DNA from: Clostridia bacterium
Lineage (GTDB): Bacteria > Bacillota > Clostridia > Oscillospirales > Acutalibacteraceae
Length of the DNA: 44,804 nt
Assembly (NCBI GenBank): GCA_017409265.1
Contig: JAFQSY010000066.1
Span: 1-44,804, forward strand
Reading direction: 5' to 3'
Positions 1 through 44,804 of this stretch are shown here, piece by piece; position 1 is the first letter of the stretch, and every line of letters begins with the position of its first letter. A model generated the notes under the pieces. The model worked only from the letters and a program-made list of their open reading frames with translations, was not told the origin of the DNA and searched no databases. Position numbers and translations under genes: made by a program.

Positions 1-301
1 CAAAAACTTATTAAAACTTAACTAAAGATTATTTTAATACATTACAACAATAATTACAAGAGCAAACAATAAAGGATATCATATCACTGATTGTTGCTGA
101 ACACATTATCACATCAAAAAGAAGAATTCCATTAAAATTTCACTATTTTTTCACTATTTTTCATTAATTGCAGTGGATATATATTGTTTTTCAAAATATA
201 CAAATCGCAAACTTATATCAACAAAACCGCAATAAACAGTTATTTTAAGCAGCTGATGATACAATATTATGGGCGGTATCGCCTTATACACCACTAGACA
301 G
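1..301. other. AT-rich stretch without a recognisable gene
   Basis: This left-edge stretch is AT-rich, has no convincing open frame with a ribosome binding site, and shows no tRNA or riboswitch-like structure. It lies downstream of the minus-strand EamA-type gene and may hold the promoter region of a gene beyond the left edge. A short GGCG/CGCC inverted repeat near 271-284 is the only local structure seen. Confidence 0.4.
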
Positions 302-339
302 AAAAAAGAACAGATGCCTTTATGGTATCTGTTCTTTTT
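302..339 (-). terminator. intrinsic terminator of the EamA-type gene, overlapping its stop codon
   Basis: A very strong hairpin pairs 303-318 with 324-339 (about 16 bp, one G-U pair) around a 5-nt loop. It is followed on the minus strand by a run of T (complement of 302-307). The stop codon of the upstream gene (320-322) lies in the loop, so the 5' arm is coding sequence. Confidence 0.85.
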
Positions 340-1240
340 GTTTATCCTTATTATTAAATAATGAAATAATAAATACTGTTGAAATAATCATTATAAATCC
401 GATTATATCGACCGATGAAAATTCGGTTTTCAGCCACACAGCGGAGACAACCGTTGCCGCAACGGGCTCAATGCTTGAAATAATGCTTGCCTTTGTTGCT
501 CCGATAAGATGAATCCCCTCGAGATAAAAGGAATACGCAAGTACCGTTCCGAGAATAACGATTCCCGCAACCGCCGCAATCAGCGGCAGGCTTATAACCG
601 GCATTATTTCCCACGGTCTGAAAACAAACATCAGTGCAATTCCGCCGATAAGCATTCCCCAGCCGAGCACTGTCGGCGTATCCGATATCTTCAGAAGCCT
701 CACGGGTATCAGAGAATAGCAGGCAAGAAAAACAGCCGCAAGCAACCCCCATATAAGCGCTTCGGGGGTGACCGTAAAGCTACCGATGTTTCCGCCTGTT
801 GCAATCAAAAATGTTCCTCCGACGGCAAGAATTATTGCAATAATCTCCGCCGCTGTGGGGAGCTTTTTATTTCTGATGCACATGAACACAAGTATCATTG
901 CGGGCGAAAGGTACTGCAAAACCGTTGCCGTTCCTGCATTTGAATGCTCAATTGCCGTAAAATATGCATACTGACACATTATCAGTCCGAATACCGTGAA
1001 TGCCGCCATACGAAGAAAATTGCTTTTTCCGTTCCACACATCAAATATTTTCTTTTTATTCTTTGCGGCACAAAACGTAAGCAGAATGATTCCCGTTAAA
1101 ACCATTCTTATCGGCACAAGCCAATTTGAGCTTACATCATGATATGTAAACAGATACTGACCGCATGAACCCGAAAAGCCCCAGAATATTCCGCCTGTAA
1201 GCGAAAGGACAATTCCAAGCGCAGTTTTTGACTTTTTCAT
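320..1240 (-). CDS. EamA/DMT-superfamily transporter
   Basis: An inner-membrane protein of 306 residues with about ten hydrophobic segments arranged as two EamA repeats, as in drug/metabolite transporters such as RhaT, YdcZ or PecM relatives. The second half carries the usual glycine/alanine-rich helices and a Glu-Pro-Val-Ala motif ('SSIEPVAATV') typical of EamA repeats. The start is set at 1240 because AAGGTGG lies just upstream; a longer in-frame reading to 1303 has no such site. The substrate cannot be told from sequence; relatives export amino acids, nucleosides or small toxic molecules. It is monocistronic, divergent from ctsR, with its own promoter and terminator. Confidence 0.9.
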   Translation of the reverse strand: MKKSKTALGIVLSLTGGIFWGFSGSCGQYLFTYHDVSSNWLVPIRMVLTGIILLTFCAAKNKKKIFDVWNGKSNFLRMAAFTVFGLIMCQYAYFTAIEHSNAGTATVLQYLSPAMILVFMCIRNKKLPTAAEIIAIILAVGGTFLIATGGNIGSFTVTPEALIWGLLAAVFLACYSLIPVRLLKISDTPTVLGWGMLIGGIALMFVFRPWEIMPVISLPLIAAVAGIVILGTVLAYSFYLEGIHLIGATKASIISSIEPVAATVVSAVWLKTEFSSVDIIGFIMIISTVFIISLFNNKDKQKEQIP

Positions 1241-1256
1241 TAATACCACCTTGCGA

Positions 1257-1285
1257 ATAATAACATAAACAGAAATCAAATGCAA
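1257..1285 (-). promoter_or_regulatory. sigma-A type promoter of the EamA-type gene
   Basis: On the minus strand TTGCAT (1285-1280) and TATTAT (1262-1257) are separated by 17 bp, about 17 bp upstream of the start codon. Visual match only. Confidence 0.55.
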
Positions 1286-1441
1286 CATAAATCGGCATAA
1301 CATTCATCGTTTTGGTCTATAATTTTTATAATAAAACGCAGATTTTTCGCCTTGTGTTCCGAAGTTTGAAAATTCAAGAAAAAATGAGAAAATCGCAGAT
1401 AATCAAAGATAATCTCAAGTTTCGGCGTTTAAATCATCATT

Positions 1442-1519
1442 TTTGACCTTTTCTGACTTTTGACCTTTTGACCTTTTCTGATTATAATGTGGTTAAGGTC
1501 AAAGAAAGTCAAAGTCAAA
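1442..1519 (+). promoter_or_regulatory. ctsR promoter with clustered CtsR-box heptads
   Basis: The promoter is TTGACC (1460-1465), 17 bp, TATAAT (1483-1488). At 1497-1513, over the expected start of transcription, the sequence GGTCAAA-GAA-AGTCAAA matches the CtsR operator consensus (RGTCAAA-NAN-RGTCAAA) exactly, with a further GTCAAA at 1514-1519. On the opposite strand TTTGACC units at 1442-1448, 1459-1465 and 1467-1473 cover and precede the -35. One of these (1442-1458) forms a 7-3-7 pair with one mismatch. This indicates autorepression of the operon by CtsR, as in B. subtilis. Confidence 0.93.
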
Positions 1520-1546
1520 TTTAACGATAAAGAAAGGGCTGATAAA

Positions 1547-2008
1547 ATGAGCCTGAGCAACGAAATTGCAAGGATGCTTCTTGAAATGTTAGAAAACGAC
1601 GGCACAACCGAAATCCAGCGCAACGAGCTTGCACAGACCCTCGGCTGTGTGCCCAGCCAGATAAACTATGTTATTTCTTCTCGATTTACTCCAGAGCAGG
1701 GATATATCGTTGAAAGCAGAAGAGGCGGCGGCGGATACATCAAAATCACCCGCATGAAACTTGACAGACCCTCGCTGATAATGCACACAGTTAACTGCAT
1801 AGGCGATGCGCTTGATTTTGCAACCTGCCGTGCCAATGTTCTGAATCTTCTCCACAGCGGAGCAATCAATACACAATGCGCAAAGCTGATACTTGCCGCT
1901 ACGGGCGAAAATTCGCTGCGTGCCCTGCCTCCTGCCGTTAAGGACAGAATAAGGGCGTCGATTTTCAAACAAATGCTTATAACAATAGATTCGGGAAAGG
2001 ATGATTGA
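1547..2008 (+). CDS. ctsR: CtsR, class III heat-shock repressor
   Basis: A 153-residue DNA-binding repressor of clp genes that acts as a dimer on tandem heptads and is inactivated on heat or protein-damage stress, with McsB and ClpCP taking part. The N-terminal winged helix-turn-helix includes the typical 'SQINYVISSRFT' helix and the glycine-rich wing 'RRGGGGYI' (about residues 58-65), whose glycines act as the heat sensor in Bacillus and Geobacillus CtsR. The C-terminal half is the dimer and McsB-contact domain. The start at 1547 follows AGAAAGGG; an earlier in-frame reading from 1487 would run through the operator and is rejected. First gene of the operon, with a consensus operator immediately upstream. 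Confidence 0.96.
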   Translation: MSLSNEIARMLLEMLENDGTTEIQRNELAQTLGCVPSQINYVISSRFTPEQGYIVESRRGGGGYIKITRMKLDRPSLIMHTVNCIGDALDFATCRANVLNLLHSGAINTQCAKLILAATGENSLRALPPAVKDRIRASIFKQMLITIDSGKDD

Positions 2009-2010
2009 TT

Positions 2011-2523
2011 ATGTTATGTCAGAATTGCGGAAAGAATGAAGCAACAACCCACATCAAGCAGATTATCAACGGCGATATGGCGGAAAGCCATCTTTGCTCC
2101 GACTGCGCCGCACATCTCGGTTATTCGGATGTTTTCTCAGGCTTCGGACTGAATCTATCCGAGCTTTTCGGCGGATTTCTCGGCGATATGATGCCCTCGC
2201 TTTCATCGGGCAACACCCCGAGATGCCCCAAATGCGGCACCTCGTTTGACGAAATCGCCCGTGACGGAAGAGTAGGCTGCGCCGACTGTTACAGAACTTT
2301 TTACGATAAACTGCTTCCGTCAATCCAGCGCATTCACGGAAAGATAAAGCACAGCGGAAAGACTGTTTCTGCAGCGCCCGAGCAGCCGAAAGTTGAAACT
2401 GCCGAAGAAAAAATCGCAAAGCTCAAGGCAGCAATGAATGAAGCCGTTGCAAAACAGGACTTTGAAAATGCGGCAAAAATCAGAGATGAAATCAAGGCTC
2501 TTGAAGGAGGCGAAAGCAAATGA
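2011..2523 (+). CDS. mcsA: McsA, zinc-binding activator of the protein arginine kinase
   Basis: A 170-residue cytoplasmic cofactor that activates McsB and modulates CtsR. Two zinc-ribbon halves are visible: Cys3/Cys6 with Cys29/Cys32, and Cys72/Cys75 with Cys90/Cys93. The C-terminus (about 128-165) is a UVR coiled-coil motif ('AVAKQDFENAAKIRDEI'), the same motif as in the ClpC linker. The ATG at 2011 is chosen over the TTG at 2005 because it is better spaced from GGAAAGG and is the normal family start. It sits two bases after the ctsR stop and overlaps mcsB by ATGA, consistent with translational coupling. Confidence 0.94.
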   Translation: MLCQNCGKNEATTHIKQIINGDMAESHLCSDCAAHLGYSDVFSGFGLNLSELFGGFLGDMMPSLSSGNTPRCPKCGTSFDEIARDGRVGCADCYRTFYDKLLPSIQRIHGKIKHSGKTVSAAPEQPKVETAEEKIAKLKAAMNEAVAKQDFENAAKIRDEIKALEGGESK

Positions 2524-3527
2524 GTAAATGGTATATTGACAAAGGTGACCAGGGCGATATCGTTTTAAGCACACGCATACGTCTTGCAAGAAATCTTGAC
2601 AAATTTCCCTTTCCTGCAAAGCTTGACATTGCAGGAAAAAACAAGGTAAACGAGCTTATTAAGAGCGTTCTTTTTGAGAATGACAGAAAGGATTTCAGCT
2701 TCATTGAAATGAAGGACCTTTCGAGAATCCAGGCAGTTTCTCTTGCAGAGCGCCACCTTATCAGCCCCGAATTTGCCGCAAAAAAAGACGGCAGCGCACT
2801 TGTTCTTTCGGCAGACGAAAGTGTTGGCATCATGCTCTGCGAAGAGGACCATATCAGACTTCAGGTTATGAAGGCAGGTCTTGCTCTTGAAGAAGCATAT
2901 GATATCGCCGACAAGCTCGACAGCATGCTTGATGCAAAACTCAAATATGCTTTCGACGAGAGAATCGGATATCTTACCCAATGCCCTACAAACCTTGGCA
3001 CGGCAATGCGCGCATCGGTCATGCTTCACCTGCCTGCACTTACCCGCTGCGGTCAGATGAGCAGGCTTGCAAACACCGTTTCAAAGCTCGGTTTAACAAT
3101 CAGAGGAGCTTACGGCGAGGGCTCACTTTCAAAGGGCGATATCTATCAGATAAGCAATCAGATAACTCTCGGCATAACGGAAGAAACGGCTATTGCTAAC
3201 CTCAAGTCAATAGTTTTGCAGCTTGTTGCGCAGGAAAGAGCGGCAGCGGCTGAAATCATCAAAAATCCTGTTGAAGAGGATAAGATTTTCAGAGCGCTTG
3301 GAGTTCTTAAAAATGCGCGCCTTTTAAGCACAGATGAATTTATGGAGCTTATTTCGGTTGTCAGACTCGGTGCGGCAAGAGGACTTGTTGACATTCCCAT
3401 TGAAAAAACCAATGAGCTGATAGTCAGCATGCAGCCCGCAACAATCAGCGCCGCAAATCCCGACGCATCAAATGCTTCGGCAAGAGATGTTATCAGAGCA
3501 AAAACCGTAAGGGAGGCTCTTGCATAA
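2520..3527 (+). CDS. mcsB: McsB, protein arginine kinase
   Basis: Phosphorylates arginine side chains on CtsR and on damaged proteins, marking them for ClpC-ClpP. The 335 residues show the phosphagen-kinase fold: 'STRIRLARN' near residue 18 in the ATP site, the catalytic-loop 'CPTNLGT' with Cys155, and the C-terminal 'RDVIRA' motif, which is the allosteric phospho-arginine pocket of bacterial McsB. Somewhat shorter than the Bacillus protein (about 360), but all key motifs are present. It overlaps the mcsA stop by four bases and precedes clpC by 27 bases, so kinase, activator, repressor and unfoldase are co-expressed. Confidence 0.96.
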   Translation: MSKWYIDKGDQGDIVLSTRIRLARNLDKFPFPAKLDIAGKNKVNELIKSVLFENDRKDFSFIEMKDLSRIQAVSLAERHLISPEFAAKKDGSALVLSADESVGIMLCEEDHIRLQVMKAGLALEEAYDIADKLDSMLDAKLKYAFDERIGYLTQCPTNLGTAMRASVMLHLPALTRCGQMSRLANTVSKLGLTIRGAYGEGSLSKGDIYQISNQITLGITEETAIANLKSIVLQLVAQERAAAAEIIKNPVEEDKIFRALGVLKNARLLSTDEFMELISVVRLGAARGLVDIPIEKTNELIVSMQPATISAANPDASNASARDVIRAKTVREALA

Positions 3528-3554
3528 CAAATAAAATTTATAGGGGGATAATGT

Positions 3555-6008
3555 ATGTATAGATTTACGGGCTTTACTCAAAAAGCCAACGATGCGCTCA
3601 ACAGCGCAATAACTTCAGCTGAAAATCTTGGCCATACCTACGTTGGCAGCGAGCATATTCTGCTCGGTCTGCTTGCGGAAAGCGGAGGCATGGCTCACAC
3701 GGCGCTCACCGCCAGAAAAGTCACTTATAACGAGGTTGAATCGGTGATCAAAAGCAGCATAGGCATCGGTTCACCCACCGTTCTTTCACCAAACGATTTT
3801 ACTCCGAGGTCAAAAAATATTATTGACACGGCGATTCTTCAGGGCAAAAGCATGGGGCATTCCTATATAGGAACCGAACACATTCTTATGGGCATTATCC
3901 GTGAAGGCAGCGGAGCCGCAACGGAAATTCTGACCCGTCTTGGTGTTCAGCCGCAGGATTTGCTGACCGACCTTACAAATGCACTCGGCAGCAGCGGTCA
4001 GCCCTCTGCATCAAAGAAGGAATCAAAAGAAAAATCGGATACTCCCACATTAAGCCAATTCGGCAGGGATTTGACCGTTCTTGCCATGCAGGGCAGGATT
4101 GACCCCGTTATCGGCAGGCAGAATGAGATTGAAAGAGTTATTCAGATTTTAAGCAGGAGAACAAAAAACAATCCTTGCCTTATCGGCGAACCCGGCGTGG
4201 GCAAAACCGCAATTGCAGAGGGTCTTGCGCTTAAAATTGCAACGGGCGAGGTCCCCGAGCTGCTTCGCAGCAAAAGAATAATTGCCCTCGACCTTACAGG
4301 CATGGTTGCAGGCACAAAATACAGAGGCGATTTTGAAGAAAGAATCCGCAATGCAATCGAAGAGGTCAAAAAAGCGGGCGATATTATTCTTTTCATTGAT
4401 GAAGTCCACACTCTTATAGGTGCAGGCTCGGCAGAGGGTGCCGTTGATGCGGCAAATATTCTCAAGCCCTCACTTGCAAGAGGCGAGCTTCAGGTCATCG
4501 GCGCAACAACACTTGAGGAATACCGCAAGCACATCGAAAAAGACTCCGCTCTTGAAAGAAGATTCCAGCCCGTAACTGTCGGTGAACCTACCGAAGAGGA
4601 AGCTATTGAGATTTTAAGAGGCATACGCGATAAATACGAGGCACACCATAAGGTAAAAATTACCGACAGCGCAATTCTCGCCGCGGTCAAGATGTCATCA
4701 AGATATATCGGCGACAGATATCTGCCCGACAAAGCTATTGACCTTGTTGACGAGGCGGCATCGAGAGTCAGACTGAAAGCGTTTACCGCACCGCCTGATT
4801 TGAAGGCTCTTGAAAACAAGCTTAAATCCCTCAACGAAGAAATGGAATCAGCCGTTAATTCGCAGGATTTTGAGCGTGCAGCGGAAATACGAGACGAAAA
4901 AAACAAGGTTGCTTCGGAGCTTGATAATGAGCGTCAGCTCTGGAAAGAAAAGAGCAGCCGTTCGACGGGCGAAGTCGGTGAGCAGGAAATTGCCGCAATT
5001 GTTTCACAATGGACGGGAATCCCCGTTGTTCAGTTAACGCAGAAAGAAAGTCAACGTCTGCTCCACATGGAAGAGGAGCTTCACGCAAGAATCGTCGGTC
5101 AGAATGAGGCGGTCAGTGCAGTTGCAAGAGCCATAAGAAGAGGCAGAGCAGGCCTTAAAGACCCGAAAAGACCCACGGGATCATTCATCTTTCTCGGTCC
5201 GACGGGTGTCGGCAAAACCGAGCTTTGTAAAACACTTGCAACATCCATGTTCGGCGACGAAAACGCCATGATAAGACTTGATATGTCCGAATATATGGAA
5301 AAGCATACGGTTTCAAGGCTTGTCGGATCTCCGCCGGGCTATGTAGGCTATGAAGAGGGCGGTCAGCTTACCGAAAAGGTGCGCCGCAAACCCTATTCCG
5401 TTCTTCTTTTTGATGAAATCGAAAAAGCTCATCCCGATGTTTTCAACATGCTTCTCCAGATTCTCGAGGACGGCATTCTCACCGATTCACAGGGCAGAAG
5501 AGTTGATTTCAAAAACTGCATCATAATAATGACCTCAAACGTCGGCGCAAAAATGATTGCGCAAAGCGGTGCAGGCACTCTCGGATTCGCTCCTCAGGCT
5601 TCCGAAACAATGAACGAAAAGAAAATTCGTGAAGCTGTCATGGGTGAACTGAAAAACGTTTTCAGACCAGAATTTCTCAACAGAGTTGACGATATAATCG
5701 TTTTCCATCAGCTCGGCAAAGATGACATCAATGAAATCGCAAAAAGAATGCTTGCATCTCTCTCGAAAAGAGTCAAGGAACTCGGCATGGAGCTTGATTT
5801 TTCAGACGCTGCTGTCGAAGCAATCGGCAAAGCAGGCTTTGACCCCGTTTACGGCGCACGTCCGCTCCGCAGAGCCATTCAACAGCAGATTGAAGATAAG
5901 CTGTCGGAGGAAATGCTTGAAGGCAAGCTGATTTCGGGCAAAAAATATATCTGTAATCATTCAGACGGCAAATTTAACTTTGAAGAAACGCAAAATACAG
6001 AAGATTAA
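3555..6008 (+). CDS. clpC: ClpC, AAA+ unfoldase of the Clp protease
   Basis: An 817-residue Hsp100 unfoldase that feeds proteins, including arginine-phosphorylated ones, to ClpP. Order of parts: double Clp-N repeat (about 1-145), AAA-1 with Walker A GEPGVGKT (211-218) and Walker B Glu283, a UVR-containing middle domain (about 413-455) that binds adaptors such as McsB and MecA, AAA-2 with Walker A GPTGVGKT (548-555), an LGF loop (676-678) that docks ClpP, and a C-terminal Clp D2-small domain. The start at 3555 follows AGGGGG; the nearby ATG at 3551 is out of frame. Last gene of the operon; clpP is not in the window. Confidence 0.97.
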   Translation: MYRFTGFTQKANDALNSAITSAENLGHTYVGSEHILLGLLAESGGMAHTALTARKVTYNEVESVIKSSIGIGSPTVLSPNDFTPRSKNIIDTAILQGKSMGHSYIGTEHILMGIIREGSGAATEILTRLGVQPQDLLTDLTNALGSSGQPSASKKESKEKSDTPTLSQFGRDLTVLAMQGRIDPVIGRQNEIERVIQILSRRTKNNPCLIGEPGVGKTAIAEGLALKIATGEVPELLRSKRIIALDLTGMVAGTKYRGDFEERIRNAIEEVKKAGDIILFIDEVHTLIGAGSAEGAVDAANILKPSLARGELQVIGATTLEEYRKHIEKDSALERRFQPVTVGEPTEEEAIEILRGIRDKYEAHHKVKITDSAILAAVKMSSRYIGDRYLPDKAIDLVDEAASRVRLKAFTAPPDLKALENKLKSLNEEMESAVNSQDFERAAEIRDEKNKVASELDNERQLWKEKSSRSTGEVGEQEIAAIVSQWTGIPVVQLTQKESQRLLHMEEELHARIVGQNEAVSAVARAIRRGRAGLKDPKRPTGSFIFLGPTGVGKTELCKTLATSMFGDENAMIRLDMSEYMEKHTVSRLVGSPPGYVGYEEGGQLTEKVRRKPYSVLLFDEIEKAHPDVFNMLLQILEDGILTDSQGRRVDFKNCIIIMTSNVGAKMIAQSGAGTLGFAPQASETMNEKKIREAVMGELKNVFRPEFLNRVDDIIVFHQLGKDDINEIAKRMLASLSKRVKELGMELDFSDAAVEAIGKAGFDPVYGARPLRRAIQQQIEDKLSEEMLEGKLISGKKYICNHSDGKFNFEETQNTED

Positions 6009-6014
6009 ATCAAC

Positions 6015-6058
6015 ACCCGAGCATTCCGGAAAACAAGGGATGCTCGGGTTATTTCTTT
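6015..6058 (+). terminator. intrinsic terminator of the ctsR-clpC operon
   Basis: A stem of about 13 bp pairs 6015-6027 with 6037-6049 (core CCCGAGCAT/ATGCTCGGG) with a 9-nt loop, followed by a T-rich tract at 6049-6058. It begins six bases after the clpC stop. Confidence 0.9.
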
Positions 6059-6098
6059 AACAAGCTGTAAATTCTTTATTGATTTTCTTATAATGCTA

Positions 6099-6127
6099 TT
6101 GTTTTTTTAATTAAAATCTGTCATAAT
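6099..6127 (+). promoter_or_regulatory. possible promoter of the membrane-anchored unknown gene
   Basis: TTGTTT (6099-6104) and CATAAT (6122-6127) are 17 bp apart. A second -10-like TATAAT lies at 6089-6094 without a good -35. Either could serve the gene at 6173; the region is AT-rich, so the call is weak. Confidence 0.35.
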
Positions 6128-6172
6128 GCAATAGTAAAAACTGCTAATTTTTTAAAGTACGGAGGACAAAAT

Positions 6173-6757
6173 ATGAAAAAATCAATTATCGCAATAGTCG
6201 CAGTCGTTGTTGTCGCTGCAATCGCAGTCGGCGGCTACTTCATTTTTTCGGACAAAGAAAAGACAAATCCCATTTCGCTTTCGGTTACAAAAGATGATTT
6301 TACCGAAAACGGAAATCTTCTTGTTGCTCTTGTCAGAAACCCCGACAGATATCAGGCTGCTCTTGCAAATGAATACGGCATGGGTGAAAAGACCGCTGCC
6401 GATTTTTATGAAGCGCCCGAAAACTGGCTTGCATATGAACAGATTATCAGCATCACCAACAACAGCGAAGAAAACGTTACCGTTTACGGCTTTGAAGTTG
6501 AAAATAACGGCAAAAACGGAGTTTATGTTAACACAAAGCTTGGCGGCGACCTCGGAATTTCTCCGAACGGAACAGGCCCTGCTTCCTTCAGCATTCTTTT
6601 TGAAAACGGTGACCTTACAATTGAAGAATGCCAGGCTCTTGTTGACGAAATGAACATCAAGGTTATTTTCTCAAAAACTCCCGCCGAATATGATGACGGC
6701 AGCGAAAGTATTGAAGAAACCAAAACTGCAATTATTGAAAAAACAGACGTAAAATAA
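6173..6757 (+). CDS. membrane-anchored protein of unknown function
   Basis: A 194-residue protein I do not recognise. Residues 4-27 form one hydrophobic segment that should anchor it in the membrane with the rest outside. No lipobox cysteine follows, so it is a membrane anchor or a long signal peptide rather than a lipoprotein. The extracellular part is acidic and probably beta-rich; the stretch 'ISITNNSEENVTVYGFEV' suggests an Ig-like or FxLYD-like fold (inference). GGAGG sits 9 bases before the ATG. It lies after the clpC terminator and 19 bases before pth, so it may be co-transcribed with pth; no functional link is evident. Confidence 0.8.
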   Translation: MKKSIIAIVAVVVVAAIAVGGYFIFSDKEKTNPISLSVTKDDFTENGNLLVALVRNPDRYQAALANEYGMGEKTAADFYEAPENWLAYEQIISITNNSEENVTVYGFEVENNGKNGVYVNTKLGGDLGISPNGTGPASFSILFENGDLTIEECQALVDEMNIKVIFSKTPAEYDDGSESIEETKTAIIEKTDVK

Positions 6758-6776
6758 CAAAGAGGTTATTCAAACC

Positions 6777-7382
6777 ATGAGTTTTTTTAAACGCAACGCA
6801 TCCCCCTCGGGTCCTCCCGAATTTCTGATAGTAGGGCTTGGAAACCCCGGAAAACAATATGAGCTTACCCGCCACAATGCAGGCTTTCTTTTTGCAGACC
6901 TGCTGGCGGATAAAAACAATGTAAAATTAAGCAAAATCCAATTCAAATCAGTGACCGCCTCAATCGAATTAGGCGGTCACAAATGTCTGCTTATGAAGCC
7001 CCAGACCTTTATGAATAACAGCGGCGAGGCTGTCAAGCAGGCAGCGGCTTTTTATAAAATTCCGCCCGAAAAAATCATTGTCGTTTTTGACGATATTTCT
7101 CTCCCCTGCGGCAAGCTTCGCATAAGGCGAAAGGGCAGCGCAGGCGGTCACAACGGAATAAAAAGCATCATCTATCTTATAAATTCGGATAATTTCCCCA
7201 GAGTCAAGCTCGGAGTCGGCGAAAAGCCTCACCCCGATTATGAGCTTGCGGATTGGGTGCTTTCCAATTTCAAGAAAAATGAAATACCTGCTCTGCGCGA
7301 AGCTGCCGAAAATGCATGCTCCGCCGTTGAGCTTATGATTCAGGGCGAAACCGATAAGGCGATGAGCAATTTCAACAGTTAA
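6777..7382 (+). CDS. pth: peptidyl-tRNA hydrolase
   Basis: Cleaves the ester bond of peptidyl-tRNA released by stalled ribosomes, recycling tRNA in the cytoplasm. The 201 residues show the family signatures in order: 'VGLGNPGKQYELTRHNAGF' with the catalytic His33, 'KPQTFMNNSGEAV', and 'FDDISLPCGKLRIRRKGSAGGHNG', which carries the catalytic aspartate and the substrate-binding glycines. The N-terminus has about 15 extra residues ahead of the fold. AGAGG precedes the ATG. Length and motifs are normal for bacterial Pth. Confidence 0.97.
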   Translation: MSFFKRNASPSGPPEFLIVGLGNPGKQYELTRHNAGFLFADLLADKNNVKLSKIQFKSVTASIELGGHKCLLMKPQTFMNNSGEAVKQAAAFYKIPPEKIIVVFDDISLPCGKLRIRRKGSAGGHNGIKSIIYLINSDNFPRVKLGVGEKPHPDYELADWVLSNFKKNEIPALREAAENACSAVELMIQGETDKAMSNFNS

Positions 7383-7389
7383 ACTTCTG

Positions 7390-7587
7390 CTACATTCCAG
7401 TCATTGACGCGATGTTGCCAAGCACTCCCTCAACGCTTTTCATGCACTTGATGGCATTCTTTCTGCACGCTCTTTTGCTGCTCTTTGTCATCATTTTCGA
7501 GCCCGCAATAACCGCTGCCGTACCAACAGCAAGACCGATTCCCATGCCTTTCATAACGGATGCGGTTTTTGAAGATGAAAGCATCAT
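7390..7587 (-). CDS. small hydrophobic protein of unknown function
   Basis: A 65-residue protein lying tail-to-tail with pth. Support for its being real is a strong GGAGGG (complement of 7595-7600) seven bases before the ATG at 7587 and a coherent composition: a glycine/alanine-rich hydrophobic segment (about residues 12-29), then a lysine-rich amphipathic region containing two cysteines and a hydrophobic tail. Single-pass small membrane proteins of this kind, loosely YtxH-like, are common in clostridia, but I cannot assign a family. A neighbouring ATG (7584) is an alternative start. No terminator separates it clearly from pth. Confidence 0.65.
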   Translation of the reverse strand: MMLSSSKTASVMKGMGIGLAVGTAAVIAGSKMMTKSSKRACRKNAIKCMKSVEGVLGNIASMTGM

Positions 7588-7677
7588 TTCTATTCCCTCC
7601 AATCAGATATTTTCATAAATATTTTGTCCGTTCAGAGTGAATAAAACAATGTCAAAAATTTTTAAGGAAGTCATAAA

Positions 7678-8187
7678 ATGTCAGTTTTAAATATAGTTCT
7701 GGTTGAGCCACAAATTCCGCAGAATACGGGAAACATTGCCAGAACCTGCGCTGCAACGGGAGCAAGGCTTCACCTTGTTGAGCCGATGGGCTTTAAGGTT
7801 GACAACGCAAAGCTTAAAAGAGCAGGTCTTGATTATTGGCACCTGCTTGATATAACCTATTACAGCTGCCTTGACGATTTTTTTGAGAAAAACAGCGGCG
7901 GCAACTTCTTTTATTTTTCAACCAAGGCAACGAAAATATATTCACAGGTTGAATATCCCGACAATTGCTATCTTGTTTTCGGTAAAGAAACCGCAGGTTT
8001 GCCCGAAGAGCTTCTGTTTGAAAATCAGGAAAGCTGTGTGCGTCTTCCGATGATAAACGACAGCTCCGCACGAAGCCTCAACCTTTCAAACTCCGTTGCA
8101 ATCGGCGCATATGAAGTCCTAAGACAATGGAATTTTCCCGAGCTTCTTACCAAAGGAAAACTTACAAAATTTGATTGGCATGAATAG
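7678..8187 (+). CDS. trmL: tRNA (cytidine(34)-2'-O)-methyltransferase TrmL
   Basis: A SpoU-class (SPOUT) methyltransferase that 2'-O-methylates the wobble base of certain leucine tRNAs using AdoMet. In the 169 residues the N-terminal motif 'EPQIPQNTGNIARTC' and the knot-forming C-terminal motifs 'LVFGKETAGLP' and 'SSARSLNLSNSVAI' are all present, as is typical for the short TrmL/YibK class without an extra RNA-binding domain. AAGGAAG precedes the ATG at 7678. Twelve bases separate it from the ceramidase-like gene, so the two are probably co-transcribed. Confidence 0.95.
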   Translation: MSVLNIVLVEPQIPQNTGNIARTCAATGARLHLVEPMGFKVDNAKLKRAGLDYWHLLDITYYSCLDDFFEKNSGGNFFYFSTKATKIYSQVEYPDNCYLVFGKETAGLPEELLFENQESCVRLPMINDSSARSLNLSNSVAIGAYEVLRQWNFPELLTKGKLTKFDWHE

Positions 8188-8199
8188 GAGAAAATAAAA

Positions 8200-9672
8200 A
8201 TGAAACCTGTCAACATTCTTTACAAAGCTCTCAATGCAACGCTGACAGCACAATCAAAACATGTAACTAAAAAGAAAGCAGCCATTCCTCTCAAGGATGC
8301 GGATTATATCTGCCCCTCAAAAGCAAAAGGGACAACCTTCTCTCTCGGCTATTCAAAGGAGAAAATTCTGCCCGACGATATTGATAAAAAGAAATATTAC
8401 ATAGCAGGTTACGGCGAAAACAAACCTGCAAAGGGCGTTCTTGATGCACCGCAGACACATGCCGTATGGCTTGATGACTTATCCGGCAAGGGCGGAATAG
8501 TCCTTGTTTCGATTGACGATGTCGGAATGCTCATCAGCGATGTCAACAAGCTGCGCGCAAGACTTCACGATTTTGCAATGCTCAGCGGCTGCAGAAGCAT
8601 AAACATTGTCAGCACACACTCCCATGCAGGCATCGACACCATGGGCATCTGGGGTCCTCTTCCCTTAAGCGGCAAGGACCCGAAATATATGGAGCTTGTC
8701 TTTTCACAGACCGTAAAGGCTGTCAAAGATGCATACGCAAACCGTAAAAACGGCAAGCTTTATCTCGGAAAAACAGAAGTACCCGACATGCAGGAGGATA
8801 TCAGAACCCCGATTGTCTATTCAAAAGCCCTCACCCGTTTGAGATTCGTTCCCGATGACGGCTCAAAGCAGACATATATCATCAACTTTGCATCGCATTC
8901 CGAATCGCTTCAGGGTTGCAACGAGCTTGTCAGCGCAGATTTCCCCTGCTATTTAAGAGAAAAAATTCTTGAAGAAGCGGGAGCAGAAACACTCTACTGC
9001 GTAGGCGCTATCGGCGGAATGATAAGCATGGATATCCCTGATGAGCAGGAAATCCGCAAAAACGGCAACGATTTTTCCGAATCAACAAAGCGAATCGGAC
9101 GTCAGCTTGCCGACTACGCTCTTTCAATAAAGGAAGAGGATGAAATTCTTCTTAACGCAAAAATCGGCAGCTTGACTCAGGAAGTCTATTTTAAGGCAGA
9201 AAACACTATTCTTCTGATTGCCGCAAAGGCAGGAATCCTCAAAGCAACAGAACACAGAATGCCCGATAAATCGGGATTTGCAATGAAATCTGAAATCAGC
9301 TATTTTGAGATTGATTCTCTCAAAATTCTCATGCTCCCGTGCGAAATATTCCCCGAGCTTGTTTACGGCGGATATCTCGGCGCAGAGGAATCGGCAACGG
9401 GCAAGGGCGGCGAAATCAACCCTGTTCCCCTTAAAGAAATCATCGGCGATGATGTTATGATTATCGGACTTGCAAACGACGAGTTGGGTTACGTTCTTCC
9501 GCCCAACGATTTTCTTCTCCATCCCGAAGCTCCTTATTTTGAAAACGGACGTGACCGCCACGAACGCAGACATTACGAGGAAACAAACTCGCTCGGACCT
9601 GAAACCGCAGTTAAAATTGCAGAAACGGTTGCAAAAATCGTTTCAACAGTTGAAAAATTTAAAAATATGTGA
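8200..9672 (+). CDS. neutral/alkaline ceramidase-like hydrolase, apparently cytoplasmic
   Basis: A 490-residue protein resembling the N-terminal catalytic domain of neutral/alkaline non-lysosomal ceramidases. The zinc-site motif appears as 'STHSHAG' (His140, His142; family form THTHSG) and the second histidine as 'FASHSESL' (His233), followed by a 'GCNELVSADFPCYL' segment matching the substrate-side region. Later glutamate and tyrosine ligands are probably near 'LPCEIFPELVYGG' (inference). No signal peptide or membrane segment is visible, unlike secreted ceramidases, so the true substrate may be another amide or lipid. GGAG precedes the ATG. It follows trmL by 12 bases and precedes a lipoprotein. 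Confidence 0.8.
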   Translation: MKPVNILYKALNATLTAQSKHVTKKKAAIPLKDADYICPSKAKGTTFSLGYSKEKILPDDIDKKKYYIAGYGENKPAKGVLDAPQTHAVWLDDLSGKGGIVLVSIDDVGMLISDVNKLRARLHDFAMLSGCRSINIVSTHSHAGIDTMGIWGPLPLSGKDPKYMELVFSQTVKAVKDAYANRKNGKLYLGKTEVPDMQEDIRTPIVYSKALTRLRFVPDDGSKQTYIINFASHSESLQGCNELVSADFPCYLREKILEEAGAETLYCVGAIGGMISMDIPDEQEIRKNGNDFSESTKRIGRQLADYALSIKEEDEILLNAKIGSLTQEVYFKAENTILLIAAKAGILKATEHRMPDKSGFAMKSEISYFEIDSLKILMLPCEIFPELVYGGYLGAEESATGKGGEINPVPLKEIIGDDVMIIGLANDELGYVLPPNDFLLHPEAPYFENGRDRHERRHYEETNSLGPETAVKIAETVAKIVSTVEKFKNM

Positions 9673-9710
9673 TAATATATATTTTAACTAATAGAAAGGA
9701 CTTAACTCTT

Positions 9711-10241
9711 ATGAAATCAGCTCTTTGTTTATTCCTTGTTCTTGTAACAGTTACCCTTTGCTTCTTCGGATGCTCAAACATCCCCGACGAACCCGCAACA
9801 ACCGACACAATGGTCCAGTCATACGTTAACCCTTACGGCGAAACAGCCGCTCCTCCCGTTAATGTTGATCCCACAGAGGGCGGTACAACAATGCCCGTTC
9901 AGTATGTTGAAACAGTCAACAACGTTGAGCTTGTTATGAGCAGCTATTATGTTTATAAAAATTCCGTTGCAAAAATCACAAGCGTTGAGCTTGAGGATGA
10001 CGGCTTCTCGGTTAATGCCGACGGTTATGCAGATGTTGAAATGACAGCTATCGGTTCCAGAAAAGAAGGCATGAGAATAGGCTACACCGCATTTGACGAA
10101 AACGGCGAAATAGTCAGGAAGAGCTTCCTTCTTGCAACTCTTGATGGTGTTAAAGAAGGCGACACCTGCGAAGACCGCCGCTTCGACTTTCCCAGAACAG
10201 CTGTTAAAATCGTTTTCCATAATTACGTTGAAGCAAAATAA
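9711..10241 (+). CDS. predicted lipoprotein of unknown function
   Basis: A 176-residue protein with a lysine start, a hydrophobic stretch (residues 4-19) and the lipobox 'CFFGC' with Cys21, so it should be lipidated and exposed outside the membrane. A threonine/proline-rich linker (about 25-55) leads to a roughly 110-residue beta-rich domain that I do not recognise. GAAAGG lies ahead of the ATG; an earlier in-frame start at 9669 would add a non-signal extension and is rejected. It follows the ceramidase-like gene by 38 bases and ends at a strong terminator, so both may act on the same envelope process (inference). Confidence 0.85.
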   Translation: MKSALCLFLVLVTVTLCFFGCSNIPDEPATTDTMVQSYVNPYGETAAPPVNVDPTEGGTTMPVQYVETVNNVELVMSSYYVYKNSVAKITSVELEDDGFSVNADGYADVEMTAIGSRKEGMRIGYTAFDENGEIVRKSFLLATLDGVKEGDTCEDRRFDFPRTAVKIVFHNYVEAK

Positions 10242-10255
10242 TTTTACAAAAAATT

Positions 10256-10290
10256 ATCCGCATTGAGCCAAACTCAATGCGGATTTTTTA
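10256..10290. terminator. bidirectional terminator between the lipoprotein and argH
   Basis: A perfect 10-bp stem pairs 10258-10267 (CCGCATTGAG) with 10273-10282, with a 5-nt loop. It is followed by T6 on the plus strand (10284-10289) and by an AATTTTTT tract on the minus strand, serving convergent genes on both sides. Confidence 0.92.
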
Positions 10291-11598
10291 TTACATACCT
10301 CTGCGTCTTACGCAGTTTTCAAGCTTGATTGCGTCGTAAACCCCGTTATCAAACAGTTCGCATACACTTTGATATTCTTCAAGTAAAAGCGTTTCGAGAG
10401 TTTTGTTTTCTTTTATGCAAAGCGCAACAAGCTCGCCCGTTGCCTTGTAAGCATCTCTGAAGGGCAGACCCTTTGAAACGAGATAATCGGCGCAATCGGT
10501 GGCATTGATAAATCCGCCTGCTGCAGCCTTTCTCATGTTTTCGGGAATTGCTTTCATAGTCTGAATCATCGGTTCAAGTGTGACAAGGCAGATTTTAACT
10601 GTATCGAACGCATCAAAAATCGCATCCTTATCCTCCTGCATATCCTTGTTATAGGCAAGGGGCAGACCCTTCATAACGGTGAGCAGCGTCATAAGGTCGC
10701 CGAAAACTCTGCCGCTCTTTCCTCTTACAAGCTCTGCAATGTCGGGATTCTTCTTCTGCGGCATGATGCTTGAGCCCGTTGAGAATGCATCGTCAAGCTC
10801 AACAAACTTGAACTCCCAGGAGCACCAGAGAATAATCTCTTCGCAAAGTCTTGAAAGATGCACCATACAGATAGAAAGTGCGCTTGCAAGCTCAATGCAG
10901 AAATCTCTGTCCGCAACACCGTCAAGTGTGCTTCTTGTGAATGAATCAAAGCCGAGAAATTCGGCAGTCATTGACCTGTCAATGGGATATGTTGTACCTG
11001 CAAGTGCACCGCTGCCGAGAGGCGATGAATTCATTCTCTTTGCGGCATCCTCAATCCTGCCGAGGTCGCGGGTAAGCATTTCGATATATGCAAGAAGATG
11101 CGCCTTAAAGGTTATGGGCTGCGCTCTCTGAAGATGAGTATAGCCCGGCATAATCGCATCTGCATATTCGTTACCCTTATCATCAAGTGCCTTGATAAGC
11201 TTCTTGACAAGAACAAGAGTTTCGTTACACTGCTCACGCAGATAAAGTCTTACGTCAAGAGCAACCTGATCGTTACGGCTTCTGCCTGTATGAAGACGCT
11301 TGCCTGCATCGCCGATTCTTTCGGTAAGAGTCTGCTCAATGAATGTATGAATATCCTCTGCATTGGGGTCAATAAGAAGCTCACCCGACGAAATCTCATG
11401 TCTGATTTTCGCAAGCTCGGAGCAAATCAACGCACCGTCATCGGCGGGAATGATGCCTTTTGCTGCAAGCATCGTTGCATGGGCAATGCTGCCCTCGATA
11501 TCCCAATAATACATTCTTGAATCGGTTGCTATTGATGAATTGAAATCATTGGTTTTTTTATCCGCTTCCTTTGAAAAGCGGCCTGCCCATAATTTCAT
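10291..11598 (-). CDS. argH: argininosuccinate lyase
   Basis: Last step of arginine synthesis: splits argininosuccinate into arginine and fumarate. The 435 residues show the fumarase/lyase superfamily signature 'GSSIMPQKKNPD', with the flexible catalytic-serine loop, the 'HTGRSRNDQ' motif and 'TYPIDR'. Slightly shorter than the E. coli enzyme (457) at the C-terminus but with no key motif missing. TAAGGAGG precedes the ATG at 11598. It follows argG by 61 bases and should be transcribed from the argG promoter, with a hairpin in the gap that may lower its share. Confidence 0.97.
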   Translation of the reverse strand: MKLWAGRFSKEADKKTNDFNSSIATDSRMYYWDIEGSIAHATMLAAKGIIPADDGALICSELAKIRHEISSGELLIDPNAEDIHTFIEQTLTERIGDAGKRLHTGRSRNDQVALDVRLYLREQCNETLVLVKKLIKALDDKGNEYADAIMPGYTHLQRAQPITFKAHLLAYIEMLTRDLGRIEDAAKRMNSSPLGSGALAGTTYPIDRSMTAEFLGFDSFTRSTLDGVADRDFCIELASALSICMVHLSRLCEEIILWCSWEFKFVELDDAFSTGSSIMPQKKNPDIAELVRGKSGRVFGDLMTLLTVMKGLPLAYNKDMQEDKDAIFDAFDTVKICLVTLEPMIQTMKAIPENMRKAAAGGFINATDCADYLVSKGLPFRDAYKATGELVALCIKENKTLETLLLEEYQSVCELFDNGVYDAIKLENCVRRRGM

Positions 11599-11622
11599 AT
11601 TTTTTATTCCTCCTTATACGGG

Positions 11623-11650
11623 AAAAAGAGCCGTCATAATGGCGGCTCTT
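11623..11650 (-). terminator. intercistronic hairpin between argG and argH
   Basis: An 8-bp stem (11626-11633 with 11643-11650, GAGCCG/CGGCTC core) with a 9-nt loop is followed on the minus strand by T5 (complement of 11623-11627). It looks like a weak intrinsic terminator between two genes of one pathway, so partial read-through or RNA-end protection is likely. Confidence 0.6.
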
Positions 11651-11659
11651 ATTATGTTT

Positions 11660-12889
11660 TTATTTGTTTGCTTCTCTTTCTTTTTCAAGAATTGCCTTAA
11701 CCTTGATGGGAAGACCGAAGAGATTAATGAATCCTGCGGAATCCTTCTGGTCATAAACTTCGTCTGCATCGAATGTTGCAAAATCTTCGCTGTAAAGTGT
11801 ATAGGGTGAGGTTACGCCTGCATTGATGATGTTGCCCTTATAAAGCTTGAGCTTAACATCGCCTGTAACAGTTTCCTGTGTCTTATCAACAAATGCAGCA
11901 AGGGATTCACGAAGAGGAGTGAACCACTGACCGAAATAAACAAGCTCTGCATACTTGTGAGCGATGATTTCTTTATAATGCATTGTATCTCTGTCAAGAG
12001 TGATTGTTTCAAGAATGTCATGAGCCTTGAAGAGGATTGAACCTGCGGGATTTTCATAAACACCTCTTGACTTCATGCCGACAAGACGGTTTTCAACGAT
12101 ATCGTTGAGACCGATGCCGTTCTTTCCGCCAACCTCATTAAGATATTTGATAAGCTCAACACCGCCCATTTCCTTGCCGTTAACAGCTGTGGGAACACCC
12201 TTTTCAAAGTGAATGGTGATATATGTGGGCTCATCGGGAGCCATTTCGGGTGAAACGCCCATCTCGAGGAAGCCGGGCTTGTTATACTGAGGCTCGTTTG
12301 CGGGGTCCTCAAGGTCAAGACCTTCGTGTGAAAGATGCCAAAGGTTCTTATCCTTTGAGTAGTTGGTTTCTCTGTTTATCTTAAGAGGAATGTTGTGTGC
12401 CTCTGCGTATTCAATTTCTTCTTCTCTTGACTTAATGTCCCAGATTCTCCATGGAGCGATTATTTCCATCTCGGGTGCAAAAGCCTTGATTGTAAGCTCA
12501 AATCTTACCTGGTCATTGCCCTTGCCTGTGCAACCGTGGCAGATAGCGTCTGCGCCTTCAGCTTTTGCGATTTCAACAATTCTCTTTGCAATGATGGGAC
12601 GTGCAAAGGATGTACCGAGAAGATATTCCTTCTCATAAACTGCGCCTGCCTTAAGAGTGGGAAAAATGTAGTCGCTTACAAATTCATCCTGAAGATTTTC
12701 AATGTAAAGCTTTGATGCACCTGTCTTGATTGCTTTTTCTTCAAGACCGTCAAGCTCTGTGCCCTGACCTACGTCGCCCGAAACAGCGATAACTTCGCAG
12801 TTATTGTAGTTTTCCTTGAGCCAGGGAATGATGATTGATGTATCAAGTCCGCCTGAATAAGCGAGAACAACTTTTTTGATTTCTTTCAT
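11660..12889 (-). CDS. argG: argininosuccinate synthase
   Basis: Joins citrulline and aspartate at the cost of ATP to AMP, making argininosuccinate. The 409 residues begin with the N-type ATP pyrophosphatase P-loop 'AYSGGLDTS' and continue with '[15 protein letters not shown]' and '[10 protein letters not shown]', all diagnostic of ArgG. The start at 12889 follows CGGAGAAA; an in-frame reading to 12922 would overlap the promoter and is rejected. First gene of argG-argH, preceded by a promoter flanked by ARG boxes, so repression by ArgR with arginine is expected. argR itself is not in the window. Confidence 0.97.
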
Positions 12890-12905
12890 AATGATTTCTC
12901 CGTTC

Positions 12906-12923
12906 GTTTTATTTTTATGCACT
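12906..12923 (-). promoter_or_regulatory. argG: weak second ARG box at the argG start of transcription
   Basis: Read on the minus strand, this 18-bp site departs from the ArgR consensus TNTGNATWWWWATNCANA at three fixed positions. It lies just downstream of the -10 and is centred 53 bp (about five helical turns) from the perfect box upstream of the -35. Confidence 0.4.
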
Positions 12924-12924
12924 A

Positions 12925-12952
12925 ATTATACATCGAATATTCAAAAAATCAA
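12925..12952 (-). promoter_or_regulatory. argG: argG promoter
   Basis: On the minus strand TTGATT (12952-12947) and TATAAT (12930-12925) are separated by 16 bp, about 36 bp ahead of the start codon and placed between two ARG-box-like sites. Confidence 0.7.
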
Positions 12953-12958
12953 GCCATT

Positions 12959-12976
12959 TTTGAATATTTATGCAAA
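12959..12976 (-). promoter_or_regulatory. argG: ARG box (ArgR operator) upstream of argG
   Basis: TTTGCATAAATATTCAAA on the minus strand matches every fixed position of the ArgR/AhrC consensus TNTGNATWWWWATNCANA. It lies directly upstream of the argG -35. Repression by arginine-bound ArgR is the expected effect. Confidence 0.8.
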
Positions 12977-13014
12977 TTTGTCGTATTTAACAAAAATCAA
13001 CCCCAAAAAGGCGA

Positions 13015-14025
13015 TTAACCGAGCAAAAGTCCGACTTTTTTCTTGGCTTTTGTGAGAGTTCTGCCTGCAATGCGTGCTGCCTTCTCCGCTCCTGCAGCAG
13101 CTGTGTCAATAAGATACTGCTTATCAGCCATCAGACGCTTATATTCTTCCTGTACGGGGCGAAGCTCTTCAATAACAGCCTCTGCAACCTTAACCTTAAA
13201 GTCGCCGTAGCCCTTGCCTGCAAATTCTTTTTCGATTGCATCGAAATCAAGACCCGTGCAACATGAGTAAATAGCCATAAGGTTGTTGATTCCGTCCTTG
13301 CCGTCTGCATAGCGGACACAAGCTTCGCTGTCGGTAACTGCTGACTTGAACTTCTTGAGGATTGCCTCGGGAGTATCAAGCAGCGAAACCGAAGCCTTGG
13401 GGTTGGGGTCGCTCTTTGACATCTTCTGTGTGGGGTCCTGAAGGCTCATAACTCTTGCGCCGACCTTGCCGATAAACGGCTCAGGGAGAGTGAAGGTATT
13501 GCCGCGGAGAGAGTTGAATCTCGTTGCAACATCTCTTGCAAGCTCAAGATGCTGTTTCTGGTCTGCGCCGATGGGGACAAAATTTGCCTGATAAAGCAGG
13601 ATATCCGCAGCCATGAGAACGGGATATGCAAAAAGGCCGACATTAACATTATCCGCATGCTTCTGTGATTTTTCTTTGAACTGTGTCATTCTTGATGCTT
13701 CGCCAAATTGGGTGTAGCAATCAAGAATCCATGCAAGCTCTGCATGAGCAGCAACCTGACTTTGAATGAAAACAATGCTCTTCTCGGGATCCAGACCGAT
13801 TGAAAGAAGAATTGCATACATTTCAAGAATCTGCTGGCGGAGCTTTGCAGGCTCGGGGTGAATTGTAAGAGCGTGAAGGTCTGCAACTGCGTAAAGACAG
13901 TTATAGTCATCGCTCATTGCTTTCCAATTTTTAAGTGCGCCGAGATAGTTGCCCAAGGTCGGGATCGACGTGGGCTGAATCATGCTTAAAACTATCGGCT
14001 TCTTTTCAGGAGCTGTATTTTCCAT
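13015..14025 (-). CDS. trpS: tryptophanyl-tRNA synthetase
   Basis: Class I synthetase that charges tRNA-Trp. The 336 residues carry the HIGH-type motif as 'TSIPTLGNYLGAL' near residue 19 and the KMSKS loop as 'QKMSKSDPN' near residue 200; length is typical of bacterial TrpS. GAGGTAAA precedes the ATG. It follows the aminotransferase gene by 18 bases on the same strand, so it is read from that gene's promoter. No T-box leader is present ahead of either gene, although clostridial trpS often has one. Confidence 0.97.
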   Translation of the reverse strand: MENTAPEKKPIVLSMIQPTSIPTLGNYLGALKNWKAMSDDYNCLYAVADLHALTIHPEPAKLRQQILEMYAILLSIGLDPEKSIVFIQSQVAAHAELAWILDCYTQFGEASRMTQFKEKSQKHADNVNVGLFAYPVLMAADILLYQANFVPIGADQKQHLELARDVATRFNSLRGNTFTLPEPFIGKVGARVMSLQDPTQKMSKSDPNPKASVSLLDTPEAILKKFKSAVTDSEACVRYADGKDGINNLMAIYSCCTGLDFDAIEKEFAGKGYGDFKVKVAEAVIEELRPVQEEYKRLMADKQYLIDTAAAGAEKAARIAGRTLTKAKKKVGLLLG

Positions 14026-14043
14026 AAATTTTACCTCGTTTAA

Positions 14044-15222
14044 TTAAAGTGAACGTGCAACCTCGCCGAGAATCTTAACACCTTTAACGATACCTTCGTC
14101 AGAGGGAGTTGAAAAATTCATGCGAATATAGCTGCATTCTTTGTCGCCGTCAACCATCATTGCGTTGCCGGGAACAACGGATACGCCTGCGGTGCTTGCT
14201 TTCTTGACAAAATCGAGCATGTCAATGCCGTCATTGAGCTTTGCCCAGACGAAAAGACCGCCCTCGGGTCTGTGATATGTAAGAAAATCACTGAGTTCTG
14301 TATCAACGCAGTCACAGAGAAGATTGAGCTTGCGCTTATAAATCTCTCGGATTTTGTTGATATGGCCCTCAAAATCGCATTCGGTAAGCCACTTGTAAAC
14401 AACAAGCTGTGAAATCAGCGGAGTGTGAACATCCTGCGTCTGCTTCGCAACGGTCAGCTTTGCAATAACAGCCTTCGGTGCAAGCACATAGCCGACTCTT
14501 ATGCCGGGAGCAACAATTTTTGAGAACGAACCTGAATAGATAACTATTCCGTCCTCATCAAAGCTCTTGATTGCAGGAACATCCTCACCTGAAACACGAA
14601 GGTCACCGTAAGGATTATCCTCAAGAATAAGCACTCCGTATTTCTTTGCAAGCTCATAAACAGCCTTTCTCTTTTCGAGCGACATTGTTGTGCCTGCAGG
14701 ATTCTGGAAATTGGGAATTGCATAGATAAACTTAACATTTTTCTCTGTTTTAAGCTTTTCTTCAAGACGTGCGATGTTGATACCGTCGCTGTCAATGGGA
14801 ACTCCCACAAGATTTGCACCGTAGCTTCTGAAGCAGTTGAGAGCACCGATGAATGAAGGTTCTTCGCAAAGAACGGTATCACCGTAATTAACAAAGCACT
14901 GGCTCATGAGGCTCATCACCTGCTGTGCGCCGCTGACAACGATAAGTCCATCGTTATCATCACCTACGCCGTATCTGTTTTTGCAAAGCTTGATAAGTTC
15001 TTCAACAAGAGGAGTGTAGCCCTCGCTGATTCCGTACTGAAGCGCAAGAACAGGGTCACTTTCAAAAACCTCGCCGACTATTTTTTTGATGTCGTCAACA
15101 GGGAAAGCATCGGGAGCGGGATTGCCCGCAGCAAGAGGAATTGTATCACCCGAGCTTTTGAGAATCTCTCTGATGATTGAGGGCTTGAGAGATGCAACAC
15201 CTTTCGCAAAATTATAATCCAT
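14044..15222 (-). CDS. PLP-dependent aminotransferase, class I/II fold
   Basis: A 392-residue fold-type I aminotransferase of the 2-aminoadipate/LysN (MocR-catalytic) type. Visible are 'NFQNPAGTTMS' (substrate and PLP asparagine, about 171-181), 'LEDNPYGDLR' (PLP aspartate and tyrosine, about 200-209) and the Schiff-base lysine in 'SGSFSKIVAPGIRVGY' (about Lys235). It has no GntR DNA-binding domain, so it is an enzyme rather than a MocR regulator. Likely substrates are aromatic, branched-chain or 2-aminoadipate-type amino acids; its position upstream of trpS hints at aromatic acids, but that is inference. AAAGGA lies about 11 bases before the ATG. Confidence 0.92.
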   Translation of the reverse strand: MDYNFAKGVASLKPSIIREILKSSGDTIPLAAGNPAPDAFPVDDIKKIVGEVFESDPVLALQYGISEGYTPLVEELIKLCKNRYGVGDDNDGLIVVSGAQQVMSLMSQCFVNYGDTVLCEEPSFIGALNCFRSYGANLVGVPIDSDGINIARLEEKLKTEKNVKFIYAIPNFQNPAGTTMSLEKRKAVYELAKKYGVLILEDNPYGDLRVSGEDVPAIKSFDEDGIVIYSGSFSKIVAPGIRVGYVLAPKAVIAKLTVAKQTQDVHTPLISQLVVYKWLTECDFEGHINKIREIYKRKLNLLCDCVDTELSDFLTYHRPEGGLFVWAKLNDGIDMLDFVKKASTAGVSVVPGNAMMVDGDKECSYIRMNFSTPSDEGIVKGVKILGEVARSL

Positions 15223-15275
15223 TTATATTTTCAGTCCTTTCGGGATAAATGCTTTGTTATTTTTAATAATAGTAA

Positions 15276-15304
15276 AGTATAACACACAATATAAAAAAAG
15301 TAAA
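15276..15304 (-). promoter_or_regulatory. promoter of the aminotransferase-trpS operon
   Basis: On the minus strand TTTACT (15304-15299) and TATACT (15281-15276) are 17 bp apart, about 50 bp ahead of the start codon. Confidence 0.6.
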
Positions 15305-15311
15305 CAAAATA

Positions 15312-15340
15312 TTGAACGATAATTTCAGTTATGATATAAT
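15312..15340 (+). promoter_or_regulatory. promoter of the HAD-family gene
   Basis: TTGAAC (15312-15317), 17 bp, TATAAT (15335-15340). Transcription would begin only about 10 bases before the ATG at 15358. It is divergent from the aminotransferase promoter. Confidence 0.7.
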
Positions 15341-15357
15341 TTTTGCAGGTGATAGCT

Positions 15358-16011
15358 ATGAATTCAAAATACAAAGCAGTATTTTTTGACTTTGACGGAA
15401 CAATTGCCGACACGGGCGACGGAATTTTTCACTCCGTTAAATATGCAATAAAAGAATCCGGATATCCGCCGATAAGCGATGAGAGCCTGCGTACCTTTAT
15501 CGGGCCTCCCGTTTTTGATTCGTTCAAGCGTGAGCTCGGCATAGATGAAGAACAAAGTGCCTTTGCCGTTATGAAATACCGCGAGGAATACAGCCGTGAG
15601 GGTATCTTCCGCTTCACGCTTTATGACGGAATCCAGAGTCTTTTAAAAGAACTTAAAAAGCATGAGATACAAACCGCAATTGCAAGCTCAAAGCCGTATA
15701 ATTTTATCCTGCGCATTATTGATTATCTCAACTTCGGCGATTTGATAGACTTTATTTCCTGTCCTTTGAGCGACAAGGCACACGAAAGCAAGGTTATTCT
15801 TGTCAGCAGATGCGTTGAGCATTTTGAGATTAAAAAGAATGAGGCAATCATGGTCGGCGACAGACATTTCGACATCAACGGCGCAAAAGGCGCAGGAGTT
15901 GAAAGCATAGGCGTAACCTTCGGATACGGCGATGAAAAAGAATTGAGCAATGCAGGTGCAACCCACATTGCTCATAATGTTGATGAAATCCGAAATATTA
16001 TTTTTTTCTGA
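15358..16011 (+). CDS. HAD-family phosphatase, phosphoglycolate-phosphatase-like
   Basis: A 217-residue haloacid-dehalogenase hydrolase of subclass IA (Gph/PpaX-like), acting on a small phosphorylated metabolite in the cytoplasm. Motif I is 'FFDFDGTIADT' (nucleophile Asp11, acid/base Asp13), motif II is in 'TAIASSKPYN', and motif IV is 'VGDRHFDINGAKGAG'. An alpha-helical cap sits between motifs I and II. The start at 15358 follows AGGTGATAG; upstream GTG/TTG readings lack support. Its last 14 bases overlap the convergent membrane-protein gene. The exact substrate is not predictable. Confidence 0.9.
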   Translation: MNSKYKAVFFDFDGTIADTGDGIFHSVKYAIKESGYPPISDESLRTFIGPPVFDSFKRELGIDEEQSAFAVMKYREEYSREGIFRFTLYDGIQSLLKELKKHEIQTAIASSKPYNFILRIIDYLNFGDLIDFISCPLSDKAHESKVILVSRCVEHFEIKKNEAIMVGDRHFDINGAKGAGVESIGVTFGYGDEKELSNAGATHIAHNVDEIRNIIFF

Positions 16012-17503
16012 CCGCTTTTTTGGAAATAATTCCGTAAAGCGCATAAAACAAAACAATGCTCACAAGCATTATCGCAGGAATAAGAATACTTCCGTCCCTT
16101 ATCAATGCAAAAATTGATGAGGGACTTTTCATTTGTGCATAGGGAAGAGAAAGAATATTGTTATCTCCCGTGCAGAAATAGATAAATGCCGTCACGGCAA
16201 AATAAACCGGCATAGCTTTCAGACAAAAATCCTCTGTTCTCACAGCAAAAAGATTCGGAAGCTCTTTTTTGATAATGTTTTTCTTTGCGATTACTGCGGT
16301 AAAAATCAAACCGGCAGCACAGATAATCCCTATGAAAATATAGGTCAGAATATCCTCATCGTCAAACCAACCTTTGTATACAACCCATTCCGCAACTCTC
16401 ATGCCCGCAGGTCTTGCCGTTGTTACAACAAAGGTTGCAAGCAGAGTCATAATCGCACTGTAAGCCGTATAAAGCTTTGCGTTTTTCATGGGCATCTTAT
16501 ATTCGAAATAGCCCTCGCCGCCCGTGATTTTCTTGGGCAGGCATACTATCAGAAGCAGAATCCCGAAAAAGAGGAAAAATCCTGTCAGATACTCCCAGAG
16601 CGACCAGTTGCCGCCCTTAAGAAATTCGGGTGCATTTAATTTTCTGAAAAATCCTCTGTCCGAATCAAAGACCATAACGATATCCGCAAGAGTAATCGAA
16701 ACAGCGCTGATAACGTTGACTGCAAATGAAATAAAAGCCGTAACCTTGTCTTTCTTTGCAACAAGTGTTGCAAGTGAAAGCACAAGCGCACCTGCGGAAT
16801 AAGAAATAATTCTTATTGTTGCGTAATAGTTTCTGCCGAACGGTATTTTCTTAAACCATGCCTCGGAGCCAAGATTTTTGATAAATGCCATCATAGGCGA
16901 ATAGTCAAATCCTCTGTCGGCAAGACCCTCCTTGAACGCCTCAACGGCAGGAGCATTGATATGGGGAGCTATATAGTGGGCAACGGTAAACTCGAATGCA
17001 TAAACAACAACATAAAATACCGCAATAAGAGTTATGTAATGCCATATTTTATAATCTTTCTTTGAGAAGAGCGAGCCGATGAACATTGAATAAAGCGGCA
17101 TCCAGCCAAAACCGAGAAGAAGCATAGCCGCCATACCCGACCACGGACTAATTTCAATAACTGAAACTGCTTCTTCGCCAGTAAACGGCACGGTGCTGCC
17201 GAGATATCCGCCCATCTGCGAATTGAGAGTGCCCCATCCTCCGTTGGTTATTCCGAGAAGAATAACGGCAATCGGGAGAGCCTCAAGGCTCATTTTTCTG
17301 CGATTTCCGTAGAATGCAAATATAACAAGGGTGAGCATAACTCCGACGGCAAACATGCCCCACATTGAGCCCCAGCCGTGAGTGCCTCTGACTCTCCACA
17401 TAAAACCGCCTATTATCGCACTCATAAGCACAAGCAGAGCTTTAAGCGCAGGTGTAAGGCGCCTTGCGTTGATGAAATCGAGATTATCTCTGTTAAGTGT
17501 CAT
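15998..17503 (-). CDS. large multi-pass membrane protein of unknown function
   Basis: A 501-residue integral membrane protein with roughly twelve hydrophobic segments. I do not recognise a transporter family. Notable are conserved-looking polar/glycine motifs inside the membrane region: 'WRVRGTHGWGSMWGM' near residue 40 and 'GITNGGWGTLNSQMGGYLG' near residue 90. These are rich in Trp, Gly and Asn, as expected for a lipid- or sugar-handling pore or enzyme (inference). Its start overlaps the end of the YfcE-like phosphodiesterase gene by 11 bases, so the two are translationally coupled. It ends in a 14-base convergent overlap with the HAD gene. Confidence 0.85.
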   Translation of the reverse strand: MTLNRDNLDFINARRLTPALKALLVLMSAIIGGFMWRVRGTHGWGSMWGMFAVGVMLTLVIFAFYGNRRKMSLEALPIAVILLGITNGGWGTLNSQMGGYLGSTVPFTGEEAVSVIEISPWSGMAAMLLLGFGWMPLYSMFIGSLFSKKDYKIWHYITLIAVFYVVVYAFEFTVAHYIAPHINAPAVEAFKEGLADRGFDYSPMMAFIKNLGSEAWFKKIPFGRNYYATIRIISYSAGALVLSLATLVAKKDKVTAFISFAVNVISAVSITLADIVMVFDSDRGFFRKLNAPEFLKGGNWSLWEYLTGFFLFFGILLLIVCLPKKITGGEGYFEYKMPMKNAKLYTAYSAIMTLLATFVVTTARPAGMRVAEWVVYKGWFDDEDILTYIFIGIICAAGLIFTAVIAKKNIIKKELPNLFAVRTEDFCLKAMPVYFAVTAFIYFCTGDNNILSLPYAQMKSPSSIFALIRDGSILIPAIMLVSIVLFYALYGIISKKAVRKK

Positions 17504-18035
17504 AAACCATCATTTCCTTTCCGTCAAAGTCTTTCCATATAAATCTGCCGTTTTCAAGGGTCATATAGCCGTGCCATGAATTTTCTTTGGGAATTGAAAC
17601 CGAGCCCGGATTGAGATAAACATAGCTTTCATGCTCCGTGCAATTCGGAACATGAGTATGCCCATGGAGAAGAATATCACCATTTTGCAGTGGCGGCAGA
17701 TTGCTCTCGTTGAAATTGTGACCGTGAGTCAGATAAACAAGGCGGCTGCCTGCGGTGATTATTGCATAATCAGCAAGAATCGGGAAATCCAGCACCATCT
17801 GGTCAACTTCCGTGTCGCAATTACCTCTGACGCAGAAAATTTCACTCTTCATTGAGTTGAGAAGCTCAATCACTTTTTTGGGAGCATAGCCCTCGGGCAG
17901 GTCGTTTCTCGGTCCGTGATAAAGAATATCTCCGAGAAGAATAAGTCTGTCCGCTTTTTCGTTTTTATAGGCTTCAATCAGCTTTTGACAATATAATTCG
18001 GAGCCGTGAATATCGGAGGCAATTAAATATTTCAT
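17493..18035 (-). CDS. YfcE-type metallophosphodiesterase
   Basis: A 180-residue cytoplasmic calcineurin-like phosphoesterase. All metal-binding blocks are present in order: 'SDIHG' (Asp8, His10), 'LLGDILYHGPRN', 'RGNCDTEVD', 'THGHN' and 'LHGHTHVP'. This pattern and length match YfcE/MJ0936-type enzymes, which hydrolyse phosphodiesters with manganese; the natural substrate is not known. The start at 18035 follows GAGGAAA. It has its own promoter and is coupled to the downstream membrane protein, suggesting a shared role. Confidence 0.93.
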   Translation of the reverse strand: MKYLIASDIHGSELYCQKLIEAYKNEKADRLILLGDILYHGPRNDLPEGYAPKKVIELLNSMKSEIFCVRGNCDTEVDQMVLDFPILADYAIITAGSRLVYLTHGHNFNESNLPPLQNGDILLHGHTHVPNCTEHESYVYLNPGSVSIPKENSWHGYMTLENGRFIWKDFDGKEMMVYDT

Positions 18036-18067
18036 ACATATTTCCTCGTTTGCGAATTTATAAACCA

Positions 18068-18096
18068 ATTATAATATAATAACCTCCGAATTGCAA
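18068..18096 (-). promoter_or_regulatory. promoter of the yfcE-like gene, with its -35 inside a hairpin
   Basis: On the minus strand TTGCAA (18096-18091) and TATAAT (18073-18068) are 17 bp apart. The -35 lies in the top of the hairpin at 18078-18115 that closes the upstream ABC-transporter operon. Confidence 0.65.
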
Positions 18097-18119
18097 CCGC
18101 AATCCGAAGGTTATTTTTA
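18078..18119. terminator. hairpin after the amino-acid ABC transporter operon
   Basis: About 17 bp with two mismatches pair 18078-18094 with 18099-18115 around a 4-nt loop. The T-run is much better on the plus strand (18114-18118) than on the minus strand, where the genes lie, so it may also stop antisense transcription from the left. Confidence 0.65.
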
Positions 18120-18908
18120 TTAACTGTTTTCTTTGAAACGATTAAGGAAATGCTTTGTTCTTTCGTTTTGCGGATTGTTGATAACCTGCTCGGGGTCGCC
18201 TTGTTCAACAATAACTCCGCCGTCCATAAATATAATATGGTCAGAAACATCTCTTGCAAATGCCATTTCATGGGTAACAATAACCATTGTCATCTTCTCC
18301 GCCGCAAGGCTCTTGATAACCTTGAGAATTTCGCCCGTAAGCTCGGGGTCAAGAGCAGAGGTAGGCTCGTCGAAGAAAAGAATATCGGGATTCATTGCAA
18401 GCGCTCTTGCAATTGAAACACGCTGCTGCTGACCTCCCGAAAGCTGGCAGGGGTATGAATCGAGCTTTTCGGAAAGACCGACCTTTGCAAGAATATCCTT
18501 TGCGTTTGAATTTATTTCTTCAAGAATCTGCTTTTTGTTTTTGCGCCATTCATCACGCTTTTTCGCCTGCAGTTCGCACGCAAGAGTAACATTCTTCAGA
18601 ACGGTATACTGCGGAAAAAGGTTAAAGGACTGGAAAACAAGACCGACCGCAAGTCGGTTTTTGCGGATTTCTTCTTTTGTGAGCTTATGCTCGTTTTCGC
18701 TGTCAAAAACATAGTTGCCGTTTACCGTTATTTTACCGCTATCCGCCTTTTCAAGCGAGGTTATGCAGCGAAGAAGAGTCGTTTTTCCGCTGCCCGATGA
18801 ACCGATAACGGAAAGCACCTTTCCCTCTTCAAGGTCAAAATCAATACCCTTGAGAACATGGTTGCTGCCGAAGCTCTTATGTAAATTTCTGACTTCAAGT
18901 ATCGCCAT
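18120..18908 (-). CDS. polar amino-acid ABC transporter, ATP-binding protein
   Basis: A 262-residue GlnQ/HisP-type ATPase that powers amino-acid import. Walker A 'GSSGSGKTT' (about 35-43), signature 'LSGGQQQR', Walker B '[13 protein letters not shown]' and the switch histidine in 'VTHEMAFA' are complete, so it should be active. It is third in a three-gene operon: binding protein, permease (14 bases upstream), ATPase. The insert of about 25 residues before the signature, rich in Lys and Asn, is a little longer than usual. Confidence 0.95.
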
Positions 18909-18922
18909 TTCAAATCCCTCCG

Positions 18923-19618
18923 TCAGTTATGATAATAGTTGAGCTTCTTTTCAATCTTGCCGAAAAGGACTGTGAGAAGTCCGTTGAAGATGAGATAGAA
19001 AGCTGCTGTATAGAACATCGGCCACATAAGACCGTCGGACTTTGCAAAGGACTGTGCGCTCCAGATGATTTCATAGACCGCAATTGTTCTTGCAAGGGAG
19101 GTATCCTTAACAAGAGTTATGATTTCATTACCCATGGGGGGGATAACTCTTTTCACAACCTGCATGAGAATAACCTTGAAAAAGGTTTGCGATTTGCTCA
19201 TGCCGAGAACCTGGCAGGCTTCGTACTGACCCTGCGGTATTGACTCAATACCGCCTCTGTAAATTTCCGAAAAATAACAGGCATAGTTGATTACGAAAGC
19301 AATGATTACCGCCGTAAAACGGTCCATAACCGACCATGAAGCAAGCCAGCTTATTATAAAATTAGGGTTGGCAATATCTTCAGCCCATGCGGCAACAAGA
19401 CCGGGGCCGTAGAAAACAACTATAAGCTGTAGCATCAACGGAGTTCCTCTGATAACCCATACAAAGGTTTTTATAAGCCATTTGAGCGGTGCAAATTTGC
19501 TCATTGAGCCAAAACACACAATAAGGCCCAGCGGCAAAGCGCCAAGAAGGGTCAGCGCAAAGATTTCGACTGTTGTGCCGAAGCCTCTGAGCAAATCAAT
19601 CGTTACTTCCCAAAACAT
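18923..19618 (-). CDS. polar amino-acid ABC transporter, permease
   Basis: A 231-residue inner-membrane permease of the HisMQ/GlnP family with about five membrane helices. The ATPase-contact (EAA) loop is visible as '[23 protein letters not shown]', and the family N-terminus '[12 protein letters not shown]' is present. Only one permease gene occurs, so it is expected to form a homodimer. It follows the binding-protein gene after a hairpin and precedes the ATPase gene by 14 bases. The substrate is probably a polar or charged amino acid. Confidence 0.95.
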
Positions 19619-19646
19619 AAATTACCGTTACCTTTCATCAGTCATG

Positions 19647-19675
19647 AAAAGGCAGAGGGTTCATCGCCCTCTGCC
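19647..19675 (-). terminator. intercistronic hairpin after the binding-protein gene
   Basis: A perfect 9-bp stem (GGCAGAGGG, 19651-19659, with 19667-19675) and 7-nt loop is followed by TTTT on the minus strand. Such leaky terminators commonly let binding protein be made in excess over permease and ATPase. Confidence 0.65.
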
Positions 19676-19691
19676 GAGAATTTTTAGTTGA

Positions 19692-20510
19692 TTATGCGAG
19701 AGTGAGCTCGTACTTGTCGGCAAGACCCTGAAGAGTGCCGTCAGCCTTAAGCTCTGCCATGATTTCGTTAACAGCAGCCGTAACATCTGAATCCTGACGG
19801 AATGCGATGCCGTATTCCTCTGTTGTGAGCTCAAGTGCATAACCGAGGTCAGCATAGCTTGTGCCTTCACCTGTCATTGCGTTTGCCATTGTGATATCGA
19901 TAACGCAGGCATCAACAGCGCCGCTCTTAACTTCGCGAAGAGCATCAGCCTGGGTGAGAACTGCTGTGCATGTAAGACCGTTATCTGTGATAGCCTTTTC
20001 ACCTGCGGAACCAGCTTCTGCAGCAAATTCAAGGTCTGCAAGGCTTTCAACTGTTGCATAGTCAGCAAGCTTATCAGCTGCCATAACAACAACCTGTGCA
20101 TTCTTTACATAGGGATTTGAAACGCTTGACTGTGTGAGAGCTTCGTCTGTGATGGTCATGCCGTTCCAGATACAGTCGATGGTCTTTGCTTTAAGCTCAT
20201 AGAACTTGCTGTCCCAGTCGATTTCAATGAACTCAACTGTTACACCGAGCTTTTCAGCTGTTGCGCGTGCAAAATCTGCATCAAAGCCAATCCATTCGTC
20301 GCTGCCTGCTTCCTTATAATCCATGGGTGCATAGTCTGTGATACCGACGATGAGTGTGCCCTTGCCCTTGATGTAAGCAAGATCGCTGTCTGCGTCTGTG
20401 TTTGTTGCAACGTCGGGAGCGGTTGTTTTTTCAGCATCTGTGTTGCCGCCGCAAGCTGCAAGCGAGAACATCATAAGCATTGCAAGAACCAAAGCAATTA
20501 TCTTTTTCAT
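19692..20510 (-). CDS. polar amino-acid ABC transporter, substrate-binding lipoprotein
   Basis: A 272-residue extracellular binding protein (SBP family 3). The signal peptide ends in the lipobox 'SLAAC' with Cys20, so it is lipid-anchored. The family motifs 'GTLIVGITDYAPMDYKE', 'WIGFDADFARATAEKLG' and 'DCIWNGMTIT' line the first lobe, with an acidic/polar pocket fitting an amino acid. AAAGGAG precedes the ATG. First gene of the importer operon; a hairpin after it may raise its level relative to the other two. Confidence 0.96.
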   Translation of the reverse strand: MKKIIALVLAMLMMFSLAACGGNTDAEKTTAPDVATNTDADSDLAYIKGKGTLIVGITDYAPMDYKEAGSDEWIGFDADFARATAEKLGVTVEFIEIDWDSKFYELKAKTIDCIWNGMTITDEALTQSSVSNPYVKNAQVVVMAADKLADYATVESLADLEFAAEAGSAGEKAITDNGLTCTAVLTQADALREVKSGAVDACVIDITMANAMTGEGTSYADLGYALELTTEEYGIAFRQDSDVTAAVNEIMAELKADGTLQGLADKYELTLA

Positions 20511-20559
20511 TTGTTTTTACTCCTTTTGAGCCACAATCGGGCTTTTTTATTGTAGTATT

Positions 20560-20588
20560 ACATTAACACAGTAAAGCGGTTTTGTCAA
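20560..20588 (-). promoter_or_regulatory. possible promoter of the amino-acid transporter operon
   Basis: A perfect -35 TTGACA (20588-20583, minus strand) is followed after 17 bp by TAATGT (20565-20560), a poor -10. It lies just after the terminator of the upstream exporter operon. Confidence 0.45.
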
Positions 20589-20612
20589 CAATAAAAAATG
20601 TTTTTATAAATT

Positions 20613-20647
20613 GTAATAAAAAACGGCAGGACCCACCCTGCCGTTTT
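20613..20647 (-). terminator. terminator of the ABC exporter operon
   Basis: A perfect 11-bp stem (20620-20630 with 20637-20647, ACGGCAGG core) with a 6-nt loop is followed on the minus strand by T6 (complement of 20618-20623). It lies six bases after the exporter stop codon. Confidence 0.92.
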
Positions 20648-20652
20648 GAGCA

Positions 20653-22404
20653 TTATACACTTGCATCCATGCGGCTGTTGTAGAGTTCACAGTAAAATCC
20701 CTCTTTTTTCATCAGCTCATCATGGCTGCCCTGTTCGATTATATTTCCGTCTTTCATAACAAGAATTACATCTGCATTTTTAATGGTTGAAAGTCTGTGG
20801 GCAACAATAAAGCTCGTTCTGCCCTGCATCATGGTTGAAAAAGCCTTCTGAATGCGTATTTCCGTTCTCGTGTCAATTGAAGACGTTGCTTCGTCAAGAA
20901 TAAGCATGGGCGGCAGACAAAGCATAACTCTTGTTATGCAAAGAAGCTGCTTCTGACCCTGAGAAAGACCCGAAGCCTCGTCAGAAATAACGGTATCATA
21001 GCCGTTGGGCAAACGTTTTATAAAGCTGTGGGCATGAGCCGCCTTCGCCGCAGCGATGATTTCTTCATCTGTTGCATCGGGCTTACCCATAGCGATATTC
21101 TCTTTGACCGTTCCCTCTTTAAGCCATGTGTCCTGCAAAACCATACCGTAGCTTTTGCGCAGGCTTTCACGGGTTGCACCGTTGATATCAACTCCGTCAA
21201 CGCTGATTTCCCCTTCGTCAACATCATAGAATCGCATAAGCAGATTAACAAGAGTTGTCTTTCCGCAGCCTGTGGGACCGACTATCGCAACTCTGTTGCC
21301 GCTTTCAACGGAAAGATTGAGATTTTTGATAAGCTCCTTATCTTTTGAATATGAAAAAGCCACGTTTTTCATCTCAACCCTGCCGTCAACATTTTGGAGC
21401 ACCGCCGCATTTTCCGCATCGGGAGTCTGAGGCTGCTGCTCAATAAGCTCAAAAAGTCTTTCGGCGCAGGCGAGAGCATTCTGAAGCTCTGCGATAACAC
21501 CCGAAATTTCATTGAAGGGCTTTGTGTACTGGTTTGCATAGCTCAAAAAGCATGAAAGTCCGCCGACGGTTATCGAGCCGCTTACCGCCGCAAGCGCGCC
21601 CGTCAGACCGACTGCCGCATAAACCATGCTGTTGACAAATCTTGTCGAGGGATTGGTCAGCGATGAGAAAAATATCGCCTTGAGAGAATATTTCTGATAT
21701 CTCTCATTGATTTCATCAAACTCTTCAAGCGTTTTTTCTTCTCTTGAAAATGCATCGACAATCTTTTTGTTGCCTATCATTTCTTCGGTAAAAGCAGTCT
21801 GTTCTCCCCTTGTTTTTGCCTGCATCATGAACATTGAATGCGTTCTCTTTGCAATAAATCTTGCAACAAAAAGCGAAAGCGGAGTGAGAATAACAACAAC
21901 AAGCGATATTTTGAAATTAATGGATATCATAAATCCGAGAGTACCGAGAATGGTGACAACACCCGTAAAAAGCTGGGTGAATCCCATAAGAAGTCCGTCT
22001 GCAAACTGGTCTGCATCCGAAATAATACGGCTTACGGTATCGCCCGACGGCTTTGAATCAATATAGCTGAGCGGCAGAATCTGAATTTTTTTCATTGCCG
22101 CATTTCGGATATCACGTACAACTCTGAAAGTGATTCGGTTATTGAGAGTGTTCATTATCCACTGAGCCGCCGCTGTCAGAAGTGCAAGAATGCCGATGCC
22201 GATAAGGCAGGGCATCATGCCCTCAAAATCAACCCTGCCCATGCCGACTACAAGGTCGATTGCCTTACCCGCAAGAACGGGAATATAGAGAGTCATAGCA
22301 ACGCTTAACGCAGCGAGAATAATCGAGAAGAAAAGATGCACCTTGTATCTGCCGACATAGAAAAGAATCTTTTTCAGCGTACCCTTGTTCATTTTCTTTT
22401 TCAT
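20653..22404 (-). CDS. heterodimeric ABC exporter, canonical-Walker-B subunit
   Basis: A 583-residue type IV ABC exporter half: six membrane helices (about 1-315) then an ATPase domain with Walker A 'GPTGCGKTT', Walker B 'LILDEATSSID' with the catalytic glutamate, and switch histidine in 'IVAHRLSTI'. Its signature is 'LSQGQ' instead of LSGGQ, the change expected in the subunit that contributes to the degenerate site of asymmetric pairs such as TM287/288 or BmrCD. It overlaps the partner gene by four bases (22401-22404). Likely exports a drug, lipid or peptide; the substrate is unknown. Confidence 0.94.
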   Translation of the reverse strand: MKKKMNKGTLKKILFYVGRYKVHLFFSIILAALSVAMTLYIPVLAGKAIDLVVGMGRVDFEGMMPCLIGIGILALLTAAAQWIMNTLNNRITFRVVRDIRNAAMKKIQILPLSYIDSKPSGDTVSRIISDADQFADGLLMGFTQLFTGVVTILGTLGFMISINFKISLVVVILTPLSLFVARFIAKRTHSMFMMQAKTRGEQTAFTEEMIGNKKIVDAFSREEKTLEEFDEINERYQKYSLKAIFFSSLTNPSTRFVNSMVYAAVGLTGALAAVSGSITVGGLSCFLSYANQYTKPFNEISGVIAELQNALACAERLFELIEQQPQTPDAENAAVLQNVDGRVEMKNVAFSYSKDKELIKNLNLSVESGNRVAIVGPTGCGKTTLVNLLMRFYDVDEGEISVDGVDINGATRESLRKSYGMVLQDTWLKEGTVKENIAMGKPDATDEEIIAAAKAAHAHSFIKRLPNGYDTVISDEASGLSQGQKQLLCITRVMLCLPPMLILDEATSSIDTRTEIRIQKAFSTMMQGRTSFIVAHRLSTIKNADVILVMKDGNIIEQGSHDELMKKEGFYCELYNSRMDASV

Positions 22405-24122
22405 GCACTCTCCTCCTCATCAAACTGCGAGAGATGGATTTCTCTGTAAACAGCATTGTTTTTAAGGAGTTCTTCGTGAGTACCGACCGATGCGCAGCCG
22501 TCATCAAGCACGATTATCTTATCGGCATGCATGATTGAAGAGGTGCGCTGTGAAACAATAAAAACGGCTGTATCGCCCTGCCACTCAGCAATCGCCTTTC
22601 GCATTGCGGCATCGGTTGCGTAGTCAAGAGCACTTGAACTGTCATCAAGGATAAGGATATCTGCTTTTTTGATGAGTGCCCTTGCGACCGTAAGTCTTTG
22701 GCGCTGACCGCCCGAGAAATTACGTCCGCCCTGCTCAACGGAAGCATCAATGCCGCCGTCCTTCTGCATAACAAATTCCGCAGCCTGTGCGGCTTCAAGT
22801 GCTTTCATTATTTCCTCATCGGTTGCACCGGGTTTGCCCCAAAGCATATTTTTTCTTATTGTACCTTTGAAAAGTACAGCCTTTTGCGGCACAACGGAAA
22901 CCGCCGCACGCAATTCTTCAAGAGGAATTTCGGTTACATCCGAACCGCCGACCAGCACCTGACCCTTTGTCGCTCTATAAAATGCAGGAATTAGATTGAC
23001 AAGCGTTGTTTTACCCGATCCGGTCGAGCCGATTATACCGACGGTTTCACCTTTTCTAGCCGTAAAGCTGATATTTTCAAGCGAGTAATCGCCCGCACCG
23101 TCATAGGCAAACGAAACATTGCGGAACTCAACGATATTCTCACTTTCTGCGCTGATTTTTTCTGTTCCATCATCGTTTTCAACGGGCGTTTCAAGAACAG
23201 CGCTTATTCTTCCTGCGCATGCAACAGATTTTGTAATACTTATAATGAGATTAGCAAATTTTACAAGCTCAACAAGAATCTGCGACATATAGTTATAAAG
23301 CGCAACAACCGCACCCTGCGTAAGCAGACCCGCATCAACTCTTATTGCGCCTGCATAAATCAGCACGGCAATTCCGATATTTACAATAACACATGTAATC
23401 GGATTCATTAGAGCTGAAATTCTGCCCGTATATTCCTGGATTACTGTCAGAGCATCATTGCGCTCTTTAAATTCTTTAACCTGCTCGTCTTCTTTGCAAA
23501 AGGCTCTGATAACTCTTGCGCCCGTAAGGCTTTCCCTTGCCGTGCAGAGCACCTTATCAAGTGCAAAACGTACTTTCTTATAAAGAGGAATGCAGAAAAA
23601 CATTATTCCGAAAACTACAACCGAAAGCGCAGGAATAATAACCGCAAAAGTAATTGCAGCTTTACTGTCAACGGTAAATGCCATTACCATTGCACCGATA
23701 ACAACAAAAGGCGAGCGCAGAAGAAGGCGCAGAGTCAGATTAAGTCCGTTCTGAACACTGTCCATATCTCCCGTCATTCGGGTTATGAGTGTTGAAGTGC
23801 CTGCGGAATCAAGCTGTGTATAAGAAAATTTACCGATATGTTCAAAAACGGCGTGTTTGAGTCTTTTAACAAAGCTCACGGATGCCTTTGCAGCAAAATA
23901 CTGTGCCGTTACAGAAAAAGCAAGACCCACCGCACCCAAAAGGACAAGAAGCAGACACATTTTTATTATGTAATTTTTATCGGAGGCAGCTATACCTGTG
24001 TCAATCAATCCTGCAACAACCAGCGGCACAAACAGCTCCAATATCGCTTCAAACATTTTAAACAGCGGTGCAAGAACGCATTGCAGCCTGCTGCCCTTGA
24101 GATATACAAGCAATTTTTTCAT
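22401..24122 (-). CDS. heterodimeric ABC exporter, degenerate-site subunit
   Basis: A 573-residue partner half with six membrane helices and an ATPase domain: Walker A 'GSTGSGKTT' and a normal 'FSGGQRQR' signature. Walker B ends 'LILDDSSSALD', with Asp for the catalytic Glu, and the switch region reads 'IVSQRTSSI', with Gln for His. These two changes mark the ATP site that binds but barely hydrolyses ATP in asymmetric exporters (family knowledge from TM287 and BmrC). GAAAGG precedes the ATG. First gene of the two-gene operon, divergent from the acyltransferase-like gene. Confidence 0.94.
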   Translation of the reverse strand: MKKLLVYLKGSRLQCVLAPLFKMFEAILELFVPLVVAGLIDTGIAASDKNYIIKMCLLLVLLGAVGLAFSVTAQYFAAKASVSFVKRLKHAVFEHIGKFSYTQLDSAGTSTLITRMTGDMDSVQNGLNLTLRLLLRSPFVVIGAMVMAFTVDSKAAITFAVIIPALSVVVFGIMFFCIPLYKKVRFALDKVLCTARESLTGARVIRAFCKEDEQVKEFKERNDALTVIQEYTGRISALMNPITCVIVNIGIAVLIYAGAIRVDAGLLTQGAVVALYNYMSQILVELVKFANLIISITKSVACAGRISAVLETPVENDDGTEKISAESENIVEFRNVSFAYDGAGDYSLENISFTARKGETVGIIGSTGSGKTTLVNLIPAFYRATKGQVLVGGSDVTEIPLEELRAAVSVVPQKAVLFKGTIRKNMLWGKPGATDEEIMKALEAAQAAEFVMQKDGGIDASVEQGGRNFSGGQRQRLTVARALIKKADILILDDSSSALDYATDAAMRKAIAEWQGDTAVFIVSQRTSSIMHADKIIVLDDGCASVGTHEELLKNNAVYREIHLSQFDEEESA

Positions 24123-24154
24123 CTGAAAAACCTTTCAAAAAGCATTATTTATAT

Positions 24155-24183
24155 ATTTTATCATAATCAAAACATTTTGTGAA
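24155..24183 (-). promoter_or_regulatory. promoter of the ABC exporter operon
   Basis: On the minus strand TTCACA (24183-24178), 17 bp, TAAAAT (24160-24155), about 33 bp ahead of the start codon. Confidence 0.6.
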
Positions 24184-24304
24184 GAGCAAAAGCCAAAACG
24201 GTTAAAATATTAATTTTTTGCTAATATTCTTATATAGAACAAAGTACGTTTCTCTGTATGGTAGAATTTATGTAAATATAAATTCAGACAGGAGGATTCC
24301 CCCT

Positions 24305-25219
24305 ATGAAAGCAATAAAAGAAACCCATTTCGGCATAGCCAGAAAAATCGTTGCAAACATGACCACCGAAAGCTGGGAGACCATCCCCCACAGCTCTTTC
24401 ATCTACGAACCCGAGGTTTCAAAATTCCTTGATGTTCTCAAAGAACTCAATGCATCGGGCAAATTCCCCACAAAAATCACCATCAACACCATTATGCTTA
24501 AGGCTTTTGCTGAAGCATTTAAGGCTGCGCCCCAGCTCAACGCCCATATCAACTTCAACCGTAAGCTTGTCAGAGGTAAGGTTACACAGTGGGACGAGGT
24601 TCACGCAGGCATGACATGGCTTCTGCCCAACGGCGAAATGATGACAATCAATCTTCACGATATTGGCAATAAGAGCCTCGTTGAGCTCACAGAGCATGTT
24701 GCAGATACATCAAGAAAAATCAACAACACCAATTTCACAGAGGTTATGTTCGAGGTTTCCTTCAATGACACAATCGAAAAGCTCAAGAAGGGCAAGATTA
24801 TGAAGGCAATCTATCGCCTTGTAGGTGCAAAGACCGGTAAACATAAGATCAAGACTCTTTCCGGTCAGGCTAAAAAGGATTATTATTCAATCCCCGAAAC
24901 TGACAGACTTACCCCCAAGGATATCAAGCAGGGCACTGTTACCATCTCCAACGTCGGTCCCCTTATCAGAGGCGTCAACGGCAGAGTTGCTCTTCTTTCA
25001 ATCATTCCTCCCCAGGTTTTTGTCTGCTGCTACGGCTCTGTAATGAAAAAGCCCATTGTCAAGCAGGACGAAAACGGAAATGATATCATCGTTGTCGGCA
25101 ACGAGCTTCCCATTGACCTTTGCTTTGACCACAGAGCAGTTGACTTCGGCGATGTTGTTCCCTTCATCAAGAGACTTGAGGATATCTTCCAGAATCCCGA
25201 GCAGATGTATAATTGGTAA
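24305..25219 (+). CDS. stand-alone 2-oxoacid dehydrogenase acyltransferase (E2) catalytic domain
   Basis: A 304-residue protein of the chloramphenicol-acetyltransferase-like fold that forms E2 cores. The catalytic block appears near the C-terminus as 'CFDHRAVDFGDV' (family HRxxDG, here with one extra residue before Gly), and 'TVTISNVGPL' is the typical strand before it. There is no lipoyl domain and no E1-binding domain, and no E1 or E3 gene lies nearby, so it cannot work as a normal E2 by itself. The start at 24305 follows AGGAGG; a longer reading from 24218 is rejected. Monocistronic, with a strong terminator. Confidence 0.88.
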   Translation: MKAIKETHFGIARKIVANMTTESWETIPHSSFIYEPEVSKFLDVLKELNASGKFPTKITINTIMLKAFAEAFKAAPQLNAHINFNRKLVRGKVTQWDEVHAGMTWLLPNGEMMTINLHDIGNKSLVELTEHVADTSRKINNTNFTEVMFEVSFNDTIEKLKKGKIMKAIYRLVGAKTGKHKIKTLSGQAKKDYYSIPETDRLTPKDIKQGTVTISNVGPLIRGVNGRVALLSIIPPQVFVCCYGSVMKKPIVKQDENGNDIIVVGNELPIDLCFDHRAVDFGDVVPFIKRLEDIFQNPEQMYNW

Positions 25220-25225
25220 TATATT

Positions 25226-25266
25226 AACGGCTGTTTCGCATTCTTTGCGGAACAGCCGTTTTTGTT
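25226..25266 (+). terminator. terminator of the E2-like gene
   Basis: A 14-bp stem with one G-U pair (25226-25239 with 25247-25260, ACGGCTGTT core) and a 7-nt loop is followed by a T tract to 25266. Confidence 0.92.
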
Positions 25267-25296
25267 TACAAATTGGTTTCAATATGTATTTTAATC

Positions 25297-25325
25297 TTTA
25301 CAATTTGTTCATACTGTGTTAGAGT
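25297..25325 (+). promoter_or_regulatory. possible promoter of the uracil-family permease gene
   Basis: TTTACA (25297-25302), 17 bp, TAGAGT (25320-25325), 33 bp before the start codon. No PyrR-type leader structure is seen. Confidence 0.45.
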
Positions 25326-25357
25326 GAATGTGACAAAAATTTCAGGAGGTTGAAAAT

Positions 25358-26746
25358 ATGTCAAAGAAAAAATTTGATATCGGCGAAGGAATTTACGACG
25401 CAAAACAGCTCGGCTATCCCAAAATGGCTGTACTCGGTATTCAGCACATGTTCGCAATGTTCGGTGCAACAGTTCTTGTTCCCGCACTTACAGGCTTGAG
25501 TGTTTCAGCAACTTTACTTTTCGCAGGCCTCGGCACGCTTCTTTTCCATTTTCTTTCAAAAGGTAAGGTTCCCGCATTCCTCGGCTCATCCTTCGCATTC
25601 ATCGGCGGATATGCAGCAATAACCGCCATCACAGATGAAGCAGGAAACACAACTAACGACTACAGTCTTCTTCCCTATGCTTGCTTCGGCGTTGCATGCG
25701 CAGGTCTTCTTTATCTTGTTCTTGCAGCTCTTATCAAGGCCTTCGGTGCAAAGAAAGTTATGAAATTCTTCCCGCCCATCGTTACAGGTCCCATCATCAT
25801 CGCAATCGGCCTCACCCTCTCTTCAAGCGCAATCGCAAACTGTCAGGCAAACTGGCTCATAGCAGTTATTGCAATTGTTATTATTATCGGCTGTAATATT
25901 TGGGGCAAGGGTATGATAAAAATCATTCCTATCATGCTCGGCGTTCTCGGTTCATCGCTCGTTGCTGTTATTCTTCACTTTACAGGTGCCATGGAAGTTC
26001 TTGACCCTGCAAAGCTTGAAGCGTTCAAGACCGCAGATTGGATTGGTCTTCCCTTCCAGATGAAAGATACCGTCTTCGGACTTTTCGCAGGTGATTTTGA
26101 TAAGAACCTTCTTGTTTCCGCAGTTATCACAATCATGCCCATCTCGCTTGCAACAATGGTTGAGCATATCGGTGATATTTCTGCTATCTCCTCAACCTGC
26201 AAGAAGAATTATATCGCAGATCCCGGTCTCCACAGAACTCTCCTCGGTGACGGTCTTGCAACAACAATCGCATCTCTTTTCGGCGCTCCTGCAAACACCA
26301 CCTACGGCGAAAACACAGGCGTTCTTTCACTCTCAAAGGTTTTTGATCCCAAAGTAGTAAGAATCGCCGCTTATCTCGCTGTTCTCGTTTCATTCTCACC
26401 CAAGTTTGCCGCTCTCGTAAGCCTTATGCCCACAGCAACAATCGGCGGCGCATCGCTCGTTCTTTACGGTATGATTTCAGCGGTCGGCGTTCGCAACGTC
26501 GTTGAAAACAAGGTTAACTTTGAAAACACAAGAAACGTTATTATCGCTGCTCTCATCCTTGTTCTTTCAATCGGCGTCAACTATGCAGGCGCTATTCAGA
26601 TTCCCATCGGCTCTGTTACAATCAGCCTTTCCGGTCTTGCAGTCGGTGCTCTCGTAGGTATCATTCTCAACGCAATCCTTCCCGGAAAGGATTATGAGTT
26701 CGGCACAGACGAAAAGGGCGATAAATCGGTTAATTTCAAAGTATAA
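25358..26746 (+). CDS. uracil/xanthine-family nucleobase permease
   Basis: A 462-residue membrane protein with about 13-14 hydrophobic segments of the nucleobase:cation symporter-2 family (UraA/PbuX). Family marks include 'QHMFAMFGATVLVPALTG' at the N-terminus, 'AFLGSSFAFIGGY', and the substrate-site region 'EHIGDISAISSTC' with the glutamate of UraA. 'APANTTYGENTGVLSLSK' matches the NTTYGEN motif, which favours uracil over xanthine. AGGAGG precedes the ATG. It stands alone between two terminators. Confidence 0.93.
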   Translation: MSKKKFDIGEGIYDAKQLGYPKMAVLGIQHMFAMFGATVLVPALTGLSVSATLLFAGLGTLLFHFLSKGKVPAFLGSSFAFIGGYAAITAITDEAGNTTNDYSLLPYACFGVACAGLLYLVLAALIKAFGAKKVMKFFPPIVTGPIIIAIGLTLSSSAIANCQANWLIAVIAIVIIIGCNIWGKGMIKIIPIMLGVLGSSLVAVILHFTGAMEVLDPAKLEAFKTADWIGLPFQMKDTVFGLFAGDFDKNLLVSAVITIMPISLATMVEHIGDISAISSTCKKNYIADPGLHRTLLGDGLATTIASLFGAPANTTYGENTGVLSLSKVFDPKVVRIAAYLAVLVSFSPKFAALVSLMPTATIGGASLVLYGMISAVGVRNVVENKVNFENTRNVIIAALILVLSIGVNYAGAIQIPIGSVTISLSGLAVGALVGIILNAILPGKDYEFGTDEKGDKSVNFKV

Positions 26747-26765
26747 TCCTCATTAATGACATTAT

Positions 26766-26797
26766 AGAGACAGGCAGAAATGTCTGTCTCTTTTTAT
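26766..26797 (+). terminator. terminator of the nucleobase permease gene
   Basis: An 8-bp stem (AGAGACAG, 26766-26773, with 26784-26791) with a 10-nt loop is followed by T5 from 26791. Confidence 0.85.
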
Positions 26798-26923
26798 ATA
26801 GTCTTTATTACCAAAAAAACGTTGCGTTTATTGTATGGATTTCATAAAAAATATTTGTGGTATTGTAAATGTATTAAGAGTATGTTAGTATAATTTATAT
26901 ATTTTAAGATAGGGAGAGATACT

Positions 26924-28480
26924 ATGGCATCTGAATCAACAGCCAAGGTTGTTGAAGAGAAGGCACCAAGCGCCGTTCCCAAAGACAGGCGCTACGTCGG
27001 CTCAAAAGAAACCTTCGCATACATACTTGATGATATTGCCCAAAGCTTCAATATCGGTAAATACGACGACGTTTTCAGAATGAACATTCTCAAAATTGAC
27101 CTTGTTCTTCAGTCGGTTACCAATGGTATTATCACCGTATGGGATATCATCAACGACCTTTTCCTTGCAGCTATCGTTGACAAAACCCGTACGAGATGGG
27201 GTAAATTCAAGCCGTGGCTTGTTGTTTATGCAATTCCCGGCGTTTTTCTTACAGTCGTTTACTGGGCACTGCCTATGTTTATGGGCACCGAAGGTATCGG
27301 CAACAATATTCCGAGGTTTGCGATTTATCTGCTGCTTCAGATTTTCTCAAATCTTGCGACTTCTCTGATTTCGATTGTCCGCCAGGGTATGACTTCAACA
27401 ATAACCCCGAATATTATTGACCGAACCAGGCTTATAACTTCGGCAAACCTTCTTTCGGGCTTCGTTGAAAAAGCACCCGAAATCCTTATGGGTCTTCTGA
27501 TTGATATTTATATCAACAGCCCTGCAAGAGATGCTCTTCAGATTGCAAACCCCGATGCATATCAGATGGGCTACAACAGAATGTTCGTTCTCGGCGGTGT
27601 TATAACAGCAGTTGTTTCCGGTCTTTTCGCACTTTTCTATGCATTCGTTGCAAAAGAAAGAGTTATGCAGACTGTTGACCGTCCCAGCATTTTCAACGGT
27701 ATCAAGTCTGTTATTACCAACAAACCGCTTCTTCTTATCACTCTTTCCGAGTTCCTCGGCGCATTCAGCCTCAATTCAGGCACAAACCTTTACTACATCG
27801 AAGTTCTCAACCTTGCATCAATGGCAACAATCGTTGGTATTCCCGGTGCGGTTGTTTCACCCATTTCCTATTCATACGTTCCCTGGGCACGTTCCAAGTT
27901 CTCAACAAAAGTACTGTGGATTGCAGGCTCCCATGTTGATAGCTTCCTGATGCTCGGTGTTTATGCCGCAGGTAAGTTCATCAACATCGGCGGCAAGAAG
28001 GGCTATGAAAGCCTTGCAGTCATGATTCCTGCATTCATGCTTCGCGAAACTATCTGGATGTTCTTCTGGGGTATCAGAAAGGTTATTCCTGAGGAAATGA
28101 GAAATGAAGCTATCGACTACGGCGAGTGGAAGAACGGCTTCCGTTCCGAAGGTATGACAGGCGTTGCAAAGGGTCTTGTCACCAAGATGGTTGGCGGTGT
28201 CAAGAATGTTATTCAGCCCCTTCTCTTCAAGGCATTCGGTTACGACAACACAAAGAATCAGGGTGCACAGACTCCCGAAGCACGCTATGCGCTCTTCTTT
28301 ATGTGCACACTTCTTCCCGTTGTCACAGGTATCCTCAGCATCGTTCCCCAGCTCTTCTATGACCTTCAGGGCGAAAAGAGAGACAGAATGTATATGGAGC
28401 TTCGTGAAAGACGTAAGGCTATCGCAGCCGAAATTAAAGAGTTTAACGATCAGGCAGGCGAAGACGCAACAGCAGAATAA
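26924..28480 (+). CDS. GPH-family (MelB-like) sugar:cation symporter
   Basis: A 518-residue major-facilitator protein of the glycoside-pentoside-hexuronide family with about 12 membrane helices. The family motif around the cation site reads 'WDIINDLFLAAIVDKTRTRWGKFKPW' in two parts (about residues 66-91): an Asp/Asn pair in helix 2 and the Asp-Arg-Thr-Arg loop. An extra soluble N-terminus of about 25 residues and a basic/acidic C-terminal tail are present. GGGAG precedes the ATG. No glycosidase or sugar kinase lies next to it, so the sugar cannot be named. Confidence 0.9.
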   Translation: MASESTAKVVEEKAPSAVPKDRRYVGSKETFAYILDDIAQSFNIGKYDDVFRMNILKIDLVLQSVTNGIITVWDIINDLFLAAIVDKTRTRWGKFKPWLVVYAIPGVFLTVVYWALPMFMGTEGIGNNIPRFAIYLLLQIFSNLATSLISIVRQGMTSTITPNIIDRTRLITSANLLSGFVEKAPEILMGLLIDIYINSPARDALQIANPDAYQMGYNRMFVLGGVITAVVSGLFALFYAFVAKERVMQTVDRPSIFNGIKSVITNKPLLLITLSEFLGAFSLNSGTNLYYIEVLNLASMATIVGIPGAVVSPISYSYVPWARSKFSTKVLWIAGSHVDSFLMLGVYAAGKFINIGGKKGYESLAVMIPAFMLRETIWMFFWGIRKVIPEEMRNEAIDYGEWKNGFRSEGMTGVAKGLVTKMVGGVKNVIQPLLFKAFGYDNTKNQGAQTPEARYALFFMCTLLPVVTGILSIVPQLFYDLQGEKRDRMYMELRERRKAIAAEIKEFNDQAGEDATAE

Positions 28481-28486
28481 ACAAAT

Positions 28487-28520
28487 AAAGCCCCGACCTC
28501 TTGTCGGGGCTTTAAAATTA
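28487..28520 (+). terminator. hairpin terminator of the GPH transporter gene
   Basis: A perfect 11-bp stem (28487-28497 with 28503-28513, GCCCCGAC core) and 5-nt loop. The following tract TTTAAAATT is only moderately T-rich, so some read-through into the kinase-like gene at 28534 is likely. Confidence 0.75.
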
Positions 28521-28533
28521 ACAGGTGCAGATT

Positions 28534-29094
28534 ATGAATCATCTCATAAATCAAATCACAGAATTACTTGAAACAAAATCAAACGCCGTCATTGCGATTG
28601 ACGGAATGTGTGCCTCGGGCAAAACAACCTTTGCAGAGCTTTTATCCGAACGTTTCGGCATACAGGTTATTCATACAGATGATTTCTTTCTTCCCTTTGA
28701 AATGAGAACCGATGAAAGGCTTTCTCGAATTGGCGGGAACATTCATTATGAACGATTCATTAAAGAAGTAATTACTCCTATAAATGAAAGGCAAGACTTT
28801 GAGTACCGCATTTTCGACTGTTCTACAGGAACCTATTGCTCCCGCAAATCAATTTGCGCAAACAAGCCGATAATAATAGAGGGTGCATATTCCCTGCATC
28901 CCGAATATCCCGATATATATGATTTAAAAATATTCTTTCAAACCAGCAGCGAAACACAGCTTACACGCATTGAGAAACGCAACGGTTCGGATGCATTAAA
29001 GACATTTAAAGATAAATGGATTCCTTTTGAAAACCGTTATTTTGATGCCTTTAAAATCAAAGAGAAATGTGACATTACAATAGAAAACAGATAA
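28534..29094 (+). CDS. uridine-kinase-like P-loop NTPase
   Basis: A 186-residue cytoplasmic kinase-like protein. The Walker A motif is 'IDGMCASGKTT' (about 23-33), followed by 'IQVIHTDDFFLP' with the substrate-side aspartates and 'KPIIIEGAYSLHP', which takes the Walker B role. This arrangement matches uridine kinase/phosphoribulokinase-type proteins, so a nucleoside or small sugar is the probable acceptor. The ATG at 28534 is preferred to a GTG at 28525; the ribosome binding site (AGGTG) is modest. Its composition is more AT-rich than its neighbours. It ends at a shared terminator. Confidence 0.85.
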   Translation: MNHLINQITELLETKSNAVIAIDGMCASGKTTFAELLSERFGIQVIHTDDFFLPFEMRTDERLSRIGGNIHYERFIKEVITPINERQDFEYRIFDCSTGTYCSRKSICANKPIIIEGAYSLHPEYPDIYDLKIFFQTSSETQLTRIEKRNGSDALKTFKDKWIPFENRYFDAFKIKEKCDITIENR

Positions 29095-29098
29095 AACA

Positions 29099-29134
29099 AA
29101 AACAGACCGAGTCATCATCGGTCTGTTTGCTTTT
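29099..29134. terminator. bidirectional terminator between the kinase-like gene and HPr
   Basis: A perfect 11-bp stem (29100-29110 with 29118-29128, CAGACCGA core) with a 7-nt loop has T-rich tails on both strands. Confidence 0.9.
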
Positions 29135-29145
29135 AAAAATTAAAA

Positions 29146-29409
29146 TTACTCTGCAAAGCCTGATTCAACAAGCTTAACAAGTTCAAGAACAGCCTGCTCT
29201 TCGTCGGGGCCGCCGGCGATAATACGGATATCTGTTCCGCCCATGATGCCGAGTGAAAGAACACCAAGAAGGCTCTTTGCGTTAACTCTGCGCTCTTCCT
29301 TTTCTACCCAGATTGATGACTTGAATTCGTTTGCCTTCTGAATGAAGAATGTTGCAGGACGAGCATGAAGTCCAACCTGATTCTGAACGGTTACATCTTT
29401 AACAAACAT
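29146..29409 (-). CDS. ptsH: HPr-like phosphocarrier protein
   Basis: An 87-residue HPr-fold protein. The active-site histidine is in 'VGLHARPA' (His15) and the regulatory serine in 'NAKSLLGVLSLG' (Ser46), the target of HPr kinase in Bacillota; having both makes it HPr rather than Crh. It carries phosphate from enzyme I to sugar permeases and takes part in CcpA control when Ser46 is phosphorylated. It stands alone: ptsI is not adjacent, as in many clostridia. Preceded by GGGAG and a clear promoter. Confidence 0.92.
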   Translation of the reverse strand: MFVKDVTVQNQVGLHARPATFFIQKANEFKSSIWVEKEERRVNAKSLLGVLSLGIMGGTDIRIIAGGPDEEQAVLELVKLVESGFAE

Positions 29410-29453
29410 AATCTATATCTCCCACGATGAAAATTTTCTTACTGATACAGTAT

Positions 29454-29481
29454 ATTATATCATAAATCTGTGCTTCGTCAA
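29454..29481 (-). promoter_or_regulatory. ptsH: HPr gene promoter
   Basis: On the minus strand TTGACG (29481-29476), 16 bp, TATAAT (29459-29454), about 45 bp ahead of the start codon. Confidence 0.75.
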
Positions 29482-29741
29482 CATTTTTAAAGCGAGTTTT
29501 AAGCCTCCGGGGAATAATTCAGCTTGTCGGCCAAAGCTCGGGCTTTCAAAAAAATTTGTTTTGGTAAAATTGACGATGGACAAAATAACTTTTTGTTACA
29601 CATGAACAGAAAAATACTGTTTTCAAGCAACACTAACAGTTTAATTGGAAACGCCAAAAAAGTCAATGTGCAAAAGTGATATTGTTTAAATTCCAAAAGG
29701 CTCCAACTCTATCATTTTTTACAAATTATTTTCAGATATTC

Positions 29742-29773
29742 AAAAAGCAGCGCTGTTGCAAGGCGCTGCTTTT
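29742..29773 (-). terminator. terminator of the G5/3D gene
   Basis: An 11-bp stem (29743-29753 with 29763-29773, GCAGCGC core) with a 9-nt loop is followed by T5 on the minus strand, eight bases after the stop codon. Confidence 0.9.
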
Positions 29774-29780
29774 AATTCTT

Positions 29781-31037
29781 TTAGTTGAGAACATAGATTT
29801 TAACGTTTCTGTTACCCCAATCATAACACATATCCTCGTTATCCATGTAAAGGTCAATGTCTGTATTGCCCATCTTAACGAATCCGCCTGTGTCAGCTGC
29901 TACGCAGTAGCCATAAATATACTTGCCGTCTGCAGAAACAACATAAAGCTCTGTTCCGTAAGGGAACTCTTTGGGGTCAACCGCAATATGACCGGGCATA
30001 GGCTTTCTGCCTGATGCGGTTTCGGGGTCACCCGTATAGGCTGTTGCTTTACCTTCAACGCAATATGCGTAATCAACGGGAATACCGTTTTTATCAAGCT
30101 TAAGGTCTGCGGGAACAGCAAGATCGGAAATCGGTGCTTGATTGTTTTTGTGGGAAGAGAGAGTTGCCCTCTTCTTTGTGCCAACCTTAACGACTTCGTT
30201 AACAGGCTTCTTTGTGACCTTCTCTTTTTCAAAGATCATTTCATCAAGCTCACCGTCAACGTATTTTGCTGTGTAAAAAACGGTTTTTTCGCCCTCAACA
30301 CCGGAAGTTACAACTTCTTTTTCGTCGATATACATATCGTCACTGTAAATAACTTCGGTATCGTATTCAACGGGCTGTTTTTCAAGCTTTGTGTCATACT
30401 TAACTCTGAAAATCTTGATTTTGGTCAGACCATTTACGGGTGTATCAAGCGAAGGAACAACTATATCATCCTTGCTGACCGAAATTCCTGACTTTTCAAT
30501 TGCATCTCCGACAGTGCCTTTTGCCATAAAAACCTTTTGGGATTCACCGTCGGATTCAACGCTGACTCCGAAAGCTCTTTTGATAAAGACTCTCATATCA
30601 TCAAAAATATTTTTTGACGGGTCTGCGTTAATTTCATCATCTTCGCCGAGGGTGATGCCTTCTTTGCTGAAAATGTCCCCAAGGGTATCGCCATAGCCGA
30701 CAAAATAAGATATAATACCGCTATCCTCAATTCTGATGATGTTAGCTCTCTCGATAACAATTTCGCCGCCTTTGCCTGCGGTGTAAGCTGAAAGGTCGAG
30801 TTCATCGTTCGCACCGAGCGTGAAGCCTGCCTGCTTGACAATATCACGGGGATCGGTGGTCTTTGCTGATATGCTTACCGATTTTTCTCCGTCAGTAACC
30901 GTAACTTCAAAATCGTTCGTTGCAGCAAACGTTGTTACTGTTACCGAACAAACAAAAAGAACTGTAATAAAAGCTGTCAGAAATCTGAAGCCTTTTTTTC
31001 TGGTCCCTGCGTTTGCGGATACAGAATTTGTAATCAT
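29781..31037 (-). CDS. YabE-like cell-wall protein with DUF348, G5 and 3D domains
   Basis: A 418-residue exported protein. A hydrophobic signal/anchor (about 20-40) precedes two or three DUF348 ubiquitin-like repeats (about 45-205), a G5 domain (about 215-285) and a C-terminal 3D domain (about 325-418). The 3D aspartates are visible in 'AVDPKEFPYG', 'AADTGG' and 'NTDIDLY', as in MltA/Rpf-like lytic transglycosylase folds, so it probably trims peptidoglycan. The start at 31037 follows AAGGAGTG; a longer reading to 31121 crosses the 5' leader. Its promoter is a perfect consensus with an embedded inverted repeat. Confidence 0.93.
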   Translation of the reverse strand: MITNSVSANAGTRKKGFRFLTAFITVLFVCSVTVTTFAATNDFEVTVTDGEKSVSISAKTTDPRDIVKQAGFTLGANDELDLSAYTAGKGGEIVIERANIIRIEDSGIISYFVGYGDTLGDIFSKEGITLGEDDEINADPSKNIFDDMRVFIKRAFGVSVESDGESQKVFMAKGTVGDAIEKSGISVSKDDIVVPSLDTPVNGLTKIKIFRVKYDTKLEKQPVEYDTEVIYSDDMYIDEKEVVTSGVEGEKTVFYTAKYVDGELDEMIFEKEKVTKKPVNEVVKVGTKKRATLSSHKNNQAPISDLAVPADLKLDKNGIPVDYAYCVEGKATAYTGDPETASGRKPMPGHIAVDPKEFPYGTELYVVSADGKYIYGYCVAADTGGFVKMGNTDIDLYMDNEDMCYDWGNRNVKIYVLN

Positions 31038-31121
31038 AAAACACTCCTTATTTCGCGCATTAGTAGTTTTTTGGATGCCTGTTTTTGGGGCAAACCTCGA
31101 TTTCCTTTTGCAACGCGTCAC

Positions 31122-31150
31122 ATTATATTGACAAAAAATTAATTTGTCAA
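31122..31150 (-). promoter_or_regulatory. consensus promoter of the G5/3D gene with overlapping inverted repeat
   Basis: On the minus strand TTGACA (31150-31145), 17 bp, TATAAT (31127-31122) is a perfect sigma-A promoter. An 8-bp inverted repeat TTGACAAA/TTTGTCAA (31128-31135 with 31143-31150) fills the -35 and spacer, suggesting a repressor site. The leader to the start codon is about 80 bases without a recognised riboswitch. Confidence 0.85.
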
Positions 31151-31693
31151 ATTTTTTTCAGAACATTTTTTGTTTATTTTGCACAAACACTTTTTACTTT
31201 TCTGCTTTTACCGAACATAAAGCTTTTGATTATCCTATTGTATTTTGTCAAAAACTGTAAATTTCTTTGTGAAAAACAGAAAAAGTTACAAATGGTTACA
31301 GAGAGGCAAAAATCAGCGTTATTTTTCCAAATAGTAAAAATAATTCGATGTTTTTCTAATAATTAGTTTTAAGGAATAAATTTACTTCTTTTCTATTATT
31401 GACCTGTTTTGGGTTTTTAAACCAAAAATTGCTCACCTGAAAAATATATGAACAAGCTTCACATTAAATTACAGTAAAAAACGCTCGGACAATGCACCCT
31501 TTTTGCATTATCCGAGCCTCTTTCGATATTCATATATATAATGTAATAAAATATATAATATTATATACATTATATATACCGTTCTACGGTAAATTCTGTC
31601 TGTCAAAATGCAGATTTTACGGTATATTTTTCAGTTGCCGCTTTAAAGTTAATTTAAACACTTATTTTACTATATCGGTAAAAAATATTTATG
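31151..31693. other. AT-rich non-coding region with strong hairpins
   Basis: About 540 bases between the G5/3D promoter and the alcohol dehydrogenase promoter. No open frame here has both a ribosome binding site and protein-like composition. Two structures stand out: a terminator-like hairpin at 31477-31517 and a nested set of ACCGT/ACGGT repeats at 31575-31630 ending in T5. The stretch 31520-31580 is almost pure A/T. Confidence 0.6.
31477..31517 (-). terminator. orphan terminator-like hairpin
   Basis: GCTCGGA-C-AATGCA (31483-31496) pairs with TGCATT-A-TCCGAGC (31504-31517), 13 bp with one mismatch. It is followed on the minus strand by GTTTTTTAC, a strong terminator tail. No minus-strand gene lies upstream of it before the alcohol dehydrogenase gene, so it may end a small RNA. 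Confidence 0.6.
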
Positions 31694-31722
31694 TTGTACT
31701 TTTCCTGAAGATATGATACAAT
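31694..31722 (+). promoter_or_regulatory. promoter of the iron alcohol dehydrogenase gene
   Basis: TTGTAC (31694-31699), 17 bp, TACAAT (31717-31722), 31 bp before the start codon. Confidence 0.65.
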
Positions 31723-31752
31723 ATCTATGTAATAAAAAGGAGGATGATTCCA

Positions 31753-32976
31753 ATGGCAAGATTTACTCTCCCCAGAGATCTCTACCACGGCAAGGGCTCT
31801 CTTGAGGTACTTAAAACTATCAAAGGCAAAAAAGCAATCGTCTGCGTAGGCGGCGGCTCAATGAAGAAGTTCGGCTTCCTTGATAAGATTGTCGCTTATC
31901 TTGAAGAAGCAGGTCTTGAGGTTAAGCTTTTCGAAGGCATCGAACCCGACCCCTCAGTTGATACCGTTATGAAGGGCGCAGCCGTTATGGCTGAATTTGA
32001 GCCCGATTGGATTGTTGCAGTCGGCGGCGGTTCACCCATCGACGCAGCAAAAGCAATGTGGATTAAGTACGAATATCCCGAAATCACATTTGAAGAAATG
32101 TGCGTTGTATTCGGCATTCCCGAGCTTCGCAAAAAGGCTCGCTTCATTGCTATTCCCTCAACCTCAGGCACAGCAACAGAGGTTACGGCATTCTCGGTTA
32201 TCACCGACTATGAAAAGGGCATCAAATATCCCCTTGCTGACTTTGAAATCACTCCCGATATCGCTATCGTTGATTCAGAGCTTGCAGAAACAATGCCCAA
32301 AAAGCTTGTTGCTCACACAGGTATGGACGCTATGACCCACGCAGTTGAAGCTTATGTTTCAACCGCTAACTGCGATTATACCGACCCTCTTGCTCTCCAT
32401 GCAATCGAAATGATTCAGGAAAACCTTGTTGATTCATATAACGGCGACAATGGTTGCCGCGAAAAGATGCATAACGCACAGTGCCTTGCGGGCATGGCAT
32501 TCTCAAACGCACTTCTCGGCATCGTTCACTCAATGGCTCACAAGACAGGTGCTGCTTTCGCTGATTACGGCAACGGCGCACACATCATCCACGGCGCTGC
32601 AAACGCAATGTACCTTCCCAAGGTTATAGAATTCAACGCAAAGGTTGAATCCGCAGCAAAGCGCTACGCAAAGATTGCTGACAGAATGAATCTCGGCGGC
32701 GAAACCGTTGAAGAGAAGGTTCAGCTCCTTATCGCTTATCTCCGCGGTATGAACGATAAGCTCAACATTCCCCAGTGCATCAAAAACTACGGTGCAGACA
32801 GCTATCCCTGCGAGCAGGGCTTTGTTCCCGAGGAAGTATTCCTTGAAAGACTTCCCGAGATTGCAAAGAATGCTATCGGCGACGCTTGCACAGGCTCCAA
32901 TCCCCGTCAGCCCAGCCAGGAAGAGATGGAAAAGCTCTTCAAGTGCTGCTATTACGACCTCAAGGTTGATTTCTAA
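31753..32976 (+). CDS. iron-containing alcohol dehydrogenase
   Basis: A 407-residue NAD(P)H-dependent group III alcohol dehydrogenase. The nucleotide-binding motif is 'VGGGSPIDAAKAM', with 'IPSTSGTATEVTAFSVI' following. Metal ligands lie in 'GMDAMTHAVEAY' (Asp, His), 'HSMAHKTGA' (His) and 'IIHGAANA' (His). Relatives reduce butyraldehyde, acetaldehyde or other aldehydes in fermentation. The ATG at 31753 is chosen because AAGGAGG ends immediately before the alternative ATG at 31744. It has its own promoter and a strong terminator; the codon bias looks like that of a highly expressed gene. Confidence 0.95.
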   Translation: MARFTLPRDLYHGKGSLEVLKTIKGKKAIVCVGGGSMKKFGFLDKIVAYLEEAGLEVKLFEGIEPDPSVDTVMKGAAVMAEFEPDWIVAVGGGSPIDAAKAMWIKYEYPEITFEEMCVVFGIPELRKKARFIAIPSTSGTATEVTAFSVITDYEKGIKYPLADFEITPDIAIVDSELAETMPKKLVAHTGMDAMTHAVEAYVSTANCDYTDPLALHAIEMIQENLVDSYNGDNGCREKMHNAQCLAGMAFSNALLGIVHSMAHKTGAAFADYGNGAHIIHGAANAMYLPKVIEFNAKVESAAKRYAKIADRMNLGGETVEEKVQLLIAYLRGMNDKLNIPQCIKNYGADSYPCEQGFVPEEVFLERLPEIAKNAIGDACTGSNPRQPSQEEMEKLFKCCYYDLKVDF

Positions 32977-32988
32977 TCAAAAAAATTT

Positions 32989-33021
32989 GCAGGGAACGAA
33001 AAACGTTCCCTGCTTTTCTTT
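32989..33021. terminator. bidirectional terminator after the alcohol dehydrogenase gene
   Basis: A perfect 10-bp stem (GCAGGGAACG, 32989-32998, with 33004-33013) and 5-nt loop, followed by TTTTCTTTTT on the plus strand and AAATTTTTTT on the minus strand. Confidence 0.93.
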
Positions 33022-33456
33022 TTAAAGAAACGGCTTCATCTGTTCTTCGAGCTTTGCTTCAAGGCTGCTGATTCTGTTTGCGAGATTCATAACCTCGGGT
33101 GCTGCAGCAGGATACTGATTCATATATTTATGAATGGATTTGATTCCCATTCCGCAGCCATCGGTGATAAGACTTGCAGCCTGCGATGCAGTAGGCTTAA
33201 ACGCCATTTCAGCATTGGTCTTGATTTTTGACATTCCCTTTGCCATAAGATTAGGCTCTTTGCCGTCACAATCCATCTTGTGGAGTGTGTTGTCAATATC
33301 CTTTTCAAGATCCTTATGCTCGGTTTTGCTTTCCTTGAGCACCTGCACCATCTCTTTGTCATTCAGATAGGGCAGAACATCATCAATTGACGCAACTGCC
33401 ATTCTGATTCCCGCACTGCATTCTTTAAGCAGTAAAACCGTGTCTTTATTTTCCAT
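33022..33456 (-). CDS. helical protein of unknown function
   Basis: A 144-residue soluble protein, almost entirely helical by composition, with heptad-like charged stretches ('TEHKDLEKDIDNTLHKMD' near residue 45 and 'NRISSLEAKLEEQM' near the end). It could form a four-helix bundle of ferritin-like or PA2169-like type, but no metal-ligand pattern is clear and I do not assign a family. AAGGAG precedes the ATG. It is monocistronic, sharing a terminator with the convergent alcohol dehydrogenase gene. Confidence 0.8.
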   Translation of the reverse strand: MENKDTVLLLKECSAGIRMAVASIDDVLPYLNDKEMVQVLKESKTEHKDLEKDIDNTLHKMDCDGKEPNLMAKGMSKIKTNAEMAFKPTASQAASLITDGCGMGIKSIHKYMNQYPAAAPEVMNLANRISSLEAKLEEQMKPFL

Positions 33457-33514
33457 GTCAATTCTCCTTAACGTTTATTCGTTATTATTATTGCCCGAAT
33501 AATTACGGATTTTA

Positions 33515-33543
33515 TTGACAAATTTTTTCATTTAATTTATCAT
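33515..33543 (+). promoter_or_regulatory. promoter of the amidohydrolase gene
   Basis: TTGACA (33515-33520), 17 bp, TATCAT (33538-33543), about 20 bp before the start codon. Confidence 0.75.
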
Positions 33544-33563
33544 GAAATCAAGGAGTGATAAAA

Positions 33564-34358
33564 ATGATTTTTGCAAACCATGCTCATGTTTTCCCGAAGG
33601 AATTAAGACCTGAAGGCACAGCCGCAAAACTCATTGAGTTTATGGATGAATGCGGAATTGACAAGGCTGTTGCTTTTGCTCCGTTTGACGACAGATTCCA
33701 CGAGGGCGGCTTTGAGGGCAGCCAGAACACCTGGCTTGCAAACGAAATAAAGGGCATGGACAGGCTTGTCGGCTTCGGAACGATAGATTTTAACAATAAC
33801 CTGCGTGATGAGGTTGACAGAATTGCCGATTTAGGACTTAAAGGCATAAAAATGCACCCGCCCTATCAGGAGTTTGTCATTGACGGTCCGGAGGCTTTTC
33901 AGGTCTATGAAAGAGCGCAGGAGCTCGGACTTTTCATATCGTTCCATTCGGGAATGCATTGGCACAGACTGCGTGACAACAGAGTTTTGCTCTTTGACGA
34001 GGTTGCATGGAACTTCCCTGATTTGAAATTCAGCATGGAGCATATTGGCGGCTATCATTTCTTCAAAGAGGCTCTTGCCGTTATGTGCAACAATTCAAGA
34101 AGAGGCGGAAACGTTTTTGCGGGCTGGACAAGTGTCAGTAACCGCAAGGGCAAAGGAGATGAATGGGCGCTGACCGATGATGAGCTTGAGATTGTTGTTG
34201 CACAGACAGGAGAAGACCAAAGCATTTTCGGACTCGATTTCCCCTATTCAAAGCCCGAGCATATCAAGGCTGATATCGCAAGAATAAAAAGCCTCGATAT
34301 CAGCGAAAGCTGTAAAGAAAAGATTCTCGGAAAGACACTTGAAAGAGTGCTAAAATAA
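33564..34358 (+). CDS. amidohydrolase-family (Amidohydro_2) metal-dependent hydrolase
   Basis: A 264-residue TIM-barrel protein of the amidohydrolase_2 type, which includes decarboxylases and lactonases. The N-terminal metal motif is 'NHAHVFP' (HxH), followed by 'KGIKMHPPYQEF', 'SFHSGMH' and 'SMEHIGGYHFF', and the C-terminal 'GLDFPYSKPEH' carries the conserved aspartate. The start at 33564 follows AAGGAGTG; three upstream residues are rejected. Its reaction cannot be fixed from sequence. Monocistronic with its own promoter and a short, strong terminator. Confidence 0.88.
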   Translation: MIFANHAHVFPKELRPEGTAAKLIEFMDECGIDKAVAFAPFDDRFHEGGFEGSQNTWLANEIKGMDRLVGFGTIDFNNNLRDEVDRIADLGLKGIKMHPPYQEFVIDGPEAFQVYERAQELGLFISFHSGMHWHRLRDNRVLLFDEVAWNFPDLKFSMEHIGGYHFFKEALAVMCNNSRRGGNVFAGWTSVSNRKGKGDEWALTDDELEIVVAQTGEDQSIFGLDFPYSKPEHIKADIARIKSLDISESCKEKILGKTLERVLK

Positions 34359-34360
34359 CA

Positions 34361-34387
34361 AAAAAGACCCCTCGGGGTCTTTTTTTA
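34361..34387. terminator. bidirectional terminator between the amidohydrolase and GtrA genes
   Basis: A 10-bp stem (34361-34370 with 34375-34384) capped by a CTCG loop, with T tails on both strands. Confidence 0.92.
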
Positions 34388-34807
34388 TTCGGCTGTATTC
34401 ATTGAATTTCTGTAAACCACGAATCGGCAGTAAAGATATTCGGTAACAAGATTAATAAGCATTGTTCCCGCTTCAATAAGATATTCATTGATGCCCAGGT
34501 CAGTAAGCTCATGAGTCCACCAGGTTGAAAGAGGCGCGAAAACGCAGTAGAAAAGTGCAACCTTGACCATTGCAACAGGAATGTTTGCTGCCGACTTAAA
34601 GGTGAATTTCCTGTTGAAAGTAAAATTCCAGAGCACGGAAAGTGCAAGAGAGATTATATAAGCGAGAGTATTGTTAAGCCCTGCAACCTCAAAAAGCAAG
34701 GTGAACGATACAATCTGAATAATTCCTGCCGATGCAGAAAAAAGTGCAAATTTTATTACCTGTATAATATTCTGCTTTTTTGTAAGTGTCTGTTTTTCTC
34801 TGCTCAT
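34385..34807 (-). CDS. GtrA-family membrane protein
   Basis: A 140-residue protein with four membrane helices matching the GtrA family: 'QVIKFALFSASAGIIQIVSF' in the first helix, then 'SVLWNFTFNRKFTF', a conserved loop with the Asn-x-x-x-Asn-Arg-x-Phe motif, and a final 'NLVTEYLYCRFVVYR' helix. GtrA proteins are thought to flip undecaprenyl-linked sugars in cell-surface polysaccharide synthesis. Its ATG overlaps the upstream sugar isomerase/epimerase-like gene by four bases, so the two are coupled. No glycosyltransferase lies beside it. Confidence 0.92.
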   Translation of the reverse strand: MSREKQTLTKKQNIIQVIKFALFSASAGIIQIVSFTLLFEVAGLNNTLAYIISLALSVLWNFTFNRKFTFKSAANIPVAMVKVALFYCVFAPLSTWWTHELTDLGINEYLIEAGTMLINLVTEYLYCRFVVYRNSMNTAE

Positions 34808-35664
34808 TTCCGGTTCTCCTTTGCTTTAATGAAAAGATTTGCCACGCGGCACGCTCTGTTGTATGCCTCGGCAATATATCGCTCAATCGGCATGTCGGAA
34901 TATTTATCATTCTCGTGCCTGCCGGGCTTGCTCTTTGTGTTGAGTTCAAAGGTGAGCGGACCATCAAAGCCGCATTTTGCGAGCTTTTCAGCTATTAAAG
35001 TCCAATCCGATATTCCGTCAAACGGCAGGAGATGCAGGTCATCAATAAAGGTTATTTTACCCTCATAATCCTTGACTCCGAGATTATCGTTGAGATGAGT
35101 GACAAAAAGCCTGTCACCGAACATCGCCATGAGGTCTTTGCCTCTGTTATAGCAAAGCTCATGACCCGTATCCCAGCAGAAGCCGACGGATTTTTCGCCT
35201 TTGAATGCTTCCATAAGAGCAAAAAGATATTCTTCGCCCTCGGTATTTTCGAGCGCAAGCTTTACTCCGAGCTCATCCGATCTTTTGGCAAGCCTGCCGT
35301 AGCGTTCAATACCGATTTCGGTGGGAATATTGTCGCTGTCAAAACCGATAAAGGTGTGCGCAACCAGAATCGGAATTTCATGCTCTGAGCAGATTTCAAG
35401 ATACTCAAGAAGCTCATTCACGGCAATCTCGCCGATTTCACTATTCATCCACATATCGTCGGATTTATTGAACGGTGCATGAATATACTCAATAAATATG
35501 TTTTCTTCTTTTGCAAGCTTTGCAAGCGGCGCAGGGTCAACATTTCTTCCGCTCATGTCTATCGCAAAGCCCTCAAAGCCCGTTTGCTTAAAAAGCTTCA
35601 GCTGTTCCTCGGGAGAAATACCAAACTGACCGTTCATTGCAAGGCAAAGCTTTTGTTTATACAT
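34804..35664 (-). CDS. sugar phosphate isomerase/epimerase-like TIM-barrel protein
   Basis: A 286-residue protein of the xylose-isomerase-like TIM-barrel superfamily (AP endonuclease 2 type). Metal-site glutamates and histidines are visible in 'ALENTEGEE', 'FCWDTGHELCYNRG', 'THLNDN' and 'TFELNTKS'. Family members isomerise or epimerise sugars and inositols. The start at 35664 follows GGTGA. It is the first gene of a two-gene unit with the GtrA protein. Its promoter is back-to-back with that of the peptidase E-like gene. Confidence 0.9.
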   Translation of the reverse strand: MYKQKLCLAMNGQFGISPEEQLKLFKQTGFEGFAIDMSGRNVDPAPLAKLAKEENIFIEYIHAPFNKSDDMWMNSEIGEIAVNELLEYLEICSEHEIPILVAHTFIGFDSDNIPTEIGIERYGRLAKRSDELGVKLALENTEGEEYLFALMEAFKGEKSVGFCWDTGHELCYNRGKDLMAMFGDRLFVTHLNDNLGVKDYEGKITFIDDLHLLPFDGISDWTLIAEKLAKCGFDGPLTFELNTKSKPGRHENDKYSDMPIERYIAEAYNRACRVANLFIKAKENRK

Positions 35665-35680
35665 TTTAATCACCAAATTA

Positions 35681-35709
35681 ATGTTAAATCAAAACCAAAC
35701 GAATGTCAA
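35681..35709 (-). promoter_or_regulatory. promoter of the sugar isomerase-GtrA unit
   Basis: On the minus strand TTGACA (35709-35704), 17 bp, TAACAT (35686-35681). Its -35 lies only four bases from the -35 of the divergent promoter. Confidence 0.65.
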
Positions 35710-35713
35710 GCGA

Positions 35714-35742
35714 TTGACGGATTTAACTGCATATGATAAAAT
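35714..35742 (+). promoter_or_regulatory. promoter of the peptidase E-like gene
   Basis: TTGACG (35714-35719), 17 bp, TAAAAT (35737-35742), 26 bp before the ATG. The arrangement could let one regulator act on both divergent genes. Confidence 0.7.
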
Positions 35743-35768
35743 TAATTAAAAAAATTAAAGGTGATTTT

Positions 35769-36452
35769 ATGGGAATTATTATAGGCGTAGGCGGCGGAAA
35801 ATACAGCGATAACGAAGTTCTGCCGATTTTTGAACATATCGTTTCACTTTCAAAGAAGAAGAATCCGTCTGTTTTGTTTGTGCCGACAGCAGGATTTGAT
35901 GATATAAACGGCGATGAGCATATTTTCAGGCTCTTTATCGGGCTGGGCTGCAGCGTTTCAGCTCTCTTTCTGACCGATAAATCCCTCACAGAAGAAGAAA
36001 TCGAGGATAAAATTCTTTCCGCGGATATTGTTTATGCAGGCGGGGGAAACCTTGAATTTCTCATGAACACATGGAAAGAAACAGGTGCCGACAAAGCATT
36101 TATCAAAGCATACGAAAAAGGGGTTATCCTTTCGGGCTACAGTTCAGGCTCAATGTGCTGGTTTGCGGAAGGCTATGATGACTGCGGCGAAAACCATTCT
36201 TTTATGTTTGTTGACTGTCTCGGACTTCTCCCCTATTCTCACTGTCCGCATTTTGAAGGCGGAAACTGGGCAAGCTTTGCAGATGCAGTCAAGGGCAGAA
36301 AATATTCGGGTATTGCTGCCGATGACGGTGCAGCTCTGGTTTATGATAACGGCAAATATTATACTCTTCAAGGCAATGATGGCGGAGAAGTCTACTTCTT
36401 TGATGCAGAAAAAGAGCATGAAAAAAGTCTGTTTGAATGTAATAAAACATAA
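35769..36452 (+). CDS. peptidase S51 (dipeptidase E-like) family protein
   Basis: A 227-residue cytoplasmic serine peptidase of the S51 class. The nucleophile elbow is 'SGYSSGSMCWF' (about Ser125), matching the GxSAG-type motif, and 'AGGGNLEFL' and 'LLPYSHCPHFEG' provide the usual oxyanion and histidine regions. Peptidase E cleaves Asp-X dipeptides; substrate preference here is not certain. The start at 35769 follows AAAGGTGA; longer in-frame readings run into the promoter. It is the last resident gene before the mobile-element scar. Confidence 0.9.
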   Translation: MGIIIGVGGGKYSDNEVLPIFEHIVSLSKKKNPSVLFVPTAGFDDINGDEHIFRLFIGLGCSVSALFLTDKSLTEEEIEDKILSADIVYAGGGNLEFLMNTWKETGADKAFIKAYEKGVILSGYSSGSMCWFAEGYDDCGENHSFMFVDCLGLLPYSHCPHFEGGNWASFADAVKGRKYSGIAADDGAALVYDNGKYYTLQGNDGGEVYFFDAEKEHEKSLFECNKT

Positions 36453-36469
36453 AAAAACAAGGGTCGCAC

Positions 36470-36511
36470 AAGGGAGGCACTTCATAAGGAAGTTGCCTCC
36501 CTTCGGCTTTT
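36470..36511 (+). terminator. hairpin after the peptidase gene, at the edge of the mobile scar
   Basis: A stem of about 14 bp pairs AAGGGAGGCA (36470-36479) plus CTTC with the complement ending at 36503, with a small bulge, followed by CGGCTTTT. It terminates the peptidase gene or belongs to the mobile element. Confidence 0.7.
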
Positions 36512-36570
36512 GTGTACAGTCGGAATGATTGAATTGTATGGATTATCAATCTATTACGGAGGTTTACAAA

Positions 36571-36840
36571 ATGTCTGGTTTTATTGAAGACTTTTATTAT
36601 GGCAACATTGAACCGCAGGAATGCTGTTCAGAGTTAAAAAGTAAGTTAAAGAAAAAGTTAAACTCTCTTACAGAAAAAGAAGAATCATTAACCTCAAGAT
36701 TAAGTGGTGAAGAAAAGGATTTATTCGTAGCTTACACAAATACATACAATGATTTTCTGACAGTCAGCATAGCCGATAGCTTTATTTCAGGCTTTCGGCT
36801 TGGGGCGAAGTTTACACTCGACACATTTGTTACTGATTGA
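36571..36840 (+). CDS. DUF6809-like small protein of mobile elements
   Basis: An 89-residue acidic helical protein. Its N-terminus 'MSGFIEDFYYGNIEPQE' resembles small accessory proteins (DUF6809) carried by integrative elements of clostridia; function unknown. The start at 36571 follows ACGGAGG; an earlier in-frame ATG at 36541 lacks a site. It is 14 bases upstream of the tnpV gene, and both are more AT-rich than the surrounding genes, which points to transfer. Family assignment is from memory of the motif. Confidence 0.75.
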   Translation: MSGFIEDFYYGNIEPQECCSELKSKLKKKLNSLTEKEESLTSRLSGEEKDLFVAYTNTYNDFLTVSIADSFISGFRLGAKFTLDTFVTD

Positions 36841-36854
36841 AAGGAAGGTTGGTT

Positions 36855-37232
36855 ATGAATAAATCATCATTTGAACAGAATGGTGGCACATACAGAATGG
36901 TTGGCGATTACAGAATTCCAAACATTACATTACCTGCCGAAGCAAGCAAACCTCTTGGTGTATGGGGACTGAAATACAAAGATTACCTTATGAAACATAA
37001 ACGAGTTCAGTTCAACATTATGCTTATGACAGGCACATTGTTGACTCATCTTGCAGAGATTGATGAACAGGCATCTGCTATGTTCTATCGGCTGGTAGAA
37101 CAGATGAAAGTTAATGAGGGCATAACAGAAAAGTTTAAGGCAGATGACCAAATGGAGTGGGTTGCCCGTATGAATAACATTGAAGCACGGGCAAAAAAAA
37201 TTGTTAATCACGAGCTGATTTTCACAGCATAA
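36855..37232 (+). CDS. tnpV: TnpV-like transposon protein
   Basis: A 125-residue protein matching TnpV of Tn4451-type mobilisable transposons. Visible family marks are 'RMVGDYRIPNITLPAE', 'LGVWGLKYKDYL' and the C-terminal 'EWVARMNNIEARAKKIVNHEL'. TnpV has no proven enzymatic role; the recombinase (TnpX) that moves such elements is not present here. The ATG at 36855 follows AAAGGAAGG. Together with the preceding small gene it forms the coding part of a roughly 1-kb element remnant. Confidence 0.88.
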   Translation: MNKSSFEQNGGTYRMVGDYRIPNITLPAEASKPLGVWGLKYKDYLMKHKRVQFNIMLMTGTLLTHLAEIDEQASAMFYRLVEQMKVNEGITEKFKADDQMEWVARMNNIEARAKKIVNHELIFTA

Positions 37233-37468
37233 TCATTTCTAAAAAACATAATCAGGTGCAACGGGATATACTCCTGCTGCACCTGATTTTATCTTTTTAT
37301 ATAAACTTTTTCTTCGGGGTCTAAGGGGGTAAAAACCCCTAAAATGTGGATTTGTACGTTCAAATCCATTGCTCGCTAAAACAAATGCCAGCCACGAATT
37401 ACTATTATATTTCGGATGTTGATTTTCCATTGTATGTTTTGCAAATTAAAAGGTAATTCGAGCAAAGT
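37233..37468. mobile_element. 3' end of the mobile scar, with palindromes and an oriT-like stretch
   Basis: Non-coding. After the tnpV terminator comes a G-run/C-run palindrome (AGGGG at 37324-37328 with CCCCT at 37336-37340) and an 8-bp inverted repeat (TGGATTTG at 37347-37354 with CAAATCCA at 37361-37368). Sequences of this look accompany mobilisation genes in Gram-positive elements and may be an origin of transfer; that is inference, and no relaxase gene is present. A minus-strand open frame here (37239-37430) reads through the palindromes and is not called. Confidence 0.5.
37250..37297 (+). terminator. terminator of tnpV
   Basis: A perfect 11-bp stem (AATCAGGTGCA, 37250-37260, with 37278-37288) with a 17-nt loop is followed by TTTTATCTTTTT. 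On the minus strand ATGTTTTTT follows, so it may also end the lipoprotein operon from the right. Confidence 0.85.
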
Positions 37469-38743
37469 TTAGCTTGCGGTTTTCATCGGAATACCGTTTT
37501 CATCTGCAGAGAAAACAGAATCTGTTGAGCCGTCATAGACAGAAAGCAGAAGATTTTCGGGGTCTGTGGGCAAGGCAAAAACATTATTGCCTCTGTAAAG
37601 CAAACTTGTGTCCGTTTCGCTTACCTGTTTGATTTCACCGTTTTTGAGGCTGAATACGCACAGAATCATCTGGCGGTCTTCCGTTTCGCTTTCCTCGCTG
37701 AAAACATAGAGGAAGCTGTCACCGTCTGCAGTTTTTACATAATACGGATTCAGGTCATAGGAAAACCAATCAACCTCATAGCTTGAACTTTCGGAAGAAA
37801 TGGCGAGCGTGTAATAATATCTGCCGTCAGGGTCATAGTTACCCGAAACAGAAAGCTCATCTGCACGCTTGTCACCCGTGATGTCGGTAAAGAACGGTGA
37901 CGATAAGGGCAGGTTTACAACATAGGCATCGGGCACGGCAATATATTTTTCTTTGAATAAATCGGGATGCTCCGCAAAGGTCACCGTTGCTGTCTGAATA
38001 CCGAAATTTGTGGGAGCAACAGCACCGGGCTCAAAATAAAAGGTTATGCCGTTATATTCAAGCACCCATGTGATATCTTCTTCCGGTGTGTTTTTGAAAT
38101 AATCGGGAATGGCAGTTTCAACGTCAGATTCTCCTTGCCATATGCGGCTTGTAACTTCTTTTTCAACGATTGCAGGAAGCTTTTCAATATCCGATACAAC
38201 ATCGGAAAGAGTAAGCAATTTTCCGCTTTCTGTGTCGTAATTAAGACAGTTGAAAGATCTTTCCGTTTCCGAATTATAATCTTCAACAATACTGACTGCA
38301 ACACTGTCGGCACGGCGTACCTGAACATCAAGAGTCGAAACATAGGTTGAAAAAACTTCACTGTCATTCAAAAATTCTTCGGTAGCAGTAACGATGAAAT
38401 TATCCTTTTCTTCTTCCATTGTTCTTCTTCTCATAACGGAAGTTTCCGTGAGAGCTTTGGCAAGATGTGGATATTTTTTCTCTATTGATTTATCAAGGGT
38501 AACATCCGTATATTCGCTTCTTACAAGCATTTCGGGATAATCTTCATACCATTCATAATGAGAGATATATTCTTTGTTGAGTGAAAGAACGGTTATTTCT
38601 TCACATGTTTCATTTTTGACAGTCTGTGTTGTTTCATTTGGAGTAACCTCCTGCGGAGAATCTTCTCCGCAAGAGGTAAAAGCAACCATGAAACATAAAA
38701 TCAGTAATATGCAGATAATTCTTTTTAACTTATCCATTAACAT
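37469..38743 (-). CDS. lipoprotein with an RsiV-like (DUF3298-type) domain
   Basis: A 424-residue lipoprotein: lysine/arginine-rich start, hydrophobic core and lipobox 'AFTSC' (about Cys25). The middle (about 95-270) resembles the DUF3298/RsiV extracellular fold: 'RRADSVAVSIVEDY', a 'LNYDTESGKLLTLSDVV' segment and 'YNGITFYFEPGAVAP', which is the typical RsiV-type C-terminal motif. The last 150 residues may form a beta-propeller-like domain (inference). The start at 38743 is an ATG overlapping the upstream stop as TGATG. Last gene of the long minus-strand operon. Confidence 0.82.
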   Translation of the reverse strand: MLMDKLKRIICILLILCFMVAFTSCGEDSPQEVTPNETTQTVKNETCEEITVLSLNKEYISHYEWYEDYPEMLVRSEYTDVTLDKSIEKKYPHLAKALTETSVMRRRTMEEEKDNFIVTATEEFLNDSEVFSTYVSTLDVQVRRADSVAVSIVEDYNSETERSFNCLNYDTESGKLLTLSDVVSDIEKLPAIVEKEVTSRIWQGESDVETAIPDYFKNTPEEDITWVLEYNGITFYFEPGAVAPTNFGIQTATVTFAEHPDLFKEKYIAVPDAYVVNLPLSSPFFTDITGDKRADELSVSGNYDPDGRYYYTLAISSESSSYEVDWFSYDLNPYYVKTADGDSFLYVFSEESETEDRQMILCVFSLKNGEIKQVSETDTSLLYRGNNVFALPTDPENLLLSVYDGSTDSVFSADENGIPMKTAS

Positions 38744-40173
38744 CAAAATCCTTTGACAATGAACGCTACAAGCTCGGTTGCCGAACGGTCTTCGCGTTCA
38801 TCTGTCATAATTGTAATTATGCTTCCGTCATCAAGAACTGCGGAATCGCAGAACCACGGATAATTTGTGTTGAAAAGGTCAGAATCGGATGTCTCGGCAA
38901 TAAAATTACCGTTGTTATCCCAAAGAAGAACATCCCTCATATTTCCGTCAAAAGCAATGTAGCCGTTGGAGGTCTGTGTAACAAATGTCACGCTGCCAAG
39001 GCCTTCGCCTTCAGCGTTGCAGAGAGTTTTCTGAAGAACACCGTCTTTGTTGTAAATGAAAACCTTATGTCCGCTGTCGTCTGCGGCATTTGCACAGACA
39101 TAAATATTGTTTTCATCAACGCACAGATGCATTATTGTATCTGCTTTTTTGAAGGTTACGGGAGTTGAGGTGTATGCATTGCCGCTGAATGTAACAATCT
39201 CACATTCATTTGATGTAAAATAATTAATGCCCCATGTACCTGACGGATGAATCGCAAGAGAATCAATATCCTCATAAGTTGCAATTACATTACCGTCCTT
39301 GATGCAGAGAATGTCGTTCATCGAGCCGCTTACCCAGAGCGTGCCGTCTGCAGTTGCTTCAACTCTGTCATAATCGTCTTCGGGAAGCTCAATTTTTTTA
39401 ACAAAGGCAAGAGTTGTACCGTCATAGTGGCATTCGCTGAGTTCGCCGTCAACAAGAACATATACTCTGTCGCCGATTGCGGCAACGGAATGGTCGAAGG
39501 TTTCAAAGGTTGTAACGGGTGCTTCAAAAGGAACAAATGTTGATGTAACGGTAAACGAACCTGCATTTACGCTTGCAGCGTCTGCCGAGAATCTTTCGCC
39601 TTCCCATTCCCACGGACCGTCTTCATTACCGATATCCTCAAGCTTGAAGGTTATACTGTCAAGAAGAGCCTGAATACGGCTGTCGTTGATGTCGGTTGCG
39701 TCAAACTTGACATAAACCGATGCGTTTGCGTTTTCAACACGGTTGAAATAAACGAGTGTGTCGTCACCGTCGTCATACTTAAGAAGGTCAACGCCGCCGA
39801 CCTTTACAGTTTCATAAGCGTTGTTTACTTTGTATTCATACTGGTTGAAGCCGTAATATACAAGATCCTCACGGAAATCGTAGGGCTCGTCAATCTCAAC
39901 GCTAATTGTTGCCTCGACCAAGTAATATTCGTTGTCCTCGGGGTCAAGAATCTGAAGAACAGCTTTGGAGTATCCTTCTTCATTCTTGAATTCATCTTCA
40001 ATGTTTATCCAGTCGCCGCCAAAATCAATGGTAAAAAATGAGGCTTCAATGGTTGCATCGGAATTGGCAGACGGCTGTTTTGTGTTGTCGGGCTTTTCGG
40101 GAGTATTATCACCGCAAGCCACAAGCGAAAATACCATTAAAAGTGCAAGAAGCAATGCGAATAATTTTTTCAT
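38743..40173 (-). CDS. lipoprotein with a beta-propeller-like C-terminal half
   Basis: A 476-residue exported lipoprotein with lipobox 'SLVAC' (Cys20). Residues 40-185 form a mixed domain of unknown type. From about residue 215 to the end the sequence shows repeats of about 40-45 residues of the kind 'GDRVYVLVDGEL', 'DGTLWVSGS', 'ENNIYVCAN' and 'NGYIAFDGN', typical of NHL/PQQ-like beta-propellers. It should sense or hold something outside the membrane. It follows the 203-residue gene by 21 bases and overlaps the next lipoprotein gene, so it belongs to the same operon. Confidence 0.85.
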   Translation of the reverse strand: MKKLFALLLALLMVFSLVACGDNTPEKPDNTKQPSANSDATIEASFFTIDFGGDWINIEDEFKNEEGYSKAVLQILDPEDNEYYLVEATISVEIDEPYDFREDLVYYGFNQYEYKVNNAYETVKVGGVDLLKYDDGDDTLVYFNRVENANASVYVKFDATDINDSRIQALLDSITFKLEDIGNEDGPWEWEGERFSADAASVNAGSFTVTSTFVPFEAPVTTFETFDHSVAAIGDRVYVLVDGELSECHYDGTTLAFVKKIELPEDDYDRVEATADGTLWVSGSMNDILCIKDGNVIATYEDIDSLAIHPSGTWGINYFTSNECEIVTFSGNAYTSTPVTFKKADTIMHLCVDENNIYVCANAADDSGHKVFIYNKDGVLQKTLCNAEGEGLGSVTFVTQTSNGYIAFDGNMRDVLLWDNNGNFIAETSDSDLFNTNYPWFCDSAVLDDGSIITIMTDEREDRSATELVAFIVKGF

Positions 40174-40194
40174 ATCTACATCTCCTATAATTTA

Positions 40195-40806
40195 TTATGC
40201 CCAAGGGTCTTCCTCTACGGGCACACGGATATCCGAAAGGCATTGGATTTCAACAAGGAACCACTGACCTGTTGAGGGCTTTCTGCGAAGCTTCATCGGT
40301 CTGGGGTTATCTGCACCTCCGCTTTTAACATAGAGCGTTGCCCAATCTGCATTATCGAAGGAATAAGGGTTTTCGATAACGGAAATTTTATAGGGCACAT
40401 CAGGCTTATAGCTGTTCTGCGGAGTTGCGCCTTCAAAATATGAGCGAGCTTTATAGCCCTCAGAGCCGAGATGCTCTTTGATAAACTGCTTTTCAAAGCC
40501 GCTGACCTCTGCAGGACCTTTTAAGAAATTGAGCATTTCAATTGTTGCATCGGGATTTTGCTCGTAATGGCACAAAGCCGCAAGGGTGAGCGCCGTTGTT
40601 TTGAAGGCGGAATCAAGGTTTGCTTCGGGTAATGCCTGAAGCTCGGCAACATTTGTGGGAAGTGAAGCAAAGGTAAAGGTTTCGGTGTGGTTTCTGCCCT
40701 TGCCTACTGACTGCACGGCATTGTTCACCGCCTTGTTAATGCCCTGCGAAACCTCTCTTTTAAGTGCGGATTCTGCCTGTCTTTTGAGAGAATCAAAAAA
40801 TCCCAT
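40195..40806 (-). CDS. soluble protein of unknown function (DUF6935-like)
   Basis: A 203-residue protein starting 'MGFFDSLKRQAESAL' with an amphipathic N-terminal helix, as seen in proteins that sit on membranes or zinc-ribbon/SPFH complexes. The rest ('TALTLAALCHYEQNPD', 'FLKGPAEVSGFEKQFIKEHL', 'MKLRRKPSTGQWFLVE') forms a compact alpha/beta domain that I link to DUF6935-type proteins only from memory. No catalytic motif is seen. GGAGG precedes the ATG at 40806; a reading to 40887 enters the previous gene and is rejected. It lies 13 bases after the TPM gene. Confidence 0.75.
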   Translation of the reverse strand: MGFFDSLKRQAESALKREVSQGINKAVNNAVQSVGKGRNHTETFTFASLPTNVAELQALPEANLDSAFKTTALTLAALCHYEQNPDATIEMLNFLKGPAEVSGFEKQFIKEHLGSEGYKARSYFEGATPQNSYKPDVPYKISVIENPYSFDNADWATLYVKSGGADNPRPMKLRRKPSTGQWFLVEIQCLSDIRVPVEEDPWA

Positions 40807-40819
40807 TGGTATTACCTCC

Positions 40820-41569
40820 TTAATTCTTCTCTGTTTGCTTCGGCTTTTCTCTGCGTTCGACGTTGTTATAAAGGAAATTGTCCGCACTTCCCGTTATAAC
40901 CATACTGCCCGGTCGGGTATATACGGTTGCATTTTCCTGCATTTTAACCGACTTGTTTTTTGAGGCGATGCCGTTAATGATGAGGAAGCCGACAAGCAGA
41001 CCAATCAGAAGCGAAACGGGCAGCCATATAATTGAAACGCCGCCCTTTTCTTCGCTTGCGTCTATTGTATCGGTATCGTTATTCAAAGGCTCTCCGTCAT
41101 AAACATATCCGCCGGAATAGCCGTTTTCAAGGTATTCTTCCGCAAGCTCATAGCAAGCATATATTCCGCCGTAATAGCTGTCGTTGCTGTCATACGCATC
41201 AATCATGCTGTCAACGGCGGCATCGCTGAAAACTTCATCTGCATTACCTGAAATAAAAGAAGAATATGCTTTGTTCCATTCATCGTGAACGATTATTATA
41301 CCGTTTTCGTTATCTGTATAATCTGAATATGTTCCTGATGCAAATTCAGCTGCGGTTACATCTCCCGTACCTTCGGTTATGCAGAAAAGCACGGTAACGC
41401 CATAAGCCGACTCGAGCTTTTCGGCAAACAAATCAAGCTCTTCAATTTCACTTGAAGAGAGCTTATCAGCGTAGTCTATTACATACTGCTGAGTGTAAGC
41501 AGATGCAGAGAATACGAACGAAACACAAATCACAACTACAATAATTATTGCAAAAATCTTTTTAGTCAT
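40820..41569 (-). CDS. TPM-domain membrane protein, YdjH/YgcG-like
   Basis: A 249-residue protein with a signal peptide (about 1-24), an extracellular TPM domain (about 28-150; 'YVIDYADKLSSSEIEELD' is the standard opening, and 'GIIIVHDEWNKAY' and 'YYGGIYACYELAEEYL' follow), one membrane helix (about 183-206) and a short cytoplasmic tail. TPM domains occur in photosystem II repair factors and in envelope proteins next to zinc-ribbon and SPFH genes. GGAGGTGC precedes the ATG. It lies 15 bases after the zinc-ribbon gene. Confidence 0.9.
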   Translation of the reverse strand: MTKKIFAIIIVVVICVSFVFSASAYTQQYVIDYADKLSSSEIEELDLFAEKLESAYGVTVLFCITEGTGDVTAAEFASGTYSDYTDNENGIIIVHDEWNKAYSSFISGNADEVFSDAAVDSMIDAYDSNDSYYGGIYACYELAEEYLENGYSGGYVYDGEPLNNDTDTIDASEEKGGVSIIWLPVSLLIGLLVGFLIINGIASKNKSVKMQENATVYTRPGSMVITGSADNFLYNNVERREKPKQTEKN

Positions 41570-41584
41570 ATTTTCCGCACCTCC

Positions 41585-42655
41585 TTAAAGCAGCTCAATC
41601 AGCCACATAAGGCCGTAGATAACAGCACCTATGCCTGCACCGAGAAGAAGTGACGCTTTTGTGACGGATTTTTTATCCGTGGGAATATTACCGACGAATT
41701 TGCCCGTCTGTCCGTTCATTGCAAAGGTGAAATTCTCACCGTTCCACTTTGTGTTGAGAAGCCATACGGGATAGAGTGCGTATTTATAAATGCCGTTGGC
41801 AACGTTCATATTTGCACCCTGATTTTCAACCTCGTCATAGCCCTTTACGGTTTCTTTGAACGAATCAATAATGCTCTGTCTGATTCTTTCATTCGCTCTC
41901 GGCATACTTTCTTCAGCTGTTACATCGTATTTATCCGCAAGATAGCCTGCGAGATATGCAGTATTGAAATCAACAGCCTGCGTCAAATCAAAGGGTTCAA
42001 CGGATTCCATAAGATCGTCGGGCATTTTTGTTGAGCCGTCAACGGGAATGTTGTCAAATCCTATATTGCCGCTTCTGTAAATGTCGAAATACGAGATTTC
42101 GGTGTATTCGTAATTTTCGTCAGACCATGTCTTTACCTTTTTGGCTTTATAGTTTGCGTTGCCCATTGCATCGCAGGTGAAGAGCCAATGCGGCACATAA
42201 ACGCCCTTTATTTCTTCAAGACGGTTGTCGGTAAGGAATGATTTGGGCACGAATTTTTTTGTTGAGATATGCTTTTTAAGCGCTTCCTTTGCCGCTTTTT
42301 TATCGAGTTTAAAAGGAATAACAAGGTCAGGCTTTAATGCGCCTGAAAACTGTCCCTTCATAACAACCGGATTACCACAATAAGGACAGGTTGTTGCACC
42401 TGTTGTTGTATCGGCAACGATTTCGCCGCCGCAGGAATTGCAGACATAAACGCTCATACCGTCTGTTTCGCCTGCACCCCACTGTGCACCCTGCGAATTC
42501 CAGTTAATCTGCTCAACCTGATTTGATGTATCTTCGGGCATAGCGGTTATATCAAACTCAGTATCACAATAGGGACATTTCAGCCTTTGTGCACCGGTGT
42601 TAAATTCAACCGCACCGCCGCAGCACGGACATTTCTGTTCAAGAATTGTTGACAA
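41585..42655 (-). CDS. zinc-ribbon membrane protein, YdjG-like
   Basis: A 356-residue protein with two N-terminal TFIIB-type zinc ribbons ('CPCCGGAVEF' with 'CPYC', about 9-30; 'CNSCGGEIV' with 'CPYCGNP', about 72-94), a large central domain ('PFKLDKKAAKEALKKH', 'YVPHWLFTCDA', 'YPVWLLNTKW') and one C-terminal membrane helix (about 335-354). It resembles B. subtilis YdjG. The start is a TTG: GGAG lies ten bases upstream, no ATG is available, and a stop blocks longer readings. It begins two bases after the small membrane gene ends. Confidence 0.88.
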   Translation of the reverse strand: MSTILEQKCPCCGGAVEFNTGAQRLKCPYCDTEFDITAMPEDTSNQVEQINWNSQGAQWGAGETDGMSVYVCNSCGGEIVADTTTGATTCPYCGNPVVMKGQFSGALKPDLVIPFKLDKKAAKEALKKHISTKKFVPKSFLTDNRLEEIKGVYVPHWLFTCDAMGNANYKAKKVKTWSDENYEYTEISYFDIYRSGNIGFDNIPVDGSTKMPDDLMESVEPFDLTQAVDFNTAYLAGYLADKYDVTAEESMPRANERIRQSIIDSFKETVKGYDEVENQGANMNVANGIYKYALYPVWLLNTKWNGENFTFAMNGQTGKFVGNIPTDKKSVTKASLLLGAGIGAVIYGLMWLIELL

Positions 42656-42657
42656 GG

Positions 42658-42816
42658 TTAATCATCTCCTTGCTTATTTGTATCTGTCTGAGAATAAACC
42701 ATACCGTTTTTATCCGGTACATAGAACTTGGTTTTGTAATACCACACGCCTGCTGCAATGGCGAAAATCAAAGCAACAACCGAGATTATGATTATCACAG
42801 CCTTCATTTTGTTCAT
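42658..42816 (-). CDS. 52-residue membrane protein
   Basis: A short gene: ATG at 42816 overlaps the preceding stop as TAATG, and its TAA (42658-42660) lies two bases before the TTG of the next gene. The product has one membrane helix (about residues 6-25, 'MKAVIIIISVVALIFAIAA') and a polar tail of about 27 residues ('YYKTKFYVPDKNGMVY'). Its last codons contain the GGAG that serves the next gene. Precise coupling on both sides makes it a real gene. No family is recognised; it is probably a small partner or anchor for the zinc-ribbon/SPFH proteins. Confidence 0.85.
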   Translation of the reverse strand: MNKMKAVIIIISVVALIFAIAAGVWYYKTKFYVPDKNGMVYSQTDTNKQGDD

Positions 42817-43691
42817 TACTGTTTAGGTGTGCCGCAGAATGCACAGAATCTACCGCCATCGTTATTTGCCTGACACGAGGGACATACCCAATTCTGCGAT
42901 ACAGGCTGCTGTACGGGAGGCTGATTATACTGATTCGGCTGAGCATAGGGATTAGGCTGTTGCTGTGCATAAACATTCTGCTGTGCATAAGGATTGGTCT
43001 GACCGTATGCACCTGCAGGAGCATAGCCCTGATTCATAGGCATACCGTTATTCATAGGCTGGCTAAATCCATTATTCATCGGCATACCTGTATTGCCGTT
43101 TTGTGTGAGGTTGTTGATAATCTGCTGTGCCATCTGCTGATAGCGGTTATATTCCATTGTGCCCATACCCTCAACATCGCTGTCGTTGAGTCTTGCGGTA
43201 ATTTCGTCAAAATAGGGATTGTTTATCTTGATGTCAATATAGAAATCGTATGTAAACTTGTATCTGGGAGGATTGTAGCTTACCTCCTCGCCGTCCTTGC
43301 CTTGAGTATAAATTTCTTCACGGTCTTCATCTACCCTGAGGTTACAGCCCGTAACACTTGAAAGCGGAATAACATCGGGGTTTTCATCGCTCCAGCTGCC
43401 GGGATTGCGACGTGAAACAACAAAGCTCTGCTTCATCGGGTCGATGTAGATTTTATCGTCCTCACCGAAGGTGAACATAGCGGAAAAGCCGGCAAGAATC
43501 TGCTTGTTTTGCTCTCTGTAAGCAAGCTGCTGTTTGATTTCTGCAACGGTTGAGCTTCTTCTGTCGCTGAAGAAGGGCGAAAGCTTCTTTGCACAGTCCT
43601 TACACATATTGCCGTCTTCAAGCTTTCTGTTGCCGAGCAGTCCGATTTTGTCGCCGCAGATGTCACAATATTTCTTGTCAAAAAGTCCCAT
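42816..43691 (-). CDS. DUF4428-type zinc-ribbon protein with a Q/N/P-rich linker
   Basis: A 291-residue protein. The N-terminus 'KKYCDICGDKIG' with 'CKDCAKKL' is a DUF4428-like zinc ribbon (about 9-40). The middle (about 60-185) is a beta-rich domain with a PH/GRAM-like look ('KIYIDPMKQSFVV', 'VIPLSSVTGCNLRV'; inference). A low-complexity linker (about 195-265) repeats Met-Asn-Gln/Gly and Tyr-Ala-Gln-Pro units. The C-terminus is a zinc ribbon ('WVCPSCQANNDGGRFCAFCG'). It lies 24 bases after the SPFH gene and overlaps the small membrane gene by one base. Confidence 0.88.
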   Translation of the reverse strand: MGLFDKKYCDICGDKIGLLGNRKLEDGNMCKDCAKKLSPFFSDRRSSTVAEIKQQLAYREQNKQILAGFSAMFTFGEDDKIYIDPMKQSFVVSRRNPGSWSDENPDVIPLSSVTGCNLRVDEDREEIYTQGKDGEEVSYNPPRYKFTYDFYIDIKINNPYFDEITARLNDSDVEGMGTMEYNRYQQMAQQIINNLTQNGNTGMPMNNGFSQPMNNGMPMNQGYAPAGAYGQTNPYAQQNVYAQQQPNPYAQPNQYNQPPVQQPVSQNWVCPSCQANNDGGRFCAFCGTPKQ

Positions 43692-43715
43692 AATTAAAAT
43701 CTCCTTTATAATAAA

Positions 43716-44804
43716 TTATTGAATATCGCTTGAATCAAAAGTGTCGCCGCACTCAGGGCAGAACTTTGGGGGATTGTGGGGATCTTCGGGTTTCCAACCG
43801 CACTTATCGCACTGATAAAGAGGTGCACCCTCGGGCTTCTTCTGTCCGCAATTGGGGCAGAATTTTCCTTTGTTAACCGCACCGCAAGCACAGGTCCAGC
43901 CGTCTGCCTCCGGCTTCTTCGCTCCGCATTCCGTGCAGAATTTTCCGCTTACCGTTGCACCACAGGCACATTTCCAGCCGTCAGCAGAAGTTGTCGGTGC
44001 GGGAGTTGACTGCTGCTGTTGCTGTACGCCTGCCTGATACATCTGTGCTGCATTAAATCCGCCGTTAGCACCCATAGCCATATTAAAGCCCATAAAGCCG
44101 TTCATTGCACCGTTGGGGTTGTTTGCCGCTGCTTCCATTGCGCTTGCCTGTGCATCGGTCATTCTGCCTGCCATCATAAAGGGATTTGAGCCCATTGTTG
44201 CAGCATCTTCCATCTGTGTAATCTTCTTCATATCCTCTTCTGTGAGGGTAATCGGATTAAGCGCAATGGACTCAACGGAAATACCTCTTCGGTCTGTCCA
44301 GTCAACCTTGAGTGCCGCATTCATTGCATCCTTAAGCTCGGCAGTGTGTGCAGGAATCTGTGCAGGGCGAAGCTCCAGCTCTGTCAGCCTTGCAAATGCA
44401 GGCTGAAGCGCAGAGATAAACTCTGTCTTGAGCTGCATATCTATTTCTTCTCTTCTGTATTCGTCGTCAACGTTGCCTGCAATCTTTGTGTAGAAAAGAA
44501 GCGGGTCAGTGATTTTGTATGAATACACACCGTTGCATCTTACCTGAACGGTTCTTGCCATACCTATTCTCTTGTTGACTACCTCGAACATAAACGGGTT
44601 GGGTGTGCCGAACTTGTTGTCGAGAATTTCCTTTGTGTTGAAGTAGTAAACTCTCTGGTCCTTGCCCGTGTCGCCGCCATATGTAAATCTTTTTCCAACC
44701 AATTTGAATGTTTCTTTGATGCTGTCACCAAGCTTGCCCGAGAAAATACTCGGCTCTGTTGATGAATCGTAAGTAAATTCACCGGGCTCTGCACAAACTT
44801 CAAC
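43716..44804 (-). CDS. SPFH-domain protein with three C-terminal zinc ribbons (5' part outside the window), YdjI-like
   Basis: 362 residues are visible and the frame stays open to the window edge, so the start lies beyond 44804. The visible SPFH part includes 'ICEPGEFTY'-type residues ('AEPGEFTYDSSTEPS'), 'KLGDSIKETFKLVGKRF' and 'GISVESIALNPITLTEEDM'. A Met/Asn/Gln-rich linker (ending in five Gln) leads to three zinc ribbons ('CACGATVSGKFCTECG', 'CACGAVNKGKFCPNCG', 'CDKCGW' with 'FCPECG'). It matches the 'virion core protein' SPFH group to which B. subtilis YdjI belongs. First visible gene of the operon. Confidence 0.92.
   Translation of the reverse strand, partial: VEVCAEPGEFTYDSSTEPSIFSGKLGDSIKETFKLVGKRFTYGGDTGKDQRVYYFNTKEILDNKFGTPNPFMFEVVNKRIGMARTVQVRCNGVYSYKITDPLLFYTKIAGNVDDEYRREEIDMQLKTEFISALQPAFARLTELELRPAQIPAHTAELKDAMNAALKVDWTDRRGISVESIALNPITLTEEDMKKITQMEDAATMGSNPFMMAGRMTDAQASAMEAAANNPNGAMNGFMGFNMAMGANGGFNAAQMYQAGVQQQQQSTPAPTTSADGWKCACGATVSGKFCTECGAKKPEADGWTCACGAVNKGKFCPNCGQKKPEGAPLYQCDKCGWKPEDPHNPPKFCPECGDTFDSSDIQ

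Follow-up and report, generated by a model that had tools for sequence, protein, structure and literature searches.

The described system that comes closest to the locus analysed here is the pspA-ydjGHI stress operon of Bacillus subtilis (PMC8581546), in which an SPFH protein with a C-terminal zinc ribbon, a membrane protein with two ribbons and a TPM membrane protein are encoded together (PMC8581546, PMC11237479). Band-7 and TPM proteins have been proposed as assembly chaperones (PMC11237479). Two other described groups share single parts with the locus: the membrane-bound LuxR-type regulators of catechol dehydroxylases in gut bacteria, reported with 10–12 TM segments, a LuxR HTH and a position beside their presumed target genes (PMC11585353), and the DUF3298 proteins of the RsiV and PdaC types, of which RsiV binds and inhibits lysozyme (PMC5014341).

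Parts of the eight-gene operon

The window, that is the whole stretch of DNA analysed, is an entire contig of a gut Clostridia bacterium with a length of 44,804 nucleotides. The original prediction of eight tightly packed minus-strand genes at 37469..44804 was borne out by an ORF check, in which all eight frames were found in place. The features, in the order of the operon and followed by the contig end, are:

43716..44804, minus strand: SPFH (Band_7_1) protein ending in three zinc ribbons; the window encodes its last 362 aa
42816..43691, minus strand: DUF4428 zinc-ribbon protein, 291 aa (DUF4428, E 5e-18)
42658..42816, minus strand: 52-aa protein with one hydrophobic segment (ORF and segment analysis)
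41585..42655, minus strand: YdjG-like protein, 356 aa, with two zinc ribbons and a hydrophobic segment at the C-terminus
40820..41569, minus strand: TPM-domain membrane protein (YdjH-like), 249 aa (TPM, E 4.9e-10)
40195..40806, minus strand: DUF6935 (PF22043) protein, 203 aa (PF22043, E 6.5e-53)
38743..40173, minus strand: lipoprotein A (lipoA), 476 aa, domains unassigned (ORF and homologue searches)
37469..38746, minus strand: lipoprotein B (lipoB), 425 aa, DUF3298 domain (E 2.5e-06)
44664..44804, no strand: exact overlap of 141 bp with the end of contig C65

The intergenic gaps are 24, -1, 2, 15, 13, 21 and -4 bases, the last becoming -1 if lipoB begins at its second codon. The SPFH gene (Band_7_1, E 1.5e-16) is truncated by the contig end and the first 124 aa of its product are encoded on C65, 47 of these being common to both contigs. 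Its three zinc ribbons were assigned by counting cysteines by eye. The three zinc-ribbon proteins expected to be consecutive are all present, but the 52-aa gene separates the second from the third. The DUF4428 protein carries an additional CxxC pair at its C-terminus, the YdjG-like protein has four CxxC motifs forming two ribbons, and the TPM protein has two hydrophobic segments. The YdjG-like label refers to architecture, which agrees with that given for YdjG in PMC11237479, and not to an alignment with the B. subtilis protein. The resemblance of the core to B. subtilis ydjGHI was thus upheld, as an SPFH/zinc-ribbon protein, a two-ribbon protein with a TM segment and a TPM protein with TM segments are all encoded. 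In contrast to pspA-ydjGHI, the window operon lacks PspA, begins with SPFH and has the DUF4428, 52-aa and DUF6935 genes and two lipoprotein genes added.

The DUF6935 assignment scored 179.4 bits against a cut-off of 27, and a C-terminal W-A is invariant in the family. A full-text search of open papers for 'DUF6935' returned none, and sequence searches of solved structures with DUF6935 and lipoA gave nothing convincing for either. The beta-propeller expected in lipoA was not confirmed, the best match being Reg_prop in two of the 15 family members (best E 0.11). In lipoB, the DUF3298 match scored 28.8 bits against a cut-off of 24.1. Unlike RsiV and PdaC-type proteins, lipoB has a lipoprotein-like anchor and a long C-terminal extension; an RsiV-type anti-sigma part with a TM anchor was looked for, and the only hydrophobic stretch was the N-terminal signal-like segment, while the Pfam hits included no anti-sigma family.

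The operon among its relatives

At least 562 DUF6935 relatives were detected in one scan, and the 80 best by identity were divided into 18 close and 62 more distant loci. Many of these rows are closely related to one another, and the locus counts lean toward relatives because the 80 loci were chosen by identity. Among these best 80 of at least 562, all eight genes were found in the same order in 10 of the 18 close loci; the remaining eight comprised four cut by contig ends, three without SPFH (L128, L131 and L132, which are not cut there) and one without lipoB. The 52-aa gene was present in 17 of these 18 loci, and 17 of 18 also had record titles naming gut samples from sheep, goat, deer or buffalo. 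At L142, lipoB, the regulator and the element described below were all absent within 20 kb; in the genome concerned (G076), the regulator, the element and an SPFH start were located on another contig.

The 62 more distant loci of the same best 80 of at least 562 included SPFH in nine, a lipoB-like lipoprotein in 18, the YdjG-like gene in four and TPM in three. DUF4428 was detected in one of these 62 by a strict profile, which missed a further DUF4428 family that makes up cluster c10 (10 loci); neighbourhood genes of this cluster and of clusters c13, c15 and c17 were called with our own simple frame caller. When full-length lipoA homologues were searched separately, DUF6935 lay within 5 kb in all seven loci. 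Of 29 family loci, 16 had the YdjG-like gene no more than 5 kb from DUF6935, where a rough estimate would predict about 0.25 such loci. For this comparison one fragment (G063, L031) was dropped from the 30 DUF6935 rows, and 77 of the 81 listed YdjG-like rows were used, the removal of four weak or partial ones leaving 64 instead of 65 genomes. The YdjG-like gene was present in 25 of 27 DUF6935 genomes.

Co-occurrence held for lipoA with DUF6935 and for DUF6935 with the YdjG-like gene, but most of the distant DUF6935 loci among the best 80 lacked the platform. The notion of one unit stood, with a ydjGHI-like core and an attached lipoprotein arm whose order is kept in close relatives, but that of a fixed system did not. 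As the modules separate in distant loci, the comparison of gene neighbourhoods supports a modular rather than a fixed machine.

The divergent regulator and the 52-bp element

PspA or YdjF had been expected to the right of position 44804. The sequence there, read through C65, supplied the SPFH start, an operator-like element and, instead of either gene, a divergent regulator gene coding for a HisKA_7TM region and a GerE (LuxR-type) domain. In the L127 copy, to which the C65 copy is 93% identical, both domains were above their cut-offs (E 3.4e-17 and 2.6e-14, respectively). The regulator was found in 12 of the 18 close loci, and homologues of it, at E 2e-89 or better, in eight of the 62 distant loci (best 80 of at least 562 relatives). 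Further matches in 14 of these 62 were rejected, as they represent a different LuxR protein of 553–576 aa (stop to stop) matched through the HTH at E ~1e-17. A search for papers on HisKA_7TM or 7TM regions joined to LuxR yielded none on such a regulator, judged by titles. The catechol dehydroxylase regulators are likewise membrane-embedded, but the C65 regulator differs from those described in PMC11585353 in its HisKA_7TM N-terminus, its presumed target genes and the conserved four-half-site element. It also sets the operon apart from its B. subtilis counterpart, where sigma-W is used.

The element, 52 bp long, lies between the regulator and SPFH and consists of four half-sites, forming a 12-bp direct repeat and an inverted pair (GTAGCC at 0, +12 and +32, GGCTAC at +43). 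The inverted pair either overlaps the -35 region of the likely operon promoter or sits immediately in front of it. The element was present in 14 of 18 loci scanned. A search of 150 genomes gave five sites in four genomes, every one beside the regulator. The reversed control pattern itself gave four chance matches in three genomes. Two of the five sites belong to the genome of the window, each with a regulator copy on one side and the beginning of an SPFH gene on the other, which disposed of a dispersed repeat as an explanation. Another one (G133) stands before a different operon, where the regulator and element precede two giant dockerin proteins (1221 and 1055 aa) and not SPFH. The pattern was absent from six of ten regulator genomes, the regulators there being 38–46% identical.

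The four-half-site layout was found in 19 of 24 regulator loci and, for each of these 19, in none of 200 shuffles, under a rule fitted after the layout had been seen and with allowed offsets widened by a few bases for a third group; one of the five loci lacking it, L138, carries the element outside the tested stretch. This test was sharper than a plain hexamer count, for which the shuffle fraction was 0 to 0.043 in 12 of the 24 loci, 0.087 in one and at least 0.27 in 11. The half-site letters vary between regulator subfamilies with the layout constant, CCACAC replacing GTAGCC in four of the 19 loci. Among the readable regulators, all 16 with GTAGCC sites, which are related to one another, had the DNA-reading helix FVTESTIKK, and all three with CCACAC had ENTLK[FY]HN. 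Helix and half-site do not correspond one to one, because the CCACAC and CTACCC groups have a nearly identical helix (L187 versus L149).

Proposed role and alternatives

Gene content and order, the regulator, the element and the linkage of element to regulator are shown by comparison of the loci, and the reading we find somewhat probable is an inducible envelope module. The membrane-embedded regulator would bind the four-half-site operator, whose inverted pair is near the -35 region, and would switch the operon on. The original prediction assigned external sensing to the lipoproteins, a role they may have; the sensor candidate that the analysis turned up is the membrane-bound regulator. The operon would then build a PspA-free YdjGHI platform of SPFH/zinc-ribbon protein with YdjG-like and TPM membrane anchors, the DUF4428 protein possibly serving as its adaptor and the 52-aa protein as its membrane peptide. 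The cytosolic DUF6935 protein, presumably a soluble client of the platform, would take the role held by PspA in B. subtilis, and the two lipoproteins would be placed on the outer face. Such a module would probably serve envelope or cell-surface maintenance. Mimicry of PspA by DUF6935 through an amphipathic N-terminus was tried and rejected, the signal being weak (8% of shuffles as high) and the stretch missing in several members.

The platform and DUF6935 might instead assist in the production, folding or display of proteins outside the cell, such as lipoproteins and giant proteins of the dockerin or S-layer-homology kind, with no part in a damage response. Giant secreted-looking proteins were indeed recognized by eye in some other DUF6935 operons (clusters c13, c15 and c17), one with three SLH repeats, and the dockerin genes behind the G133 element as well as the chaperone role proposed for Band-7 and TPM proteins are consistent with surface assembly. 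However, the window operon lacks a giant secreted protein and its B. subtilis counterpart is a stress operon, and we consider this alternative unlikely, though worth keeping in view.

It is improbable that the element acts as an RNA attenuator rather than a DNA operator, its halves folding into either a stem of 15 pairs or a hairpin resembling a terminator. The predicted fold was strong (z -3.8 to -5.1 in six of six folded), with pairing in 93.8% of cells, a share that did not exceed 61.5% after sliding, and one terminator-like hairpin followed by ATTTTT was found against 0.2 in shuffles. The attenuator was set aside because covariation equalled that of shuffled partners, as between 197 and 362 of 500 shuffles attained the observed values; moreover, an Rfam search gave no family at the element, and the constancy of the layout despite changing half-site letters speaks against an RNA structure.

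A response to lysozyme or muramidase, with lipoB binding or blocking the host enzyme like RsiV and the operon protecting the envelope in the ruminant gut, would fit the ruminant titles of the close loci and the DUF3298 match, seen at E values of 0.1 or lower in 22 of the 25 members of the lipoB family. Among solved structures, the lipoB profile matched the chains 3cyg and 3s5t, of which the latter is named DUF3298. The same search hit no RsiV chain, however, and DUF3298 is also found in proteins of other functions, which makes this explanation quite doubtful.

PspA/IM30 gave no match in the genome of the window (80% complete), while the same search was positive in nine of 14 control genomes. 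It was not found in 27 sampled DUF6935 genomes, nor over the cut-off in the 65 genomes with the YdjG-like gene, one of which (G136) has a match below it; this absence is not statistically significant (p 0.055 and 0.37). PADLOC profiles reached a best E of 0.021, which is chance level, phage records gave no match and 33 viral candidate stretches held a single relative, on a viral contig, so that the part of the original prediction concerning phage defence found no good support. That the operon belongs to the phage-shock (PspA/ESCRT-III) response or acts against phage is hardly credible in view of these searches. Pointing that way are the role of SPFH, YdjG-like and TPM proteins as PspA partners in B. 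subtilis and the DUF4428 domain, which some relatives of the anti-phage nuclease SNIPE carry at their N-terminus (PMC13190303).

Extended beyond the window, the inducible envelope module suggests, tentatively but as a serious possibility, that DUF6935 operons of gut Clostridia form a large and as yet undescribed class of envelope responses with at least 562 relatives. Variable effector modules, be they the SPFH platform, lipoproteins or giants of the dockerin or S-layer kind, would be swapped in it behind one kind of switch, namely LuxR regulators that are bound to the membrane, belong to two or more types and read the same four-half-site geometry with different half-site letters. The analysis gives PF22043 a genomic context. 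If the proposed reading is right, a YdjGHI-type SPFH/TPM platform would work without PspA and be coupled to surface lipoproteins, and the specific regulator with its 52-bp element would predict the on-state of the operon, providing a handle by which an unstudied envelope response of gut Clostridia becomes directly testable.

Operon content and the adjoining contig

The presence of eight packed minus-strand genes in the final 7.3 kb of the window (37469..44804) was confirmed. They encode, in operon order:

SPFH protein whose C-terminus bears three zinc ribbons
DUF4428 protein carrying a further CxxC pair at its C-terminus
52-aa protein containing a single hydrophobic segment
YdjG-like protein: two ribbons, then a hydrophobic segment at the C-terminus
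TPM membrane protein
DUF6935 (PF22043) protein
lipoprotein A (lipoA)
lipoprotein B (lipoB) with DUF3298

The original description was upheld apart from two points: the zinc-ribbon genes do not all stand side by side, and the propeller proposed for lipoA was looked for and not confirmed. An NCBIfam search of the operon proteins gave no match above any cut-off. Just beyond the operon end, a TnpV transposon-associated protein (Pfam E 6.8e-41) is encoded on the plus strand (36837-37232).

The assembly is fragmented (91 contigs, 80% complete) and the window is one entire contig, C61. Its final 141 bases recur exactly at one end of contig C65, an overlap of the kind left between adjoining contigs of an assembly graph; possibly, the overlap instead marks a branch to another SPFH copy. 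C65 provides the first 124 residues of SPFH and a divergent gene encoding a 323-aa protein, 93% identical to a protein of locus L127 that matches HisKA_7TM (E 3.4e-17) and GerE/LuxR (E 2.6e-14). PspA had been sought to the right of the window; the gene of this regulator was found there instead, and a search for PspA in the available 80% of the genome revealed none. A second copy of the operon, 82-91% identical at the DNA level depending on the stretch and carrying the additional gene that L126 and L127 (below) have between TPM and DUF6935, was located on contig C73. Because of the 4.4% estimated contamination, this copy could come from a second strain.

Two other loci of the genome carry related genes. 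Contig C6 (L064:9687-10619) has a further SPFH copy, truncated by the contig end and followed by a glutamine synthetase-like gene (by eye) and not by the operon. Contig C42 (L216:6181-8114) encodes a second YdjG-like/TPM pair, its YdjG-like protein being about 37% identical, with no SPFH match adjoining.

Conservation and modularity of DUF6935 loci

The best 80 of at least 562 DUF6935 relatives by identity were divided into 18 close loci (DUF6935 at least 85% identical) and the remaining 62, considered distant. Profile searches of the close loci detected DUF6935, lipoA and TPM in all 18, the YdjG-like, 52-aa and DUF4428 genes in 17 each, lipoB in 14, SPFH in 13 and the regulator in 12. The complete eight-gene order was observed in 10 of the 18, counting L126, in which SPFH is truncated; L126 and L127 have one additional gene between TPM and DUF6935. 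Contig ends cut the sole locus lacking the YdjG-like gene (L129), three of the four lacking lipoB and two of the five lacking SPFH. L142 has neither lipoB nor the regulator within its 20-kb locus, and in L128, L131 and L132 SPFH is missing although the regulator is present.

Among the 62 distant loci (from the best 80 of at least 562), SPFH was found in 9, the YdjG-like gene in 4, TPM in 3, lipoA in 4 and a lipoB-like gene in 18. A gene for a protein of about 150 aa, named GKW for its conserved start, lies upstream of DUF6935 in 38 of these 62 loci and in 42 of the 80 overall; it is missing from the window copy and present in the C73 copy. The L127 protein (9533-9988, cluster C1) had no Pfam match and looks calycin-like by eye. 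Some DUF6935 operons encode giant proteins, one with three SLH repeats. The DUF6935 unit is modular. Half of the observation named in advance as refuting the predicted system was therefore made: DUF6935 and lipoB often occur apart from SPFH genes, whereas the family sample showed no lipoA apart from DUF6935.

In this sample of 150 genomes, DUF6935 was present in 27 and the YdjG-like protein in 65, and 16 of 29 DUF6935 loci lay within 5 kb of a YdjG-like gene, versus about 0.25 expected (a rough estimate). Full-length lipoA occurred in six genomes (seven loci), every one within 5 kb of DUF6935. The lipoA search matched 32 genomes; the other 26 matches were weak (E 1e-6 or worse), started at residue 1 or 2 and behave as lipoprotein signals do. 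PspA exceeded the cut-off in five genomes, none of them with DUF6935 or the YdjG-like protein, an avoidance that was not significant (p 0.37 and 0.055, respectively).

DUF6935 relatives 57-68% identical to the window protein were also noticed in Treponema/Spirochaetaceae records (L195, L197-L199, L201 and L202), which suggests transfer between phyla. On one viral-collection contig of putative viral origin (L213, IMGVR_UViG_2924261002_000001), a DUF6935 gene (43% identical) is accompanied by one of DUF4428 type.

The regulator and its putative operator

Between the regulator and the operon lies a 52-bp element with GTAGCC at 0, +12 and +32 and GGCTAC at +43, the third half-site differing by one letter in L137-L140 and L214. 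It was present in 14 of the 18 loci scanned; three of the misses (L126, L134 and L135) are truncated at or close to SPFH, and the fourth, L142, is without it. Across 15 sequences (13 distinct, related), 31 of the 52 columns were invariant. In 8 of 18 close loci, the element is followed first by a gene for a 112-115 aa cysteine-containing protein (e.g., L131:6632-6970) with no Pfam family above cut-off. A TANAAT sequence follows the element by 21 bases in all 14 loci, so the inverted pair would lie over or just upstream of the candidate -35 region. The promoter scan gave an overlapping candidate (9 of 12 matches), the promoter count of 3 versus 1.4 in shuffles being not remarkable.

The genome of the window has the pattern twice (C65 and C66), in both cases with a copy of the regulator on one side and the start of an SPFH gene on the other. 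With one mismatch allowed, the 150 genomes contained five sites in four genomes, all beside the regulator. The reversed control pattern had four matches in three other genomes, so the position of the element, not its number alone, is the evidence. In G133, of another genus (L215:2629-9502), the regulator and the element with one extra half-site precede two giant dockerin-ending proteins, with no SPFH. L168 has a GTAGCC dyad after a 50% identical regulator, and then GKW and DUF6935. Six more distant regulator genomes lacked the GTAGCC pattern.

When any half-site letters were accepted, the layout was found in 19 of 24 regulator loci and in 0 of 200 shuffles for each, under a rule fitted after the first group had been seen. 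The half-sites were GTAGCC in 15 loci and CCACAC in four (L181, L183, L184 and L187), where the inverted pair is one helical turn wider apart; the misses were L138 (element outside the stretch tested), L151, L153, L164 and L168. At GTAGCC sites, the recognition helix of all 16 readable regulators, most of them closely related, was FVTESTIKK; the three readable CCACAC regulators all had ENTLK[FY]HN. Other DUF6935 operons (L147:6281-9346 and 11 similar loci) lie divergent to the gene of another type of LuxR protein (552 aa; main Pfam match GerE; membrane-bound by eye), which is encoded together with a solute-binding lipoprotein (SBP_bac_8). All 12 intergenic stretches beside the genes of this LuxR protein contained a C[TC]ACCC...GGGT[AG]G pair, always offset by 20 bases, and in five of them the full layout was recognised, allowing for 0 to 2 mismatches. 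As the helix of this LuxR protein is nearly that of the CCACAC group, half-site letters and helix do not correspond one to one. Six regulators (L181, L183, L184, L164, L153 and L187) have a lipoprotein-signal-like stretch ending in GC (by eye) in frame before the 7TM region and, judged from sequence, are possibly lipid-anchored 7TM transcription factors.

Proposed mechanism

Beyond the observed gene content, order, linkage and element, a mechanism may be proposed in which the 7TM region would sense a membrane signal and the HTH of the regulator would bind the element and activate the operon. The SPFH, YdjG-like and TPM proteins would assemble a platform as in B. subtilis, where recruitment of YdjI and PspA to the membrane requires YdjG and YdjH (PMC8581546). 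DUF6935, a soluble protein, would be the platform client in the role of PspA, and the lipoproteins would act outside the cell. A response to muramidase is a possible specific reading, because the DUF3298 domain of lipoB also occurs in the lysozyme receptor RsiV (PMC5014341).

The platform genes are an already known partner set (PMC11237479) and membrane-bound LuxR regulators an already known class (PMC11585353). The mostly open-access literature searched contained no precedent for this set of genes taken together, for a setting in which DUF6935 and lipoproteins occur without PspA, or for the putative operator geometry.
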